A stretch of DNA of 64,000 bases from Bordetella genomosp. 1 (GTDB lineage Bacteria; Pseudomonadota; Gammaproteobacteria; Burkholderiales; Burkholderiaceae_B), in contig NZ_NEVL01000007.1 of assembly GCF_002261335.1 (NCBI RefSeq), positions 1-64,000 of the forward strand, in the 5' to 3' direction. Shown piece by piece: positions 1 through 64,000 of the stretch. The translations under genes were made by a program, and so were the position numbers. Below the pieces are notes generated by a model. That model was given only the letters and a program-made list of their open reading frames with translations. It was not told the DNA's origin and did not search any database. The stretch's first letter is position 1. Every line of letters starts with the position of its first letter.

Positions 1-663
1 CCTCGCGCAGGCGGCGCAGGGCCCAGGGCGCGAACGGCAGGCCGAGCTCGCGCGCCAGCCGCCGCGCCAGTTCGGCGGGCGGGCAGAAGCCGCGCTGCCG
101 CAGGCCGCGCCGCGACGCCGGCACGCTGGTCAGCAGCGCGCCCGCCTCGGCCAGGCCGGCCTCGCGCCACGCCTGCGCCATCAGCGCCGCCAGCGCACGC
201 CCGTCGGCCAGCCGGCCATCCTTGTAGCGCCGCACGCCCGCATCGGCCGGTGGGGCGTAGTCGACGGCGGCGACGACGCAGGCGAAGGCGGGCGGCGGAT
301 GCACACGCCGCACCAGCCCGGCGGCCCCGCCAGCGGCCGGGCACAGCGCGGGCAGCGCGCGCTGGCCGTGTAGTGCGCGCGCAGGTCGGCTGCGCACCCG
401 GGGCAGAACCGGCCTGCCCTGGCGGCCAGGCCGCACAGGGGACAGTCTGTGGATAAGCCTTGGGATAAGCGGGCGTACAACCCGGTGCAAAAGCCCGTGG
501 AAAACCCCGTGGACAAGCGCCGCGGAGCGGCGTGGTTGCTGGCTCTGCGCTCAACCGGGGCCGGCTGCCCTGCCTTCGGCCGCGCGCCCGCCCCGCGCGC
601 GCCCGCCCGCAATGCCCCTTCGCCACGCTGGCCCAGCCCGGCTGCCCGGCGCAGATGCGCCAT
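1..663 (-). pseudogene. comF: ComF-family phosphoribosyltransferase, frameshifted and cut by the window edge
   Basis: The N-terminal part has the paired zinc-type cysteines of ComF proteins (CPLCG, CPGC, CPRC, WCGVC) and runs in one frame down to about base 290. The rest of the domain (HPPPAFACVVAAVDY, then a VPASRRGLRQRGF stretch typical of ComF) continues in another frame to base 1. One base appears to be missing in a GC-rich run at about 285-303, so the first frame ends at a spurious stop at 181. This is either a real inactivating mutation or a sequencing error. ComF proteins support DNA uptake or recycling of ssDNA-derived precursors. The start is uncertain: the ATG at 663 gives a long low-complexity leader, while TTG codons near 515 and 480 lie closer to the first cysteines. 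The methyltransferase gene is divergent. Confidence 0.7.
448..519. repeat. Six-unit 12-bp tandem array resembling DnaA boxes
   Basis: Units start at 448, 460, 472, 484, 496 and 508 with an exact 12-bp period. Each has the form NNTGGANAA plus a GC triplet. The first unit, tgtggataa, is a perfect DnaA box (TTATCCACA on the minus strand); the second (ttgggataa) and the last two (cgtggaaaa, cgtggacaa) differ by one to three bases. On the minus strand the array encodes a four-residue periodic peptide (LSTG FSTG FCTG) in the comF leader. Binding by DnaA is inference. Confidence 0.7.
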
Positions 664-766
664 AATGTTCAATCCCATGCGCCCTCCCTGGCGCGCGCCC
701 GGCGGACCCGCCCCCGGGTGGATTGCATCATGCCGGCCTGCCGCGCGCAGGCCGCCCGACACCGAA

Positions 767-1696
767 ATGTCCCAGCCGCAGCAGCCCGCCATCCCCTCCC
801 TGCCCATCGTCCCGGCCGACGTCGTGCGCCAGTTCGCGCGCCGCGGCGACCTGGCCGACGCCCAGTTTCTCTATGGCGAGGTCGCCAGCCGCATGATGGA
901 CCGGCTGCGCTACATCCGGCTGGCGCCGCAGGCGCTGCTCGACGCCGGCTGCGGCGCGGGCGCGGGCCTGCCGATGCTGCGCGAGCGCTACGCCCAGGCC
1001 GAATACATCGGCCTGGACGCCTGTGGGCCGCTGCTGGCGATCGCGCGCCAGCGCCACGCCCCGGGCGGCCTGGGCGCCTGGGTCGGCCGCCTGACCGGCC
1101 GCGGGCCCGCCACGCGCTTCGTGCAGGCCGACCTGGCCAGCACCGGCCTCGAACCCGAGTCGCTCGACCTGGTGTGGTCCAACCTCGCGCTGCACTGGCA
1201 TCCCGAGCCGCACTCGGTGCTGGGCGAATGGCGCCGCATCCTCAAGGTGGGCGCACCCGCGATGTTCTCCTGTCTGGGCCCGGCCACGCTGCGCGAGCTG
1301 CGCGACGCCCTCGCCGAGGCCGGCCTCGCGACCGCCACGCCCGCGTTCGTGGACATGCACGACTTCGGCGACCTGCTGGTGGAGAACGGCTTCTCCGACC
1401 CGGTCATGGACCAGGAAACGCTCACCCTCACGTATGCCACGCCGGAACGCCTGCTCGAAGACGTGCGCGCGCTGGGCGGCAACCCGACACGCGGACGTCG
1501 CGCCGGCCTGGTGGGACGCGACTGGCGCGCGCGCCTGTGCGCCGCGCTCGAACGGCGCCGCGGCGCCGACGGCCGCATTCCGCTCACCATCGAAGTGGCC
1601 TACGGCCACGCCTGGCGCGCGGCCGCGCGCCGCAGCGCGCCCGGCGAGACCCGCCTGTCGGTCAGCGCCATCGGCGGGCGCCGCGCCGCCGACTGA
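767..1696 (+). CDS. bioC: SAM-dependent methyltransferase, BioC-like
   Basis: A 309-residue class I methyltransferase. Motif I LDAGCGAG is at residues 58-65, the acidic end of beta-2 (GLDACG) at about 82-87, and a WSNLALHWH stretch typical of BioC/malonyl-ACP methyltransferases follows. BioC methylates the free carboxyl of malonyl-ACP to start pimelate synthesis for biotin; no other biotin gene is in the window, so the substrate is inferred from family resemblance only. The ATG at 767 was chosen because the upstream in-frame sequence is low-complexity and overlaps the comF leader. A cataat sequence at 661-666 could be its -10 element. It ends just before a strong bidirectional terminator. Confidence 0.75.
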   Translation: MSQPQQPAIPSLPIVPADVVRQFARRGDLADAQFLYGEVASRMMDRLRYIRLAPQALLDAGCGAGAGLPMLRERYAQAEYIGLDACGPLLAIARQRHAPGGLGAWVGRLTGRGPATRFVQADLASTGLEPESLDLVWSNLALHWHPEPHSVLGEWRRILKVGAPAMFSCLGPATLRELRDALAEAGLATATPAFVDMHDFGDLLVENGFSDPVMDQETLTLTYATPERLLEDVRALGGNPTRGRRAGLVGRDWRARLCAALERRRGADGRIPLTIEVAYGHAWRAAARRSAPGETRLSVSAIGGRRAAD

Positions 1697-1709
1697 GCCC
1701 CGCCCAAAC

Positions 1710-1749
1710 AAAAAAAACCCTGGTCAGCTCAGCCGACCAGGGTTTTTTT
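1710..1749. terminator. Bidirectional rho-independent terminator
   Basis: An 8-bp perfect stem (ccctggtc / gaccaggg, 1718-1725 and 1735-1742) has eight A before it and seven T after it. It can therefore stop transcription from the methyltransferase on the plus strand and from ybdK on the minus strand, which converge here. Confidence 0.9.
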
Positions 1750-1767
1750 CATGGCGACACGCGGCGC

Positions 1768-3027
1768 TCAGTGCAGCCGGGGCGGCCATGCCGAGGTGGC
1801 CTCGGCCTGTGCCGGCGTCATGGGCGTGGCCAGCGCGGCCTGCAGCGGCTCCGAGGTGGCGCGGATGCGGCGGCGCACCGCGCCCTGGTCGGGGCCCTGC
1901 ACGCCGGCGTTGGCGCGATCGCCGCGCCAGGCGCGGGTCATGGACTCGACCATCAGCGGCAGCTCGCGCACGCGATGGAACTGGTTGCGCAGCCAGCGCG
2001 CGTCGTTGCCGGTGCGCAGGATCTCGTCGCGCAGCGCGGCCAGCATGTCGGCCGTGCCCATCTCCTCGGCGATCGGCATCAGGCGCGTGAACAGCGTGCG
2101 CAGATGATCCGACAGGCGCACCCGCTCGCCCGAGGGCGTGACGTAGCTGCCGTGCAGGCCGAAACGGCAGGCCTGGAAGTGGTTGCTGCGGTAGGCCAGC
2201 CAGGCCTTGGGCTCGGGCTGCGGGTCGCGCGCCACCAGCACCGCCAGGACCTGGGCGAAGGCCGCGATCTGGCAGGCGCGCTCGACCGTGAGCGGCGTGT
2301 CGCAGACGCGGATCTCGACCGTGCCGAATTCGGGCTTGGGGCGGATGTCCCAGTAAAGGTCTTTGATGCTCTCGGCCAGGCCGCTGTCGCGCAGCTGGGC
2401 CAGATGCGCCTCGAAGCGATACCAGTCGGTCACCTCGGCCGGCAGGTGACCGGCCAGCGGGAAGCTGTTGACCGCGTTCAGGCGGCAGCACGAGAACAGC
2501 GTGTCCACGCCCTCGCAGTAGGGCGAGGAGGCCGACATGGCGATGAAGTGCGGCACGTAGGGCGAGAGGCCCTGCACCAGGCGGATCGCCTCGTCGCCCG
2601 ACTTCACGCCCAGGTGGATGTGCTGGCCGAAGACGGTGAACTGGCGCGCCAGGTAGCCGTACATCTCGGCCAGGTACTGGAAGCGCGGGGTGTCGGAAAT
2701 GGCGCGTTCCTGCCAGCGCATGAACGGGTGGGCGCCGCCCCCCGCCACGCCCACGCCGACCGCGTCGGCGGCCTCGCACAGGGCGTCGCGCATCTCGCGC
2801 ATCTCGGCCAGCAGGCCCACCGGGTGTTCGTGGACCGAGGAGTTCAGCTCGATCATGGAGCGGGTGATTTCGGGTTTGACCCGGTCGGCGATGGGATGGT
2901 TGGCCAGCTGGGCCAGCAATTCATCGGAAGCGGCGGTGAGGTCAAAGCTGCGCGGATCGATCAGCTGCAGCTCGAGTTCGATGCCCAGCGTATTGGGGGC
3001 CGACGAAACGAACGGGATCTGGTCCAT
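1768..3027 (-). CDS. ybdK: YbdK-type carboxylate-amine ligase (glutamate-cysteine ligase family 2)
   Basis: A 419-residue protein of the GCS2 family, whose E. coli member YbdK has weak glutamate-cysteine ligase activity; the natural substrate here is unknown. The N-terminal GIELELQL, the [10 protein letters not shown] stretch and FGQHIHLGV fit the ATP- and metal-binding core of the family. The start at 3027 has a clear gaaggagt Shine-Dalgarno; an upstream in-frame ATG at 3168 lacks family-like sequence. The C-terminal 50 residues are low-complexity. It stands alone on the minus strand and shares its terminator with the converging methyltransferase gene. Confidence 0.85.
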
Positions 3028-3616
3028 GTCCGACTCCTTCATCTTGGGGTTGTGTAGGGTGCGCCGTTCGGCCTTGAGGCCCGGTGACTTCCCGGGGGGC
3101 ACTGACGGGCGTCTGTTGAATGCATGATAGCCGCTGGTTTGTGGCAAAAAGACGGAAATTCGTGACATTTATGCGCAAACCACTTACAGCTGCTTTTCTC
3201 CATAGTGCGACGCAAGTTAGCGAGCACTCACACTCTAGCGTTGGTGCGCGTCCTGGCTGAGCGGTTTACGTAAAGCCTTTATTGGCGCGGGTCTTGAAAC
3301 CCACTGAAATCAGATGACTGGCCATATTCGATATGCCCCCATTTTTCCGGGACCGGGTCCGGTCGGGATTGATAGCCCCAGGCGTCGTAACAGGATGGCG
3401 TGGGGGTAACCAATGCTTAGTGGTGACACCGCGCCGATACCGGGCGGCGACGGGAGATAGCAAGCGACGTGCCACCGCGCCCGCGCCCGCCGTGCATGTC
3501 GCGCGGATCACGGCGCGCCGCGCGGCCATGACGGCGCGCCGGACGGGGCAGGGTTCGCAAGAATGAGAGAGGATGCACCGCCCCGCCATCGGGGGCCGGC
3601 GCCGAGGGCGGCGGGC
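3028..3616. other. 589-bp intergenic stretch between ybdK and trkH
   Basis: This holds the ybdK 5' region. The part at 3128-3330 is clearly less GC-rich than its surroundings, as expected for promoter DNA reading into ybdK. Short ORFs exist on both strands (for example 3333-3566 plus and 3266-3589 minus), but none has a good ribosome-binding site or recognisable protein sequence. I see no RNA gene or large repeat. Confidence 0.5.
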
Positions 3617-5086
3617 CTACTTGCGCCAGAACCAGGGGGTGAAGAGCACCAGCACCGTGAGCAGCTCCAGGCGGCCGATCAGCATGCCGAAGGTGCAGAC
3701 CCAGGTCTGGAAGTCGGTGAGCGAGCCGAAGTTGCCCATGGGCCCCAGCGCGCCGAGCGCGGGCCCGGTGTTGTTGATCATTGCCATGACCACCGAGAAC
3801 GCCAGCGTCAGGTCCATGCCGGACAGCAGCAGCAGGCTGCTCAGCACGCCCACCGAGAGCCCGTAGACCAGCATGAAGGCCAGCACCGAGGACATCACGC
3901 GCGAATCCACGATGCGCTGCCCGATCCGCACCGGGCTCACCGCGTGGGGGTGCAGCATCGTGACCAGCTCGTTGCGCGCCTGCTTGATCAACAGCATCAC
4001 GCGGATCATCTTGATGCCGCCGCCCGTGGACCCGGCCGAGGTGGCGAAGGCCGACAGCAGCAGCATGGTGAGCGGCGCGAACAGCGGCCAGGCGGTGTAG
4101 TCGACGTTGGCGTAGCCGGTCGTGGTGGCGACCGAGATGGTGTTGAACATGCCGTAGCGCAACGCCGTGAGCGGGTCGGTGTAGACGTGCTTGAGCAGCA
4201 GGAACAGCGAGATCGTCAGCCCGGCGCCCAGCACCAGCACCAGATACGGAATGGTCTGGGGACAGTCGAGATAGGGCCGCAGGCTGCGCGAGCGCAGCGC
4301 GTTGAAATGGGTGGCGAAGTTGATGCCGGAGATCAGCATGAACACGATCGCGACCATCTCCACCGCCACCGAGTCGAAATGCAGGAAGCCGTCGTCGTAG
4401 GTCGAGAAGCCGCCCAGGCCCATCGTGGTGGCCATGTGGCACCAGGCGTCGAACCACGACAGCCCGACCGCGCGATACGACAGCAGGCACAGGATGGAAA
4501 AGCCGAAATAGACCGCGTAGAGCGCCTTGGCGGTGCCGGCGATGCGCGGCGTCAGGCGCTCGTCCTTCATCGGGCCGGGCTGCTCCGCGCGCACCACCTG
4601 GTGCCCGCCCACGCCCAGCAGCGGCAGGATCGCGACCGCCAGCACCAGGATGCCCATGCCGCCGATCCAGATCAGCGTGGCGCGCCACAGATTGATCGAG
4701 CGCGGCAGGTGGTCCAGGCCGGTCAGCACGGTGGCGCCGGTGGTGGTGAGGCCCGACATGGCCTCGAAATAGGCATCGGTGAACGAAAGCGGCTGGCCCG
4801 CGCCATGGAAATACAGCAGCAGCGGCAGCGCGGCCAGGAGCGGCAGGCCGGCCCAGACCGTGGTCACCAGCAGGAAGCCGTCGCGCGCATGCAGCTCGCG
4901 GCGCCAGCGGTGCGTCAGCAGCCAGACGCCGCCGCCGATGCCCAGCGCGATCAGGAAGCCCTCGAGAAAGGCGGTGAAGCCGTCGTCGCCGCCGAACCAG
5001 GCCAGCCCGAGCGGGATCAGCATGGTGAGGGCGAACACCACCATGGTGAGGCCCAGCACGTAGAAAGTGGCCAGCAGGCGCTTCAT
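3617..5086 (-). CDS. trkH: Trk potassium uptake protein TrkH
   Basis: A 489-residue inner-membrane K+ channel subunit that works with the cytosolic gating protein TrkA. The four pore loops of the TrkH/KtrB fold are visible: TTTGAT at 114-119, TTMGLGGFST at 220-229, SVATTTGYANVDY further on, and INNTGPALG near the C-terminus, each with the filter glycine. About ten hydrophobic segments are present. The start (ATG, revcomp of 5084-5086) lies 16 bp after the trkA stop, so the two are co-transcribed as the last genes of the rsmB-to-trkH operon. Confidence 0.95.
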   Translation of the reverse strand: MKRLLATFYVLGLTMVVFALTMLIPLGLAWFGGDDGFTAFLEGFLIALGIGGGVWLLTHRWRRELHARDGFLLVTTVWAGLPLLAALPLLLYFHGAGQPLSFTDAYFEAMSGLTTTGATVLTGLDHLPRSINLWRATLIWIGGMGILVLAVAILPLLGVGGHQVVRAEQPGPMKDERLTPRIAGTAKALYAVYFGFSILCLLSYRAVGLSWFDAWCHMATTMGLGGFSTYDDGFLHFDSVAVEMVAIVFMLISGINFATHFNALRSRSLRPYLDCPQTIPYLVLVLGAGLTISLFLLLKHVYTDPLTALRYGMFNTISVATTTGYANVDYTAWPLFAPLTMLLLSAFATSAGSTGGGIKMIRVMLLIKQARNELVTMLHPHAVSPVRIGQRIVDSRVMSSVLAFMLVYGLSVGVLSSLLLLSGMDLTLAFSVVMAMINNTGPALGALGPMGNFGSLTDFQTWVCTFGMLIGRLELLTVLVLFTPWFWRK

Positions 5087-5102
5087 GAGGGCATCCGCAG
5101 CG

Positions 5103-6482
5103 TCAGAAGAACGAGGCCGAGACCTGGAACAGCTTTTCGACCCGCGGCATCTGCTGCCGGCTGGGCACGAACACGATCACGTGGTCGTCGGATTCGATCT
5201 CGGTGTCGCCATCGGGCAGGATGATCTCGTCGCCGCGCACCATGGCGCCGATGGTGGCGCCCTTGGGCAGCCGGATCTCGCCGACCTTGCGACCCACCAC
5301 CTTGGAGGTCGAGCGGTCGCCGTGCGCGATGGCCTCGAGCGCCTCGGCCACGCCCTGGCGCAGCCGGTGCACCGCCACCACGTCGCCGCGCCGCACGTGG
5401 CGCAGCAGCTCGCTCATGGTGGCCTGCGACGGCGACACCGCGATGTCGATATGGCTGCCCTGCATCAGCTCGCCATAGGCGGCGCGATTGATCAGCGCGA
5501 TCACCTTGCGCGCGCCCATGCGCTTGGCCAGCAGCGACGACATGATGTTGTCCTCGTCGTCGCTGGTGAGCGCGAGCCAGGTGTCCATGTCTTCGATGTT
5601 TTCGCTTTCGAGCAGCGCCTCGTCGGTGCCGCTGCCGTGCAGCACCAGCACGCTGCTGGGCAGCTCCGCGGCGAGGTATTCGCAGCGCTGGGCGCTGCGC
5701 TCGATGATGCGCACGCTGTAGTTTTCTTCGGCCAGCTGGCGCGCCAGGCGCAGGCCGATGTTGCCGCCGCCGGCGATCATCACGCGGCGCACGCTGCGCT
5801 CGGCCTCGCGCAGCTGGCGCACGGCGCGGCGCGCGTGGCGCGTGTCGACCACCAGCACCACCTCGTCGCCCGGCGCGATCACGGTGCCCTCGCCCGCGTG
5901 CAGCGGCCGGCCATCGCGCAGGACGTCGACCACGCGCGCCTTCACGTCGGGCCAGACCTCGCGCAGGCGTTCGATGGAATGGTGCGCCATGGGGCTGCCG
6001 CTGCCGACCCGCACCGTCACGGCGCTGACCCGGCCGTCGGCGAATTCCACCACCTGCAGGGCTTCGGGGAATTCGATCAGGCTGTGGAGGTAGTTGGTGA
6101 CGCTGCGCTCGGGGCTGATGAGGGCGTCGATGCAGAAGCCCTCTTCGCCCATCAGCTCGGGATGGTCGGGAAACTCGGCCATGCGGATGCGGGCGATGCG
6201 GCGCGGCACATTGAACAGCTGGCGCGCGATCTTGCACGTGACCATGTTGACCGAGTCGGAGGCCGCACAGGCGATCAGCAGGTCGGTGTCTTCGGCGCCG
6301 GCGGCCGCCAGGGTGGAGACCTGGGTGGCGTCACCCGACACCACCCGCAGGTCGTAGCGCTCCTGGAGATAGCGCAACTGGGCGGGATCGGCATCGATCA
6401 CCGTGATGTCGTTCTGCTCGGACACCAGGTTTTCGGCCACGCTGGTGCCAACGCGGCCGGCGCCCACGATCAGGATCTTCAT
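5103..6482 (-). CDS. trkA: Trk system potassium transporter TrkA
   Basis: A 459-residue cytosolic NAD(H)-binding regulatory subunit of the Trk K+ channel. It has the duplicated architecture of TrkA: an N-terminal Rossmann domain beginning IVGAGRVGTSVAENL, a TrkA_C domain, a second Rossmann domain with IAGGGNIGLRLARQL at mid-protein, and a second TrkA_C domain ending ASFF. The start MKILIVG at 6482 overlaps the ntrX stop by 4 bp (ATGA), implying translational coupling to the response regulator. Confidence 0.95.
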   Translation of the reverse strand: MKILIVGAGRVGTSVAENLVSEQNDITVIDADPAQLRYLQERYDLRVVSGDATQVSTLAAAGAEDTDLLIACAASDSVNMVTCKIARQLFNVPRRIARIRMAEFPDHPELMGEEGFCIDALISPERSVTNYLHSLIEFPEALQVVEFADGRVSAVTVRVGSGSPMAHHSIERLREVWPDVKARVVDVLRDGRPLHAGEGTVIAPGDEVVLVVDTRHARRAVRQLREAERSVRRVMIAGGGNIGLRLARQLAEENYSVRIIERSAQRCEYLAAELPSSVLVLHGSGTDEALLESENIEDMDTWLALTSDDEDNIMSSLLAKRMGARKVIALINRAAYGELMQGSHIDIAVSPSQATMSELLRHVRRGDVVAVHRLRQGVAEALEAIAHGDRSTSKVVGRKVGEIRLPKGATIGAMVRGDEIILPDGDTEIESDDHVIVFVPSRQQMPRVEKLFQVSASFF

Positions 6483-7171
6483 GTGCCTCGCTTGCGCGCG
6501 GATTCGATGCCGAGTTGTTTGAGCTTGCGATAGAGGTGGGTGCGTTCGAGGCCGGTGCGCTCGGAAACGCGCGTCATGCTGTGGTTTTCGCGAACCAGGT
6601 GATATTCGAAGTAGATGCGTTCGAATTCGTCGCGGGCCTCGCGCAGCGGCTGGTCGAGCGAGATGCTGCCGAGCTGGCCGGTGTTGGCCACCGGCGCCTC
6701 GCCGTTGACCACGGGGGCCACGGGCGCGGGATCGAGCTCGTCTTCGAGCGGCACGGCGGCCACCGGGGCGGCGGCGTGCGGCGCCGGCGCGGCCGCATGC
6801 GGCGCACGGCCGCGCGCCAGGCCGGCGGCGATGGTCTTGAGCAGACGCTGGAGGGTGATGGGCTTTTCGAGGAAATCCATCGCGCCGATACGCGTGGCCT
6901 CGACCGCGGTATCGATGGTGGCGTGGCCACTCATCATGATGACCGGCATGTCGAGCATGCCTTGCGAAGCCCACTCCTTGAGCAGGCTCACGCCATCGGT
7001 ATCGGGCATCCAGATGTCGAGCAGAACCAGGTCAGGGCGCGAGCGTAGCCGCGCGGCACGAGCCTGCGCGGCGTTCTCGGCGAGTTCGACCGTGTGTCCC
7101 TCGTCGTAAAGGATCTCGGACAACAGCTCGCGAATGCCAACTTCGTCGTCGACCACCAGAATTCTGGCCAT
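6479..7171 (-). CDS. ntrX: NtrX-like response regulator lacking the AAA+ domain
   Basis: A 230-residue regulator. An N-terminal receiver domain has the acidic pocket D8/D9, phospho-acceptor D52 (LLDIWMP), the MSGHA stretch and EKPI lysine. An Ala/Pro-rich linker (about 120-165) is followed by a Fis-type helix-turn-helix (TRVSERTGLERTHLYRKLKQLGI). Classical NtrX is about 450 residues with a central sigma-54 AAA+ ATPase; that domain is absent here, so it cannot activate sigma-54 promoters in the usual way. It sits directly downstream of its sensor ntrY and overlaps trkA. Confidence 0.85.
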   Translation of the reverse strand: MARILVVDDEVGIRELLSEILYDEGHTVELAENAAQARAARLRSRPDLVLLDIWMPDTDGVSLLKEWASQGMLDMPVIMMSGHATIDTAVEATRIGAMDFLEKPITLQRLLKTIAAGLARGRAPHAAAPAPHAAAPVAAVPLEDELDPAPVAPVVNGEAPVANTGQLGSISLDQPLREARDEFERIYFEYHLVRENHSMTRVSERTGLERTHLYRKLKQLGIESARKRGT

Positions 7172-7182
7172 AAACCTCTCAC

Positions 7183-9486
7183 CTATTGCGTAGCCGCATT
7201 ATGCTTTTCTTGCAAGGTCGCGTCCATAGTATCGGCCGCGGGCGCCAAGCGGGTCAACAGAATGGAAACCCGCGCGCCGCCTTCCTTGCGGTTGGCAAGA
7301 TCGATACGCCCGCCGTGCTCCTCCACGATCTTGCGCACGATGGCTAATCCTAACCCAGTACCGTGAGCCTTTGTCGTGATATAGGGCTCGAAGGCGCGCT
7401 GAATCACCTGTGGCGCGAATCCCGGGCCCGTGTCGGCCACCGTGAAACGCACCGCGCAGCGCTCCGACCCATCGGCCTCGCTGCTGCGCATGACTTGCGT
7501 GCCCACCCGCACGCGGCCTTCGCGGCCCTGTTCGGCCACCGCGTCGCGGGCATTGGCCAACAGATTATGAATGACTTGGCGCAACTGCGTCGGATCGCCC
7601 TCGATACGCGGCAGATCGGGCGCGAGCTCCACGTCGAACTGGAAGGCCGCGGCGGCGCTGCCCTTGCCCTCGCCGGGCTCCCAACCATAGAGCGCCAGCA
7701 CGTCGGCGACCAGGCCGTTGAAGTCGACCGGCTGCATCACGGCCGGCGGGGTGCGCGCGTATTCGCGGAAGTCGTCGACCATCTGCTTGAGCGAGCCGAC
7801 CTGGTTGACGATGGTGTTGGTGGCGCGGGTCAGCAGCTGCGCATCGGCCGGCTCGAGCCGGTCGGCCAGCTTCATGGCGAGACGCTCGGCCGACAGCTGG
7901 ATCGGCGTGAGCGGGTTCTTGATCTCGTGGGCCAGGCGGCGCGCCACCTCGCCCCAGGCCATGGTGCGGTTGGCCGAGATCACTTCCGTGATGTCGTCGA
8001 ACACCACCAGGTAGCCGTTGCCGCGGCCGTCCACCTTGAGGTGCGTGCCGCGCGCCAGCAGCGTGATCGGGGCCACGCCGGGCTCCTGCGCCGGGGCGAT
8101 CTCGAATTGCTGTTGCCAGTGCAACCGTTCCGAACCCACCGCCGCGTGGTTGGCGAAGGCCTGGCGGATGATGTGCGCCAGTTCCAGCATGCCGTCGGCG
8201 GTTTCGAGCGGCCGGCCGATCACCGAGCGCAGGTCGGCCTGCAGGATCGCCTGCGCCCCCTGGTTGACCGTGGTGACGCGGAAGCCCTCGTCGAAGGCGA
8301 TCACGCCCGACGACAGATTGGCCAGCACGCTTTCGAGATAGACGTTGGAGCGCTCGAGCTGGCGCCGGTTGCTCTCGACCATCTGGCGCGCCTCGTCGAG
8401 CTGGCGCGTCATCGCGTTGAACGAGCGGGTCAGCTGGCCGACCTCGTCGCGCTCGGGCGGCTCGGGCAGCGGCCGGTAGTCGCCCACGCTCACCGCCTGC
8501 GTGCCGGCGGCCAGCGACAGCAGCGGCCGCACCAGCCGCTTGGCGTGCGACAGCGCCACCGCGATCGCGGCGAAGGTGGCCAGCAGCAGCGCCAGCGTCA
8601 GCGTGATGCCGTAGAGCTTGCGCAGGCCCAGGCGCGACAGCGCGAGCTCCTGGTAGTCGCGAAAGCCCTGCTGCACGCGGTTGGCGTTGTGGGCGATCTG
8701 CTCGGGCACGTTCTGCACCAGCTGCAGCCAGCGCGGCTCGACCGACATGCCCAAGGGCGAGTCGAAGCGCACCGGCGCCGACAGCGCGATCACCACGCGC
8801 AGGTGCAGCCCGCCTTCGGAGCCCGGGATCGCCGGGTCGTCGGCCTCGGCCGCCGAGTAGCCGCGCGAGAGCCGCAGCTGGTTCAGCACCTCAGGCGGCA
8901 CCGAGGGCGGCAGCAGCTGGCCGTATTTATTGGTGGAAAACGCCACCGGCCGGCCGCTGCCGGTGAACACCAGGGCCTCCTGCACGCCGTTGTTCTCGCG
9001 CAGGCGCGTGAGCGAGGCCGGGACCTCGGCGTCCGACATGTTGTTGAGCTCGACCGCCATCGCGCGGGCGCGGGCGTCGAGATCGGCGAGCTGCGAATCG
9101 AGCGCGGCGCGGCCGAGGTTCAGGCCGGATTCGAGCGCGCTGTCGACCCGCACGTTGAACCACGACTCGATCGAGCGGCCCATGAACTGCACCGACAGCG
9201 TGTAGATCAGCACGCCGGGGACCACGCCGATCAGCGCGAACGCCAGCGCGAAGCGGGCGGTCAGGCGCGCCCCGAACTGGCGCCGCCGGATCTGGCGCAC
9301 CAGCCGCACGCTCAGCGCCACCACCCAGATGAACAGGGTCAGCGCGAACACGCCGTTGAGGATCAGCAGCGCGTCGTAGTACTGCGCGAAGCGGGACGCG
9401 TTGCCGGTGGACCAGGCGAGCAACCCGAGCAGGCCGAGTCCGCTGATGGCGCCGACGATCAGCGCCAGCCGGAGCAGAAGTCTCAT
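7183..9486 (-). CDS. ntrY: NtrY-like membrane sensor histidine kinase
   Basis: A 767-residue sensor kinase. The N-terminus has three hydrophobic segments (about 6-28, 36-60 and 80-105). A periplasmic or extended sensing region, another membrane segment near 290-310, HAMP, PAS and a HisKA domain with the phospho-histidine motif RLAHEIKNPLTPIQLSAERL follow, then a HATPase domain with NLLANARDAV, DTGPGFAP and GTGLGLAIVRKIVEEHGG. Start ATG at 9486 overlaps the DUF4390 gene by 4 bp. The signal sensed is not evident; NtrYX systems are linked to nitrogen, redox and envelope control in other bacteria. Confidence 0.9.
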   Translation of the reverse strand: MRLLLRLALIVGAISGLGLLGLLAWSTGNASRFAQYYDALLILNGVFALTLFIWVVALSVRLVRQIRRRQFGARLTARFALAFALIGVVPGVLIYTLSVQFMGRSIESWFNVRVDSALESGLNLGRAALDSQLADLDARARAMAVELNNMSDAEVPASLTRLRENNGVQEALVFTGSGRPVAFSTNKYGQLLPPSVPPEVLNQLRLSRGYSAAEADDPAIPGSEGGLHLRVVIALSAPVRFDSPLGMSVEPRWLQLVQNVPEQIAHNANRVQQGFRDYQELALSRLGLRKLYGITLTLALLLATFAAIAVALSHAKRLVRPLLSLAAGTQAVSVGDYRPLPEPPERDEVGQLTRSFNAMTRQLDEARQMVESNRRQLERSNVYLESVLANLSSGVIAFDEGFRVTTVNQGAQAILQADLRSVIGRPLETADGMLELAHIIRQAFANHAAVGSERLHWQQQFEIAPAQEPGVAPITLLARGTHLKVDGRGNGYLVVFDDITEVISANRTMAWGEVARRLAHEIKNPLTPIQLSAERLAMKLADRLEPADAQLLTRATNTIVNQVGSLKQMVDDFREYARTPPAVMQPVDFNGLVADVLALYGWEPGEGKGSAAAAFQFDVELAPDLPRIEGDPTQLRQVIHNLLANARDAVAEQGREGRVRVGTQVMRSSEADGSERCAVRFTVADTGPGFAPQVIQRAFEPYITTKAHGTGLGLAIVRKIVEEHGGRIDLANRKEGGARVSILLTRLAPAADTMDATLQEKHNAATQ

Positions 9487-10055
9487 GAGGGGTCGGTCAG
9501 GGTGAAGGAGAAGGTCGTCCACGGCGTGGCGGGCGACCAGGAGCTGCTGTTGAGCGCGTTGACCTGGAACGGGCGCGGCAGCAGCGAGGTGTCCAGCCGC
9601 ACCCGGATCTGGCCTTCGTAGCGCTGGCCGGCCTCGAACTGGTCGGCGTCCGCCACCTGCCAGCCGCGGATGCGCCGCACCAGGTCCATGGCGTCGTCGA
9701 GCGAGCCCACCGGCAGGGACAGCTCGTCCTGGCCGGCGCGCCATTGGCGCGTCAGGGCGTTGTAGGTGATGCGCCAGGTCAGGCGCTGGTCGACCAGCGT
9801 GGCGTCGAACCAGTACCAGCGGGCGCGAGTGATGGTGACGTCGGCGGTGAAATAGAGCGACAGGCCGCGGCTCGCGGCGTCGCGCAGCTGTTCGTTGAGC
9901 GGGAAATCCACGTCCGCATCGATCACGAGCTTGCCGTCGCGGATCTCGGGCGTGACGTGCGTGACGCCCGGATCGGCATACGCGAGTTGTCCGCCCGCCA
10001 GACCGAACAGCAGGGCAAAACTCAGCAACAGAGCGGAAAACGAACGGAATTTCAT
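9483..10055 (-). CDS. DUF4390 exported protein
   Basis: A 190-residue protein with a signal peptide (residues about 1-27, ending AYA) followed by a beta-rich domain of the DUF4390 family, which is conserved next to ntrY in Burkholderiales. It contains FPLNEQLRDAASRGLSLYFTAD-type sequence and the tail FSFTLTDPS. The start MKFRSFS at 10055 gives the proper signal peptide. Its stop overlaps the ntrY start by 4 bp, so it may act with the periplasmic part of the sensor; that link is inference from context. Confidence 0.85.
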   Translation of the reverse strand: MKFRSFSALLLSFALLFGLAGGQLAYADPGVTHVTPEIRDGKLVIDADVDFPLNEQLRDAASRGLSLYFTADVTITRARWYWFDATLVDQRLTWRITYNALTRQWRAGQDELSLPVGSLDDAMDLVRRIRGWQVADADQFEAGQRYEGQIRVRLDTSLLPRPFQVNALNSSSWSPATPWTTFSFTLTDPS

Positions 10056-10084
10056 CGACTTGCTTTCAACACGACACTGTTTTT

Positions 10085-11419
10085 CTATTCTTGGCGATTT
10101 CCGGATTGCTTGGCAAACAAGGCGTAGAAAAACCCGTCGTGCTGTTGTTCGGGAGTCGCATTCGCGGCCACCGGCAGCAACTGGCCCGGCGCGGGCAGGG
10201 CCTGCGCGTCGGCGTGACGCGCCGCGAAGGCCGCGGCCTGGTCGCGGCCCTCGGCCGGGAAGATCGAGCAGGTGACGTAGAGCAGGTGGCCGCCCGGCTT
10301 GACGGTGCGCCACAGCGCGTCGGCGATGCGGGTCTGCAGCTCGGCCGTCTTGCGCACGTCTTTCTCGCGCCGCAGCCAGCGGATGTCGGGGTGGCGGCGC
10401 ACGATGCCCGAGGCCGTGCAGGGCACGTCGGCCAGCACCGCGTCGAAGGGCGTGCCGTCCCACCAGGCGTCGAGGTCGGCGGCGTCGGCGGCGCGCAGCG
10501 TCACGCGCGGGCTCTCCAGGCCCAGGCGGGCCAGGTTTTCGGTCACGCGCTCGAGGCGCACGCCGTCGGCGTCGAGCGCCAGCAGGTCGATGTCGGCACG
10601 CTCCAGCAGATGCGCGGTCTTGCCGCCCGGCGCGGCGCAGGCGTCGAGCACGCGCATGCCGTCGGCCAGCGGCAGCAGCTCGGCCGCGAGCTGCGCGCCG
10701 GCGTCCTGCACCGACCACCAGCCCTCGGCGAAGCCGGGCAGCTGCGCCACCGGGCGCGGCTGATGCACCACGATGCCCATCGTGCCGGTCTCGCCCGCGG
10801 CGACGCCGGCGGCGGCAAAGGCCGCCATCACCTGTTCGCGGCTGGCGCGGCGGCGGTTCACGCGCAGCGTGAGGGGCGCCGGCACATTGGCCGCGGCAAG
10901 CAGGTCGCGCCATTGGTCGGGGTAATCGCGCTTGAGCAGCGAGATCCACCAGTTGGGGTGATTCCACTGCGCCTGCGGGAACGGCGCGACCGAGGCCTCG
11001 ATGGCCTGGCGCTCGCGCAGGAAGCGGCGCAGGCTGCCGTTGATCAGGCCTTTATAAGAGAGCAGGCCGCGATGCGCGCCGGCGGTGGTGACCGCCTGGT
11101 CGACCACCGTGTGCGCCGAATACACCGGCATGCCGGGCAGCGGCTCGCCCTCGGTGCGCAACAGGCCCAGCGCCACGCACAGCAGCGCATCGGGCAAGGG
11201 GCCGGGCGAACGCGGCACCAGCTTGGCGGCCACCGCCTCGGCCCAGCCGAGATAGCGCATGGTGTGGGAGGCGACCGCCTGCGTGGCGGGGCGCAGCCGC
11301 GGCTCGACGCCCGCCAGCTCCTCGGTGAGCGAGCGGCCGGCCTGGACGGCGGCGACGGCCTGCGCGGCGGCGAGAAGGACGGAAGAAAGGGGCGGCGCCA
11401 GCGGGGCGGAGGAAGTCAC
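10085..11419 (-). CDS. rsmB: 16S rRNA (cytosine-967-C5)-methyltransferase RsmB
   Basis: A 444-residue RNA methyltransferase. An N-terminal NusB-like RNA-binding domain (about 10-150) is followed by a SAM domain with LDACAAPGGKT, the motif IV cysteine in ADVPCTASGIVRRHPDIRWL and the catalytic cysteine in YVTCSIFPAEG. This matches RsmB (Sun/Fmu), which makes m5C967 in 16S rRNA. The start is a GTG at 11417-11419; no in-frame ATG precedes the NusB domain. It is the first gene of the minus-strand operon running to trkH. Confidence 0.93.
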   Translation of the reverse strand: MTSSAPLAPPLSSVLLAAAQAVAAVQAGRSLTEELAGVEPRLRPATQAVASHTMRYLGWAEAVAAKLVPRSPGPLPDALLCVALGLLRTEGEPLPGMPVYSAHTVVDQAVTTAGAHRGLLSYKGLINGSLRRFLRERQAIEASVAPFPQAQWNHPNWWISLLKRDYPDQWRDLLAAANVPAPLTLRVNRRRASREQVMAAFAAAGVAAGETGTMGIVVHQPRPVAQLPGFAEGWWSVQDAGAQLAAELLPLADGMRVLDACAAPGGKTAHLLERADIDLLALDADGVRLERVTENLARLGLESPRVTLRAADAADLDAWWDGTPFDAVLADVPCTASGIVRRHPDIRWLRREKDVRKTAELQTRIADALWRTVKPGGHLLYVTCSIFPAEGRDQAAAFAARHADAQALPAPGQLLPVAANATPEQQHDGFFYALFAKQSGNRQE

Positions 11420-11587
11420 GGTCGTACCAGCTTGAAAATCGATCAGACCATAATGGTAGCGGACAGCGGCCCTCGCCCCCGGTCGGCCGCGCCCGCCGGC
11501 ACCCGGGGTGGACGGATCCGACGCGCGCCGTCACACTGGCGCCAGGCCCGCCAGCCCGGCCGCGCCGCCCCTCCCGGAAGCCTACCC

Positions 11588-12214
11588 ATGAGCCTGGCCA
11601 CCCTTGCGCTGTTCATCATGGCCAGCGGCGTGCTGATCGCCACGCCCGGCCCCACGGTGCTGCTGGCGCTCTCCAATGGCTCGCGCCATGGCGTGCGCCT
11701 GGCCGGCTGGGGCATGGCGGGCGCCCTGCTGGCCGACCTCATCCTGATCGTGATCGTGGCCTGCGGGCTCGGCGTCGTGCTGGCCGCTTCGGAAATGGCG
11801 TTCCAGGCGATCAAATGGGTCGGCGCGCTGTACCTGGCCTACCTCGGGCTGCGCCTGCTGCGCGCCGACGCCGCGCTGGTGCTGCCGGGCGCGCCCGCCG
11901 CCCGCCCACAGCCGCGTGCACTGTTCCTGCGCAGCTTCCTGGTGGCGCTCACCAACCCCAAGGCCCTGCTGTTCATGTCGGCCTTCCTGCCGCAGTTCAT
12001 CGCGCCGCGGGCGGCCCTGCTGCCGCAGTACGCCACCCTGGCGCTGGTGCTGGCGGTGCTGAACCTCGCCGCGATGCTGGCCTATGCCGCGCTCGGCGCG
12101 CGGCTGGTCCGGGCATTCCAGGGCGGCGCGTTGCGCTGGCTCAACCGGCTCTGCGGCGGACTGCTGATCGGCATGGCCGGCGTGCTGGCGTTGTACCGCC
12201 GCCACGCGCCATAA
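11588..12214 (+). CDS. LysE/RhtB family amino-acid exporter
   Basis: A 208-residue membrane protein with about six transmembrane helices. The family signature ATPGPTVLLALSNGSRHG lies in the first helix region, and LTNPKALLFMSAFLPQFI is the conserved second-half motif of RhtB-type exporters. These export amino acids such as homoserine, threonine or leucine from the cytoplasm; the substrate cannot be told from sequence. It is divergent from rsmB and is the last host gene before the island. Confidence 0.88.
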   Translation: MSLATLALFIMASGVLIATPGPTVLLALSNGSRHGVRLAGWGMAGALLADLILIVIVACGLGVVLAASEMAFQAIKWVGALYLAYLGLRLLRADAALVLPGAPAARPQPRALFLRSFLVALTNPKALLFMSAFLPQFIAPRAALLPQYATLALVLAVLNLAAMLAYAALGARLVRAFQGGALRWLNRLCGGLLIGMAGVLALYRRHAP

Positions 12215-12592
12215 TTTAGGGACGGTTTACTGGGCGTAAAATGACGGCCCTTCCGCTGCGCTCACCCTGCGCACGGATTGCGCAGCCCGCCCAACCGCTC
12301 CCCGTGATGCCACGAAGCGCTGCGGGCCGCGCCGATTCGCGGGCCCTCGCGCCGAACCGTGAATCCGGGTGGTGAGCCAGCCGTGCCGGTCCCCAGGGCC
12401 GTGCGCCAAGGCCACCGCGAACGCGGCGCCTGAACCCGCCGCGCGCGCCGGGCCCGCCACGAAACGTTATGACCGGCACAGCGCCGGTCCTCCCATCGGA
12501 AACGACAACCGCCTTGCTGCCCCCCGCCGCGAGGCCCGCGAATGACTGCCGCTGCATGGCCTGTGCCGTGCGCGAACCTACGGTGAACGACT
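12215..12592. other. Intergenic stretch upstream of the original rimO start
   Basis: These 378 bp between the exporter gene and the stranded rimO 5' end contain no convincing gene. A hairpin accggc-acag-cgccggt lies near 12475-12492 but has no T-tract. The region presumably held the native rimO promoter, now cut off from the functional gene by the island. Confidence 0.5.
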
Positions 12593-12754
12593 TTGGAAAT
12601 CCTCGAAACCTCCCGGCCTGGCAAAGGCCCCGGCAACGCCAACGGCGCTGACGCAAACGCCTCCGCCGCCTCGACGCTGGCCGACACCATCGCCACCGCC
12701 AACGCCAGCGGCCGCATCCCGCGCGTGGGCTTCGTGTCGCTGGGCTGCCTCTAG
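12593..12754 (+). pseudogene. rimO: Stranded 5' end of rimO (left of the island)
   Basis: From a TTG at 12593 an open frame encodes 53 residues ending RIPRVGFVSLGCL before TAG at 12752. Its last residues, VGFVSLGC, match residues 10-17 of the intact rimO at 18083 (VGFISLGC), but the DNA uses different, GC-rich codons. After the cysteine codon the sequence diverges at once into island DNA and stops. This is the original rimO start region, with a longer Ala/Asn-rich N-terminal extension, left behind by the insertion. Confidence 0.85.
12725..12750 (+). other. Left island junction (attL-like)
   Basis: Host rimO sequence encoding VGFVSLGC ends here. Compared with 18110-18135, about 15 of 25 positions agree, including the run ggctg followed by c/t and c at the crossover. 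To the left the codons are host-like; to the right the DNA is AT-richer. Confidence 0.6.
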
Positions 12755-12873
12755 GCCACTGAATCTATACCTTAGATGCGCGTTGGAAATTGTGCCGGAA
12801 GTCAAATTACGCTCTAGGATGAGCGTATGAAGCACATGGCGTTTTCATCGCTGCTGATGAGGAGAGGATCTCA

Positions 12874-13647
12874 ATGTTGTGGGCAAGATATTCAGGAACG
12901 GGCATTTTTCCACATCAGCGTTGGCGCGGCGAACTCAAGTGGCATTGTGATGCCTATTGGACAGATGCATCTGCGTGCCATCCTACAGTCCTTGTCGTCA
13001 CCCTAAAAACACTCTACGGCGGCGCATACGTGCGAGATGCACAATTGGTCTTTACTGAAGGCCTCGCAGGCTCGCGCCCACAATTCACGATGGATCGCTT
13101 CAAGCGCGGCGGTGGATTTAACCAGCAAAGCGCGAATGTGAGCGTAGCACTGCGGTATGAAGGTTCTCGGAGCACTCAAGTCGTCTTGAGTGGTCACTTC
13201 TACGAGCGAGGGGTTGGTGGGCAAATTTCAAGAGCATTCACATTAGAAGGGGATCTCGTTGAAAAAGGGGATGGCGACCTCCCTATGGAAAAAGCAGCCA
13301 ACGCCAAAACCGCGTGCAATGTCCGTCACCTTGCTGTATCGCTAGAGCCACTGCTGAAAATATTGACCGATGAAACTCCTCTGCCGATAAATGAGGCCGA
13401 GAGATTTCAAAAGCTATTGGTCGAATATCAGAATGGATCCTGCAGTACGACGCAATGCCAGCCGGGAAGCTGTGCTCTGCGTGAGCAATTCGACTGGCTT
13501 GCTTACCACGGATACAAGGACATCCGAGATGCGCTGGACTTCGATAAGAGCGGACTACATTCCGATCCTCCGAAGCTGCTAAAACGTCCTGGGGTCGAAA
13601 CCTTAAAGCTCACTTTCTTAAAGCAACCTGGCCACTACAACCCTTGA
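12874..13647 (+). CDS. Unrecognised island protein
   Basis: A 257-residue soluble protein I do not recognise. The first half (about 1-130) alternates short hydrophobic and polar stretches as in a beta-rich fold. The second half looks helical and carries a Cys cluster at 190, 195 and 200 (C-x4-C-x4-C), with further Cys at 25, 35 and 148. There is no signal peptide or membrane segment. The ATG at 12874 follows an aggagagga ribosome-binding site. It is the first gene of the island, 100 bp ahead of the HEPN-like gene. Base composition is like the rest of the island and unlike the host. A defence-related role is suggested only by its neighbours. Confidence 0.7.
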   Translation: MLWARYSGTGIFPHQRWRGELKWHCDAYWTDASACHPTVLVVTLKTLYGGAYVRDAQLVFTEGLAGSRPQFTMDRFKRGGGFNQQSANVSVALRYEGSRSTQVVLSGHFYERGVGGQISRAFTLEGDLVEKGDGDLPMEKAANAKTACNVRHLAVSLEPLLKILTDETPLPINEAERFQKLLVEYQNGSCSTTQCQPGSCALREQFDWLAYHGYKDIRDALDFDKSGLHSDPPKLLKRPGVETLKLTFLKQPGHYNP

Positions 13648-13747
13648 GCGAAATCGCTGGTGCCATCAAGCGGAACTCGTGTGTAGATAGATAGAGACGC
13701 TAAACTTGCCTCTTGCTACCACAGAGATATGAGGGGGCGAGATCGGC

Positions 13748-14137
13748 ATGGCTTATGCGATCGATATGGAGAAGGCTGCATATCGTCATTACGAAGACGG
13801 GTATGCGATGTTACAAAATCGGCGGCCGGACAATGCAGGCTATCACTTTGGCCTGTCAACCGAGTGCGTAATCAAGCATGTGCTATTGGACAACTATAGG
13901 ATCAAAAAAAGCGACGCCCCATGGATGGCTCACTTCCCGGACCTCCGCCATGCGGCCGAACTGTTTCTATCCAATCGCGCGCAAGCTGCGCGTCTCCGCA
14001 CCATCATTGAAGACCAAAACCTTATGCAAGGATGGCATGTGAAGATGAGATATGCGCGGAATTCAAGCGTTTCTCCAGCTCAAGCGAAGAAGTGGCAGGA
14101 GCAAGCAAAGAACACCCTTGGCCTCTTGATCGCCTAG
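13748..14137 (+). CDS. HEPN-like small protein
   Basis: A 129-residue all-helical protein. The pattern YRHYEDGYAMLQ, then AGYHFGLSTECVIKHVLL, then HFPDLRHAAELFL, and GWHVKMRYAR near the end follows the helices of HEPN/MNS-type proteins, where the middle helix carries the conserved (A/S)-x-E-x-x-x-K. The RNase motif R-x4-6-H of active HEPN toxins is not seen after MRYAR (RNSSVSP follows), so it may be a non-catalytic or divergent HEPN. A gagggggc sequence precedes the ATG. It lies 10 bp ahead of the variant ATPase gene, whose Shine-Dalgarno overlaps this gene's stop. Confidence 0.7.
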   Translation: MAYAIDMEKAAYRHYEDGYAMLQNRRPDNAGYHFGLSTECVIKHVLLDNYRIKKSDAPWMAHFPDLRHAAELFLSNRAQAARLRTIIEDQNLMQGWHVKMRYARNSSVSPAQAKKWQEQAKNTLGLLIA

Positions 14138-14147
14138 GAACAACAAA

Positions 14148-15638
14148 TTGCAGAACATTACATTCGACGATAGTGTATCCACCTTTGTGGGAGTGGTGGC
14201 TCAAACTTTGGGAATGAACACTGCTTTAAGCGGTCTGCTCCTTCGGGATGCTGCCGGAAGGTTGACATTGGTGACCGAGAAGCCAATTACGGCAACGCTC
14301 GCCAACAAGCTGTCGAAAAATTTAGTAGCGGTCATGGCACCTTATGTGAGGCCTGGAAGGGTTGTTATCAGCAAAGAAACTCCGGGAGTTGAATCGATTC
14401 TCGCAGGAGCGTTCTATGGCTGGGCGATGGCCAGATTCGAGCACAACGGGGAACCCACCATCGCGATGGTGCACATTGTCGATCGGAGAATCGTCGGGCG
14501 AGACTGGCAGACACAGCCTGTACGAGGATGGGAGCCTCCAGGCCCGGCACGGGTGGTCTTTGCGAGTCTCAAGGGCGGGGTCGGCAGGTCTACGGCACTC
14601 GCTGTACTTGCTTCAGATCTAGCATATGACGGTAAAAATGTTCTCGTTGTTGACCTCGACCTAGAAGCGCCAGGGATTGGAACAATGCTCGTCAGTTCTA
14701 ATACACGACCTCGGTATGGTGTGCTGGATTGGATGGTGGAATCTAATCTTCAAGACGTCGGGCCTGAATTTCTCGCTCAGATGATCGCACCTAGCGATTT
14801 CAGTGGTGGACGCGGCGTAATCGATGTGGTGCCCGCGGTGGGATCTTCTTCTGACGAGAATCCCCAAAACGTCTTGTCGAAGCTGGCACGTGCATACCTG
14901 GAAGATGCGCGTGACGGTGTAGAGGCGACGTTTTTGACCAAAGTCGGCAAGCTACTTGAAGCCCTGTCCGAGCGGCGCACCTATGACGCCATACTTATCG
15001 ACGCGCGGGCAGGTCTTCACGAGACAACCGCTGCCTCAGTCCTAGGATTGGGCGCTGATGTCCTCTTTTTTGGTATGAACTCGACACAGACCTTCGAAAG
15101 CTATCGGTTTCTGCTCTCCCAAATTAAAGAGGCTCTGGACGATCAGGACGCGATTAGGTCGACCCAGGCATACTTGGCGCATGAGCGAGACGATGAAGAG
15201 GAGCAGCCGAAAGAACTTCCTCTTCTCTCGCAAGAGTTCATTGGGCGCATTAAGTTCATTCATGCAAAGTCACCGAAGGAGGACGTCGAACAGACTCGCT
15301 TTCGCGACAGGCTTCACAGAATGTTGGTTGAAATGGGCTTCTACAGAACCGACTCGATCGAACTTGTGCACGATGAGCCGGAGGAAGGCAGTGACGCTAA
15401 GTTCGTCTTCCATCCTGCGATCGGCGTGGACGACGAAACAGCCCCGCATTATGCTTGGCCAATTTTTGGTAGCTCTCTTTACTCTGTCTTCGATCCCTTT
15501 GCTGCTGACGATGCTGACGTAAAAGGTCAGCCAGCTGTGGATCTGAAGCAGCTTGAGCCAACAAACTACGAAGAAGCGTTTGGCGAGTTTTTGAAAAATG
15601 TTCGCGAACGCATCCGTTTGCCGAGGTCCCAGACTTGA
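14148..15638 (+). CDS. ParA/MinD-type ATPase with KGGVGR P-loop variant
   Basis: A 496-residue protein. Residues 1-130 form an N-terminal domain of unknown function. A SIMIBI-class ATPase follows: deviant Walker A SLKGGVGRS (140-148), switch I VVDLDLEAPGIG (D169, D171) and Walker B AILIDARAG (D285). The signature lysine K142 is kept, but the P-loop lysine before Ser/Thr is Arg147 instead of Lys. From memory, this fits a family named KGGVGR-motif variant ATPase. The C-terminal 170 residues are acidic and unlike partition ATPases. The TTG start at 14148 has aggaa seven bases upstream; an ATG at 14214 is the alternative. The stop overlaps the next gene by 4 bp. No ParB or parS is present, so plasmid partition is unlikely. 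Confidence 0.85.
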   Translation: MQNITFDDSVSTFVGVVAQTLGMNTALSGLLLRDAAGRLTLVTEKPITATLANKLSKNLVAVMAPYVRPGRVVISKETPGVESILAGAFYGWAMARFEHNGEPTIAMVHIVDRRIVGRDWQTQPVRGWEPPGPARVVFASLKGGVGRSTALAVLASDLAYDGKNVLVVDLDLEAPGIGTMLVSSNTRPRYGVLDWMVESNLQDVGPEFLAQMIAPSDFSGGRGVIDVVPAVGSSSDENPQNVLSKLARAYLEDARDGVEATFLTKVGKLLEALSERRTYDAILIDARAGLHETTAASVLGLGADVLFFGMNSTQTFESYRFLLSQIKEALDDQDAIRSTQAYLAHERDDEEEQPKELPLLSQEFIGRIKFIHAKSPKEDVEQTRFRDRLHRMLVEMGFYRTDSIELVHDEPEEGSDAKFVFHPAIGVDDETAPHYAWPIFGSSLYSVFDPFAADDADVKGQPAVDLKQLEPTNYEEAFGEFLKNVRERIRLPRSQT

Positions 15639-17107
15639 CCCAGTTTGACATCATCCGAAGTGTGTTCCGGGATCTCGACCCCGCTGCCTCACACGAAGTC
15701 ACAACGCCTCCTGATATAGCTGAGGTGTACACGCCTTCAGACCACGAGTCTGCGCTTGATGCCGACCGCGCGTTGGTGGTGGGCGACAGAGGGATGGGGA
15801 AGACATTCTGGGTGTCAGCCCTAGCCGACTCTAGTGCGCGGAGCTATCTGAATCAGGTTTACTCTCGACTCAAGCTGGACCTTTGCGATGTACGCATCGG
15901 TTTCGCTGGGGTTGACATGGCCGCAGACGGAGCGATTTCTCAGGAGGTCTTTGACGAACAAGAAACTCGGAAGGGCTATCGGCCAGAACTGATTTGGCGC
16001 GCGGTAATTTTCCGCGCAGCCGAAACGGCGATCGCGAACTCCAAACCGATGCACGGGACATTTACCGAGCTGCTTCAATGGGCTGATGCTGACGCGGAAC
16101 GCTTCCAAAGCGCGCTGCGCGAACTTGATCGAATTATCCTGGCCAGTGGCAGAAAAGTAGTCATCCTGTTCGATGCGCTTGATCGCTTAGGCAGTTCCTG
16201 GGCTGAAATTCGCCGTCGCACCTTAGCTCTGATGCGAGTCACCCTTGCCTTCCGCGCTTATTCGGCCATTCGCCTGAAGATTTTCATGCGCACAGACCAG
16301 GCATTGGACCCGGCAATATTCTCCTTCCCGGACGCCTCGAAGCTCACTCAGGGCCGCGTCAATTTGTCATGGGAGAGGCGGGACTTATATGGACTGGCAT
16401 TTTCTCGCTTGGTCCTCGCTGATCCAGCCAGACAGGCATTTAGCGACATCTGCAGAGAATCTGTTGGGTTTTCGTTGGATAACGGCGCGAATCTTCCCAA
16501 CATGCTTAAGCACGATGAACCTGTACAGCAAGAAGTCTTCTCGGCGATGGCAGGGCAATACATGGGAAGCGATTGGCGCAAAGGAAAAACCTATGCTTGG
16601 CTGCACAATCATTTAGCTGACGCACACGGCCGGGTCAGCCCAAGGAGCTTTTTGGTTGCACTCGGTGCCGCGGCTCGAAATCGCCCAGAGCCCACCAAGG
16701 TGTTCGACCCAAGAGGTCTACAGATTGGAGTCCAAGCAGCCTCAGAGGCTCGCGTGAATCAGCTTGCCGAAGAGTTCCCTTGGATTAAGGCGGCGCTTGA
16801 GCCGTTAGCAGATCTTCGGGTGCCCGCGACGAGGGAGAGCTTCATCGAGCGATGGGATCGTGACGACACTGTAAAGTCACTTGTAGCGGCCTCGACTCGC
16901 GTTGGGCATTTGGTGCCTGTGGAATTTGGAGACACGCCTACTGACGCCACCTCGGATCAGTTGCTGCAGGCGTTGCAACGTATCGGGGTCGCCGAAACGC
17001 GGCCAGATGGTCGGATCAACATGCCAGACATCTTCCGTGTTGCCTCAAAGCTGCTGAAAAAGGGTGGCATCCCGGTCTCTTCTCGGAAAGGCTCAAGCGT
17101 GAAGTAG
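15635..17107 (+). CDS. P-loop ATPase partner of the KGGVGR ATPase
   Basis: A 490-residue protein with Walker A GDRGMGKTF at 50-58, Walker B VVILFDALDRL at 175-185 and a sensor-like strand LKIFMRTD at 214-221, as in AAA+/STAND-like NTPases. The C-terminal 150 residues look helical with a possible winged-helix fold (LLQALQRIGVAETRPDGRINMPDIFRVASKLLK). No transmembrane or nuclease motif is evident. The TTG start at 15635 overlaps the previous stop (TTGA) and has gaggt seven bases upstream. It is tightly coupled to the variant ATPase, so the two probably act as one complex; which one senses infection is unknown. Confidence 0.8.
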   Translation: MTQFDIIRSVFRDLDPAASHEVTTPPDIAEVYTPSDHESALDADRALVVGDRGMGKTFWVSALADSSARSYLNQVYSRLKLDLCDVRIGFAGVDMAADGAISQEVFDEQETRKGYRPELIWRAVIFRAAETAIANSKPMHGTFTELLQWADADAERFQSALRELDRIILASGRKVVILFDALDRLGSSWAEIRRRTLALMRVTLAFRAYSAIRLKIFMRTDQALDPAIFSFPDASKLTQGRVNLSWERRDLYGLAFSRLVLADPARQAFSDICRESVGFSLDNGANLPNMLKHDEPVQQEVFSAMAGQYMGSDWRKGKTYAWLHNHLADAHGRVSPRSFLVALGAAARNRPEPTKVFDPRGLQIGVQAASEARVNQLAEEFPWIKAALEPLADLRVPATRESFIERWDRDDTVKSLVAASTRVGHLVPVEFGDTPTDATSDQLLQALQRIGVAETRPDGRINMPDIFRVASKLLKKGGIPVSSRKGSSVK

Positions 17108-17166
17108 AGTGATCGGCTTGAGCCCCGCCTGATTGCACTTCGGCTACATACTGGATTCGTGAGTTC

Positions 17167-17991
17167 ATGGTGACTAATCGAACCGCCCCATTGTCAGACA
17201 CCATCATCGTGGCGTTATCGCAAGTCGTGGACGACGCCCAATCGGAACGTCGCGATCCGAGCCATTCCGACCTCGAGAGCTTGATTCGGCGACACGGGCT
17301 AGTTCAAGGAGATCCCAACAGTAATGGCCAAGTGGTCGGAAAAGCGAAGAGAGTTCGGGCTGTTCTGAATTGGGCCATTGAACATGCTTCGGAAGCGGGT
17401 GGCGCCTTTGTCATCTCATTCGTTTCCCTTGTCCGGGGCCATGGTGGTTTCCGGGACGGCTCGCCCAATTACGTCGGAAGACATGCAATCGATAACTGCA
17501 TTTCCGCCTTCGACTCCGAGGGATTCGTCCTAGGAACCGATGGGGACCTACGCCCCAAGGTACTAGACGCTCTATCCGGCTCAGTGCTTACCGCGGCGTT
17601 GAGAGCTTATGTTCAGCGTGCCAAGAGGGGCGTGGAGGATGCTGCTCTGGAAATCGGCACGGGGAAGGATCTTGTGGAAGCGATAGCTGCCCACGTTGTG
17701 CAACAGAAATTCGGTGCCTATCCGGGTCATGCGAACTTTCCCACGCTTCTAGGGCAGGCATTCGTTGCGCTAGGCTTAGCGACGCCCCATGACACAGCAC
17801 AGCCCGGAGAACCTCCTCAGCGGAGGATTGAGCGCGCGATGTATGAACTCGCCTGTGGCGTTAATCTACTGCGCAACAAGCAAGGGACTGGTCACGGACG
17901 TCCGTGGGTGCCTACAGTGTCTAACGCCGATGCTCGTGCCGCCATCGAAGCTATGGGGCTCGTCGGCGAATTCCTTTTGGCGCGCCTTTAG
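17167..17991 (+). CDS. Abortive-infection (Abi_C-like) family protein
   Basis: A 274-residue protein. The C-terminal region LACGVNLLRNKQGTGHGRP followed by an alanine-rich helix (AIEAMGLVGEFLLARL) closely follows the Abi_C pattern (RN-x-GTGHG, then FLL). The N-terminal 170 residues are mostly helical. Abi_C proteins are associated with phage abortive infection, usually with no catalytic site known. The ATG at 17167 lies 59 bp after the P-loop ATPase gene and has only a weak ribosome-binding site. It could be the effector of the cassette or a separate defence gene carried with it. Confidence 0.75.
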   Translation: MVTNRTAPLSDTIIVALSQVVDDAQSERRDPSHSDLESLIRRHGLVQGDPNSNGQVVGKAKRVRAVLNWAIEHASEAGGAFVISFVSLVRGHGGFRDGSPNYVGRHAIDNCISAFDSEGFVLGTDGDLRPKVLDALSGSVLTAALRAYVQRAKRGVEDAALEIGTGKDLVEAIAAHVVQQKFGAYPGHANFPTLLGQAFVALGLATPHDTAQPGEPPQRRIERAMYELACGVNLLRNKQGTGHGRPWVPTVSNADARAAIEAMGLVGEFLLARL

Positions 17992-18050
17992 GCGGACAAG
18001 GCAGTCTATGTGTGGCGTTGGGTAATGTTACGAACCGGCTCAGCCCCGCG

Positions 18051-18082
18051 TTGAACTCTCACTAAACTTTTTATTTATTTCA
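18051..18082 (+). promoter_or_regulatory. rimO: Possible island-borne promoter for hybrid rimO
   Basis: A ttgaac at 18051-18056 is followed after about 15-17 bp by AT-rich hexamers (tattta at 18072, tttatt at 18074). The start codon follows within about ten bases and has no Shine-Dalgarno, so the transcript would be nearly leaderless. This is a weak call from sequence pattern only. Confidence 0.35.
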
Positions 18083-19411
18083 ATGACATACGAAGCTCAA
18101 CCACCGAAAGTGGGATTTATCAGTCTTGGCTGTCCGAAGGCGCTCGTGGACTCCGAGCGCATCCTCACGCAGCTGCGCACCGAAGGCTACCAGGTCACGC
18201 CCGAGTACAACGACGCCGACGTGGTGGTGGTCAACACCTGTGGCTTCATCGACAGCGCCAAGGCCGAATCGCTGGAAGCGATCGGCGAGGCGCTGGCCGA
18301 AAACGGCAAGGTCATCGTGACCGGCTGCATGGGCGTGGAAGAGTCGGTGATCCGCGAGGTGCACCCGAGCGTGCTGGCCGTGACCGGCCCGCAGCAATAC
18401 GAGGCCGTCGTGCGCGCCGTGCACGAAGCCGCCCCGCCGCGCGCCGACCACAACCCCTATCTCGACCTGGTGCCGCCGCAAGGCGTGAAGCTCACGCCGC
18501 GCCACTACGCCTACCTGAAGATTTCGGAAGGCTGCAATCACCGCTGCAGCTTCTGCATCATCCCGTCGATGCGCGGCGACCTGGTCAGCCGGCCGGTGGG
18601 CGACGTGCTGAGCGAGGCCGAGCGCCTGGTCAAGGCCGGCGTGAAGGAGCTGCTGGTGATCTCGCAGGACACCAGCGCCTACGGCGTGGACGTGAAGTTC
18701 CGCAGCGGCTTCTGGAACGGCCGTCCGGTGCGCACCCGCATGACCGAGCTGTGCGAGGCGCTGTCGGAGCTGGGCGTCTGGATCCGCCTGCACTACGTGT
18801 ACCCGTATCCGCACGTCGACGAGATCATCGCGCTGATGGCCAACAAGAAGGTGCTGCCGTACCTGGACATCCCGTTCCAGCACGCCAGCCCGGCCGTGCT
18901 GCGCGCGATGAAGCGCCCGGCCTTCGAGGACAAGACCCTGGCGCGCATCAAGAAGTGGCGCGAACAGTGTCCCGAGCTCACGCTGCGCTCGACCTTCATC
19001 GTGGGCTTCCCCGGCGAGACCGAGGAAGACTTCCAATACCTGCTCGACTGGATGACCGAGGCGCAGCTCGACCGCGTGGGCTGTTTCCAGTATTCGCCGG
19101 TCGAGGGCGCGCCGGCGAACACGCTCGCCAATCCGGTGCCCGACGACGTCAAGCAGGATCGCTGGGAGCGCTTCATGGCGCATCAACAGGCGATCTCGAC
19201 CGCGCGCCTGGCGCGCCGCGTCGGCCAGGAGATCGACGTGCTGATCGACGAGGTCGAGGAGGACGGCGCCATCGGCCGCTCCAGCGCCGATGCGCCCGAG
19301 ATCGATGGCTGCGTCTACGTCACCACCGACCAGGCCGTGAAGCCGGGCGACATGGTGCGCGTGCGCGTGACCGACTCCGACGAATACGATCTGTACGCCG
19401 AGCAGATCTGA
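18083..19411 (+). CDS. rimO: Ribosomal protein S12 methylthiotransferase RimO (hybrid N-terminus)
   Basis: A 442-residue radical-SAM enzyme that adds a methylthio group to the conserved aspartate of ribosomal protein S12. The UPF0004 domain has cluster cysteines C17, C53 and C82; the radical SAM motif C151-x3-C155-x2-C158 sits in [13 protein letters not shown]; a TRAM domain closes the protein. Codons for residues 1-17 ([17 protein letters not shown]) are AT-rich, and from Pro18 on they are host-like. The first 17 residues therefore come from the island, replacing a longer host N-terminus. All catalytic residues are retained, so the enzyme is probably functional. A strong terminator follows. 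Confidence 0.95.
18110..18135 (+). other. Right island junction (attR-like)
   Basis: The sequence encoding VGFISLGC is written in island-type codons (gga ttt atc agt ctt) and changes to host codons (ccg aag gcg ctc) right after tgt at 18131-18133. It pairs with the copy at 12725-12750 on the left. Confidence 0.6.
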
Positions 19412-19430
19412 CGCGCAGCGCGCAATGAGA

Positions 19431-19465
19431 AACGCCGCCCGGGCAGCCCCGCGCGGCGTTTTTTT
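19431..19465 (+). terminator. Rho-independent terminator after rimO
   Basis: The stem aacgccgc / gcggcgtt (19431-19438 and 19453-19460) is followed by a run of seven T ending at 19465. Confidence 0.85.
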
Positions 19466-19565
19466 CATCCTTCGATCGGGCGAGCGTGGCGCCCGGGCGG
19501 CGTCGCGGCCGCCCGTGGCGAGCCACGGCCGCCACTGCCCGGCCGCCGGCGAGCGGCGCGGCGCC

Positions 19566-20141
19566 TTATTCCTTCTCGAGGAAGTCCGACAGGTCGTCGG
19601 CGTGCTCTTCCTCGGCGGCCAGAATCTCTTCCAGCAGGCGACGGGTGGTCGGATCCTGGTCGGCCACGTACTCGACCATCTGGCGGTAGCTGTCGATGGC
19701 GATGCGCTCGGCGATCAGGTTCTCGCGGATCATGTCCTGCAGCGTCTTGCCTTCCACGTATTCGGCGTGGCTGCGTTGCTGCAGGCCGTTGGGCGAGAAG
19801 TCGGGCTCGCCGCCCAGCTGCACGATGCGTTCGGCCAGGCGGTCGGCGTGGCTCTGTTCTTCGGCGGCGTGTTCGGCGAATTCGGCGGCGACCGGCTCGG
19901 CGTTCAGGCCGCGGGCCATGAAGAAGTGGCGCTTGTAGCGCAGCACACAGACCAGTTCGGTGGCCAGGGCTTCATTGAGCAGGCGCAGCACGGTCTCGCG
20001 ATCGGCGCGGTAGGTTCCGGTGACGGCGCCCGACTCGATGTCCTGGCGGGCACGGGCACGGATGGCCTTGATGTCGAGATCGAATTTGGCATGGCCGTTG
20101 GCCTTGCCCTGGTTGTGCGCCTGCGAGGGGGTCTGTTGCAT
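19566..20141 (-). CDS. Ferritin-like (bacterioferritin-type) domain protein
   Basis: A 191-residue four-helix protein. The helices carry the di-iron ligands of the ferritin-like superfamily: EALATELVCVLRYKRHFF, HAAEEQSHADRLAERI, ENLIAERIAIDSYRQM and EILAAEEEHADDL. It resembles bacterioferritin but lacks an obvious heme-ligand Met at the usual place, so iron storage or oxidative protection is inferred. The N-terminal 20 residues are polar and disordered. A gagaaggagc ribosome-binding site precedes ATG at 20141. It converges with rimO. Confidence 0.8.
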   Translation of the reverse strand: MQQTPSQAHNQGKANGHAKFDLDIKAIRARARQDIESGAVTGTYRADRETVLRLLNEALATELVCVLRYKRHFFMARGLNAEPVAAEFAEHAAEEQSHADRLAERIVQLGGEPDFSPNGLQQRSHAEYVEGKTLQDMIRENLIAERIAIDSYRQMVEYVADQDPTTRRLLEEILAAEEEHADDLSDFLEKE

Positions 20142-20392
20142 GTCGTTTGCTCCTTCTCGTCTGAGTTCAGGGGGCGACGCGCCATGCCGGCCAGCCGGCC
20201 GGGTGGCCCGTCGCGCACCACGTCGGCACCTCGTAGCAAGCGCCGTGCCCAGCCCCCGAAACGGCGCTTTCCGAGTTTGCGTACACTACGCTGTGCTGAC
20301 ACGAAAGGTAACGGCGTCGCGCCGGCCGCCCCGTGGCAGCGACTTCGAGCAGCCCCGGACCGCGCACCCCGCGGTCCTGTATCCGACTTGTC

Positions 20393-20980
20393 ATGACCCT
20401 GAAGACTCTCTGCGTGTACTGCGGCTCCAACAGCGGCCGCCTGACGGAATACGAAGCACAAGCCCGCGCGCTGGCGCGCGAGATGGTCAAGCGCGACATC
20501 GCGCTGGTCTATGGCGGCGCCGCCGTGGGCCTCATGGGCGCGGTGGCCGATGCCGTGCTCGAGGCCGGCGGCCGCGCCATCGGCGTGATCCCCGAAAGCC
20601 TGATGCAGAAAGAGCTGGCGCACCGCAACCTCACCGAGCTGCACGTGGTGCAGTCGATGCACGAGCGCAAGACCATGATGGCCGAACGCGCCGACGCCTT
20701 CGTCGCGATGCCCGGCGGCGCCGGCACGCTCGAGGAAATCTTCGAGTCCTGGACCTGGGCCCAGCTCGGCATGCACAAGAAACCCTGCGGTCTGCTCAAC
20801 GTCGCCGGCTACTACGATGCGCTCGCCGCCTTCCTCGACCACTCGGTCGAAGAACGCTTCATGCGGGCCGAGCATCGCGCCATGCTGGCGGTCGACAGCG
20901 ACCCCGCCGTATTGCTGGACCACTTCGCCAACTATGTTCCCCCCACGGTCTCGAAATGGATCGAAAAGGGCGAGCACTGA
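20393..20980 (+). CDS. LOG-family nucleoside 5'-monophosphate phosphoribohydrolase
   Basis: A 195-residue Rossmann-like protein with the family motif PGGAGTLEE at 107-115 and the catalytic-arginine region MHERK at 89-93. LOG proteins hydrolyse cytokinin riboside monophosphates or other nucleotides to base and ribose-5-phosphate; bacterial members are often housekeeping YgdH/YvdD-type enzymes. The ATG at 20393 is preceded by gcggtcctgtatccgacttgt without a strong Shine-Dalgarno. It starts a run of four plus-strand genes. Confidence 0.88.
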   Translation: MTLKTLCVYCGSNSGRLTEYEAQARALAREMVKRDIALVYGGAAVGLMGAVADAVLEAGGRAIGVIPESLMQKELAHRNLTELHVVQSMHERKTMMAERADAFVAMPGGAGTLEEIFESWTWAQLGMHKKPCGLLNVAGYYDALAAFLDHSVEERFMRAEHRAMLAVDSDPAVLLDHFANYVPPTVSKWIEKGEH

Positions 20981-20998
20981 CACCGATCCGCACGCCCC

Positions 20999-21580
20999 AT
21001 GCACGCCAGCCCCGCCACGACCCTCGCCCGCCTGCGCGACTACTTCCACGCCAAGGATGAAAACCGGCCGCACTACATGGCGCGCGCGTTCGCGCCGGAT
21101 GCCGTGCTGGAGATGCGCCTGAACACCCAGGCCATCGCGTTTCCGCCCAACGCGCGCGGCCTGGACGCCATCACCGACACGCTGGTGCGCAAGTTCGGGC
21201 AGACCTACGACAACGTCTACACCTTCTATCTCGACCGCCCGGCCGACGACGCGCGCCTGCCGCACTACAGCTGCGACTGGTTCGTGGCCATGACCGAGAA
21301 GACCACCGGGCTGGTACGGGTGGGCGCGGGCCGCTACGACTGGGAATTCAACGCCGAGCCGTACCTGGTGCGCCGCCTCGTGATCACGATCGACACGATG
21401 GAAGTGCTGCCGGCCGCGAACGGCGAGGCGGTGCTGAACTGGATCACCGCGCTGCCCTATCCCTGGACCGACGCCCCCCGCGTGGTGGCGGGCGCGCCGC
21501 GCATCGAGGCCCTGGCGCCGGTGATGCACTGGCTGCGGCGCGACGCGCTGGCACAGCACCCCGACGGAGGCACGGCATGA
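20999..21580 (+). CDS. SnoaL/NTF2-like fold protein
   Basis: A 193-residue protein with the layout of NTF2/SnoaL-like proteins: N-terminal helices (LARLRDYFHAKDENRPHYMARAF), FAPDAVLEM, then strands around YSCDWFVAMTEKTTGLVRVGAGRYDWEF and VRRLVITIDTMEVL. Catalytic role and ligand are unknown. Its stop overlaps the following HAD gene by 4 bp (ATGA), so the two are co-translated. Confidence 0.65.
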   Translation: MHASPATTLARLRDYFHAKDENRPHYMARAFAPDAVLEMRLNTQAIAFPPNARGLDAITDTLVRKFGQTYDNVYTFYLDRPADDARLPHYSCDWFVAMTEKTTGLVRVGAGRYDWEFNAEPYLVRRLVITIDTMEVLPAANGEAVLNWITALPYPWTDAPRVVAGAPRIEALAPVMHWLRRDALAQHPDGGTA

Positions 21581-22203
21581 AGTACCCGCTGATCGCCTTC
21601 GATTTCGATGGCACGCTCGCGGACACCCTGCCCTGGTTCGAATCGATCCTCGACGACGTGGCCGAGCGCTACGGCTTTCGCAAGACCAGCGCGGCCGAAC
21701 GGCGCGAGCTGCGCCGCCAGGGCGTGCAGGAGATCCTCAAGTTTCTCGGCATCCCGCTCTGGAAGGCGCCCGCGATCCTGATCCACGTGCGCGAACGCAT
21801 GAACGAAGCCGGCCCGCAGATTCCGCTGTTCGACGGCGTGCCGGCGGCGCTGGCGCTGTTGCGCGCGCAGGGCGTCAAGCTCGCCGTGGTGAGCTCGAAC
21901 GCCACCGAAAACGTGCAGCGCGTGCTGGGCGCCGAGGTCAGCGCGCTGTTCGACGACTTTGAATGCGGCACCGATCTGTTCGGCAAGGCCGCCAAGCTCG
22001 AGCGCCTGATGCAGCGCCACGGCGTGGCGCCGGCCCAGACCGTGCTGGTGGGCGACGAAGTGCGCGACGTCGAGGCCGCGCGCAAGGCCGGCGTGGCCTG
22101 CGTGGCGGTGGCCTGGGGCTACAACGACGCCGAGGCCCTGCGCGCCGAACGACCCGACGCCCTCCTCACCGAGGTGGGCGAGCTGAGTACCCGACTCCTT
22201 TGA
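21577..22203 (+). CDS. HAD-superfamily phosphatase, subfamily IA
   Basis: A 208-residue hydrolase. Motif I FDFDGTLADT holds the nucleophile Asp near the N-terminus, motif II is VVSSNA, and motif IV LVGDEVRDVEAARKAG is near residue 155. The helical cap (about 20-80) is of the phosphoglycolate-phosphatase type. The substrate is probably a small phosphomonoester but cannot be told. It overlaps the SnoaL-like gene by 4 bp. Confidence 0.85.
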   Translation: MKYPLIAFDFDGTLADTLPWFESILDDVAERYGFRKTSAAERRELRRQGVQEILKFLGIPLWKAPAILIHVRERMNEAGPQIPLFDGVPAALALLRAQGVKLAVVSSNATENVQRVLGAEVSALFDDFECGTDLFGKAAKLERLMQRHGVAPAQTVLVGDEVRDVEAARKAGVACVAVAWGYNDAEALRAERPDALLTEVGELSTRLL

Positions 22204-22219
22204 TCCTTTCGCCCCGCCC

Positions 22220-22843
22220 ATGAGCCACGATCCGCATCGCATCACCGACCTGGACACCCTGCTGGCGCTGTATGGCGAGCCCGCGCAGCCGTCGATCGCC
22301 AAGGAGGTCGACTACGTGCACCCGCACTACCGCGCCTTCATCGAGGCCGCGCCGTTCGTGGTGCTGGCCACGCGCGGGGCGGGCGGGCTGGACGCCTCCC
22401 CGCGCGGCGACCCCGCCGGCTTCGTGACCGTGGCGGACGACCGCACGCTGCTGCTGCCCGACCGGCGCGGCAACAACCGCGTCGACAGCCTGCGCAACGT
22501 GCTCGAAGATCCGCAGGTGGGCCTGCTGTTCATGATTCCCGGCGTGAACGAGACGCTGCGGGTCAATGGCCGCGCCGAGATCAGCGTGGACCCGGCGCTG
22601 CTGGCGCGCTTCGACATGGATGGCAAGCTGCCGCGCTCGGTGCTGCGCGTGCATGTCGAGTCCGTCTACTTCCAGTGTGCGCGCGCCATCGTGCGCTCGA
22701 ACCTCTGGGATCCGGCGCGCCACCTCGCCCGCACCGCGCTGCCCAGCAACGGCCAGATCCTGGCCGACGTGACGGCCGGCGAGATCGACGGCGTCAAGTA
22801 CGACATCGAACAGCCGGCCCGCATGCGCGCCACGCTCTACTGA
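22220..22843 (+). CDS. PPOX-type FMN-binding flavoprotein
   Basis: A 207-residue split-barrel flavoprotein of the pyridoxamine-phosphate-oxidase-like group (MSMEG_1061-type layout). FVVLATRGAGGLDASPRGDPAGFV and LLPDRRGNNRVDSLRNVLEDPQVGLLFMIPG are the FMN-binding stretches. Members act as F420- or FMN-dependent oxidoreductases of mostly unknown substrates. It follows the HAD gene by 16 bp and converges with fmt. Confidence 0.8.
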   Translation: MSHDPHRITDLDTLLALYGEPAQPSIAKEVDYVHPHYRAFIEAAPFVVLATRGAGGLDASPRGDPAGFVTVADDRTLLLPDRRGNNRVDSLRNVLEDPQVGLLFMIPGVNETLRVNGRAEISVDPALLARFDMDGKLPRSVLRVHVESVYFQCARAIVRSNLWDPARHLARTALPSNGQILADVTAGEIDGVKYDIEQPARMRATLY

Positions 22844-22860
22844 GCGCGGCGCCGCCGCGT

Positions 22861-23811
22861 TCAGCCCTCCTGCGCCGGCTGCCAGCCGCGCACGAACACA
22901 TCCACCGGCTGGCGCTTGCCGCCGGCCTTCTGCAATTCCAGCAGGCGCAGCACGCCCGCGCCGGTCGCGAGGTCGACGCCCTCGGCCGTGGCCGCCAGCA
23001 GGCTGCCCGGCGCCTGCGTGGCGGCGCGCGGCAAGGCCTGCGCGCGCCATACCTTCACCGGATCGGCCAGGCCCGCCAGGCGCACCGTGGCGCCCGGCAC
23101 CGGATTGAAGGCGCGGATGCGGCGCGCCAGCACCTCGGCCGGCAGCGTCAGGTCGAGCGCGGCCTCGCTTTTCTCGAGCTTTGCGGCGTAGGTCACGCCC
23201 TCGTCGGGCTGCTTGCGCGGCATGAGACCCGGCCCCGCCAGCGCCTCGAGGGCCTGCACGATGGCCTCGGCGCCTGCCTGGGCCAGCTGGTCGTGCAGCA
23301 GCGCGGCCGTGGTGTCGGCACCGATCGGCACCACGCGTTCGAGCAGCATGTCGCCGGTGTCCAGGCCCTCATCCATCTGCATGATCGTGACGCCGGTCTC
23401 GCTGTCGCCGGCCTCGATGGCGCGCTGGATCGGCGCCGCGCCGCGCCAGCGCGGCAGCAGGCTGGCGTGGATGTTCAGACACCCCAGGCGCGGCAGCGCG
23501 AGGGTCCAGCGCGGCAGGATCAGGCCATAGGCCGCCACCACCATCACGTCGGGCGCGATCCGCGTGAGCAGCGCGTGCGCGGCGCGGGCCTCGTCGGGAT
23601 ACTTGCCATCGAGCCGCAGGCTGCGCGGCTGCGCCACCTCGATGCCCGCGGCCAGCGCCGCCTGCTTGACCGGGCTGGGCTGCAGCTTCAGGCCGCGGCC
23701 GGCGGGCCGGTCGGGCTGGGTCAGCACCAGCGGCACCTCGTGGCCGGCGGCCAGCAGGGCGTCGAGGGCGAGGCGGGCGAAATCGGGGGTACCGGCAAAA
23801 ACGAGGCGCAT
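22861..23811 (-). CDS. fmt: Methionyl-tRNA formyltransferase
   Basis: A 316-residue enzyme that formylates initiator Met-tRNA using 10-formyl-THF. The N-terminal formyltransferase domain starts [12 protein letters not shown] and has the catalytic [20 protein letters not shown] region (Asn and His) and DTGDML. A C-terminal OB-like domain binds tRNA. The ATG at 23809-23811 is the conserved family start. In relatives fmt sits next to def and rsmB; here def lies 2.7 kb away, with the arylmalonate decarboxylase operon between. Confidence 0.95.
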
Positions 23812-23916
23812 GAAGACGATCCAGAAACTTCGACAACGGCGCCTGGCGGCGCGGACAGCCGATATTGTCGGGTCAGAACGGCGCGGCGCCAAATCGGCCC
23901 TGGTGTGCATCCGGAT

Positions 23917-23926
23917 TGATATATCA
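23917..23926. promoter_or_regulatory. Candidate GntR operator
   Basis: A perfect 10-bp palindrome, tgatatatca, sits about 51 bp upstream of the GntR start in the fmt-GntR intergenic region. It is AT-rich in a GC-rich context and fits an autoregulatory site; no footprint is known. Confidence 0.35.
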
Positions 23927-23977
23927 GGGAGCGCTTGCGAATATGGCCCATCGCCCCGCCGCCCGCAGGAGTTGCGC

Positions 23978-24733
23978 ATGACCCAGGCCAGCGCCCCCAC
24001 CGCTGCCGACCGCATCCGGCTCGACCTCGAAGCCCGAATCGCAGACGGCACCTTGCCCCCCGGCGCGCCCCTCGACGAGGCCGCGCTGGCCGCCGCCTTC
24101 GGCGTGTCGCGCACGCCGGTGCGCGATGCGCTGCTGCAACTCGGCGCGCACGGCCTCGTGCGCATCGTGCCGCGCGTGGGCATCTTCGTGGCCGAGCTCG
24201 ATGCCGACGCGCTGGCCAACATGTTCGAGACCCTGGCCTACCTCGAAGGCCTGTGCGCGGGCCTAGCGGCGCGACGCATCGACCCGGCCACCCGCCGCGC
24301 CCTGCGCCGCGCGCACCAGGCGGCCGAGCCGCGGCCGGACGGCGCGGGCTACGGCGCGGCCAACCAGGCCTTCCATGCCGTGCTCTACGAGGCCTGCGGC
24401 AATCCCTATCTGATCGCGCAGATCGTGCTGATCCGGCGCCGCACCCAGCCCTACCGCCTGCGCCACTTCGACCAGCCCGGCCGCGTCGCGCGCTCGTGGC
24501 GCGAGCACGGCGCCATCGTGGCGGCGGTGCTGGCGGGCGACGTGGACGGCGCCACGCGTGCCGCCACCGCCCACATCGTCGAGGGCGGCCGCGAGTTCCG
24601 CGCCTTCGCCGCGCGCTTTCCGCAGGGCCTGTTCCACGAGCCCGAGCCGGCCGCGCTGGCGCCGCCGGTCGCCGCGCCGCTGGGCTGGCTCTACGGCGCC
24701 CGCGCCAACGCCGCCCCCCGCATGCCGCACTGA
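23978..24733 (+). CDS. GntR-family transcriptional regulator (FCD type)
   Basis: A 251-residue regulator with an N-terminal winged helix ([40 protein letters not shown]) and a C-terminal all-helical FCD ligand domain. FCD regulators bind carboxylic acids. A caggag Shine-Dalgarno precedes the ATG. It heads an operon with a Bug-type binding protein and an arylmalonate-decarboxylase-like enzyme, so the effector is plausibly a malonate-type acid. Confidence 0.88.
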
Positions 24734-24775
24734 CCCCCGGCAGGCCCCACCCGCCTTGTGTCCTGATCGCAGGAG

Positions 24776-25738
24776 ATGCCCGTGCTCGCCCGATTGCTCC
24801 GCTATGCCGCCCTCATCCTGCTCGCCAGCGCGAGCGCCGCCCATGCGCAACAGGCGCCGCTGAAGATCGTGGTGGGCTTCTCGCCGGGCGGCGGCGTCGA
24901 TACGCTGGCGCGCCTGCTGGCGCAGCACCTGGGCACGCCGCTGGGCCGCACCGTGCTGGTCGAGAACCGTCCTGGCGCGGGCGGAACCATCGCCGCCGAC
25001 ACGGTGCGCCGCGCCGCGCCCGATGGCAACACCGTGCTGCTGGCCGATACCTCGCTATTGGTTGCGCCCTACATCTATCCCGACCTGCCCTACCGCCTCG
25101 AACGCGACTTCGTGCCGGTGGCGATGGTGGGCGAGGCCGGCCTGGCGCTGGCGGTGGCCGCCGCCAATCCGGCGCGCGACCTGCCCCAGCTGATCGCCCA
25201 GGCGCGCCAGGCGCCGGGCCGCCTCACCTACGCCACCGTCGGCATGGGCTCCATGCATCACCTGGGCGGCGAGCTGTTCAAGACGATGAGCGCCACCGAC
25301 CTGGTGCACGTGCCCTACAAGGGCGGCAGCCCCGCCGTGCAGGCGCTGGCCGGCGACCAGGTCAGCGTGGCGATTTCCAGTCTCCCCGCCGTGATGCCGC
25401 TGGCCGCCTCGGGCCGCATCCGCATCCTCGCGGTGCTGTCGGCGCAGCGCTTCGCCGGCCTGCCGGACGTGCCGACCGTGGCCGAGACGCTGCCGGGCTT
25501 CGAGACCACGCCCTCGCTGTTCCTGCTGGCGCCCGCCGGCACGCCGCCCGCCGCGCTCGCGGCCCTGCAACAGGCGCTGCCGGGCGTGCTCGCCGACGCC
25601 ACGCTGCGCCAGACCTTCGTGGCACAAGGCTCGGAGGTGCGCTACCAGCCCGCCGACGCGCTGGCGCAATGGTTGCCCACGCAACAAAAACGCTGGGGCG
25701 ACCTGATCGCCCGGACCCAGCTCGACTTCCGTCAATAG
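24776..25738 (+). CDS. Tripartite tricarboxylate transporter substrate-binding protein (Bug family)
   Basis: A 320-residue periplasmic binding protein. The signal peptide covers about residues 1-25 (ending AHAQ). The mature chain has the Bug features IVVGFSPGGGVDTLARLL, ENRPGAGG, HVPYKGGSPAVQALAGDQV and LPDVPTVAE. Bug proteins capture carboxylates for TctAB-type transporters, but no membrane subunit is nearby. Its place between a GntR regulator and an arylmalonate decarboxylase suggests it binds the same acid. Confidence 0.9.
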   Translation: MPVLARLLRYAALILLASASAAHAQQAPLKIVVGFSPGGGVDTLARLLAQHLGTPLGRTVLVENRPGAGGTIAADTVRRAAPDGNTVLLADTSLLVAPYIYPDLPYRLERDFVPVAMVGEAGLALAVAAANPARDLPQLIAQARQAPGRLTYATVGMGSMHHLGGELFKTMSATDLVHVPYKGGSPAVQALAGDQVSVAISSLPAVMPLAASGRIRILAVLSAQRFAGLPDVPTVAETLPGFETTPSLFLLAPAGTPPAALAALQQALPGVLADATLRQTFVAQGSEVRYQPADALAQWLPTQQKRWGDLIARTQLDFRQ

Positions 25739-25760
25739 CCGTTTCTCCACGAGGCTCCGC

Positions 25761-26492
25761 ATGCCGCACAACCCCGCCCCCTCCGCCCTGCACGGGCTCA
25801 TCGTCCCGCCCGCCGCCGGGGAGGTGCCCGCCGACGGCGCGCGCCTCTATCCCGGCCTGCGCTTCTGCGCCAGCGGCCTCGGCCTGGGCTCGGTCACGCC
25901 GGCCGGCTACGACGCGGTGATCGACGACGTGGCCGCGCATGCGCGCAAGCTCGCCGACCAGGGCGCCACGGTGATCTCGCTGATGGGCACCTCGCTCAGC
26001 TTCTATCGCGGCGCCGCCTTCAACCGCAGCCTCACCGAGGCCATGACGGCCGCCACCGGCCTGCCCTGCACCACGATGAGCCACGCCGTGCTGCGCGCGC
26101 TCGACAGCCTGCAGGCGCGGCGCGTGGCGCTCGCCACCGCCTATGTCGAGGACGTGAACGAACGGCTCGAGATCTTCCTGCGCGAGGAAGGCCTGGACGT
26201 CACCGCCTGCAGCAGCCTCGGCATCAGCGGCGTGGAGGCGATGGCAAAGGTGCGCACCGACACGCTGGTGGCGCTGTGCGAAGAGGCGCTCGCGGCGGCG
26301 CCCGACAGCGACGCCATCCTGCTGTCGTGCGGCGGGCTGCTCACGCTCGACGCCATTGCCATCATGGAGGGGCGCCATGGCGTGCCGGTGGTGTCGAGCT
26401 CGCCGGCCGGATTCTGGGACGTGGTGCGCGCAGGCGGCGGCGATCCCGCCGCGCCCGGCCAGGGCATGCTGTTCGCGCCGCGCGCCCAATGA
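25761..26492 (+). CDS. Arylmalonate decarboxylase-like enzyme (Asp/Glu racemase superfamily)
   Basis: A 243-residue protein with high apparent similarity, from memory, to Bordetella bronchiseptica arylmalonate decarboxylase: IVPPAAG, VPADGARLYP, ASGLGLGSVTPAGYDAVI, SLMGTSLSFYRGAAFN and LLSCGGLLTLDAI are shared. The single catalytic cysteine is Cys190 (Cys188 in the Bordetella enzyme), and the position of the second racemase cysteine is Gly76, as in decarboxylases. The reaction is cofactor-free, stereoselective decarboxylation of alpha-aryl malonates. The physiological substrate is unknown. It ends where the def terminator hairpin begins. Confidence 0.85.
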   Translation: MPHNPAPSALHGLIVPPAAGEVPADGARLYPGLRFCASGLGLGSVTPAGYDAVIDDVAAHARKLADQGATVISLMGTSLSFYRGAAFNRSLTEAMTAATGLPCTTMSHAVLRALDSLQARRVALATAYVEDVNERLEIFLREEGLDVTACSSLGISGVEAMAKVRTDTLVALCEEALAAAPDSDAILLSCGGLLTLDAIAIMEGRHGVPVVSSSPAGFWDVVRAGGGDPAAPGQGMLFAPRAQ

Positions 26493-26513
26493 AAAACCCG
26501 CCTCGCGGCGGGT
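26492..26513 (-). terminator. Rho-independent terminator after def
   Basis: The stem acccgcc-tcgc-ggcgggt (26496-26513) is preceded on the plus strand by five A, which form the T-tract for minus-strand transcripts leaving def. Confidence 0.8.
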
Positions 26514-26540
26514 CGTGAAACGGGCGGGGGTGCGGCGCGC

Positions 26541-27053
26541 TCAGGCGCGCAGCGCCTCGCGCTCGGCCTTCTTCAGGCGCGTCTTGATGCGATTCTGCTT
26601 GAGCGACGACAGGTACTCGACGAACACCTTGCCGTCGAGGTGATCGATCTCGTGCTGCACGCACACGGCGAGCAGGCCTTCGGCCTCGAACTCATACGGC
26701 TGGCCCTGTTCGTCGAGCGCCTTGCAGCGCACGCGCGCCGACCGCTTGACCTCGTCGTACACGCCGGGCACCGACAGACAGCCCTCTTCGTAGGTCTGCA
26801 GCTCTTCGCTCTTCCAGGTGATCTCGGGATTGATGAGCACGCGCAGCTCGTTGCCCTCTTCCGACACGTCGATCGTGATGACGCGCTCGTGCACATCCAC
26901 CTGGGTCGCGGCCAGCCCCACGCCGGGCGCGTCGTACATGGTGTCGGCCATGTCGCGCACGAGCTTGCGGATGCGGTCGTCGACCACGGCCACCGGCTTG
27001 GCAATCTTGTGCAAGCGCGGATCGGGGTAACGGAGGATGTTGAGCAAAGCCAT
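26541..27053 (-). CDS. def: Peptide deformylase
   Basis: A 170-residue metalloenzyme that removes the formyl group from nascent proteins. All three motifs are intact: GVGLAATQ at 44-51, EGCLSVPG at 90-97 with metal ligand C92, and QHEIDHLDG at 133-141 with H134, catalytic E135 and H138. The start MALLNIL at 27053 is the usual one. It is separated from fmt by the arylmalonate decarboxylase operon and from dprA by the kynurenine region, unlike the compact def-fmt order of relatives. Confidence 0.96.
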
Positions 27054-27190
27054 GGAAATGTCGGTGAGACGGAATAATCAGCGGTCAGCACTCATAATAA
27101 TTCATAAGACTCCGGCAATCCAATAGCTTTAGCCTAAACGCCATATAGCGGGCCGCCCCGTGGCAAAAAACGGGGACGGCCAAGTCCGGC

Positions 27191-28570
27191 TCACGCCGCC
27201 GGCGCGCCCCGCCGGGCGATGAACACCTTGTACAGCACCACCAGCAGCAGCAGGAACGGCACGCCGAAGGCGAGCGTCATGTGGAACGCCCCGGTGAACC
27301 AGGTGCTCACCAGGATCGCCGCCATCAGCGCCGCGCCCAGCAGCGTCAGCAGCGGAAAACCCGGCATGCGCACCGACAGGCGCGCGGCCCCGGCGCGGTC
27401 GCGCTGGCGCCGGAAGCAGTAGTGCGTGATGAAGATCATCATCCAGGTGAACATCGCGCCGAACATGGCGATCGACATCATCAGCGTGAACGAGGACTCG
27501 GGATAGAGCGCGTTGAGCACCGTGGCCACCGCGATGCCCGCGCTCGAGATCAGCAGCGCGTAGACCGGGATGCCGTTGCGCGAGAGCCGGCCCATGGCGG
27601 CCGGCGCATGACCGGCGCGCGCCAGGCTGAACATCATGCGGGTGGTGATGTAGAGCTGGCTGTTCATCGCCGATACCGCCGCGACCAGCACGATGAAATT
27701 GATCACCGCCGCCGCGCCCGGCACGCCCACGGTCTCCATCACGGTCACGAAGGGGCTGCCGGAGCCGGTCTGGTCCCAGGGCACGATGGCCAGGATCAGG
27801 GCCAGCGAGAGCAGGTAGAACAAGGCCAGCCGCAGCATGGTGGCGCGAAAGGCCTGGCGCACCGCGCGTTCCGGCTCCTCGGCCTCGCCCGCGGCGACGG
27901 CGATCATCTCCACGCTCAGGTAGCTGAAGATCGACACGATCACCGCCACCCACATGCCCCACAGCCCGTGCGGAAAGAAGCCGCCGTGCTCGGTGTAGTG
28001 GCGCACCCCGTACTGCGGATTGCCCCAGACCACGTACGCGCCCATCAGGATGAAGGCGACGATGGCGCTGACCTTGATGGTGGAGAACCAGTACTCCGCG
28101 GTGCCGAAGGCCTTCACGCTCATCGCGTTGATGCCCACCAGCAGCGCGGCGAAGCCGAGCGTCCAGACCCAGGGCGGCACGTCGGCGAACCAGAACTTCA
28201 TGTATTCGGCCACTGCGGTGACTTCGGTGCCGACCGCGAGCACCACGCACGACCAGTACGCGTAGCGCACCAGGAACCCGGCCAGCGGCCCGATGTAGTG
28301 CTCGGCATAGGCGCCGAACGAGCCCGAGGTGGGGTGCGCGACCGTCATCTCGGCGAGACAGCCCATCAGCAACAAGGTGATGAAGCCGCCGATGGCATAG
28401 CTCAGCAGCACGCTGGGCCCGGCAAAGCCGATGGCGAAGCGGCTGCCCAGGAACAGCCCGGTGCCGATCGCGCCGCCGATGGCGATCATGCTCATCTGGC
28501 CGGCCGTGAGCCGGCGCTGCAATCCGGCCTCGCGGCGCGCGATCGATTCGAAACCCTCAGGACCCTGCAT
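27191..28570 (-). CDS. Amino-acid permease (AAT/APC family)
   Basis: A 459-residue inner-membrane transporter with about 12 helices. The AAT-family signature MIAIGGAIGTGLFLGSR in helix 1, GGFITLLLMGCLAEMTVAHP and SYLSVEMIAVAAGEAEEPERAVRQAF are visible. The ATG at 28570 has aggggaga just upstream and is preferred to a TTG at 28588. It lies downstream of and in the same direction as kynU, so it may import tryptophan or kynurenine; substrate is inference. Confidence 0.88.
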   Translation of the reverse strand: MQGPEGFESIARREAGLQRRLTAGQMSMIAIGGAIGTGLFLGSRFAIGFAGPSVLLSYAIGGFITLLLMGCLAEMTVAHPTSGSFGAYAEHYIGPLAGFLVRYAYWSCVVLAVGTEVTAVAEYMKFWFADVPPWVWTLGFAALLVGINAMSVKAFGTAEYWFSTIKVSAIVAFILMGAYVVWGNPQYGVRHYTEHGGFFPHGLWGMWVAVIVSIFSYLSVEMIAVAAGEAEEPERAVRQAFRATMLRLALFYLLSLALILAIVPWDQTGSGSPFVTVMETVGVPGAAAVINFIVLVAAVSAMNSQLYITTRMMFSLARAGHAPAAMGRLSRNGIPVYALLISSAGIAVATVLNALYPESSFTLMMSIAMFGAMFTWMMIFITHYCFRRQRDRAGAARLSVRMPGFPLLTLLGAALMAAILVSTWFTGAFHMTLAFGVPFLLLLVVLYKVFIARRGAPAA

Positions 28571-28645
28571 GTGTCTCCCCTGATTCAACGAGGGGCCGGA
28601 TTATGGATTATTGGCCGGCCCCGCTGGCATGCGCGAGCCGCGTGC

Positions 28646-29896
28646 TCAGGTCACCGCGGCGCGCTGGCGGAACTCGGGCCGGTCCCAGGCGCGCGTGTCG
28701 AGCACGTCGCGCAGGATCTCGACCGCGTCCCAGACGTCGGCATAGCTGAGATAGAGCGGCGTGAGGCCGAAGCGCAGCAGCTCGGGCTCGCGGTAGTCGC
28801 CGATCACGCCGCGCGCGATCAGGGCCTGCATCACGGCATAACCCTCGGGATGCAGAAAGCTCACGTGGCTGCCGCGGCGGGCGTGTTCGCGCGGGGTGAC
28901 CAGCGTGAGCGGATGCGCGGCGCAGCGGCTCTCGACCAGCGCGATGAACAGGTCGGCCTGCGCCAGCGACTTGGCCCGCACCGCCTGCATGTCGGCCTCC
29001 AGCGCGAGGTCGAGCCCGCACTCCACCAGCGACATCGACACGATGGGCTGGGTGCCGCACAGGAAGCGGCGGATGCCCTGGGCCGGGTCGTAGCGCGACG
29101 ACATCTCGAACGGATTGCTGTGGCCCCACCAGCCCGACAGCGGCTGCCAGAAGTGATCCATGTGGCGCGGCGCGACCCACAGGAAGGCCGGCGAGCCGGG
29201 CCCGCCGTTCAGGTATTTATAGGTGCACCCCACGGCGAAGTCGGCCTCGTCGGCCTCCAGCTGCAGCGGCACGGCGCCGGCCGCATGCGCCAGGTCCCAG
29301 ATCACGAGCGCGCCGCGCTCGTGCGCCAGGCGCGACACGGCCGCCATGTCGTACATCGCGCCGCTGCGGTAGTTCACGTGCGAGAGCAGCAGCACCGCCA
29401 CGTCGGCGTCGAGCGCCTCCTCGAGGCTCAGGTCGGCATCGGTCAGGCGCAGCTCGTAGCCTTGATCGAGGAAGTCGATCATGCCCTGGATCATGTACAG
29501 GTCGGTCGGGAAGTTGTCGCGCTCCGACACGATGACCTTGCGCGCGGGCTGGTCGCGCTGCTGGATGCGCAGTGCCGCGGCCAGCACCTTGAAGATGTTG
29601 AGCGAAGTGGTGTCGGTGACCACCACCTGGCCGTCACCGGCGCCGACCACCCGGGCCAGCTTGTCGCCCAGGCGCGAAGGCGCCTCGAACCAGCCGGCGG
29701 TGTTCCAGCTGCGGATCAGGTCGTGGCCCCATTCGCGGCCGATCACCTCGGCGGCACGCGCGGCGGCCGCGCGCGGCTTGGCGCCGAGCGAGTTGCCGTC
29801 CAGGTAGATCACGCCCGGGGGCAGTTCGAACCGGTCTTTCAGGCCGGCCAGGGCATCGGCGGCGTCCAGCGCCAGGCAATCTTCACGGGTTTTCAT
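28646..29896 (-). CDS. kynU: Kynureninase
   Basis: A 416-residue PLP enzyme that cleaves L-kynurenine to anthranilate and alanine. PLP lysine K227 lies in [11 protein letters not shown], the aspartate that pairs with the PLP ring nitrogen is D201 in [12 protein letters not shown], and [12 protein letters not shown] and [11 protein letters not shown] are typical. The length equals the Pseudomonas enzyme. No kynA or kynB is in the window, so the rest of the pathway must be elsewhere. It is divergent from an Lrp-type regulator. Confidence 0.95.
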
Positions 29897-29941
29897 CTCG
29901 ACCTCGACATGCTTGAAACGTCAAATATGGTATCAGCGCAA

Positions 29942-29957
29942 CAATCCCGAATGATTG
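29942..29957. promoter_or_regulatory. Candidate KynR operator in the kynU-regulator intergenic region
   Basis: The inverted repeat caatc-N6-gattg, within an AT-richer stretch, lies between the divergent kynU and Lrp-type regulator genes, 45 bp from the kynU start. Lrp-type regulators often bind such sites; the call rests on symmetry and position only. Confidence 0.35.
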
Positions 29958-30033
29958 CAAATTCCGCGTGACGCAGGGCCATCTTTGCACGAAAATTCGC
30001 CCACCCCAGGGTTTGGAAAAAGAATCTTGCACC

Positions 30034-30516
30034 ATGCAGCTCGACACGATTGATTGCCGCATTCTCACCATTCTCCAGGCCGACGGGCGCATCTCCAACC
30101 AGGACCTGGCCGACCGCGTCTCGCTGTCGCCCTCGGCCTGTCTGCGGCGCGTGCGCGCGCTCGAGGAAGGCGGCATCATCCGCGGCTATCGCGCCACGCT
30201 CGACAATGCCCAGCTCGGCGTCGACTTCGAAGCCTACGTGCATCTGTCGCTCGACCAGTCCGAACCCGGCTGGAACGAGGCCTTCGTGGCGCAGCTCGGC
30301 GAGATGCCCGAGGTGGTGCAGGCCAGCATCGTGACCGGGGCCACCAACTACATCCTGCAGGTACGCACCCGCGACCTCGCCGCCTTCTCCAACTTCGTGG
30401 TCGACCGGCTCAACGGCATCCGTGGCGTGCGCGAGATGTGCTCGCACATCGTGATGCGCAAGGTGAAGGACAGCGCCGGCGCGATTCCGCTGCCCGACCT
30501 GCAACAGGGCGGCTGA
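30034..30516 (+). CDS. kynR: Lrp/AsnC-family regulator, probable KynR
   Basis: A 160-residue regulator. The N-terminal helix-turn-helix (LDTIDCRILTILQADGRISNQDLADRVSLSPSACLRRVRALEEGGIIRGY) is followed by a RAM ligand domain (EVVQASIVTGATNYILQVRTRDLAAF). In Pseudomonas and Burkholderia KynR senses kynurenine and activates kynU/kynB/kynA; the divergent position beside kynU supports the same role. The ATG at 30034 fits the family start; an upstream in-frame start at 29968 would add 22 unrelated residues. Confidence 0.82.
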   Translation: MQLDTIDCRILTILQADGRISNQDLADRVSLSPSACLRRVRALEEGGIIRGYRATLDNAQLGVDFEAYVHLSLDQSEPGWNEAFVAQLGEMPEVVQASIVTGATNYILQVRTRDLAAFSNFVVDRLNGIRGVREMCSHIVMRKVKDSAGAIPLPDLQQGG

Positions 30517-30694
30517 GACCACCCCGCTTCGCCGCGGCCCCGCCGGACGCGGCGCAACCTGCGCCTGCGCGCGCAAGCAGGCCGCGCCGCCCCCTCGGCG
30601 TGCCGCCGGCGCGACCCTGCGGTCACGCCCGGCCCGGGCACTTTGCTACGCTAGCGCCTGCCCCAGAATCCGCGGCTCCGGCCGTTGCCCTGCC

Positions 30695-31834
30695 ATGCCG
30701 CTCATCCACACTCCCGCCGAACTCTCCGCCTGGCTGCGCCTGTCGCTCGAGCCCAACGTGGGGCCCGCCACCGCCTGCCAGCTGCTGCGCGCCTTCGGCC
30801 TGCCGCAAGACATCTACGACCAGAGCGCCACCGCGCTGGCGCGCCAGCTGCCGCACGAGCTCGCCCGCCAGCTGGCCGCCGCGCCCTCCGCCGACACCGC
30901 CGCGCTGATCGAGCGCACGCTGCTGTGGGCCAGCGAGCCCGGCCACACCGTGCTGACGCTGGCCGACCCGGCGTACCCGCAGGCGCTGCTGACCATCGCC
31001 GACCCGCCCGTGCTGCTCTACGTCACCGGCGACGTGGCCTGTCTGAACCGGCCCGCCCTCGCCGTGGTGGGCGCGCGCAACGCCACCGCCGGCGGCGCCG
31101 AAAACGCGCAGGCCTTCGCGCGCCACCTCGCCGCGCACGGCTGGTGCGTGGTGAGCGGGCTGGCGCTGGGCATCGACGCGGCCGCGCACCAGGGCGCGCT
31201 CGACGCCGGGCCGCGCGGCGCCGGCACCGTCGCGGTGCTGGGCACCGGCATCGACCGGGTCTACCCGGCCGCGAACCGCGAACTGGCGCACCGCATCGCC
31301 GCGAGCGGCGCGCTGATCTCGGAGTTTCCGCTGGGCGTGGGCGCGCAGGCGCATCACTTTCCGCGCCGCAACCGGCTGGTCGCCGGCCTCGCGCGCGGTG
31401 TGCTGGTGGTCGAGGCGGCGCGCCAGAGCGGCTCGCTCATCACCGCGCGCCTCGCCGCCGAGAGCGGCCGCGAGGTCTTCGCCATCCCCGGCTCGATCCA
31501 CTCGCCGCTGGCCCGCGGCTGCCACCAGCTGATCCGGCAAGGCGCCAAGCTGGTCGAGACCGCGCAGGACATCACCGACGAGCTCGGCGTGCCGGTGCCG
31601 CCCGCCGAACAGGACGCCGCGCTGCAGCTGTCCGACACGCCGCGCATCGCGCTGGCGCCGCACCTGGCCGCGCTGCTCGATGCGCTGGGCTACGACCCCG
31701 TCCATCCCGACGCGCTGGCCGAGCGCACCGGGCTGCCGATGCATCATCTGCAGGCGCAACTGACCGAGCTGGAGCTGGCCGGACTGATCGCACGCGGCGA
31801 CGGCGGCGTCTTCCAGCGCCTGGGCGGGGCCTGA
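30695..31834 (+). CDS. dprA: DNA processing protein DprA
   Basis: A 379-residue protein that loads RecA onto incoming single-stranded DNA. An N-terminal SAM-like region is followed by the Rossmann core with VVGARNAT, VSGLALGIDAAAHQGAL, HHFPRRNRLVAGLARGVLVVEAARQSGSLITARLA and a C-terminal winged helix (LDALGYDPVHPDALAERTGLPM). It is complete. Together with the damaged comF at the left end it hints at an ancestral competence machinery. Confidence 0.95.
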   Translation: MPLIHTPAELSAWLRLSLEPNVGPATACQLLRAFGLPQDIYDQSATALARQLPHELARQLAAAPSADTAALIERTLLWASEPGHTVLTLADPAYPQALLTIADPPVLLYVTGDVACLNRPALAVVGARNATAGGAENAQAFARHLAAHGWCVVSGLALGIDAAAHQGALDAGPRGAGTVAVLGTGIDRVYPAANRELAHRIAASGALISEFPLGVGAQAHHFPRRNRLVAGLARGVLVVEAARQSGSLITARLAAESGREVFAIPGSIHSPLARGCHQLIRQGAKLVETAQDITDELGVPVPPAEQDAALQLSDTPRIALAPHLAALLDALGYDPVHPDALAERTGLPMHHLQAQLTELELAGLIARGDGGVFQRLGGA

Positions 31835-31933
31835 ACGCGCGCGGGCCGCGCCCGCTGCACCGCCGGCTGGGTGGGACTACTATAGGCAGATCAAAAACCG
31901 CGCCGACCACGGCGCCCGCCCCCAGGAAGAGAC

Positions 31934-32842
31934 ATGGCACTGCCCTCCCGCGTCAAGATCGTCGAGGTGTCGCCCCGCGACGGCCTGCAGAATGAAAAAG
32001 AATTCGTCGCCACCGACATCAAGGTCGAGCTGGTCGACCGCCTGAGCGCGGCCGGCTTTCCCAACGTCGAAGCCGCCTCCTTCGTGTCGCCCAAGTGGGT
32101 GCCGCAGATGGCCGACGGCGCCGACGTGATGGCGCGCATCCAGCGCCGCCCCGGCACGATCTATTCCGTGCTCACGCCCAACATGAAGGGCCTCGAAGGT
32201 GCGCTCGCGGCCCAGGCCGACGAGATCGTGATCTTCGGCGCGGCCAGCGAAGCCTTCTCGCAGAAGAACATCAACTGCTCGATCGCCGAGTCGATCGCGC
32301 GCTTCGAACCGGTGGTCGCCGCGGCCAAGGCGGCCGGCGTGCGCGTGCGCGGCAGCATCAGCTGCGCGCTCGGCTGTCCCTACCAGGGCGAGGTGCCGGT
32401 GGAGGCCGTGCTCGACGTGGCGCGCCGCTACCAGGCGCTGGGCTGCGACGAGATCGACGTGGCCGACACCATCGGCGTGGGCACGCCCAAGCGCGTGCGC
32501 GAAGTGATGGGCGCGGTCACCGCGCTGGTCGACCCCGGCCGCATCTCGGGCCACTTCCACGACACCTACGGCCAGGCCCTGGCCAACATCCTGGCCGCCC
32601 TCGAAACCGGCGTGTCGATCTACCACGCCTCGGTCGCGGGCCTGGGCGGCTGCCCCTACGCCAAGGGCGCCACCGGCAACGTCGCCACCGAAGACGTGCT
32701 GTACATGCTGCGTGGCCTGGACATCGACACCGGCGTGGATTTCGACGCCGTCGTGGACATCGGCCAATGGATGTCGGCCAATCTGTCGCGCAAGGGCTCG
32801 AGCCGCGCCGGCAACGCGATCGCCGCCAAGCGGGCGGCCTGA
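31934..32842 (+). CDS. mvaB: Hydroxymethylglutaryl-CoA lyase
   Basis: A 302-residue TIM-barrel lyase of the HMGL/DRE-TIM family that splits HMG-CoA into acetoacetate and acetyl-CoA in leucine catabolism. The start MALPSRVKIVEVSPRDGLQNE has the metal-binding Asp and catalytic Arg-Asp-Gly-Leu motif. GHFHDTYGQALANILAAL holds the metal-binding His-x-His, and GLGGCPYAKGATGNVATEDVLYML holds the catalytic cysteine. An aagaga ribosome-binding site precedes the ATG. No other leucine-degradation gene is adjacent. Confidence 0.94.
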   Translation: MALPSRVKIVEVSPRDGLQNEKEFVATDIKVELVDRLSAAGFPNVEAASFVSPKWVPQMADGADVMARIQRRPGTIYSVLTPNMKGLEGALAAQADEIVIFGAASEAFSQKNINCSIAESIARFEPVVAAAKAAGVRVRGSISCALGCPYQGEVPVEAVLDVARRYQALGCDEIDVADTIGVGTPKRVREVMGAVTALVDPGRISGHFHDTYGQALANILAALETGVSIYHASVAGLGGCPYAKGATGNVATEDVLYMLRGLDIDTGVDFDAVVDIGQWMSANLSRKGSSRAGNAIAAKRAA

Positions 32843-32917
32843 GCCCGCGTCGGCACGGGTCGTGAAAGGAACGTAGAATGGCCGTTTGCGACTGCGCGCA
32901 GCGCCCGTCACCGGCCC

Positions 32918-33400
32918 ATGATCTCTCCCTTCCCCGCCCCCACCGCCGAAGAGCAGCGCGCGCTGTTCAACGAAATCGGTCCGCTCCCGCTGTCGGGCCA
33001 GGCCTGGCCCGACTGGGTGCGCATCCTGGCCTGGGTGATCCTGGCCGTGATCGGCGTGCAGATCGTCACCACCGCCATCCGCATGCCGCCGGGCCAGGTC
33101 AACACGCTGATGGCCGGCACCGTGATCCTGTGTTTCCTGGGCCTTGCGGTGGTGTGCTGGAACATGCAGGTGTCGATCACCACGATCGACGAAAAAGGCC
33201 TGCGCCAGACCTGGATCACGCGCCGCGAGGTCGCCTGGCAGGACATCCATTTCGCCAAGTTCGTGCCGCTGCTGTTCTCCAAGCGCCTGGTCGTGTTCAC
33301 GCGGCGCGGCCGGCCCATCGTGCTGCAGGGCGGCACGCGCGAGCTGCAGGTGGCGTTCGCCCGCATCTCGCTGCTCTACCGGCGCCGCCCGCCGGCCTGA
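32918..33400 (+). CDS. Small inner-membrane protein with PH-like cytoplasmic domain
   Basis: A 160-residue protein with two predicted transmembrane helices (about 36-55 and 66-84). A soluble beta-rich tail follows (VSITTIDEKGLRQTWITRREVAWQDI), resembling bacterial PH-like or DUF304-type domains. Function is unknown. It follows mvaB by 75 bp and is closed by a good terminator. Confidence 0.65.
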   Translation: MISPFPAPTAEEQRALFNEIGPLPLSGQAWPDWVRILAWVILAVIGVQIVTTAIRMPPGQVNTLMAGTVILCFLGLAVVCWNMQVSITTIDEKGLRQTWITRREVAWQDIHFAKFVPLLFSKRLVVFTRRGRPIVLQGGTRELQVAFARISLLYRRRPPA

Positions 33401-33418
33401 GCGGCGCGCAACGCAGAA

Positions 33419-33444
33419 AGCCGGTGCATCGCACCGGCTTTTTT
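33419..33444 (+). terminator. Rho-independent terminator
   Basis: A 9-bp perfect stem, agccggtgc / gcaccggct, with loop atc and six T follows the small membrane protein gene. Confidence 0.9.
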
Positions 33445-33464
33445 CATGGCCGCGCGCGCCAATG

Positions 33465-33487
33465 AAAACAGCCCCTCGCGGGGCTGT
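33465..33487 (-). terminator. Rho-independent terminator for the minus-strand binding-protein gene
   Basis: An 8-bp perfect stem, acagcccc / ggggctgt, with loop tcgc lies after aaaa on the plus strand, giving a T-tract for minus-strand transcripts. Confidence 0.85.
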
Positions 33488-33513
33488 GATCGATGGCGGG
33501 GCCGGCGTGACGA

Positions 33514-34530
33514 TCAGCGGATCGGCAGCGCGTACATCAGGCCGCCGTCGGTCCATTGCGCGTTCAGGCCGCGGCGGATCTTGAGCGGGCTGCCCTGGCC
33601 GACGTTGCGCTCGAAGCTCTCGCCGTAATTGCCCACCTGCTTGATGATGTTGTAGGCCCACTTCTCGTCGAGGCCGAGGTTCTTGCCGGCGCCCGGCGTC
33701 ACGCCCAGGATGCGGCGCACGTTGGGATTCTCGCTCTTGAGCTGGCTGTCGACATTGGCCGCGGTGATGCCGTATTCCTCGGCTTCGATCATGGCCGACA
33801 GCGACCAGCGCACGATGTTGAGCCAGGCGTCATCGCCCTGGCGCACGAACGGGCCCAGCGGCTCCTTCGAGATGATCTCGGGCAGCACGAGGTAGTCGTC
33901 GGGCTTCTCGAGCTTGGAGATGCGGATCGACGACAGGCCGGAGGCGTCGGTGCTGAACACGTCGCAACGGCCGGTGGCGAAGGCGTTCACGACCTCGTTG
34001 AAGGTCTCGATCACGACCGGCTTGTAGTTGACCTTGTTGGCGCGCGCCCAGTCGGCCAGCGTGTTTTCGTTCGAGGTGCCGGTCTGCAGGCAGATGGTGG
34101 CGCCGTTGAGATCCTTGGCGCTCTTCACGCCCAGCGACTTGGGCACCATGAAGCCCTGGCCGTCGTAGAAGTTGATGCCGGCGTGGATGATGCCCAGCGC
34201 GGTGTCGCGCTGCTGCGTGACCGTGGTGTTGCGCGTGAGCACGTCCACCTCGCCCGATTGCAGGGCGGTGAAGCGCTGCTGCGAGTTGAGCGGCACGATC
34301 TTGATCTTGCTGGCGTCGCCGAACACGCTGGCGGCCACGGCGCGGCACAGGTCCACATCGAGGCCGCGCCACACGCCCTGCGCGTCGGGCGCCGAGAATC
34401 CGGCGAAACCGGTGGTGGTGCCGCACACCACCTCGCCGCGCTTCTTCACGACGTCCAGCGTCGCGCCCTGCGCGCCATTCGCCAGGCCCAGCGCCAGCGC
34501 TGCGGCGGCCACACTCGTTGCGATCTTCAT
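33514..34530 (-). CDS. Amino-acid ABC transporter substrate-binding protein (AapJ-like)
   Basis: A 338-residue periplasmic binding protein of family 3. The signal peptide is about residues 1-22 (ending NGAQGA), followed by LDVVKKRGEVVCGTTTGFAGFSAPD, which is typical of AapJ/BztA general L-amino-acid receptors. The rest (LQTGTSNENTLADWARAN, GVTPGAGKNLGLDEKWAYNIIKQVGNYGESFERNVG) fits the same group. The ATG at 34530 has ggagacgagc upstream; an ATG four codons earlier is the alternative. No permease or ATPase is next to it, so it is an orphan receptor in this window. Confidence 0.88.
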   Translation of the reverse strand: MKIATSVAAAALALGLANGAQGATLDVVKKRGEVVCGTTTGFAGFSAPDAQGVWRGLDVDLCRAVAASVFGDASKIKIVPLNSQQRFTALQSGEVDVLTRNTTVTQQRDTALGIIHAGINFYDGQGFMVPKSLGVKSAKDLNGATICLQTGTSNENTLADWARANKVNYKPVVIETFNEVVNAFATGRCDVFSTDASGLSSIRISKLEKPDDYLVLPEIISKEPLGPFVRQGDDAWLNIVRWSLSAMIEAEEYGITAANVDSQLKSENPNVRRILGVTPGAGKNLGLDEKWAYNIIKQVGNYGESFERNVGQGSPLKIRRGLNAQWTDGGLMYALPIR

Positions 34531-34672
34531 GCTCGTCTCCATGCTGTCCGACAGGGCGCCGCACGGGCGCCGGGAAAGTGCGCAAGCTTAACGAGAGTGG
34601 CCGGGCCGTCAAAATAACCGAAACCGCATCCCTTATAACGCGCCGCGTGCCTGAGCAAGCGGCGCGCCCGGA

Positions 34673-35914
34673 TCAGGCGGCCAGCGAGATCGAGACCGGC
34701 GCGTTGGCGACGCAGGCTTCGAGGGCGCGGCCCATGCGCGCGATGCCTTCGCCGATGCGGTCTTCGTTCATGGTGGCGAACGACATGCGCATCGCGTACA
34801 GGTCGGCGGTGGCGGGATCGGCGTAGAAGGCCTTGCCCGGCACATAGACCACTTCGTGTTCGATAGCGTAAGGCAACAGGCGGGTGGCGTCGATGTCGCC
34901 GGTCAGGCGCGCCCAGAAGAACATGCCGCCCTCGGGTTTCTTGAACGCGATCCGGTCGCCCAGCTCGCGCTCGAGCGCGGCGGCCATCGCGTCGCAACGC
35001 GCGCCGTAGGCCGCGCGGATGCGCGGCACGTGCACCGCATAGCGGTCGTTGGCCAGATACTGCGCCACCACTTCCTGCACCCAGGCCGAGTTGGCCATGT
35101 CGTCGGCGGCCTTGGCGCCCACGCAGCGGCGGCGCACCTCGGGCGGGGCCACCAGCCAGCCGATGCGCAGCGCCGGCGCCATGGTCTTGGACATGCTCGA
35201 GATGTAGACGGCCCAGTGGCGCGCCTCGCCCTCGGCCAGCGCCGCGATGGGCGGCACGGTTTCGCCGGAGAAGCGCAGCTCGCCATAGGGATCGTCTTCG
35301 ACGATCAGGAAGCGATGCTTGACTGCCAGCTCGAGCAGGCGCAGGCGGCGCGCGCGGCTGAGGGTGGCGCCGCAGGGGTTCGAGAACGATGCCACCACGC
35401 ACACCATCTTGGGCTTGACCTGCGCGGCCAGCGCATCGAGCGCCTCGAGATCGATGCCGTCGGGGCCGGACGGCACCGTGTGCACCGTGGCGCCGGTGTA
35501 GCGCAGCGCGTTGACCGAATTCGGGAAGGCGGGATTCTCGATGATGGCGTGGTCGCCCGGCTGCAGCATCACGCGCGCGAGCAGCGCCATGCCCTGCTGC
35601 GAACCGCCCGTGACGGCCAGCTCGGTGTCGGGATCGCAGACCAGGCCGCGCGCGGCCGACAGACGCGCCAGCTCGTGGCGCAGGCTGGCCTGGCCGTCGA
35701 TGTTGGAGTACTGCAGACACGCCCCGAGGCGGCCCAGCACCTGGTTCGAAGCGGTGGTCAGGCCTTCGAGGTCGAACAGCTCCTGGGCGGGATAGCCGCC
35801 GGCCAGCGATACCGTGCCCGGCCGCATGGCGTAGGGCATCAGGGAGCGGATGGGCGCGGTGGGCGGGACCTGGAAGGCGGTGGCGAATGCGTACTCGGGC
35901 GCAGCGATGGACAT
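34673..35914 (-). CDS. PLP-dependent aminotransferase, class I/II (2-aminoadipate type)
   Basis: A 413-residue aminotransferase of the MocR-catalytic / LysN-like group. VSLAGGYPAQELFD, ENPAFPNSVNALRYTGA, SFSNPCGATLS and the PLP-lysine stretch SSMSKTMAPALRIGW are visible. Such enzymes use branched-chain, aromatic or 2-aminoadipate substrates; specificity is unknown. The ATG at 35914 matches the family start; upstream in-frame sequence is low-complexity. It is divergent from yggS. Confidence 0.88.
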   Translation of the reverse strand: MSIAAPEYAFATAFQVPPTAPIRSLMPYAMRPGTVSLAGGYPAQELFDLEGLTTASNQVLGRLGACLQYSNIDGQASLRHELARLSAARGLVCDPDTELAVTGGSQQGMALLARVMLQPGDHAIIENPAFPNSVNALRYTGATVHTVPSGPDGIDLEALDALAAQVKPKMVCVVASFSNPCGATLSRARRLRLLELAVKHRFLIVEDDPYGELRFSGETVPPIAALAEGEARHWAVYISSMSKTMAPALRIGWLVAPPEVRRRCVGAKAADDMANSAWVQEVVAQYLANDRYAVHVPRIRAAYGARCDAMAAALERELGDRIAFKKPEGGMFFWARLTGDIDATRLLPYAIEHEVVYVPGKAFYADPATADLYAMRMSFATMNEDRIGEGIARMGRALEACVANAPVSISLAA

Positions 35915-36265
35915 GGCGGGGACGGCGGATGGGTGGACTGTGCGCGCGCCGCGTGCCCATCGTCCGGCCTGGGGCCGGCCCGGCGGGCGCACGGGCTGTG
36001 GAGGCGCCGTGGGTGGCGCGCACGCGGCCCACGGGTCGGCTGGCCGAAGCCACGCGCGCCGCTCCCCGACGGGATGACGCCACGCTCCTCCGGCTTTAAA
36101 ACCTTGAAATATATATAAATGTCGGACGATTCTAAGCCTGGCGCGAATCCAGGGTCAACGCGCCCCGCGCCGGCTCGCCGAGCCGCCGTGGTGCTGGGCC
36201 TACACTATATGCAAAGCGCGCGGCGCCGCCGTGCCCACCCGTGTCCTCCAACCCGTGCATCCCCC
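35915..36265. other. Divergent intergenic stretch between the aminotransferase and yggS
   Basis: 351 bp with no supported gene. An AT-rich patch (about 36100-36120, with ttgaaatatatataaatg) and a tacactatatgc near 36200 look like promoter elements for the two divergent genes. No repeat or RNA gene was seen. Confidence 0.45.
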
Positions 36266-36970
36266 ATGACCGCAGCAGATTCCATGGCCCGACGGCTGGC
36301 CGCCGTGCAACAACGCATCCGCGAGGCCTGCGCCCGCGCCGGACGCGCCGAAGACAGCGTGGCGCTTTTGCCCGTGAGCAAGACCTTCTCCGCCGACGCG
36401 GTGCGCGAGGCCCACGCGCTGGGCCTGTCGCGCTTCGGCGAGAACAAGACCCAGGAGATCCGGCAGAAGGCCGCCGAGCTCGACGCGCTGGACCTGCGCT
36501 GGGTGATGATCGGCCACCTGCAGACCAACAAGGCCAAGGACGTGGCGCGCGACGTGGCCGAAGTGCAGTCGCTCGACCGCATCGACCTGGCCGACGCGCT
36601 GCAGACGCGCCTGGCCGCCGCCGGCCGCGAGATCGATGTGCTGGTGCAGGTCAAGACCTCGCCCGAGGAAAGCAAGTTCGGCCTGGCCCCGGACGCGCTG
36701 CCGGCGTTCCTGGCGCACCTCGCGGCGCACTGCCCGGCCCTGCGCGTGCAGGGCCTGATGACGATGGCGATCAACAGCGACGACAGCGCCGCCGTGCGGG
36801 CCTGCTTCCGCCTGCTGCGCGAACTGCGCGACGCGCACCGCAGCGCCGCCGTGCCGCTGGCGCGCCTGTCGATGGGCATGAGCGGCGACTTCGAGCTCGC
36901 CATCGAGGAAGGCTCGACCGAAGTCCGCATCGGCAGCGCCATTTTCGGCGCGCGGCACTACGACCACTGA
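36266..36970 (+). CDS. yggS: PLP homeostasis protein YggS
   Basis: A 234-residue PLP-binding TIM-barrel protein (YggS/PROSC) that buffers free pyridoxal phosphate. The PLP lysine is K39 in LLPVSKT; FGENKTQEI, WVMIGHLQTNKAKDV, GLMTMAI and LSMGMSGDFELAI complete the family pattern, and the C-terminus is EVRIGSAIFG. The ATG at 36266 is preceded by a promoter-like AT patch. It is not followed by proC as in many other bacteria; a Bug-type binding protein comes next. Confidence 0.94.
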   Translation: MTAADSMARRLAAVQQRIREACARAGRAEDSVALLPVSKTFSADAVREAHALGLSRFGENKTQEIRQKAAELDALDLRWVMIGHLQTNKAKDVARDVAEVQSLDRIDLADALQTRLAAAGREIDVLVQVKTSPEESKFGLAPDALPAFLAHLAAHCPALRVQGLMTMAINSDDSAAVRACFRLLRELRDAHRSAAVPLARLSMGMSGDFELAIEEGSTEVRIGSAIFGARHYDH

Positions 36971-37080
36971 TCGAGACGCGGGTCTCCCCGGCGCGCCGCA
37001 ACCGGCGCATAATGGCGGCGCACTGAATAAGCAGACCGATGCCCAGGCATCGGCGCCATAAATCCGCACGAGGAGACTTC

Positions 37081-38067
37081 ATGACTACGCTCGCCCAGCG
37101 TCTGGCGGCGCTTGCCGCCTTGCCGGCCGCCGCCCTGGCCCTGACCGCCGCCACCCCCGCCCAGGCCCAGTCCTGGCCGACCCAGCCGATCCGCTGGATC
37201 GTGCCCTACCCGGCCGGCGGCGGCGCCGACGTGGTGGCGCGCACCGTGACCGCCGGCCTCGAAAAATCGCTGGGCCAGACCATCGTGGTCGAGAACCGTC
37301 CGGGCGCCGCCACCATCATCGGCGCCACCGCGATCGCGCAGGCCGAGCCGCGTGGCTACTTCGTGGGCACCGCCGATTCCGGCACGCTGGCCTTCAATCC
37401 CTCGCTCTACGCCAAGCTGAGCTACGACCCGACGAAATTCACATACATCGGCGGCCTGGCGCGCTTCCCGCTGCTGCTGGCGGTGAACGTGAACTCGCCG
37501 TACAAGACCGTGGACGACGTGATCGCCGCCGCGCGCAAGGAGCCCGGCACGCTGAGCGCCGCCTCGGCCGGCGCCGGTTCGCCGCACCACCTGGCGCTCG
37601 AGCTGTTCAAGCAGCGCGCCAACGTCAACGTGCTGCACGTGCCCTACAAGGGCGCCGCGCCCGCCATCCAGGATCTGCTGGGCGGCCAGGTCGACATCAT
37701 GTTCATCGACCTCGCCGCGGGTCTGCCCAACGTCAAGGCCGGCAAGCTGCGCGTGCTCGCCGCCGCCACGCCCGAGCGCCTGAAGGTGCTGCCGGACGTG
37801 CCGACCATGGCCGAACAGGGCATCGCCAACTTCACCGCCTACGCCTGGCAGGGCGTGGTCGGCCCGGCCGGCCTGCCCCAGGACGTGGTCGCCAAGCTCT
37901 CGACCGACCTGGCCCAGACCCTCAAGACCCCCGCCGTCGCGCAGAAGCTCGAAGACATGGGCGTGGAACCCATGCCGATGACGCCGCAGGACTTCCAGGC
38001 CTACGCAGAACGCGAACGCGCCAGCTGGGCCGACGTGATCAAGAAGGCGGGCATCAAGCTGGAATAG
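37081..38067 (+). CDS. Tripartite tricarboxylate transporter substrate-binding protein (Bug family)
   Basis: A 328-residue periplasmic receptor. The signal peptide is about residues 1-30 (ending TPAQAQ). The mature part has WIVPYPAGGGADVVARTV, VENRPGAATIIG, HVPYKGAAPAIQDLLGGQVDIMF and LPDVPTMAEQG. An aggagactt Shine-Dalgarno precedes the ATG at 37081. Like the other Bug gene in this window it has no transporter partner nearby, which is common in Alcaligenaceae. Three GC-rich repeats follow its stop. Confidence 0.92.
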   Translation: MTTLAQRLAALAALPAAALALTAATPAQAQSWPTQPIRWIVPYPAGGGADVVARTVTAGLEKSLGQTIVVENRPGAATIIGATAIAQAEPRGYFVGTADSGTLAFNPSLYAKLSYDPTKFTYIGGLARFPLLLAVNVNSPYKTVDDVIAAARKEPGTLSAASAGAGSPHHLALELFKQRANVNVLHVPYKGAAPAIQDLLGGQVDIMFIDLAAGLPNVKAGKLRVLAAATPERLKVLPDVPTMAEQGIANFTAYAWQGVVGPAGLPQDVVAKLSTDLAQTLKTPAVAQKLEDMGVEPMPMTPQDFQAYAERERASWADVIKKAGIKLE

Positions 38068-38090
38068 GGGAGCCCCCACGCTGAGTGGGA

Positions 38091-38321
38091 GGCCCCCACG
38101 CTGCGCGCTGACGCGCTTGCTGCCCCCCAAGGGGGCTCGCCGCCTTCGGGCGGCCGGGCGAAGGGAAGGCCCCCACGCCGCGCGCTTCGCGCTTGCTGCC
38201 CCCCGAGGGGGCTCGCCGCCTTCGGGGCGGCCGGGCGGAGGGAAGGCCCCCACGCCGCGCGCTTCGCGCTTGCTGCCCCCCGAGGGGGCTCGCCGCCTTC
38301 GGGCGGCCGGGCGGCGGCGGG
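38091..38321. repeat. Three tandem 77-bp GC-rich hairpin repeats
   Basis: Copies start at 38091, 38168 and 38245. Each begins ggcccccacg, contains a hairpin around ccccccgaggggg (ccccccaaggggg in copy 1) and a second around gccgcc-ttcg-ggcggc, and ends with ggga (or ggcggc in the last). Similar elements are scattered in Burkholderiales genomes. They sit just after the Bug gene stop and could slow RNA decay or end transcription. Confidence 0.85.
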
Positions 38322-38375
38322 GCCATTCTTGCGACGGATTCAGGTCCGCTGCCCGCGCGGCGTCGGCGCGCTGAA

Positions 38376-38770
38376 AAACAAAGGTGTCAGACTGCATTTA
38401 TGCAGCCCGGCGCCTCCCAAAACAAAGGTGTCAGACTGCAATTTCCGGCCGTCGTGAACCGGTGCGAAAAATGCAGTCTGACACCTCTGTTTGGGGCCTT
38501 CGCCGGCAGAGCGTGGCATCTCCCGCAGACCCGGCACGCGCCGGGTTTTCTACTTTGATGATCGGTGCTTCAGCTTCGCAGCGTCTAAAACAATGGTGTC
38601 AGACTGCATTTATCCAGCGCGGCGATCGACCAAAACAAAGGTGTCAGACTGCAATTTCCGGCCGTCGTGAGCGGGTGCGAAAAATGCAGTCTGACACCTT
38701 TGTTTGCGGGTGCGAGCCTGGCAAAAATGTAGTCTGACACCTTTCTTCAAAAATGTAGTCTGACACCTTT
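38376..38770. repeat. Eight copies of a 14-bp core repeat in direct and inverted order
   Basis: The core ggtgtcagactgca occurs at 38383, 38427, 38595 and 38640 on the plus strand and inverted at 38472, 38685, 38728 and 38754; the last two have tgta for tgca. Each core is flanked by AT-rich sequence (acaaa or ttt). The first three copies and the next three form two composite units about 213 bp apart, with the same 30-bp spacer (tttccggccgtcgtga). No transposase is beside them. Resembles REP-type or miniature elements. Confidence 0.85.
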
Positions 38771-38837
38771 GTTTGGGGCGTTCGGGGGCTGCGGGTGGGC
38801 GCAAAAAACCCGGCGGGGGCCGGGTTGGGTTTGGGGC

Positions 38838-39344
38838 TCAGTGCTTCATGTTGTGGCCGCCGTGGCCTGCGAGGGTGGGGTCGCCGGCGGGGTGGTAGGC
38901 GATGGGTTTGACGTCGAATTGCACCTGCACCTCGCCCGCCTGCTCGAAGCGCAGCGTGGCGGGGATCTTGCCGCCTTCGGCGAAGGGGGCCTTGAGCTTG
39001 AGGAACATCACGTGATAGCCGCCCGGGCGCAGCTTGACCTCGCCATCGGCGGGCACGGGCACGCCCTGGGCGACCTCGCGCATCTGGGCCACGCCCTTCT
39101 CGGTGACCACCTCGTGCAGCTCGACGCGTTCGGCCGCCGGCGAGCTGACCGACAGCAGGCGGTCGGGCGTCTTGGCGTCGTTGTCGATCTCGAGGTAGCC
39201 CGCGCCGTTGGTCTGGCCCGGCGCGCTGGCGCGCACCCACAGGTCTTCGACCTCGATCTGGCCGACCTTGAAATCGGCGGCCTGCGCCGCGCCCTGGGCC
39301 CCGAGGGCGAGGGCGGCGGCGAGCGCGAAATGGCGAATCTTCAT
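38838..39344 (-). CDS. Periplasmic copper chaperone PCu(A)C
   Basis: A 168-residue exported protein. The signal peptide is residues 1-23. The copper motif H-x10-M ... H-x-M is intact: H77, M88, H111 and M113. The C-terminal tail HPAGDPTLAGHGGHNMKH adds His and Met. PCu(A)C delivers Cu(I) to the CuA site of cytochrome oxidase, often with SenC/Sco1, which is not nearby. An aggagacg ribosome-binding site precedes the ATG at 39344; 23 bp separate it from the LysR gene upstream, so the two may share a transcript. Confidence 0.9.
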   Translation of the reverse strand: MKIRHFALAAALALGAQGAAQAADFKVGQIEVEDLWVRASAPGQTNGAGYLEIDNDAKTPDRLLSVSSPAAERVELHEVVTEKGVAQMREVAQGVPVPADGEVKLRPGGYHVMFLKLKAPFAEGGKIPATLRFEQAGEVQVQFDVKPIAYHPAGDPTLAGHGGHNMKH

Positions 39345-39367
39345 CAACGTCTCCTGATGCATTGCCC

Positions 39368-40288
39368 CTAGGCGGGCGTGGCGGGGGCCTGGCGCCGCCG
39401 CACCAGGGTGTGGGCGGCCGCCAGGACCGAATCGGTCAAGGCTTCCATCGCCTGCGAGTTTACCCGCCAATGCTGCCAGTACAGCGGCACGTCCTCGGCC
39501 GCGCGCGTGCGCAACGGCACCATGCGGCCGGCGTCCAGGTCTTCCTGCACCAGCAGCAGCGGGTTCATGGTCCAGCCCAGTCCGCCCAGCGTGGCGTGCA
39601 CGAAGGCGCGCGTGGACGGCACCCACCACACCGGCGGCTGCCACGGCGTGCGGCCCATGATGCGGCGCGCGAAGCGGTGCTGCAGGCCGTCCTTGCGGTT
39701 GAACACGATCACCGGCGCCTGCGCCAGCGTGCGCGCATTCACGCCCTGCGCGAAATGCGCGGCGTGGAACGCCGGCGAACAGGTCGCCACGTAGCGCATG
39801 CTGCCCAGCGGATGGATGCGGCAGCCCTGCACCGGCTCGGCCAGCGTGGTGACCGCGCCCAGCACCGCGCCATTGCGCAGCAGCGCGGCGGTGTGGTCCT
39901 GGTCCTCGGACTGCAGGTCCAGCGTGGCGCGCGACACGCGCGAGAAGCGCAGCGCCGCGTCCACGAACCAGGTTTCGAGGCTGTCGTGGTTGACCGCGAC
40001 AGGGATGCTCGCCAGCGCAATGCCGTCTTCATCGACCCCCAGCCGCTGCAGCGCCTCGTGTTCGAGCAGCGCGGTCTGTCCGGCGAGCTGCACCAGCACC
40101 TGGCCGTCGGACGTCGCGCGCGCCGGCACGGTTCGTTGCACAAGCAACCTTCCGGTGCGGTCTTCGAGCGCCTTGATGCGCTGGGACACCGCCGACGGCG
40201 TGACATTGAGCGCGGCCGCGGCGCGCTCGAAGCTGCCCTCGCGCACCACCGCGGCGAGCGCGCGCAGATGGCCATGATCGATCCGCAT
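39368..40288 (-). CDS. lysG: LysR-family regulator, LysG/ArgP type
   Basis: A 306-residue regulator. The N-terminal helix-turn-helix (LRALAAVVREGSFERAAAALNVTPSAVSQRIKALEDRTGRLLVQR) matches ArgP/LysG, and the effector domain has AVGA-like turns and GLGWTMNPLLL. LysG activates the divergent lysine/arginine exporter LysE when basic amino acids build up. It lies divergent from a lysE-type gene, with a perfect palindrome between them. Confidence 0.88.
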   Translation of the reverse strand: MRIDHGHLRALAAVVREGSFERAAAALNVTPSAVSQRIKALEDRTGRLLVQRTVPARATSDGQVLVQLAGQTALLEHEALQRLGVDEDGIALASIPVAVNHDSLETWFVDAALRFSRVSRATLDLQSEDQDHTAALLRNGAVLGAVTTLAEPVQGCRIHPLGSMRYVATCSPAFHAAHFAQGVNARTLAQAPVIVFNRKDGLQHRFARRIMGRTPWQPPVWWVPSTRAFVHATLGGLGWTMNPLLLVQEDLDAGRMVPLRTRAAEDVPLYWQHWRVNSQAMEALTDSVLAAAHTLVRRRQAPATPA

Positions 40289-40348
40289 GCGCGGGTCCTC
40301 CCGCGGCCGGGCGGCCGTGGCCGGCCGGCACGCATATCGCAGAGCTGA

Positions 40349-40363
40349 TTAAGCTTTGCTTAA
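40349..40363. promoter_or_regulatory. Candidate LysG operator
   Basis: A perfect inverted repeat, ttaagc-ttt-gcttaa, lies in the 180-bp gap between the divergent lysG and lysE genes. Its position and symmetry fit a LysR-type binding site. Confidence 0.45.
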
Positions 40364-40469
40364 GATGGTTAAAGGAAATTAGCTGTATTTCAGGCTTGCC
40401 ACGCGCGAGAATAACGCTAATCCAGCCGTGCGCACAGCGCGGCTTCTTCTTTCCCGCAGTGGTAGTTCG

Positions 40470-41105
40470 ATGATGTTCACGCTGTCCTCCCCCGCCTTTT
40501 TCACCGCCTGGTCCAGCGGCGCCGCCACCGGCCTGGGCCTGTTCGCCGTGGTCGGCGCGCAGAGCGCCTTCATCCTGCGCCAGGGCCTCATGCGCGCCCA
40601 CCTGCTCAGCATTCTCGCCATGTGCGCCGCGATCGACGCGGTCTTCATCTTCAGCAGCGTCTGGGGCCTGCAGCAGCTCACCGAATGGTTTCCCAGCCTG
40701 ACGCAGGTCGTGCTGTGGTTCGGTGTCGCGTTCCTCGGTTGGTACGCCATCCAGTCGGCCCGCCGGGCCTGGCGCGGCGGCAACCTGGCCGCGTGCCGCG
40801 CCGCCATCCCGTCGCGCGGCGCGGCGCTGCTGGGCGCCGTCGGCTTCTCGCTGCTCAACCCGCACTTCTGGCTCGACATGATGGTGGTGGGTTCGCTCGC
40901 GCACGGCTTCGACAATGCGCGCATGGCCTACGCCACCGGCGTGCTGAGCGCGAGCCTCATGTGGCTCGCGGTGCTGGGCGTCGGCTCGCGCCTGTTCGCG
41001 CCGCTGTTCTCCGACCCGCGCGCCTGGCGCGTGCTGGACGCGCTGATCGCGCTCGTGATGGGCGCGCTGGCCGTGTCGCTGGCGCGCGGCGGGCTGGCCG
41101 GCTGA
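40470..41105 (+). CDS. lysE: LysE/ArgO family basic amino-acid exporter
   Basis: A 211-residue inner-membrane exporter with about six helices. GLGLFAVVGAQSAFILRQGLMR in the first helix and FSLLNPHFWLDMMVVGSLA in the fourth are the LysE/ArgO signatures. It exports lysine or arginine under control of the divergent LysG-type regulator. Two adjacent ATG codons (40470 and 40473) are possible starts. A terminator follows. Confidence 0.9.
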   Translation: MMFTLSSPAFFTAWSSGAATGLGLFAVVGAQSAFILRQGLMRAHLLSILAMCAAIDAVFIFSSVWGLQQLTEWFPSLTQVVLWFGVAFLGWYAIQSARRAWRGGNLAACRAAIPSRGAALLGAVGFSLLNPHFWLDMMVVGSLAHGFDNARMAYATGVLSASLMWLAVLGVGSRLFAPLFSDPRAWRVLDALIALVMGALAVSLARGGLAG

Positions 41106-41130
41106 GCCCGCGCGGGCCTAGCGTTTTCCC

Positions 41131-41157
41131 CGGGGTGCGCGCGCGCACCCCGTTTTT
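41131..41157 (+). terminator. Rho-independent terminator after lysE
   Basis: The stem cggggtgcgc / gcgcaccccg (41131-41140 and 41143-41152) is followed by five T. Confidence 0.85.
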
Positions 41158-41195
41158 ATAATGGCGCGTCTTCCACCACCGACGCCCAGCGCGCC

Positions 41196-42113
41196 ATGCC
41201 CGTGCGCGATCCCCGCGATGTCCGCCTGCCGCCACTGGCCGCCATTCAGGCCTTCGAAGCGGTGGCACGCCTGGGCTCCTTCGAGCGCGCCAGCGCCGAG
41301 CTCGGCGTCACCGCGAGCGCGGTCGGCAAGCGCATTGGCGCCCTCGAGACCCTGCTCGGCACCACGCTGTTCTCGCGCGGCGGCCGCGGCGCGGCGCTCA
41401 CCGCGGCGGGCCGCGAGTATCTCGAACAGGTGCGCAGCGCGCTCGGGCTGCTCTCGGCCGCCTCACTGCGCGCGCGCCACGATCCGCCCACCGAACCGCT
41501 GCGCGTGGTCTCCACGCCCACCTTCGCGCGCCAGGTGCTGATCCCCTCCCTGCCCGAATTCACCGACAGCCATCCGCACGTGGACCTCGAGATCCTGCTG
41601 TCGGTGCCCTATCTCGAAATCACGCCGCCCAACGCCGACCTGTGGATCCGCTTCGGCAGCGGCCACTATCCGGGCCTGCACGCCGAGCAGCTCACCGACG
41701 ACCCGGTGTTCCCGGTGTGTTCGCCCGCCTATCTGAAGCGCCATGGCCCGTTCGAGCGCCCGGCCGATCTCGCCCGCGCCGCGCTGCTGCGCTGCCCGAT
41801 GGAGCCGTGGCGGCCCTGGTTCGACGCGGCCCGGCTCAACTGGCCCGAACCCACGCGCGGCGTGTGGCTGGTGGACCTGGGCATGATGCTGGCGGCGGCC
41901 CATGCGGGCCAGGGCGTGGCGCTCACCCGCCGCACGCTGGCGGCCGAATGGCTCGACGAGCGCAAGCTGGTGCGCCTGTGCGGCATCAGCTCCGCCGGCC
42001 AATCGCAGTACTACCTCTGCACCGAGGCGCGCAAGCCGCTGCAACCCGGCGCGCGCGACTTCTCCTATTGGCTGCGCGGGCTGTGCCAGCGCGTCTCGGC
42101 CTGGCCCGGCTGA
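41196..42113 (+). CDS. LysR-family regulator, GcvA-like
   Basis: A 305-residue regulator with N-terminal helix-turn-helix PPLAAIQAFEAVARLGSFERASAELGVTASAVGKRIGALE (typical of GcvA-type members) and a substrate domain. No target can be named. It is followed by a convergent SDR gene. Confidence 0.85.
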   Translation: MPVRDPRDVRLPPLAAIQAFEAVARLGSFERASAELGVTASAVGKRIGALETLLGTTLFSRGGRGAALTAAGREYLEQVRSALGLLSAASLRARHDPPTEPLRVVSTPTFARQVLIPSLPEFTDSHPHVDLEILLSVPYLEITPPNADLWIRFGSGHYPGLHAEQLTDDPVFPVCSPAYLKRHGPFERPADLARAALLRCPMEPWRPWFDAARLNWPEPTRGVWLVDLGMMLAAAHAGQGVALTRRTLAAEWLDERKLVRLCGISSAGQSQYYLCTEARKPLQPGARDFSYWLRGLCQRVSAWPG

Positions 42114-42148
42114 GCCCGCGTCAGGCCGGGATGCCGGCTCACCGGGGC

Positions 42149-42898
42149 TCAAACCTGCGCCATGCCGCCGTCGACGAACAGCTCGATGCCGTTGATGAAG
42201 CTCGCGGCGTCCGAGGCCAGGAAGGCGACGGCCTGGCCCACTTCCTGCGGCTCGCCCAGGCGGCCGAGCGGCACCTGCGCGGCGAGGTGGTCGAACAGGC
42301 CCTGGCGATTGGCGTCGTCCACCAGCCCGCCCAGGCCGGGCGTGCGGATCGGGCCCGGGCTGACCACGTTCACGCGGATGCCGCGATCCTTCAGGTCCAG
42401 CGCCCAGGAACGCGCGAAGTTGCGCACCGCGGCCTTGCTGGCGCTGTAGACGCTGAATGCGGCCGTGCCCTGGATGGACACCGTCGAGCCGGTCAGGATG
42501 ACCGACGCGCCGTTGCTGAGCAGCGGCAGGGCCTTCTGCACCGTGAACAGCACGCCGCGCACGTTGGTGCCGAAGATGCGGTCGAAGTGTTCTTCGGTGA
42601 TCGCGCCCAGGGGCTGCATGTCGCCGCCGCCGGCGTTGGCGAACAGCACGTCGAGACGGCCGGCCTCCCGCGCGATCCGGGCATAGACCTGTTCCAGGTC
42701 GCCGAGCACCGAGGCGTCGGCGCGGATGCCGGTGGCGCCCTGGCCGATCGCGGCCACGGCCGCGTCCAGCTCGGCCTGGCGCCGGCCGGTGACGTAGACC
42801 CGTGCGCCCTGGGCGGCGAGGATCTGGGCGGTGCCCAGGCCGATGCCGGTGGTGCCGCCGGTCACGAGGGCGATCTTGCCGTTGAGTTGCTTTTCCAT
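42149..42898 (-). CDS. Short-chain dehydrogenase/reductase
   Basis: A 249-residue classical SDR. The cofactor loop [10 protein letters not shown], the NAGGGD turn, catalytic Ser in LTGSTVS, and Tyr/Lys in YSASKAA are all present, and [10 protein letters not shown] follows. The ATG at 42898 gives the proper N-terminus ([15 protein letters not shown]). It is divergent from a LysR-family gene that probably controls it, a common layout for stress- or aldehyde-responsive SDR genes. Substrate unknown. Confidence 0.92.
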
Positions 42899-43041
42899 GA
42901 TGTGTCCTTGAGGTGTCCGAGGTTGAGGCCGGTGCCGCGGTCGTCGCGACGTCGTTGCCATGGATCACACTTTAGGCTTGCGTGATTGCTTGATAAATCA
43001 GCTACTATCGAAAAGATTATCCATACACATAGACAATCACC

Positions 43042-43953
43042 ATGGATCAGCTCCTCGCCATCCGCGCCTTCGCCCGCGTGGTCGAGGCCGGCAGCTTCAC
43101 GCGCGCGGCCGAATCGCTCGACCTGCCCAAGGCGAGCCTGAGCAAGCTGGTCCAGGAGCTGGAGGCGCATCTCGGCGCGCGCCTGCTCCAGCGCACCACG
43201 CGCCGCGTCACCGTCACGCCCGAGGGCAGCGCGTATTACGAGCGCACCGCGCGCATCCTCAAGGAACTCGAAGATGCCGACGGCGCGTTCAACGCCGCGC
43301 GCGGCACCCCGCGCGGCCGCCTGCGCGTGGACATCGGCTCGTCCACGGCGAGCGACGTGCTGATACCCGCCCTGCCCGACTTCCTGGCGCGCTACCCCGA
43401 CATCCGCATCGACCTGGGCGTGTCCGACCGCGTGGTGGACCTGATCGGCGACAACGTGGATTGCGTGATCCGCGGCGGCGCCCTGCCCGACTCCAGCCTG
43501 GTGGCGCGCCCGCTCGGGCACGCCACGCTCGTCACCTGTGCCACGCCCGCGTACCTGAAGCAGTTCGGCGTACCGGCCTATCCCGACGAACTGAAGAACG
43601 GCCATCGGCTGGTGAGCTATGTCTCGACCGCCAATGGCCGCGCCATGCCGTGGCGCTACGCCCGCCAGGGCGAGCGGGTCGAGTTCAGGCTGGAGCCCTG
43701 CATGGGCGTGAACGAGAGCAACGCCCACCTGGCCGCCGGCCGCGCCGGGCTGGGCATCATCCAGACCTTCACCTATTGCGCCGCGCGCGACCTGGCCGCG
43801 GGCACGCTGGTCGAGATCCTGCGCGACTGGCGCCCGCCCGGCTACGCCTTTCATGCGGTGTATCCGCAGACCCGCCACCTCACCCATCGCCTGCGGGTGT
43901 TCCTGGAATGGCTCGCCGCCACCCTGCCCGCGCGGCTCGATCCGCCGCATTGA
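43042..43953 (+). CDS. LysR-family regulator divergent from the SDR gene
   Basis: A 303-residue regulator of the type often found beside oxidoreductase genes: MDQLLAIRAFARVVEAGSFTRAAESLDLPKASLSKLVQELE forms the helix-turn-helix. The 143-bp gap to the SDR gene contains tgat-aa-atca and tgat-N10-atca pairs around 42983-43000, which are candidate LysR sites. It probably regulates the divergent SDR. Confidence 0.88.
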   Translation: MDQLLAIRAFARVVEAGSFTRAAESLDLPKASLSKLVQELEAHLGARLLQRTTRRVTVTPEGSAYYERTARILKELEDADGAFNAARGTPRGRLRVDIGSSTASDVLIPALPDFLARYPDIRIDLGVSDRVVDLIGDNVDCVIRGGALPDSSLVARPLGHATLVTCATPAYLKQFGVPAYPDELKNGHRLVSYVSTANGRAMPWRYARQGERVEFRLEPCMGVNESNAHLAAGRAGLGIIQTFTYCAARDLAAGTLVEILRDWRPPGYAFHAVYPQTRHLTHRLRVFLEWLAATLPARLDPPH

Positions 43954-44198
43954 GGCCGGCCATCTGGTTGCGCCCGCAATCAGTGCGGAATTTTTTTCCG
44001 CTCGAGCCCGGAAAATCCTTCCGGCCGTAGCCCGTTCGACTAGGGATTTACGCGAGAACCGGCACAAACATAAGTTTCGCGTAAGCAATCCGGCACAAAG
44101 TAAATCGCACAGAGGAGAGCGCCCGCATTCGCAGCAACCCGCCGCCAGGCGCCGGCACCGGCTTTTTCACGCAGTTCACTAAATACAACGGAGACATC

Positions 44199-45362
44199 AT
44201 GGATTTTCGTTTGAAGCTGCTTGCAGGCGCTTTGGTTGTTGCAATGTCCGGCGCGGCCCACGCGGCCGACCCGATCAAGATCGGCGTGGCGGGCCCCTAC
44301 ACCGGCGGCTCGTCGTCCATGGGCGTGAGCATGCGTGACGGCGTGCGCCTGGCCATCGAGGAAATCAACAAGAACGGCGGCGTCATCGGCCGCCAGCTGG
44401 TCGCCGTCGAACGCGACGACGAGGCCAAGAACGAGCGCGGCGTGCAGATCGCCCAGGAGCTCATCAACAAGGAGCGCGTCACCGCCACGGTGGGCTACAT
44501 CAACACCGGCGTGGCGCTGGCCTCGCAGCGCTTCTATCAAGACGCCAAGATCCCCGTGATGAACAACGTGGCCACCGGCAGCGTGATCACGCACCAGTTC
44601 AAGGCGCCGGAATACAAGGAAAACTACGTGTTCCGCAACGCGGCGCACGACAGCATCCAGGCGCCGATGATCGTCGAGGAGGCGATCACGCGGCGCGGCT
44701 ACAAGAAGGTCGCCATCCTGGCCGACTCCACCAACTACGGCCAGCTCGGCCGCGAAGACCTGGAAAAGGCGCTCGCCGCCAAGGGCATCAAGCCGGTCGC
44801 CGTCGAGAAGTTCAACATCAAGGATGTGGACATGACGGCCCAGCTGCTCAAGTCCAAGGAAGCCGGCGCCGAAGCCGTGCTCACGTACGGCATCGGCCCC
44901 GAGCTGGCGCAGATCGCCAACGGCATGGCCAAGCTGGGCTGGAAGGTGCCGATCATCGGCAGCTGGACGCTCTCGATGGCCAACTACATCGACAACTCCG
45001 GCGCCAACGGCGAAGGCGCGCGCATGCCGCAGACCTTCATCCAGGATCCCGACACGCCCAAGCGCAAGGCGTTCATCGACGCCTACCTGGCCAAGTTCAA
45101 GCCCAAGAACAACCGCATCGACTCGCCGGTGTCGGCCGCGCAGGGCTACGACTCGATCTACCTGCTGGCCGCCGCCATCAAGCAGGCCAACTCGACCGAC
45201 GGCGAGAAGGTGCGCGAAGCCCTCGAAAACCTGCAGACGCCCGTCGAAGGCGTGGTCATGACCTACAACAAGCCGTTCTCGCACGACAACCACGACGCCA
45301 TCACCGCCAAGGAAGTCACCATCGGCGAAGTGAAGGGCGGCCGCGTGGTCAAGGCGCAGTAA
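44199..45362 (+). CDS. livK: Branched-chain amino-acid-type ABC substrate-binding protein
   Basis: A 387-residue periplasmic receptor of family 4. The signal peptide is residues 1-22 (ending GAAHA), followed by ADPIKIGVAGPYTGGSSSMG, MRDGVRLAIEEINKNGG and VGYINTGVALASQRFYQDA. The fold suits leucine/isoleucine/valine, or amides and aromatic acids in this family. An acggagacatc ribosome-binding site precedes the ATG. A perfect 19-bp hairpin follows the stop before the permease gene. Confidence 0.93.
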   Translation: MDFRLKLLAGALVVAMSGAAHAADPIKIGVAGPYTGGSSSMGVSMRDGVRLAIEEINKNGGVIGRQLVAVERDDEAKNERGVQIAQELINKERVTATVGYINTGVALASQRFYQDAKIPVMNNVATGSVITHQFKAPEYKENYVFRNAAHDSIQAPMIVEEAITRRGYKKVAILADSTNYGQLGREDLEKALAAKGIKPVAVEKFNIKDVDMTAQLLKSKEAGAEAVLTYGIGPELAQIANGMAKLGWKVPIIGSWTLSMANYIDNSGANGEGARMPQTFIQDPDTPKRKAFIDAYLAKFKPKNNRIDSPVSAAQGYDSIYLLAAAIKQANSTDGEKVREALENLQTPVEGVVMTYNKPFSHDNHDAITAKEVTIGEVKGGRVVKAQ

Positions 45363-45394
45363 CTCCCACACGCTGTCTCGCAGCTGCCGCCTCG

Positions 45395-45436
45395 GGCAGG
45401 GCGCACGGCCGGTGCCAACCGGCCGTGCGCCCTGCC
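45395..45436. promoter_or_regulatory. Perfect 19-bp stem-loop between livK and livH
   Basis: The arms ggcagggcgcacggccggt and accggccgtgcgccctgcc (45395-45413 and 45418-45436) pair fully around a gcca loop. There is no T-tract. Such intercistronic hairpins can protect the upstream receptor mRNA so that more receptor than membrane subunit is made. Confidence 0.8.
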
Positions 45437-45494
45437 GGGCGGCCCGGTCCGTCGCGCGGGGCGACGGGCGCGTTTTCGATTGGCGCACACCACG

Positions 45495-46367
45495 ATGATT
45501 CTCCTACAGCTCATCTACAGCGGCATCGCGCTCGGCATGATCTATGCCGTCATCGCGTTCGGCTACCAGCTCACCTTCGCCACGTCCGGCACCCTGAACT
45601 TCGGCCAGGGCGAATCGCTCATGCTCGGCGCGCTCGTCGGCCTCACGCTCGTGGGCCTGGGCGTGAACTACTGGGTCATGATTCCCATCGTCTGCCTGTT
45701 CGGCTTTGCCCAGGGCGCCTTCGTCGAACGCATCGGCGTGCGGCCCGCCATCAAGACGCGTTCGGAATTCGGCTGGATCATGGCCACCATCGCGCTGGGC
45801 ATCATCTTCCGCAACGTGGCCGAGAACGTCTGGGGCCGTGACGACCTGCCCTTCCCCTCGCCCCTGCCGCAGTCGCCGATCCAGGTGCTGGGCGCCAACG
45901 TGCTGCCGATGGAGCTGCTGGTGGTGTTCGGCGCGCTCGCGATGATGCTGCTGGTGGAGCTGTTCAACCGCAAGTCGATCTACGGCAAGGCCTTCGTGGC
46001 CACCTCGAACGACCGTTCCGCGGCCGGCCTGATGGGCATCAACACCGGCCTGATGATCACCTTCTCGTACGCGATGTCCTCGCTCACGGCGGCCTTCGCC
46101 GGCGTGCTGGTGGCGCCGCTCACGCTCACCGGCGCCACCATGGGCGCGGTGCTGGGCCTGAAGGCCTTCGCGGTCGCCATCATCGGCGGGCTGTCGAGCG
46201 GCATGGGCGTGGTCGTGGGCGGGCTGATCCTCGGCATCGCCGAGACCACCACCGGCTTCTACCTCTCGACCGGCTACAAGGACGTCCCCGGATTGGTGCT
46301 GCTGCTGCTCGTCCTGGCCTTCAAACCCGCCGGCCTGTTCGGCAAGACCGCCATCAAGAAGGTGTAA
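45495..46367 (+). CDS. livH: Branched-chain amino-acid-type ABC permease, LivH-like
   Basis: A 290-residue inner-membrane protein with about eight helices. FGYQLTFATSGTLNFGQGESLMLGALVG and AVAIIGGLSSGMGVVVGGLILGIAE are the LivH core. The ATG at 45495 fits the family start; an upstream in-frame TTG at 45480 is the alternative. It continues into the livM-livG gene after 3 bp. Confidence 0.9.
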   Translation: MILLQLIYSGIALGMIYAVIAFGYQLTFATSGTLNFGQGESLMLGALVGLTLVGLGVNYWVMIPIVCLFGFAQGAFVERIGVRPAIKTRSEFGWIMATIALGIIFRNVAENVWGRDDLPFPSPLPQSPIQVLGANVLPMELLVVFGALAMMLLVELFNRKSIYGKAFVATSNDRSAAGLMGINTGLMITFSYAMSSLTAAFAGVLVAPLTLTGATMGAVLGLKAFAVAIIGGLSSGMGVVVGGLILGIAETTTGFYLSTGYKDVPGLVLLLLVLAFKPAGLFGKTAIKKV

Positions 46368-46370
46368 GCC

Positions 46371-48293
46371 ATGAAACCGTTGCATCGTGTGCTTGCCCTC
46401 GTGGCGCTGGTCTGCCTGGCCGCCATTCCGCTGGCCGTCACCAACACCTATTACCTGCACCTGATCGAAACCATCATGATCTACTCGATCCTGCTGTTCG
46501 GGCTCGACATCGTGGTGGGCTACACCGGCCAGGTCTCGCTCGGCCATGCCGGCCTGTTCGGCATCGGCTCGTACGTGGCCGGCGTGCTGTTCTTCCATCT
46601 CGGCATGCCGATCTGGGCCACGCTGCCGGCCGCCATCCTGGTGGCGGCGGCGTTCGGCGCGATCCTGGCGCTGCCCGCGCTGCGCGTGACCGGGCCCTAT
46701 CTCGCCATGGTCACGCTGGCGTTCGGCACCATCATCCAGATCCTGATCAACGAGATGACCTTCCTCACCGAAGGCCCGCTCGGCATCAAGATCAACAAAC
46801 CCGCCATCGCCGGCCACGTGCTGTCGCGCCAGGAATACTTCTGGCTGGTGGCGCTGATGATGGTGCTGGCCCTGGTGGTGGTGCACCGTATCCTCAAGTC
46901 GCACCTGGGCCGGTCGTTCGAGGCGCTGCGCGACAGCCCGATCGCCTCGGACTGCATGGGCGTGTCGGTGTACCGGCACAAGGTGATCGCCTTCGTCATC
47001 AGCGCCGGCTTCGCCGGCCTCGCGGGCGCGCTCTACAGCTACTCCGAGCAGTACATCTCGCCCAACACCTACAACTTCGAACTCACCATCCTGTTCCTGC
47101 TCGCCATCATCATGGGCGGCCGCAAGACCCGCACCGGCGCGCTGCTGGGCGCGTCCATCATCGTGCTGCTACCCAAGATGCTGGACGACATCGGCACCTT
47201 CCGCCTGATCGCGCTCACGGTCGCCATCGTGGTGACCGCCGGGTGCGCGCTGGCGGTGTCGCGCGGCCAGGCCCAGGCGCGCCGCGTGGCGGTGCCGGTG
47301 GTCGGCACCATCGCGCTGGCGGTGTTCTCCTACTGGCTCGAGGCCCTCACCGACTGGCGCCTCTCGATCTTCGGCCTGATGATTCTGTTCGTGGTGTATT
47401 ACCTGCCCGACGGCATCGTGGGCTTCGTGCGCCAGCAGTTCTTTTCGACCCGCCGCGCCGCGCTGTCGGTCAAACAGGAGCTGGCCGATCGCACCGAGGC
47501 GGTACCGCAGGCGCGCGCCGGGGATGCCGAAGAGCTGCTGGCCGCGCGCGGCGTGCTGATGCAGTTCGGCGGCCTGAAGGCGCTCAACCAGGTCGACCTG
47601 CATGTGAAGCGCGGCACCATCCATGGCCTGATCGGCCCGAACGGCTCGGGCAAGAGCACCATGATGAACGTGCTCACCGGCATCTACGTGCCCACGGCCG
47701 GCAGCGTGGAATTCGGCGGCCGGTCGCTGGTGGGCAAGACGCCGGCCGACATCGCGGCCAACGGCGTGGCGCGCACCTTTCAGAACGTGCAGCTGTTCGG
47801 CGAAATGACCGCGCTCGAAAACGTGCTGGTGGGCCTGCACCACACCTTCACCACGGGCCTGGCCAACATCATGCTGCGCACGCCGCGCTGGAAGAACGAG
47901 GAGCAGCGCGCCCGTGCTCGCGCACTGGCCCTGCTCGAGTTCGTCGGGCTCGACGCGATGGCCGACGAAGAGGCGCGCAACCTGCCCTATGGCAAGCAGC
48001 GCCTGCTCGAAATCGCCCGCGCGCTGGCGCTCGACCCGCAGCTGCTGCTGCTCGACGAGCCGGCCGCCGGCCTGACCGCGCCCGACATCGCCGAGCTGCT
48101 CACCATCATCCGCAAGGTGCGCGACCACGGCATCACCCTGATCCTGATCGAGCACCACATGGACGTGGTGATGGGCGTGTGCGACACGGTGTCGGTGCTG
48201 GACTTCGGCCAGAAGATCGCCGAAGGCCTGCCGGCCGAGGTCCAGGCCAACCCCAAGGTCATCGAAGCCTATCTGGGCGGCGCGCAAGCTTAA
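46371..48293 (+). CDS. livM-livG: Fused LivM permease and LivG ATPase
   Basis: A 640-residue fusion. Residues about 1-340 are a LivM-type permease with about ten helices (FGLDIVVGYTGQVSLGHAGLFGIGSYVAG). Residues about 385-640 are a LivG-type ABC ATPase: Walker A GPNGSGKSTMMNVL, the LivG-type NVQLFGEMTALENV, a signature LPYGKQRLLEIARALALDP, and Walker B LLLLDEPAAGL. Usually these are two proteins. The linker at about 345-385 is charged. The gene lies between livH (3 bp) and livF (15 bp). Confidence 0.92.
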   Translation: MKPLHRVLALVALVCLAAIPLAVTNTYYLHLIETIMIYSILLFGLDIVVGYTGQVSLGHAGLFGIGSYVAGVLFFHLGMPIWATLPAAILVAAAFGAILALPALRVTGPYLAMVTLAFGTIIQILINEMTFLTEGPLGIKINKPAIAGHVLSRQEYFWLVALMMVLALVVVHRILKSHLGRSFEALRDSPIASDCMGVSVYRHKVIAFVISAGFAGLAGALYSYSEQYISPNTYNFELTILFLLAIIMGGRKTRTGALLGASIIVLLPKMLDDIGTFRLIALTVAIVVTAGCALAVSRGQAQARRVAVPVVGTIALAVFSYWLEALTDWRLSIFGLMILFVVYYLPDGIVGFVRQQFFSTRRAALSVKQELADRTEAVPQARAGDAEELLAARGVLMQFGGLKALNQVDLHVKRGTIHGLIGPNGSGKSTMMNVLTGIYVPTAGSVEFGGRSLVGKTPADIAANGVARTFQNVQLFGEMTALENVLVGLHHTFTTGLANIMLRTPRWKNEEQRARARALALLEFVGLDAMADEEARNLPYGKQRLLEIARALALDPQLLLLDEPAAGLTAPDIAELLTIIRKVRDHGITLILIEHHMDVVMGVCDTVSVLDFGQKIAEGLPAEVQANPKVIEAYLGGAQA

Positions 48294-48308
48294 CGCGGGA
48301 AGATCACG

Positions 48309-49031
48309 ATGCTCTCAATCAAGAATCTGGAAGCCGGCTACGGCAAGGTCAAGGTCCTGCACGGCATCAGCCTGGAGGTGCCGCGCGCCAAGGTCGTGAC
48401 CCTGATCGGCTCGAACGGGGCCGGCAAGACCACCACCATGCGCGCGCTGTCGGGCATGATCCAGCCCAGCGCGGGCGAGGTCACGCTGGGCGGGCGCCGC
48501 ATCGACGGCATGGAATCGCATCAGATCGCGCGGCTCGGCCTGGCGCACTCGCCGGAAGGCCGGCGCGTGTTCCCCACGCTGTCGGTCACCGACAACCTGT
48601 TGCTGGGCGCGTTCCCGCGCCTCACCGGCCGGCGCCCCAAGGGCGACGTGCCGGGCGACCTCGACCGTGCCATGGACCTGTTTCCGCGCCTGAAGGAGCG
48701 GCGCGACCAGCTCGCCGGCACGCTGTCCGGCGGCGAGCAGCAGATGCTGGCCATGGCACGCGCCGTGATGCTCAATCCCGAGCTGGTGCTGCTCGACGAG
48801 CCCTCGATGGGCCTGGCGCCCATCCTGGTGGAGGAAGTGTTCCGCATCATCGCGCGCCTGAAGGAACAGGGCGTGACGATGCTGCTGGTGGAGCAGTTCG
48901 CGGCGGCCGCGCTCAACGTGGCGGATTACGGCTACGTGCTCGAAAACGGACGGATCTCGGTGCACGGCCCGGCCGACAAGCTCAAGCACGATCCGGCGGT
49001 GGTGGCCGCCTATCTCGGCGGCTCGCACTGA
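48309..49031 (+). CDS. livF: Branched-chain amino-acid-type ABC ATPase, LivF-like
   Basis: A 240-residue ABC ATPase with Walker A GSNGAGKTTTMRAL, signature LSGGEQQMLAMARAVM, Walker B LVLLDEPSMGLAP and the LivF-type end AAYLGGSH. It pairs with the ATPase half of the LivMG fusion to power the transporter. It converges with a Crp/Fnr-family gene. Confidence 0.93.
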   Translation: MLSIKNLEAGYGKVKVLHGISLEVPRAKVVTLIGSNGAGKTTTMRALSGMIQPSAGEVTLGGRRIDGMESHQIARLGLAHSPEGRRVFPTLSVTDNLLLGAFPRLTGRRPKGDVPGDLDRAMDLFPRLKERRDQLAGTLSGGEQQMLAMARAVMLNPELVLLDEPSMGLAPILVEEVFRIIARLKEQGVTMLLVEQFAAAALNVADYGYVLENGRISVHGPADKLKHDPAVVAAYLGGSH

Positions 49032-49046
49032 AGACAGGCGCCCCGA

Positions 49047-49745
49047 TCAGGCGTCGGCGTGGGTCACCGCGTCGGCGCCGTAGCGCTTGAGGCCGTCGAG
49101 GTCTTGTACGCGCACGGCGCCGTATTCCACCTGCAGCAGGCCGGCTTCTTCGAGCTTGCGCAGCGCCTGGTTGGCGCGCTGGCGCGACACGCGGGCCAGA
49201 TAGCCGACCTCTTCCTGGGTGATGGTGAGCCGCATGCCCATGCCCGGATACAGCAGCGGGTTGAACAGCTCCGCGAGGCAGCGCGCCACGCGCGCGTCGG
49301 GGTCGAGCAGGCGATCGTACTCGGCCTTGCCGATGAACTGCGCCACGCGCTCGTTGAGCTGGTCGAGCAGATAGCGGTTGAACGGAATGCTGCTGTCGAG
49401 CAGCCATTCGAACGTGGGCGCGGGCAAGCGGGCGATGACCGAGTCGCGCAACGCCACCACATCGTATTTGCGCACCTCGCGCTTGAGCAGCGAGCCCTCG
49501 CCGATCCAGCCGCCGGCAGGCACGCCGGTGAGCGAGGCCACCTTGCCTTCGGCATTGCCGACCGACACCTTGACGAGGCCTGCAAGCACGCCGATCCAGG
49601 CCTGGGCCAGATCGCCTTTGCGCTCTATGATCGTACCGGCCTGCACCTGCTGCACCGACACGTCGCGCTCGACGCGCGCCTGCTGCGCGGCATCGAGCAC
49701 GCGGAACCACGCGGCGGCGAGCTGGAGCGATTCTGCAAGCTGCAT
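49047..49745 (-). CDS. Crp/Fnr-family transcriptional regulator
   Basis: A 232-residue regulator with an N-terminal cyclic-nucleotide-binding fold (VQAGTIIERKGDLAQAWIGVLAGLVKVSV) and a C-terminal Crp-type winged helix (LTITQEEVGYLARVSRQRANQALRKLEEAGLLQV). There are no iron-sulfur cysteines like those of FNR. The ATG at 49745 is used. It is divergent from the acyl-CoA synthetase gene that heads the second liv cluster, and probably controls it. Confidence 0.88.
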   Translation of the reverse strand: MQLAESLQLAAAWFRVLDAAQQARVERDVSVQQVQAGTIIERKGDLAQAWIGVLAGLVKVSVGNAEGKVASLTGVPAGGWIGEGSLLKREVRKYDVVALRDSVIARLPAPTFEWLLDSSIPFNRYLLDQLNERVAQFIGKAEYDRLLDPDARVARCLAELFNPLLYPGMGMRLTITQEEVGYLARVSRQRANQALRKLEEAGLLQVEYGAVRVQDLDGLKRYGADAVTHADA

Positions 49746-49771
49746 CGGGAATACCCTAGAAGTTCCTTGAA

Positions 49772-49787
49772 TGTCGTGATGGTGACA
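49772..49787. promoter_or_regulatory. Possible Crp-family operator
   Basis: A tgtc-N8-gaca inverted repeat lies between the divergent Crp/Fnr gene and the acyl-CoA synthetase gene. Agreement with the Crp consensus is partial; called from symmetry and position only. Confidence 0.25.
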
Positions 49788-49915
49788 GTCGGTAGCCACC
49801 CAAGCTTATACCTTAAGTGCTGCCGTAAATCTAAAACGAACCGATCGGATACCCGCCAGGCGCCAACGCTCGCACCCGGCGTCATGCGCGGGATCCAGAC
49901 CGGACAGGAGACAAC

Positions 49916-51892
49916 GTGGCGCACTCTCAGCTTGCTTCAGCCATGAAGCCGGCAGCAGCGCGGACTTTTCCTGCACTGCTGCTCGAACACGCCAGCGTGC
50001 GCGGCTCGCGCCCGGCTATCCGCGAGAAAGACCTCGGTATCTGGCAAACCCTGACCTGGGCCGACGTGGCCGAGCAGGCGCGCCTGGCCGCGCATGGCCT
50101 GGCCGCGCTCGGCATCGGTCCCGGCATGCACGTCGCCGTGATCGGCGAGAATCGTCCGCGCCTCTACATCGCGATGATGGCGGCGCAGTCGCTGGGCGCG
50201 ATCCCGGTGCCGCTCTACCAGGATGCGGTGGCGCAGGAGATGGTCTACGTACTGCAGGACGCGGAGGTCCGCGTGGCCGTGGTCGAAGACCAGGAACAGG
50301 TCGACAAGATGCTCGAAGTGCAGGCCCAGTGCCCCGCGCTCAAGCACGTGGTGTACGACGATCCGCGCGGCCTGCGTCACTACCAGGACCCGCTGCTGCA
50401 GTCGTACGACCAGCTGTTCGACCAGGGCCGCGCCCACGCGCAGGCCCATCCCGATTTCTACGCGCGCACGGTGGCGGCGGTGCAACCCGACGACGCGGCC
50501 GCGATGTTCTACACCTCCGGCACCACCGGCAAGCCCAAGGGCGTGGTGCTCACGCACGATGCGCTGATCGACCGCGCACGCGCCGTGGCCGAGATGGAAA
50601 ACCTGACCGACCGCGAGGACGTGCTGGCCTATCTGCCGCCGGCCTGGATCGGGCAAAACATGTTCTCGTATACGCAGCTGCTGGTGTCGGGCTTCACGGT
50701 GAACCATCCCGAGTCGCCCGACACGGTGTCGATCGACATGCGCGACATCGGCCCCACCTATTACTTCGCGCCGCCGCGCGTGCTCGAAGGCCTGCTCACG
50801 CATGTGATGATCCGCATGGAAGACGCCGGCTGGCTCAAGCGCAAGCTGTTCGGCGCCTGCATGGCGCTGGCGCGCCGCGTCGGCACCCGCATCCTCGACG
50901 GCGAACCGGTGGGCGCGCTCGACCGCCTGCGTTACCGGCTCGGCGACATAGCGATCTACGGCCCGCTGCGCAATGCGCTGGGCATGAGCCGCGTGCGCGT
51001 GGCCTACACCGCCGGCGAAGCCATCGGCCCCGACCTGTTCGTGTTCTATCGCTCGATCGGCATCAACCTGAAGCAGCTCTATGGCTCCACCGAGACCTCG
51101 GTGTTCGTGTGCGTGCAGCCCGACGGCCGCGTGCGCGACGACACGGTGGGCCCGCCCGTCGAAGGCGTGGAGATCAAGGTGGCCGACAACGGCGAGATCC
51201 TGGTCAAGAGCCCCGGGCTGTTCCGCGAGTACTACCGCAACCCCGACGCCACCGCCGAGGCGCGCGACGCCGAGGGCTGGTTCCGCACCGGCGACGCGGG
51301 CTACCTCGACACCGACGGCCAGCTCAAGATCATCGACCGCGCCAAGGACGTCGGCAAGCTGGCCGACGGCAGCCTGTTCGCGCCGAAGTACATCGAGAAC
51401 AAGCTGAAGTTCTTCCCGCACATCAAGGAGGCGGTGGCCTTCGGCGCCGGCCGCGACGAGGTCTGCGCCTTCATCAACATCGACCTCGAAGCCGTGGGCA
51501 ACTGGGCCGAGCGCCGCGGCCTGCCCTACGCGGGCTACACCGACCTGGCCTCGAAAGACGAAACCTACGCGCTCATCCGCGACTGCGTCGAACGCGTCAA
51601 CGCCGACCTCGCCAACGACCCGCGCCTGGCCGCCTCGCAGGTCGCGCGCTTCCTGATCCTGCACAAGGAGCTCGATCCCGACGACGACGAGCTGACCCGC
51701 ACGCGCAAGGTGCGGCGCGCCTTCATCGCGCAGAAGTACGGCGTGCTGATCGAGGCGCTCTACGGCGGCAAGACCTCGCAGTTCATCGAGACCGAGGTCA
51801 AGTTCGAAGACGGGCGCATCGGCAGCATCTCGGCCGACCTGCGCATCGAGCCCGCCAAGACCTATCCCGCCATCTCCGCCCGGGCCGCCTGA
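49916..51892 (+). CDS. AMP-dependent long-chain acyl-CoA synthetase
   Basis: A 658-residue ligase of the ANL superfamily. The P-loop [23 protein letters not shown], the LYGSTETS motif, [42 protein letters not shown] and a C-terminal domain are present. It activates fatty or aromatic acids by CoA. The GTG at 49916 has caggagacaac upstream; an ATG at 49943 is the alternative. It overlaps livG by one base (TGATG), so uptake and activation are co-expressed. Confidence 0.9.
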
Positions 51893-52695
51893 TGAACAGC
51901 CAACTCTCCCGTGACCAGCGCATCGGCGCCGTCATGCTCGACATGCAGAACATCTCGCTGGCGTTCGGCGGGGTACGCGCGCTCACCGACATTTCGTTCA
52001 ACGTGCGCGAGCACGAGATCCGCGCCATCATCGGCCCCAACGGCGCCGGCAAGAGCTCGATGCTCAACGTGATCAACGGCGTCTACACGCCGCAGCAGGG
52101 CGGCATCGAGCTGCGCGGCGAGCGCTTCTCGCGCATGAGTCCGCGCCGCGCCGCCGAGATGGGCATCGCCCGCACCTTCCAGAACCTCGCGCTGTTCAAG
52201 GGCATGAGCGTGCTCGACAACATCATGACCGGGCGCAACCTGCGCATGAAGAGCGGCCTGCTGGCGCAGGCCTTCCGGCTCGGGCCGGCCGAGCGCGAAG
52301 AGATGCGCCACCGCGAGTTCGTGGAAAACATCATCGACTTCCTCGAGATCCAGGCCTATCGCAAGGTGCCGGTGGGGCGCCTGCCCTACGGGCTGCAGAA
52401 GCGCGTCGACCTCGGCCGCGCGCTCGCGATGGAGCCGCGCCTGTTGCTGCTCGACGAGCCCATGGCCGGCATGAACATCGAGGAAAAGCAGGACATGAGC
52501 CGCTTCATCCTGGACGTGAACGACGAGTTCGGCACCACCATCGTGCTGATCGAGCACGACATGGGCGTGGTGATGGACATCTCCGACCGGGTGGTGGTGC
52601 TCGACTACGGCAAGAAGATCGGTGACGGCACCCCCGACGAGGTGCGCACCAACCCTGATGTGATCCGCGCCTATCTCGGCGTGCAATCGCACTAG
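51892..52695 (+). CDS. livG: Branched-chain amino-acid-type ABC ATPase, LivG-like
   Basis: A 267-residue ATPase. Walker A GPNGAGKSSMLNVI, the LivG-type IARTFQNLALFKGMSVLDNI, a signature LPYGLQKRVDLGRALAME and Walker B LLLLDEPMAGMN are visible; EHDMGVVMDISDRVVVLDYGKKI follows. It begins one base into the stop of the acyl-CoA synthetase. Second copy of this subunit in the window, unfused here. Confidence 0.92.
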   Translation: MNSQLSRDQRIGAVMLDMQNISLAFGGVRALTDISFNVREHEIRAIIGPNGAGKSSMLNVINGVYTPQQGGIELRGERFSRMSPRRAAEMGIARTFQNLALFKGMSVLDNIMTGRNLRMKSGLLAQAFRLGPAEREEMRHREFVENIIDFLEIQAYRKVPVGRLPYGLQKRVDLGRALAMEPRLLLLDEPMAGMNIEEKQDMSRFILDVNDEFGTTIVLIEHDMGVVMDISDRVVVLDYGKKIGDGTPDEVRTNPDVIRAYLGVQSH

Positions 52696-52721
52696 GCTCC
52701 ACAACAATCTGGGGACTCGGC

Positions 52722-53651
52722 ATGGGATTTTTCCTGGAAACGGTGTTCGGCGGACTGATGAGCGGCATGCTGTATGCCCTCATCGGCCTGGGCTTCGTCC
52801 TGATCTTCAAGGCGTCGGGCGTCTTCAACTTCGCGCAGGGCGCGATGGTGCTGGTGGCCGCGCTGGCGATGGCGCGCTTCTCCGAATGGATCCCGCGCTG
52901 GCTCGGCTTCGAGAGCATGCTGCTGGCCAACATCCTGGCCTTCATCGTGAGCGCCATCCTGATGTTCCTGCTGGCGGTGGCGATCGAACGCTTCGTGCTG
53001 CGCCATCTCGTCAACCAGGAGGCCACCACGCTGCTGATGGCCACGCTGGGCATCAGCTACTTTCTCGACGGCCTGGGCCAGATCGCGTTCGGCAGCTCGG
53101 TGTATTCGATCAACGTCGGCATGCCCAAGGATCCGGCCATGATCCTCGAATCGCTGTTCGAGGGCGGCCTGCTGATCAACCTCGAAGACCTCACCGCCGC
53201 CGTGATCGCGGCGCTGCTGGTGGCCGCGCTGGCGCTGTTCTTCCAGTTCACCGCCACCGGCCGCGCGCTGCGCGCCGTGGCCGACGACCACCAGGCGGCG
53301 CAGTCGATCGGGATCCCGCTCAACCGCATCTGGGTGATCGTGTGGAGCGTGGCCGGGCTGGTCGCGCTGGTGGCCGGCATCATCTGGGGCTCGAAGTTCG
53401 GCGTGCAGTTCACCCTGTCGACGGCGGCGCTGCGGGCGCTGCCGGTGGTGATCCTGGGCGGCCTCACCTCGGTGCCGGGCGCCATCATCGGCGGCCTGAT
53501 CATCGGCGTCGGCGAGAAGCTCTCGGAGGTCTATCTGGGCTCGCTGGTGGGCGGCGGCATCGAAATCTGGTTCGCCTACGTGCTGGCGCTGGTCTTCCTG
53601 CTGTTCCGGCCGCAGGGGCTGTTCGGCGAAAAGATCATCGACCGGGTCTGA
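52722..53651 (+). CDS. livH: Branched-chain amino-acid-type ABC permease, LivH-like
   Basis: A 309-residue permease with about eight helices: IGLGFVLIFKASGVFNFAQGAMVLVAALAM and the later VVILGGLTSVPGAIIGGLIIGVGE are the LivH pattern. It lies 26 bp after livG and 10 bp before livM. Confidence 0.92.
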   Translation: MGFFLETVFGGLMSGMLYALIGLGFVLIFKASGVFNFAQGAMVLVAALAMARFSEWIPRWLGFESMLLANILAFIVSAILMFLLAVAIERFVLRHLVNQEATTLLMATLGISYFLDGLGQIAFGSSVYSINVGMPKDPAMILESLFEGGLLINLEDLTAAVIAALLVAALALFFQFTATGRALRAVADDHQAAQSIGIPLNRIWVIVWSVAGLVALVAGIIWGSKFGVQFTLSTAALRALPVVILGGLTSVPGAIIGGLIIGVGEKLSEVYLGSLVGGGIEIWFAYVLALVFLLFRPQGLFGEKIIDRV

Positions 53652-53661
53652 GGATAAAAAT

Positions 53662-54726
53662 ATGTTCTATCGCGAAAACGGCCAGTTCAAGACCAGCTAC
53701 CGCGCCGACCAGCAGATCTTCCCGATCCGCCAGGATCGCATCGTCATGCTGTTGCTGCTGGCGGTCGCCTTCATCGCCGTGCCGGCGCTGGCGAGCGACT
53801 ACTTCCTGCGCGCCATCCTGATCCCGTTCCTGATCCTGGCGCTCGCCGCGGTCGGGCTCAACATCCTGGTGGGCTATTGCGGCCAGATCTCGCTGGGCAC
53901 CGGCGCCTTCATGGCGGTGGGCGCCTACGCCGCCTGGAATTTCGGCGTGCGCTTTCCCGGCATGCCGCTGCTGGCGCAGATCCTGCTGGGCGGCTGCTTC
54001 GCCACCCTGGTGGGCGTGATCTTCGGCATCCCCAGCCTGCGCATCCGCGGACTCTATCTCGCGGTGGCAACGCTGGCGGCGCAGTTCTTCGTCGACTGGG
54101 CCTTTCTGCGCATTCCGTTCTTCACCAACTACTCCTCGTCGGGCAACGTGTCGGTGCCCCAGCTCACGGCCTTTGGCCTGCCGGTGCAGAGCGCGCTCGA
54201 AAAATACCTGTTCGTGCTGATCCTGGTGGTGGTGTTCACGCTGCTCGCCAAGAACCTCGTGCGCGGCGCCATCGGGCGCCAGTGGATGGCCATCCGCGAC
54301 ATGGACGTGGCCGCCGCGGTGATCGGCATCCGCCCGATGTACGCCAAGCTGTCGGCCTTCGCGGTGAGCTCGTTCATCGTGGGCGTGGCCGGCGCGCTGT
54401 GGGGCTACATCCACCTGGGCTCCTGGGAGCCGCTGGCCTTCGACCTGGCGCGCTCGTTCCAGCTGCTGTTCATGGTCATCATCGGCGGCCTGGGCTCGAT
54501 CCTGGGCAGCTTCTTCGGCGCGGCCTTCATCGTGCTGGTGCCGGTGGCGCTCACCAACATCCCGCACATGCTCGGCATGTCGCTGTCCGTCGACACCGCC
54601 GCGCACGTCGAACACATGGTGTTCGGCGCGCTCATCGTGTTCTTCCTGATCGCCGAGCCGCACGGGCTCGCGCGGCTGTGGAGCATCGGCAAGGAAAAAC
54701 TTCGCATCTGGCCTTTCCCGCATTGA
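53662..54726 (+). CDS. livM: Branched-chain amino-acid-type ABC permease, LivM-like
   Basis: A 354-residue permease. About ten helices and GLNILVGYCGQISLGTGAFMAVGAYAAW, IGGLGSILGSFFGAAFIVLVPVAL are visible. Short charged N-terminal stretch before helix 1. It is followed by 101 bp and then the receptor gene. Confidence 0.92.
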   Translation: MFYRENGQFKTSYRADQQIFPIRQDRIVMLLLLAVAFIAVPALASDYFLRAILIPFLILALAAVGLNILVGYCGQISLGTGAFMAVGAYAAWNFGVRFPGMPLLAQILLGGCFATLVGVIFGIPSLRIRGLYLAVATLAAQFFVDWAFLRIPFFTNYSSSGNVSVPQLTAFGLPVQSALEKYLFVLILVVVFTLLAKNLVRGAIGRQWMAIRDMDVAAAVIGIRPMYAKLSAFAVSSFIVGVAGALWGYIHLGSWEPLAFDLARSFQLLFMVIIGGLGSILGSFFGAAFIVLVPVALTNIPHMLGMSLSVDTAAHVEHMVFGALIVFFLIAEPHGLARLWSIGKEKLRIWPFPH

Positions 54727-54833
54727 TGGTTTGGCGCGCCGCGGCCACCGCCGCCGGCGCGCGCCCCGACACCCGGCACAGACCGGGCCAACCCCGGTGT
54801 CCGTATCGAACACCACGCAGGAGGTAAATGGAG

Positions 54834-56165
54834 ATGAAGCGTCTTAACCTGAAACTGGCGGCCGCCGTCATGGCCGCGACCGGCGCGCTGGGCGCCATCG
54901 CCACTCCGGCGCTCGCGGCCGAGGAGCAGTTCGTGCCGCTGCTGGTGTATCGCACCGGCTCGTTCGCGCCGCTCGGCATTCCCTGGGCCGACGGCAAGCT
55001 CGACTACCTGAAGCTGGTGAACGAGCGCGACGGCGGCGTCAACGGCGTGAAGATCACCTACGAGGAATGCGAGACCGCCTACGCCACCGACCGCGGCGTG
55101 GAATGCTACGAGCGCCTGAAGACCCGCGGCACGGGCGCCTCCGGCTTCGACACCCAGTCCACCGGCATCACCTTTGCCGTGTCCGACAAGGCCATCGTCG
55201 ACAAGGTGCCGGTCGAGACCATGGGCTACGGCCTGTCGCAATCGGTCGACGGCTCGGTGTTCGAATGGAACTTCCCGCTGCTGGGCACCTACTGGACCGC
55301 CGCCGACGTGATGATCCAGGACATCGCCAAGAAGGAAGGCGGGATGGACAAGCTCAAGGGCAAGAAGATCGCCCTGGTCTATCACGACTCGCCCTACGGC
55401 AAGGAGCCGATCCCGCTGCTGCAGAAGCGCGCGGCCAAGGAAGGCTTCGAGCTGCTGCTGTATCCGGTCACCGCGCCGGGCGTGGAACAGAAATCGACCT
55501 GGCTGCAGATCCGCCAGCAGCGTCCCGCCTACGTGCTGCTCTGGAGCGCCGGCATCATGACGCCGACCGCCATCCGCGAGGCCCAGGCCAGCGGCTACCC
55601 GCGCGACAAGATGTACGCGATCTGGTGGGCCGGCTCCGAGGGCGACGTGAAGGATCTGGGCGACGTGGCCAAGGGCTACAACGCGATCACGATCCACAAC
55701 AGCGCGGCCACCGGCAAGGTCTATGACGACCTGAAGAAGTTCGTCTACGACAAGGGCCAGGGCGCCGACAAATCGGGCAAGACCACGCTGGGCACCATCG
55801 CCCACACGCGCGGCATGATGATCTCGATGATGCAGGTCGAGGCCATCCGCACCGCGCAGGAGAAGTACGGCAAGGGCAAGGCGCTCACGCCCGAGCAGGT
55901 GCGCTGGGGCTTCGAGAACCTCAACATCACCCAGGAACGGCTCAACGAGCTCGGCTTCGGCGACATCATGCGCCCGGTCAAGACCTCGTGCAGCAACCAC
56001 ATGGGCGATGACTGGGCCCGCATCGTGCAATGGGACGGCGCCAAGTTCCAGGTCAAGAGCGACTGGTACCAGGCCGACCGGGCGCTGCTCGATCCGCTGG
56101 TCAAGGAAGCCGCGGCCAAGTACGCCAAGGAAAAGAACATCACCCCGCGCAAGTGCGAGGGCTGA
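54834..56165 (+). CDS. ABC substrate-binding protein of family 4 (liv-type, second cluster)
   Basis: A 443-residue periplasmic receptor, longer than typical LivK (about 370). The signal peptide is about residues 1-29 (ending TPALAA). Mature part: FVPLLVYRTGSFAPLGIPWADGKLDYLKLVNERDGGVNG, ALVYHDSPYGKEPIPLLQKRA and C-terminal KEKNITPRKCEG. The longer members of this group often serve aromatic or fatty carboxylates. ATG at 54834 has aggaggtaaatggag upstream; the ATG at 54828 is too close to the aggagg. Two hairpins follow the stop. Confidence 0.88.
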   Translation: MKRLNLKLAAAVMAATGALGAIATPALAAEEQFVPLLVYRTGSFAPLGIPWADGKLDYLKLVNERDGGVNGVKITYEECETAYATDRGVECYERLKTRGTGASGFDTQSTGITFAVSDKAIVDKVPVETMGYGLSQSVDGSVFEWNFPLLGTYWTAADVMIQDIAKKEGGMDKLKGKKIALVYHDSPYGKEPIPLLQKRAAKEGFELLLYPVTAPGVEQKSTWLQIRQQRPAYVLLWSAGIMTPTAIREAQASGYPRDKMYAIWWAGSEGDVKDLGDVAKGYNAITIHNSAATGKVYDDLKKFVYDKGQGADKSGKTTLGTIAHTRGMMISMMQVEAIRTAQEKYGKGKALTPEQVRWGFENLNITQERLNELGFGDIMRPVKTSCSNHMGDDWARIVQWDGAKFQVKSDWYQADRALLDPLVKEAAAKYAKEKNITPRKCEG

Positions 56166-56171
56166 TGCACG

Positions 56172-56237
56172 GCCGCCTTCAGCGTCGGCGCTGAAGGCGG
56201 CGCCTTGGCATCGCAGCCGCCGGCTCCGGCCGGCGGC
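56172..56237. promoter_or_regulatory. Two strong stem-loops between the receptor and livF genes
   Basis: First stem gccgccttcagcg / cgctgaaggcggc (56172-56184 and 56189-56201, 13 bp, loop tcgg); second stem gccgccggc / gccggcggc (56216-56224 and 56229-56237). Neither has a T-tract. As in the first cluster, they sit right after the receptor gene and may stabilise its mRNA. Confidence 0.75.
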
Positions 56238-56257
56238 GTCTCCACCCAGGAATCCCC

Positions 56258-57100
56258 ATGATCGCAGCCTCTCCGACTCCCGAACGCACCGAACCGGCGC
56301 GCACGCTGCTCGACGTCAACGGCATCGAGGTGATCTACAACCACGTGATACTGGTGCTCAAGGGCGTGTCGCTGCGCGTGCCCGAAGGCGCGATCGTGGC
56401 GCTGCTGGGCGCCAACGGCGCCGGCAAGACCACCACGCTGCGCGCGGTATCGAACCTGCTCAAGGGCGAACGCGGCGACGTCACCAAGGGCTATATCCAG
56501 TATCGCGACGAACGCATCGAGCGCCTGTCGCCGGCCGAGCTGGTCAAGCGCGGCGTGGTCCAGGTGATGGAGGGGCGCCACTGTTTCGCCCACCTCACCG
56601 TCGAGGACAACCTGCTGACGGGCGCCTACACGCGCAATCTCGGCCGCGGCGAGATCAGCGCCGCGCTCGACCGCGTGTACCAGTATTTCCCGCGCCTGAA
56701 GCAGCGCCGCACCAGCCAGTCCGGCTACACCTCCGGCGGCGAACAGCAGATGACCGCCATCGGCCGCGCGCTGATGGCCAGCCCCAACATGATCCTGCTC
56801 GACGAGCCCTCCATGGGCCTGGCGCCCCAGATCGTCGAGGAGATCTTCGAGATCGTGCGCGACCTGAACCAGCGCGAACGCGTGAGCTTCCTGCTGGCCG
56901 AACAGAACACCAACATCGCGCTGCGCTATGCCGACTACGGCTACATCCTGGAGAACGGGCGCGTGATGATGGACGGCGCGGCCAGCGACCTGGCCGAGAA
57001 CGAAGACGTGAAGGAGTTCTACCTCGGCATTTCCAGCGGCGAGCGCAAAAGCTTCCGCGACCAGAAGTTCTACCGCCGGCGCAAGCGCTGGCTGGCCTGA
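56258..57100 (+). CDS. livF: Branched-chain amino-acid-type ABC ATPase, LivF-like
   Basis: A 280-residue ATPase with Walker A GANGAGKTTTLRAV, signature TSGGEQQMTAIGRALM, Walker B MILLDEPSMGLAP. The C-terminus is 25 residues longer than usual LivF and basic (RKSFRDQKFYRRRKRWLA), typical of LivF proteins encoded with acyl-CoA ligases. It precedes the PaaK-like gene by 36 bp. Confidence 0.92.
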   Translation: MIAASPTPERTEPARTLLDVNGIEVIYNHVILVLKGVSLRVPEGAIVALLGANGAGKTTTLRAVSNLLKGERGDVTKGYIQYRDERIERLSPAELVKRGVVQVMEGRHCFAHLTVEDNLLTGAYTRNLGRGEISAALDRVYQYFPRLKQRRTSQSGYTSGGEQQMTAIGRALMASPNMILLDEPSMGLAPQIVEEIFEIVRDLNQRERVSFLLAEQNTNIALRYADYGYILENGRVMMDGAASDLAENEDVKEFYLGISSGERKSFRDQKFYRRRKRWLA

Positions 57101-57136
57101 TCCCGTTTCAACGCACACGTGTGAGGGTGCGAACCC

Positions 57137-58414
57137 ATGTCCGAGTACTTCGACGCACAGGAAATCCGGCCGCCCGAAGAGCGCGAGGCGGCGCTCATGC
57201 GCGCCCTGCCGGATGCCATCGCCCATGCCCAGGCACACGCGCCCGCCATCGCGGCGCAGCTGGCCGGCATCGATCCGCGCCAGATCACCAGCCGCCAGGC
57301 CCTGGCCCGGCTGCCGGTGCTGCGCAAGCATGAGCTGCTCGAGCGCCAGCAGGCCCGCCGCGCCAGCGACACCGACGGCGGCGCCGTGCGCGCCTTCGGC
57401 GGCTATGCCGCGGTCGGCTGGGGCCAGGCGCTGCGGGTGTTCGCCTCGCCCGGGCCGATCTACGAACCCGAGGGCGCGCGCACCGATTACTGGCGCTTCG
57501 CCCGCGCACTGCATGCGGCGGGGTTCCGCGCCGGCGAGCTGGCCTACAACTGCTTCTCCTATCACTTCACCCCTGCCGGCTCCATGATGGAGACCGCCGC
57601 GCACGCGGTGGGCTGCACGGTGTTTCCGGGCGGCACCGGCCAGACCGAGCAGCAGGTGCGCGCGATCGCCGATCTCGCGCCCTCCGGCTACACGGGCACG
57701 CCGAGCTTTCTCAAGATCATCCTGGAGAAGGCCGACGAACTCGGCATCCGGCTCGATTCGCTGCGCCGCGCGCTGGTGTCGGGCGAGGCCTTCCCGCCGT
57801 CGCTGCGCGACTGGCTGGCCGCGCGCGGCATCGCCGGCTACCAGGCCTACGGCAGCGCAGACCTGGGCATGATCGCGTTCGAGACCCCGGCCCGCGAGGG
57901 CCTGGTGCTGGGCGAAGACCTGATCCTCGAGATCGTGCGCCCCGGCACCGGCGAGCCCGTGCCCGACGGCGAGGTGGGCGAAGTGGTCGTGACCACGCTC
58001 AACCCCGACTATCCGCTGGTGCGCTTCGGCACCGGCGACCTGTCGGCCATCATGCCGGGCCCCTCGCCCTGCGGCCGCACCAACGTGCGCATCCGCGGCT
58101 GGATGGGTCGCGCCGACCAGACCACCAAGGTGCGCGGCATGTTCGTGCATCCCTCGCAGGTGGCCGAGGTGGTGCGGCGTCATCCCGAGATCGGCCGCGC
58201 CCGCCTGGTCATCAGCGGCAGCACCGGCTCCGACCGCATGGTGCTGCGGGTGGAGAGCGCCACGCCGGCGGCAGCCCAGGATGCCGCGCTCGCCGCGCGC
58301 GTCGCCGAGTCGGTGCGCGAGCTCACCAAGCTGCGGGCCGACGTGGAATGGGCCGAGCCGGGCGCGCTGCCCAACGACGGCAAGGTCATCGACGACGTGC
58401 GCAGCTACGAATGA
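57137..58414 (+). CDS. Phenylacetate-CoA ligase-like AMP-forming ligase
   Basis: A 425-residue adenylate-forming enzyme of the PaaK type. LPVLRKHELLERQ near the N-terminus, PSGYTGTPSFLKIILEKADELGI, AYGSADLGMIAFE, LVRFGTGDLSAI and the C-terminal domain GRADQTTKVRGMFVHPSQVAEV are present. PaaK activates phenylacetate to its CoA ester; the exact acid here is unknown, but the place at the end of a liv-type uptake cluster suggests an imported aromatic or related acid. Confidence 0.88.
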   Translation: MSEYFDAQEIRPPEEREAALMRALPDAIAHAQAHAPAIAAQLAGIDPRQITSRQALARLPVLRKHELLERQQARRASDTDGGAVRAFGGYAAVGWGQALRVFASPGPIYEPEGARTDYWRFARALHAAGFRAGELAYNCFSYHFTPAGSMMETAAHAVGCTVFPGGTGQTEQQVRAIADLAPSGYTGTPSFLKIILEKADELGIRLDSLRRALVSGEAFPPSLRDWLAARGIAGYQAYGSADLGMIAFETPAREGLVLGEDLILEIVRPGTGEPVPDGEVGEVVVTTLNPDYPLVRFGTGDLSAIMPGPSPCGRTNVRIRGWMGRADQTTKVRGMFVHPSQVAEVVRRHPEIGRARLVISGSTGSDRMVLRVESATPAAAQDAALAARVAESVRELTKLRADVEWAEPGALPNDGKVIDDVRSYE

Positions 58415-58504
58415 GCCGTGCCGGGCGGGCCGCCGGCCCGTCCGGTTGTAGCGCGCCATGCCGTGCAGATATGATGGACCGGTAGCCTCACCGACGTCCA
58501 CGCC

Positions 58505-59377
58505 ATGCCCTCTGCCGTCCCGCCCGCCATCGCCGCGTTCTACGACACCGTCACCGGCACGGTCTCGTACGTGGTGCACGACCGCCCCGGCGGCGTGTGC
58601 GCGGTGATCGACCCGGTGCTCGACTTCGATCCGAAGTCGGGCCGCACCAGCACCGCGGGCGCGGCCCGCATCCGCGATCACGTGCGGGCGCAGGGCCTGA
58701 CCACCGCCTGGATCCTCGAAACCCACGCCCACGCCGACCACCTGTCGGCGGCGCCGTGGCTGCAGCGCGAGCTGGGCGGCGTGATCGCCATCGGCGAGCA
58801 GATCCGCGCCGTGCAGGGCGTGTTCAAGCCCATCTTCAATCTGGAGCCCGCGTTCCGCCCCGACGGCTCGCAGTTCGGCCATCTGTTCGCGGCCGGCGAG
58901 ACCTTCCCGATCGGCACGCTCGTGGCCGAGGCCCTGCACGTGCCGGGCCACACGCCGGCCGACATGGCCTATCGCATCGGCGACGCGGTGTTCGTGGGCG
59001 ACACGCTGTTCATGCCCGACGTGGGCACGGCGCGCTGCGACTTCCCCGGCGGCAACGCGGAGTCGCTCTACCGCTCGATCCGGCGCCTGCTGAGCCTGCC
59101 GCCCGAGACCCGCCTGTTCATGTGCCACGACTACCCGCCCGCCGGCCGCGAGGCCGCCTGGGAAACCACCGTGGCCACGCAACGCGCGCACAACATCCAC
59201 GTGCACGACGGGGTGACGGAGGCCGGATTCGTGGCGATGCGCACCGCGCGCGACGCCACCCTTGGCATGCCGACGCTGATCCTGCCGGCCATCCAGGTCA
59301 ACATCCGCGCCGGCCATTTCCCGCCGCCCGAGCCCGACGGCATGACCTATCTCAAACTGCCCGTGGACAGGCTCTGA
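58505..59377 (+). CDS. Metallo-beta-lactamase-fold hydrolase, persulfide-dioxygenase-like
   Basis: A 290-residue metallo-beta-lactamase protein with the metal motif T-H-A-H-A-D-H (H74, H76, D78, H79), PGHTPADMAY and VGDTLFMPDVGTARCDFPGG, which is characteristic of ETHE1/Blh persulfide dioxygenases that oxidise glutathione persulfide. The C-terminal part has FMCHDYPP with the last ligand. No partner rhodanese or sulfide-quinone reductase is adjacent. Confidence 0.85.
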   Translation: MPSAVPPAIAAFYDTVTGTVSYVVHDRPGGVCAVIDPVLDFDPKSGRTSTAGAARIRDHVRAQGLTTAWILETHAHADHLSAAPWLQRELGGVIAIGEQIRAVQGVFKPIFNLEPAFRPDGSQFGHLFAAGETFPIGTLVAEALHVPGHTPADMAYRIGDAVFVGDTLFMPDVGTARCDFPGGNAESLYRSIRRLLSLPPETRLFMCHDYPPAGREAAWETTVATQRAHNIHVHDGVTEAGFVAMRTARDATLGMPTLILPAIQVNIRAGHFPPPEPDGMTYLKLPVDRL

Positions 59378-59455
59378 CGCCCCCACGTGGCACTTGCGCG
59401 CGGCGCGGGTTATCCGGCAACATCGGCCGATCATGAATCCCCCTGCCCCGTGCCG

Positions 59456-60928
59456 ATGATGTTCGCCGAAGCGCAAGCCGATCCCGCCCTGCCCAAAGAC
59501 GAGTTCAAGACCCTCGAGGCGCGCCTGCGGGTGGCGCTGCTGAAGTCCCAATACGACCGGCTGCAGCGCGGCGACCGCACCCTGCTGATCGTGGTCGCCG
59601 GCATCGACGGCGCCGGCAAGGGCGAGACCATCAACCAGCTCAACGAGTGGATGGACCCGCGTCACATCCACACGATGGCCTTCGGCCCGCCCGACAACGA
59701 AGAGGCGGCGCGTCCGCCGTTCTGGCGCTACTGGAACGCGCTGCCCGCGAAGGGCCAGACCGGCATCGTGTTCGGCTCCTGGTACGTGCCGTTGCTGAAG
59801 GAGGCGGCGCGCAAGAAGCAGCGCCCCGAGCGCATCGAGGCCTGCGCCGCCCAGATCCGCCGCTTCGAGGCGCTGCTCGCCGCCGAGGGCGTGCAGATCG
59901 TCAAGCTCTGGTACCACCTGTCGGCCGACGCCCAATCCGAGCGCATCAAGCGCCTGCTCGAAAGCCCCGAAACGGCCTGGCAAGTGACGCCGGCCGATCG
60001 CAAGGTGCGCAAGCACTACGACCGCGTGCGCGACGCCGGCCAGATCGCGCTGGCGCACACCGACGCCGATCACGCACCGTGGGTCGTGATCCCGAGCGCC
60101 GACGACAACATGCGCATGGTGCGCACCGCCGAGGCCGTGCTGGCCACCATGAAACGGCGCGCCATCCCGCGCGCCTCGCGCGCTTTCGCGCTGCAATCGG
60201 TGCGGCCCGGCCGCATCCCCGATCGCCTGGGCGAGCTCGATTACGAGGCGCGCGAGGAAAAGCACGACTACGAGGTCGAGCTCGGCCTGCTGCAGGGCCA
60301 GCTCGCGCGGCTGGTGCGTTCCGACAAATTCAAGCAGCGCTCGCTGATCCTCGCCTTCGAGGGCCAGGACGCGGCCGGCAAGGGCGGCGCGATCCGCCGC
60401 GTGACGCGCGCGCTCGACGCCCGCCAGTACGACATCACGCCGGTCGCCGCGCCGAGTGCGCACGAGCTGGCGCGGCCCTATCTGTGGCGCTTCTGGCGCC
60501 GCGTGCCGCGCCAGGGCCGCATCGCCATCTTCGACCGCACCTGGTACGGCCGCGTGCTGGTCGAGCGGGTCGAGAAGCTGGCCCACGCGGCCGACTGGCG
60601 CCGCGCCTATGGCGAGATCAACGACTTCGAACGCCAGCTCAGCGACCACGGCGCCATCGTGCTGAAGTTCTGGCTGGCGGTCACGCCGGCCGTGCAGCTG
60701 CAGCGCTTCAAGGAGCGCGAGCGCACGCCGTTCAAGCAGTTCAAGATCACGCCCGACGACTGGCGCAACCGCAAGAAGTGGCCCGACTACGCCCAGGCGG
60801 CCAACGAGATGATGGCCCGCACCGACATGCCCGAGGCGCCGTGGCACCTGATTTCCAGCAACGACAAGCGCTACGCGCGGCTGCAGGTGCTGCGCCACAT
60901 CGTCAAGGCGCTCGAAGACCAGCTCTGA
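59456..60928 (+). CDS. pap: Polyphosphate:AMP phosphotransferase
   Basis: A 490-residue protein made of two PPK2 domains in tandem. The first P-loop is AGIDGAGKGET (48-58), the second EGQDAAGKGG (about 300). WYVPLLKEAARKK and FDRTWYGRVLVERVE are the matching lid stretches. The fused two-domain type converts AMP to ADP with polyphosphate as phosphate donor. The ATG at 59456 (or the one at 59459) fits; an upstream in-frame GTG at 59387 adds unrelated sequence. It lies 24 bp ahead of the GNAT gene. Confidence 0.92.
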   Translation: MMFAEAQADPALPKDEFKTLEARLRVALLKSQYDRLQRGDRTLLIVVAGIDGAGKGETINQLNEWMDPRHIHTMAFGPPDNEEAARPPFWRYWNALPAKGQTGIVFGSWYVPLLKEAARKKQRPERIEACAAQIRRFEALLAAEGVQIVKLWYHLSADAQSERIKRLLESPETAWQVTPADRKVRKHYDRVRDAGQIALAHTDADHAPWVVIPSADDNMRMVRTAEAVLATMKRRAIPRASRAFALQSVRPGRIPDRLGELDYEAREEKHDYEVELGLLQGQLARLVRSDKFKQRSLILAFEGQDAAGKGGAIRRVTRALDARQYDITPVAAPSAHELARPYLWRFWRRVPRQGRIAIFDRTWYGRVLVERVEKLAHAADWRRAYGEINDFERQLSDHGAIVLKFWLAVTPAVQLQRFKERERTPFKQFKITPDDWRNRKKWPDYAQAANEMMARTDMPEAPWHLISSNDKRYARLQVLRHIVKALEDQL

Positions 60929-60951
60929 CCCACTCTCATCCAGGATCCGCC

Positions 60952-61398
60952 ATGACCATCGACATCCGCCCCATCACCCAGGCCGACTTCGACGCCTGGC
61001 TGCCGCTGTGGAAGGGCTACCAGGCCTTCTACAACGTCGACATCGCCGAGGCCGTCACCCGCACCACGTGGGCGCGCCTGCTCGACCCCGCCGAGCCCAT
61101 GCACTGCGCACTGGCCATCGTGGGCGGCCAGGCGGTGGGCATGGTGCACTGGATCTATCACCGCTCCACCTGGACCACCGGCAACTACGTCTACCTGCAG
61201 GATCTGTTCACCGCCTCCGAGGCGCGCGGCAAGGGCGCGGGCCGGGCCCTGATCGAGCACGTGTATGCGGATGCCAGGGCCCACGACGCGGCGCGCGTGT
61301 ACTGGCTCACCCACGAATCCAACCACACCGCGATGCAGCTCTACGACCACATCGCCGACCGGCCCGGCTTCGTGCAATACCGCAAGGTGCTCGGATGA
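60952..61398 (+). CDS. GNAT-family N-acetyltransferase
   Basis: A 148-residue acetyltransferase. IRPITQADFDAWLPLWKGY is the beta-1/alpha-1 start, and the acetyl-CoA loop follows VYLQDLFTASEARGKGAGRALIEHVYADAR. WLTHESNHTAMQLYDHIADRPGFVQYRK is typical of the C-terminus. Substrate unknown. Its stop overlaps the HIT gene by 4 bp. Confidence 0.9.
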   Translation: MTIDIRPITQADFDAWLPLWKGYQAFYNVDIAEAVTRTTWARLLDPAEPMHCALAIVGGQAVGMVHWIYHRSTWTTGNYVYLQDLFTASEARGKGAGRALIEHVYADARAHDAARVYWLTHESNHTAMQLYDHIADRPGFVQYRKVLG

Positions 61399-61859
61399 GC
61401 GCGCACGACCCGGCCTGCCCGCTGTGCACCGAAGACGGCGGCACGCTGCTGTGGCGCGGCCAGCATCTGCGCGTGATCGAGGCGGCCGAGCCCGACTATC
61501 CCGGCTTCACGCGGGTGGTCTGGAACGGCCACATCCCCGAAATGACCAGCCTATCGAACCACGGCCGCGAGCTGATGATGCGCGCGGTGTGGGCGGTGGA
61601 GCAGGCCCAGCGCGACATCCTGCAGCCGCACAAGATCAACCTGGCCTCGCTGGGCAACATGGTGCCGCACCTGCACTGGCACGTGATCGCGCGCTGGCGC
61701 GAAGACCGGCACTTTCCGGCGCCGGTGTGGGCCGCGCCGCGCGCGGCCGACGCCGCCGACGCGGCGGCCTGGCAGGCCCGCCACCAGGCCGTCTCGGCGC
61801 TGCTGCCGCGCTACCGCGACCGCGTCGTCGAGGCGATGAACGCGCTGCTCTGGCACTGA
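61395..61859 (+). CDS. HIT-family hydrolase
   Basis: A 154-residue protein with the histidine triad PHLHWHVIARW (H92, H94, H96) typical of Hint/Fhit-type nucleotidyl hydrolases; the N-terminal CPLC could bind zinc. HIT proteins hydrolyse adenosine 5'-monophosphoramidates or dinucleoside polyphosphates. It overlaps the GNAT gene by 4 bp. Confidence 0.9.
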   Translation: MSAHDPACPLCTEDGGTLLWRGQHLRVIEAAEPDYPGFTRVVWNGHIPEMTSLSNHGRELMMRAVWAVEQAQRDILQPHKINLASLGNMVPHLHWHVIARWREDRHFPAPVWAAPRAADAADAAAWQARHQAVSALLPRYRDRVVEAMNALLWH

Positions 61860-61872
61860 TCCGCGCCGCGCA

Positions 61873-62304
61873 TCACGACGCGCCGGCCGCCAGCGCCGCG
61901 CCGTCCTCGCGCGCCTGCTCCAGCAGCGCCAGCGCCGTGGCGCGCGCCGCGCCCAGGTCCGGCGCGGCCACGAACGGCACGCCGAACGCGCGCGTCATCT
62001 TCTCGGCCTGCGCCCGGGTGCGGGCCAGCGCCGAGGGATCCTGCTTGATCGCGATGAAGCCGCGGCAACGCTCGCGCAGGCGCGCCATGTTGGCGGTCTG
62101 CCACTGCACCATGGCCTTGCGGTCCTCGTGCGCGATCTCGGTGTCGAGGTCCAGCACGATCAACACGAACGCATCCGGTTGCGCGAGCAACCGTTCCATC
62201 TCGCCGATCCAGCGTTCGGCATAGCCCTGCGGCGCATGGCCGTGGCGCACCAGCACCAGCGGAAACTGCGACAGGTCGTGGTATTCGAAGTGGGTGAAGG
62301 TCAT
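61873..62304 (-). CDS. Conserved small protein of unknown function downstream of fur
   Basis: A 143-residue protein I do not recognise. Alternation of strands and helices (FPLVLVRHGHAPQGYAERWIGEMERLLAQPDAFVLIVLDLD) suggests an alpha/beta, SpoIIAA- or STAS-like fold, with no membrane segment. Its start overlaps the fur stop by 4 bp (ATGA), so it is co-translated with Fur and likely iron-linked, though no function can be named. It converges with the HIT gene. Confidence 0.65.
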   Translation of the reverse strand: MTFTHFEYHDLSQFPLVLVRHGHAPQGYAERWIGEMERLLAQPDAFVLIVLDLDTEIAHEDRKAMVQWQTANMARLRERCRGFIAIKQDPSALARTRAQAEKMTRAFGVPFVAAPDLGAARATALALLEQAREDGAALAAGAS

Positions 62305-62741
62305 TCGTACATTCCTTTCATGGGGGCCGGCGGCCGCGCGCAGCGGTCGCAGCAGCCATACAGCGACAGGCTGTAGCTGACGAGCGAGTAGCCCTGGCGC
62401 CGCGCGATGCGCTCGGCCAGCTGGGCCACCGCGGGATCGGCCGACTCGGCCACCTTGCCGCAGCGCGTGCAGATCACGTGGTCGTGACGGCCCTTGCCCG
62501 CCAGTTCGAACACGCTGTTGGCGGCATCGAAGTGATGCCGCACCAGCAACTCCGCGCGCACCAGCTGGCCCAGCACGCGGTACACGGTGGCCAGGCCGAC
62601 GTCGTGGCCGTGCGCCAGCAGTTCGCGGTAGACCTCGGCCGCGCCCAGATGGCGCGCCGGGTGGCGGTGGAAGACCTCGAGGATCTTCAGCCGGGGAAAA
62701 GTGGCGCGCATGCCCGCGCTCTGCAGGGGGGCCGGGTCCAT
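62301..62741 (-). CDS. Fur-family ferric uptake regulator
   Basis: A 146-residue Fur-family repressor. Winged helix AEVYRELLAHGHDVGLATVYRVLGQL, metal site GRHDHVICTRCGKVAE (H86, D87, H88, C91, C94) and the second zinc pair around C130/C134 in LYGCCDRC are visible. The ATG at 62741 has aaggag six bases upstream, whereas the ATG at 62747 lies on top of the aaggag. A Fur-box-like palindrome is 28 bp upstream. It could also be a zinc regulator (Zur); the context does not decide. Confidence 0.85.
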   Translation of the reverse strand: MDPAPLQSAGMRATFPRLKILEVFHRHPARHLGAAEVYRELLAHGHDVGLATVYRVLGQLVRAELLVRHHFDAANSVFELAGKGRHDHVICTRCGKVAESADPAVAQLAERIARRQGYSLVSYSLSLYGCCDRCARPPAPMKGMYE

Positions 62742-62768
62742 TTCCATCTCCTTGGGCGTTTCGTTGTT

Positions 62769-62787
62769 GAGAATGATGTACATTCCC
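62769..62787. promoter_or_regulatory. Fur-box-like palindrome between fur and the AraC gene
   Basis: The 19-mer gagaatgatgtacattccc agrees with the Fur consensus at 13 of 19 positions and has gaatg / cattc arms. It lies 28 bp upstream of the Fur gene start and about 54 bp upstream of the divergent AraC gene, so it could control both. Confidence 0.55.
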
Positions 62788-62840
62788 AAAGGAAACGGCT
62801 TGCGGGATTCCGACAACCTGTTCTTCAAACCTGCCAACTT

Positions 62841-63626
62841 ATGCTCGAGCTTCCTCTGCAGGCGATCGACCGCGACCGCGTCTTCACGCCGCTGCACCTC
62901 GACGGCGCGCGCCAGCCGCGCGGCATGCACGTGCCCGAGCATTCGCATCGCGACGGCATGCTGCTGCTGGTGCGCGAGGGGCTGGTGCTGGTGCAACGCG
63001 GCGATGCCGTCTGGCCGCTGCATCCGGGCCGGCTGGGCTGGGTGCCGCCGCAGCTGGCGCACGAGGCCCGCTGGTTCGGCCGCTCGCGCGGCACCCTGCT
63101 CTATGTGCGCAGCGACGCCTGCGCGAGCCTGCCGGCCGAGCCGCGGGTGTGGAGCCGCACCCCGCTGCTCGAGGCCCTGCTGCTGCGGCTCACCGAGAGC
63201 GAGCCCGGGCGCCTGCCCGGCACGCACGCGGAGCAGGTGTACGCCCTGCTCTGCGCCGAACTCGCGCTGAGCCAGGACGCGCCCTTCACCTTGCCGCTGC
63301 CGCGCGAGCGCCGCCTGCTCGAGCTGGCGCTGCGCCTGCTCGACGACCCCGCCGATCCCAGCGACATCGAGACCTGGGCGCACCGGGTCAGCATGTCGGC
63401 GCGCACCCTGATGCGGCGCTTCCGGCTCGAGACCGGCGTCACGCTCGGCCAGTGGCGCCAGCAGGCGCGCCTGCTGCGCGCGCTCGAGTTCCTCGCGCAT
63501 GGCCAGGCGGTCACCGACGTGGCGCTCGCCGTGGGCTACGAAAGCACCAGCGCCTTCATCGGCAGCTTCCGCGCCAGCTTCGGCGTCACGCCCAGCCAGT
63601 ACCACGCCCGCCTGCCGCCGGCCTGA
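62841..63626 (+). CDS. AraC-family transcriptional regulator
   Basis: A 261-residue regulator: an N-terminal cupin-type ligand domain (HVPEHSHRDGMLLLVREGLVLVQRGDAVWPLHPGRLGWVPP) and a C-terminal double helix-turn-helix (IETWAHRVSMSARTLMRRFRLETGVTLGQW and VTDVALAVGYESTSAFIGSFRASFGVTPSQYHAR). It is divergent from fur and shares the palindrome between them. Ligand unknown. Confidence 0.88.
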   Translation: MLELPLQAIDRDRVFTPLHLDGARQPRGMHVPEHSHRDGMLLLVREGLVLVQRGDAVWPLHPGRLGWVPPQLAHEARWFGRSRGTLLYVRSDACASLPAEPRVWSRTPLLEALLLRLTESEPGRLPGTHAEQVYALLCAELALSQDAPFTLPLPRERRLLELALRLLDDPADPSDIETWAHRVSMSARTLMRRFRLETGVTLGQWRQQARLLRALEFLAHGQAVTDVALAVGYESTSAFIGSFRASFGVTPSQYHARLPPA

Positions 63627-63683
63627 TCGGCGCATAATGCGCAGCTGTCATCAGCCGGGCGCAGGCCCGCGGGAAGCATCGTC

Positions 63684-64000
63684 ATGTTGGGAATCCTGGC
63701 CGCGCTGCCGGAAGAAATCACCGAATTGCTGGCCGAAATGGGCCCCACCGCCGAGGTGCACCGCATCGGCATGCGCGACTATCACGTCGGCGTCCTGGCC
63801 GGGCAGCCCTGCGTGCTGGTGCTCACGCGCATCGGCAAGGTCGCCGCGGCCGCCACCACCGCGATGCTGCTGCACGCGTTCGGCGTGCGTGCGGTGGTGT
63901 TCACCGGCGTGGCCGGCGGCATCCATCCGCGCGTGCAGGTCGGCGACGTGGTGATCGGCGACGCGCTGCTGCAGCACGACCTCGATGCCCGGCCGCTGTT
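63684..64000 (+). CDS. mtnN: 5'-Methylthioadenosine/S-adenosylhomocysteine nucleosidase, cut by the window edge
   Basis: The first 105 residues of an MTA/SAH nucleosidase: MLGILAALPEEITELL, VVFTGVAGGIHPRVQVGDVVIGD. The enzyme hydrolyses MTA and SAH to adenine and the thio-sugar, recycling methionine and controlling quorum-signal precursors. The rest lies beyond 64000. Confidence 0.9.
   Translation, partial: MLGILAALPEEITELLAEMGPTAEVHRIGMRDYHVGVLAGQPCVLVLTRIGKVAAAATTAMLLHAFGVRAVVFTGVAGGIHPRVQVGDVVIGDALLQHDLDARPL

Follow-up and report, generated by a model that had tools for sequence, protein, structure and literature searches.

Within the first 64,000 nucleotides of contig NZ_NEVL01000007.1 of Bordetella genomosp. 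1 (the window) lies a run of genes that a sequence-only reading had taken for a candidate defence system of four, possibly five, members, in a combination it did not recognise as a named system. Which of these genes belong together, and what could they do for the cells that carry them?

The island that splits rimO

The genes reside in a region that differs in composition from its surroundings, with a GC content of 53.9% (12754-18127) as compared with 68.1% in the whole window and 71.2% and 69.2% in the 5-kb flanks. The island spans positions 12748..18124, as judged from GC content and flank alignment; its borders are approximate and lie near a shared GGCTG. Upstream of it, on the plus strand, the island has cut off a remnant of the 5′ part of the ancestral rimO (12568..12747). 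This remnant shares 87% identity over 180 bp with the DNA before and into the rimO gene of a congener (locus L158) and reads GRIPRVGFVSLGCL, followed by a stop. On the other side, a rimO gene with a new 5′ end (18083..19411, plus strand) adjoins the island; it is 85-93% identical to rimO of the 13 congeners with a whole match, and the alignment with L158 places the resumption of native-like DNA at about 18125. The cassette is thus carried by a low-GC island that split rimO. The idea that this insertion site is an undescribed target was ruled out, since excerpts of two papers describe rimO of Acidithiobacillus ferrooxidans as the site of a 160-kb island as well as of partial conjugative elements (PMC10322971) and name rimO of Polaromonas naphthalenivorans as a mobile-element target (PMC4482086). 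A tyrosine-recombinase search of the same genome returned nine places, none of them in the island and the nearest on this contig at 94616. A search for sigma-70-like promoters in the island found none, while shuffled sequences gave a mean of 3.2.

Five plus-strand genes of the island were considered: that of a 257-amino-acid protein (12874..13647), gene A (13748..14137, 129 amino acids), gene B (14148..15638, 496 amino acids), gene C (15635..17107, 490 amino acids) and that of an Abi_C protein (17167..17991, 274 amino acids). The open reading frame coordinates agree with the positions, the common strand, the 10-bp gap between A and B and the 4-bp overlap between B and C given before. TTG is the start codon called for both B and C.

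Three genes that stay together and two that do not

Gene C was used as bait, and its homologues were found in genomes of Pseudomonadota, Acidobacteriota, Myxococcota, Spirochaetota, Gemmatimonadota, Synergistota and others, as well as on 21 plasmid records and 10 viral contigs (IMG/VR). There was no match in E. coli DNA, and none for gene C in phage records. Profile matches placed A, B and C in this order on one strand in 83 of the 94 C loci with enough upstream DNA. Some of the C loci are a single place entered twice (e.g., L052/L103, L003/L137 and L018/L117), and several relatives have over-extended gene starts. Because the order is kept in so many loci, the arrangement is more than chance. 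C was found without A and B in seven of the 94, five of them Streptomyces plasmids. The distance matrices of the three proteins also agree (Mantel coefficients 0.86, 0.89 and 0.80 over 89 loci, the best of 500 shuffles reaching 0.07). These results show that A, B and C form a single operon, conserved and closely packed, which preserves the two-ATPase core proposed earlier.

This conservation did not extend to the remaining genes. That the gene after C encodes an Abi_C-like protein was borne out by PF14355 (E 9.7e-15); the Abi_C family itself is named for abortive infection. Good homologues of this protein occur in four other Burkholderiales genomes, none beside the trio, and A, B and C are all absent from these four neighbourhoods, each about 10 kb long. 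Ten further homologues are on plasmids, outside the four neighbourhoods compared. Conversely, the Abi_C profile detected no homologue in the DNA around the 118 other C loci, 43 of which extend for 5 kb or more to each side. The 257-amino-acid protein has no family in four libraries; its only match among 398 other genomes of the order scores 21.7 bits, and there was none in plasmids or in the DNA around the 118 other C loci. Membership of either gene in the module was therefore rejected, and of the neighbourhood conservation expected for four genes only the A-B-C part stood. A single system made up of all four or five genes is very improbable on these counts, even though they share a strand and the outer genes are only 59 bp (C to Abi_C) and 100 bp (257-amino-acid gene to A) away from the trio. 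The Abi_C and 257-amino-acid genes are, as far as sequence comparison tells, separate passengers of the island.

The three proteins

The trio does have a name, contrary to the first reading: it matches the three components of PDC-M28, a phage-defence candidate of the PADLOC collection (PDC-M28A, B and C; E 2e-25, 5e-89 and 1e-132, respectively). The source of these candidates is reportedly a 2024 preprint by Payne et al. The name PDC-M28 was not found in the literature searched. According to an excerpt of PMC12988326, phage-defence candidates were found by "guilt-by-embedding" and most are unvalidated.

The model for the first component, PDLC04558, covers residues 5-126 of gene A (E 2.3e-25). 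The gene A protein (P0002) itself did not match any Pfam HEPN model. Among its relatives the Pfam matches include AbiV and PF05168 (HEPN), the latter found in 4 of 14 at E ≤ 0.1 (best 4.9e-5) and, in a second set, in 5 of 54 at E ≤ 0.01 (best 0.0015). The HEPN-like label given earlier rests on these matches of the relatives and on the PADLOC match. The residues that are invariant in the family alignment are G35, E39, K43, H62, W96, R101 and Y102. The canonical HEPN RNase motif, Rx4-6H, is not conserved; it follows any RY in at most 6 of 54 sequences. An ordinary HEPN RNase was therefore rejected, the HEPN toxin implied before is doubtful, and gene A is best described from its sequence as a HEPN-like family member that lacks the canonical RNase motif.

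These observations bear on a toxin-antitoxin reading, where A would be a HEPN RNase toxin restrained by the ParA-like B, with C as an extra regulator. A dyad of the HEPN protein MAE_18760 and a ParA/Soj-like ATPase was predicted to be a toxin-antitoxin system by Anantharaman in 2013 (PMC3710099, consulted as an excerpt), and here too a small gene leads a closely packed operon. Against this stand the missing RNase motif and the finding of a triad where a dyad is expected. Moreover, the relatives of A had no MAE_18760-named Pfam match, although Pfam may hold no such model. We consider this reading unlikely.

For gene B, the earlier assignment as a KGGVGR ATPase is well founded: NF047398 matches with 179.9 bits, above its curated cut-off of 90, and PDLC04559 (PDC-M28B) covers residues 4-490 (E 5.4e-89). 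The predicted structure (pLDDT 89.7) matches the fold of ParA/Soj, and the P-loop lysine is replaced by arginine in all 62 rows of the alignment. B is a ParA/MinD-like (SIMIBI) ATPase with R in place of this lysine. At the N-terminus is an alpha/beta domain, for which 11 Pfam families were each matched by only 1 of 32 relatives (E ≤ 1), and profiles of the PDB gave only apolipoprotein A-IV and a long toxin protein. By sequence, solved structures matched B only in its ATPase core, and no solved structure close to A or C was found.

Gene C had been labelled a P-loop ATPase, in agreement with its match to NF047389 (Sll1717-family P-loop ATPases, 81.7 bits, curated cut-off 75); PDLC04561 (PDC-M28C) covers residues 4-480 (E 1.4e-132). 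Its structural model (pLDDT 93.5) has a predicted Cdc6/ORC-like (STAND-like) fold, and the best fold matches include Cdc6/ORC2 as well as chains of a BREX complex (BrxC-BrxB-PglZ), with Foldseek TM-scores that are low, 0.27-0.35 by query length, over the top 13 matches. B and C are fused in L047, L205 and, in a divergent form, L209, which indicates that they can exist as a single polypeptide. In five loci of a single genus (L200-L204), C is instead fused to a metallophosphoesterase and a NACHT ATPase; one of these, L204, has no A or B within about 4 kb upstream.

The folds of B and C, together with the loci on plasmid records and viral contigs, are what a partition or maintenance module would offer, with the ParA-like B and a DNA-binding, ORC-like C stabilising plasmids and prophages. 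The uniform arginine in the P-loop of B is at odds with such a role, the window copy is chromosomal, and neither the fusions of C to phosphoesterase and NACHT domains nor the trios embedded among BREX genes (see below) fit it. The chances of this explanation are slim.

Neighbouring genes, proposed mechanism and known systems

BREX-2 (Pgl) genes adjoin C in 6 of the 118 loci, five of which belong to one clade, and gene A was seen in five of the six. The trio is located between pglX and pglY or between pglW and pglX, and in L035 and L128 the start of the HEPN-like gene and the stop of pglX share 4 nt (ATGA). At the other 112 loci the DNA examined, short in many of them, revealed no clear BREX-2 gene, and one of them gave a 28-bit PglX match. 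No PglX, PglY or PglZ was found in the window island, PDC-M28 being the only PADLOC entry that its five proteins match. Around the trios, 84 redundant PADLOC models were matched among 125 neighbours as compared with 5 among 125 control genes; with no model matched by more than two neighbours and controls from one order only, this enrichment is only suggestive. The Pfam families listed for the neighbours (25 of 146) include many ordinary genes, and among the 50 neighbours at eight viral loci phage portal, terminase and primase families were matched by one protein each.

The trio is probably an anti-phage module, already catalogued as a candidate, because, in other bacteria, plasmids, viral contigs and known anti-phage gene clusters also carry it. 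The earlier reading as a defence candidate therefore holds for A, B and C. A narrower version makes the trio an accessory or backup of BREX-2 that monitors PglX or BREX integrity, its stand-alone copies serving other systems. The placement amid pgl genes, the two overlaps with pglX and the BrxC-BrxB-PglZ chains among the fold matches of C speak for it, while the scarcity of BREX-2 genes at the other loci and a complete trio in an island devoid of BREX speak against it. On balance it is rather unlikely.

The best explanation of the whole, to which we assign a probability of about 0.6, is that a three-gene anti-phage candidate is carried as island cargo and works as a switch made of A, B and C. 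We infer that the three proteins form one complex, where C would sense an infection cue such as DNA that invades or replicates, or a disturbance of the BREX machinery. B would act as a nucleotide-held dimer switch whose hydrolysis may be slow because of the arginine P-loop. A could dock on B-C as output or adaptor arm, acting through nucleotide or RNA binding or through a non-canonical active site. Once activated, the complex would halt phage production, most probably through abortive infection, and in one genus C itself may hold the output and sensing parts as a metallophosphoesterase-NACHT extension. We also propose, tentatively, a new class of immune switch: an ORC/STAND ATPase and a SIMIBI ATPase that lacks the P-loop lysine would, in one complex, gate a catalytically unconventional HEPN arm, metallophosphoesterase-NACHT could replace or extend the output, and within BREX-2 the trio would be a guard co-translated with PglX. 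The module is widespread and portable, and its naturally occurring fusions, together with the overlap with pglX, lead to testable predictions on contacts and on the plug-in point. A catalogue entry is turned into a mechanistic question, namely the role in immunity of a ParA-like switch that lacks the P-loop lysine.

Among known systems, the MAE_18760 dyad, as far as the excerpt describes it, likewise places a HEPN protein next to a SIMIBI ATPase, but in the present family a third gene, for another ATPase, is almost always there, and the HEPN-like protein does not conserve the RNase motif. BrxD and BrxC are reported in the ORC/Cdc6 class in an excerpt of PMC12839542, and C, of the same class, adjoins BREX-2 in its six loci; the window island, in contrast, is free of BREX genes, and the trio does not appear in the descriptions within that excerpt. 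A resemblance to NACHT/STAND immune proteins comes from the fusions in one genus, whereas C of the window lacks the metallophosphoesterase-NACHT extension and its NACHT score is below the cut-off (22.2 bits, Pfam cut-off 26.7). The closest likeness is to PDC-M28, all three components of which, compared through their models alone, are matched near full length in the same neighbourhood; what the window has in addition is the Abi_C neighbour and the island in rimO.

The island in rimO and its three-gene candidate

Four genes of the low-GC island that splits rimO lie on the forward strand: A, encoding a HEPN-like protein (129 aa, 13748..14137), B, encoding a KGGVGR ATPase (496 aa, 14148..15638), C, encoding a P-loop ATPase (490 aa, 15635..17107), and an Abi_C gene (274 aa, 17167..17991). 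These positions and the shared strand agree with the sequence-only reading. A and B are separated by 10 bp, B and C overlap by 4 bp, and 59 bp separate C from the Abi_C gene. The GC content of the stretch with the four genes is 0.539, compared to 0.681 for the window. No named system had been recognized from the sequence; profile searches, however, assigned A, B and C to the PADLOC candidate models PDC-M28A, PDC-M28B and PDC-M28C, respectively. In NCBIfam, B matched the KGGVGR ATPase domain and C the Sll1717-family P-loop ATPase. The fourth protein matched Pfam Abi_C and, in these searches, no PADLOC model. The trio A-B-C is a genuine, conserved and catalogued three-gene defence candidate. The name PDC-M28 was not met in the literature searched. 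PADLOC candidates of this kind come from a guilt-by-embedding approach and are mostly without validation, according to PMC12988326; their source is a preprint (Payne et al. 2024).

The segment 12568-12747 is the former rimO start region (87% to a congener) and ends inside the SLGC motif. Native-like rimO picks up again near 18125, preceded by a new 5′ end. Judged from these sequences (12568-12747 and 18083-18140), the island element therefore went into the rimO coding region and supplied a replacement start. No tyrosine recombinase was found inside the island. Integration at rimO is described for other bacteria in PMC10322971 and PMC4482086. Among 14 other Bordetella genomes, a distant trio was present in one (G011, whose locus seems to be identical to L137 from Bordetella genomosp. 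13), on a contig different from that of rimO. The remaining matches within the genus were short stretches around the ATPase loop.

Conservation of the trio

Relatives were collected using C as bait, and were found in 21 plasmid records, 10 IMG/VR loci and 80 named genome loci (the best-scoring among 206 stretches that were confirmed). C relatives occurred in 15/399 genomes of the order, five of them by weak or short matches only, and a match at E <= 0.001 was present in 27/398 genomes drawn from the phylum, eight of them weak or partial only. Gene order was counted where 2.6 kb or more of DNA upstream of C was available, which left 94 C occurrences and excluded 25 further hits with too short a stretch. 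The arrangement A-B-C on one strand was found in 83/94 and B-C in 4/94; at two of these four (L064 and L068) A is present outside the distance rule, beside a broken or over-extended B. C stood without A and B in 7/94, five of which are Streptomyces plasmids (L039, L040, L043, L044 and L045, by profiles). Inter-locus distances of the three proteins were concordant across 89 loci (Mantel 0.80-0.89, versus <=0.07 in 500 shuffles), in a locus list that includes a few duplicate places. On this sequence evidence, A, B and C are one unit. A Spirochaetia locus (L129) has only a short A/B remnant before C (9468-9980), an ORF in which the beginning of A runs directly into the last part of B, as if the trio had decayed. 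Pseudomonas lopnurensis carries two convergent trios (L084:8314-16188).

The proposed neighbourhood check upheld the co-occurrence of A, B and C and failed for the other two genes. An Abi_C profile match was found in the window only, among all C loci (118 others plus twelve further stretches). Of the 118, 87 extend 3 kb or more beyond C on the downstream side, and 43 reach 5 kb or more in both directions. The Abi_C gene, without a homologue in the DNA covered around the 118 other loci, is no member of the system in which it had been included. Four good homologues (53-56% identity) were found in the 399 genomes of the order, with no A, B or C within about 10 kb, and others in ten plasmid records. 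The 257-aa gene (12874..13647, forward strand), offered as a possible fifth member, likewise has no homologue at these other C loci, including the twelve further stretches; a single 21.7-bit match was obtained in 398 other genomes. Its product matched no family in the same profile libraries, including PADLOC, NCBIfam and Pfam, and contains the cysteine-rich stretch CSTTQCQPGSC.

Protein features, fusions and a proposed mechanism

In 54 relatives of A, residues G35, E39, K43, H62, W96, R101 and Y102 are invariant. The Rx4-6H motif is not conserved, following any RY in at most 6/54, and A has no close solved structure by sequence. The KGGVGR motif of B is invariant in 62 rows, with arginine where the P-loop lysine is usual; an engineered lysine-to-arginine change at the same place in plasmid P1 ParA reportedly impairs its cycle. 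B was modelled with confidence (pLDDT 89.7), and the closest folds to its ATPase core include Soj/ParA, MinD and Wzc (E down to 6e-7). By sequence, the match of B to solved structures is confined to this core, and profile searches gave no family name for the N-terminal domain (about residues 1-130). The model of C (pLDDT 93.5) is also confident; its fold matches are Cdc6/ORC2 and a pair of chains from a BrxC-BrxB-PglZ complex (E 3e-5 to 2e-4, with low TM-scores), and none of the solved structures is close by sequence.

B and C form a single polypeptide, with A upstream, in a Nostoc plasmid (L047, 890 aa) and in L205 (915 aa). A divergent B-C polypeptide (L209, 956 aa) follows a weak HEPN-like ORF (E 0.011). 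At five loci in four genomes of one genus (L200-L204), where C occurs in 7/8 genomes drawn, C is extended by a calcineurin-like metallophosphoesterase plus a NACHT ATPase. These fusion proteins measure 1328-1790 aa, and their C parts share 49-66% identity. A and B lie upstream in 4/5; at L204 they were not found in about 4 kb. By a simple pattern, the phosphoesterase motifs D-x-H, GNHD and the middle H are present in 5/5, GHxH in 4/5 and GD in 3/5. From fold, fusion and context, we infer that C would sense, B would switch, and A or the fused module would act.

Defence context and known systems

At viral loci (50 neighbours, 8 loci), the matches listed, covering 25 of 120 families, include phage portal, large terminase and primase, one protein each, and two neighbours matching DNA methyltransferases. 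More PADLOC models were matched by neighbours (84 by 125, of 393 eligible) than by 125 control genes (5). This enrichment is weak evidence of defence because the models are redundant, none is matched by more than two neighbours, all controls belong to a single order, and ordinary genes too are recognized by Pfam among the neighbours.

A search that started from the BREX-2 proteins encoded on annotated plasmids found BREX-2 genes adjoining C in 6/118 loci: L019, L034 (Thiodictyon), L035 (Sphaerotilus), L041 (Streptomyces), L128 (Zoogloea) and L136 (Rubrivivax). A and B were seen in all except L019, a short stretch with B and C and no A. The pglX stop codon overlaps the A start codon as ATGA in L035 and L128; in L136 an in-frame start lies equally far from pglX, and L034 has a 631-bp gap instead. 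In a tree built with FastTree from 112 C proteins, the BREX label requires at least four changes; five of the six linked proteins fall in one clade of 11, with the Streptomyces one apart. Extra cargo ORFs lie between C and pglY (L128:11409-13390, L136:11389-13745); by eye they resemble an ABC-type ATPase accompanied by a partner, and a Fic-like ORF with a zinc/HTH-like one. BREX-2 may use the interval from pglX to pglY as a slot for cargo.

The trio is not described in the parts of PMC7159879 and PMC13092281 seen. Stand-alone HEPN effectors are listed in BREX loci in the portion of PMC12839542 consulted, which does not name the trio. In PMC3710099, HEPN genes are noted in Pgl operons and a dyad of HEPN and ParA/Soj is predicted to be a toxin-antitoxin.
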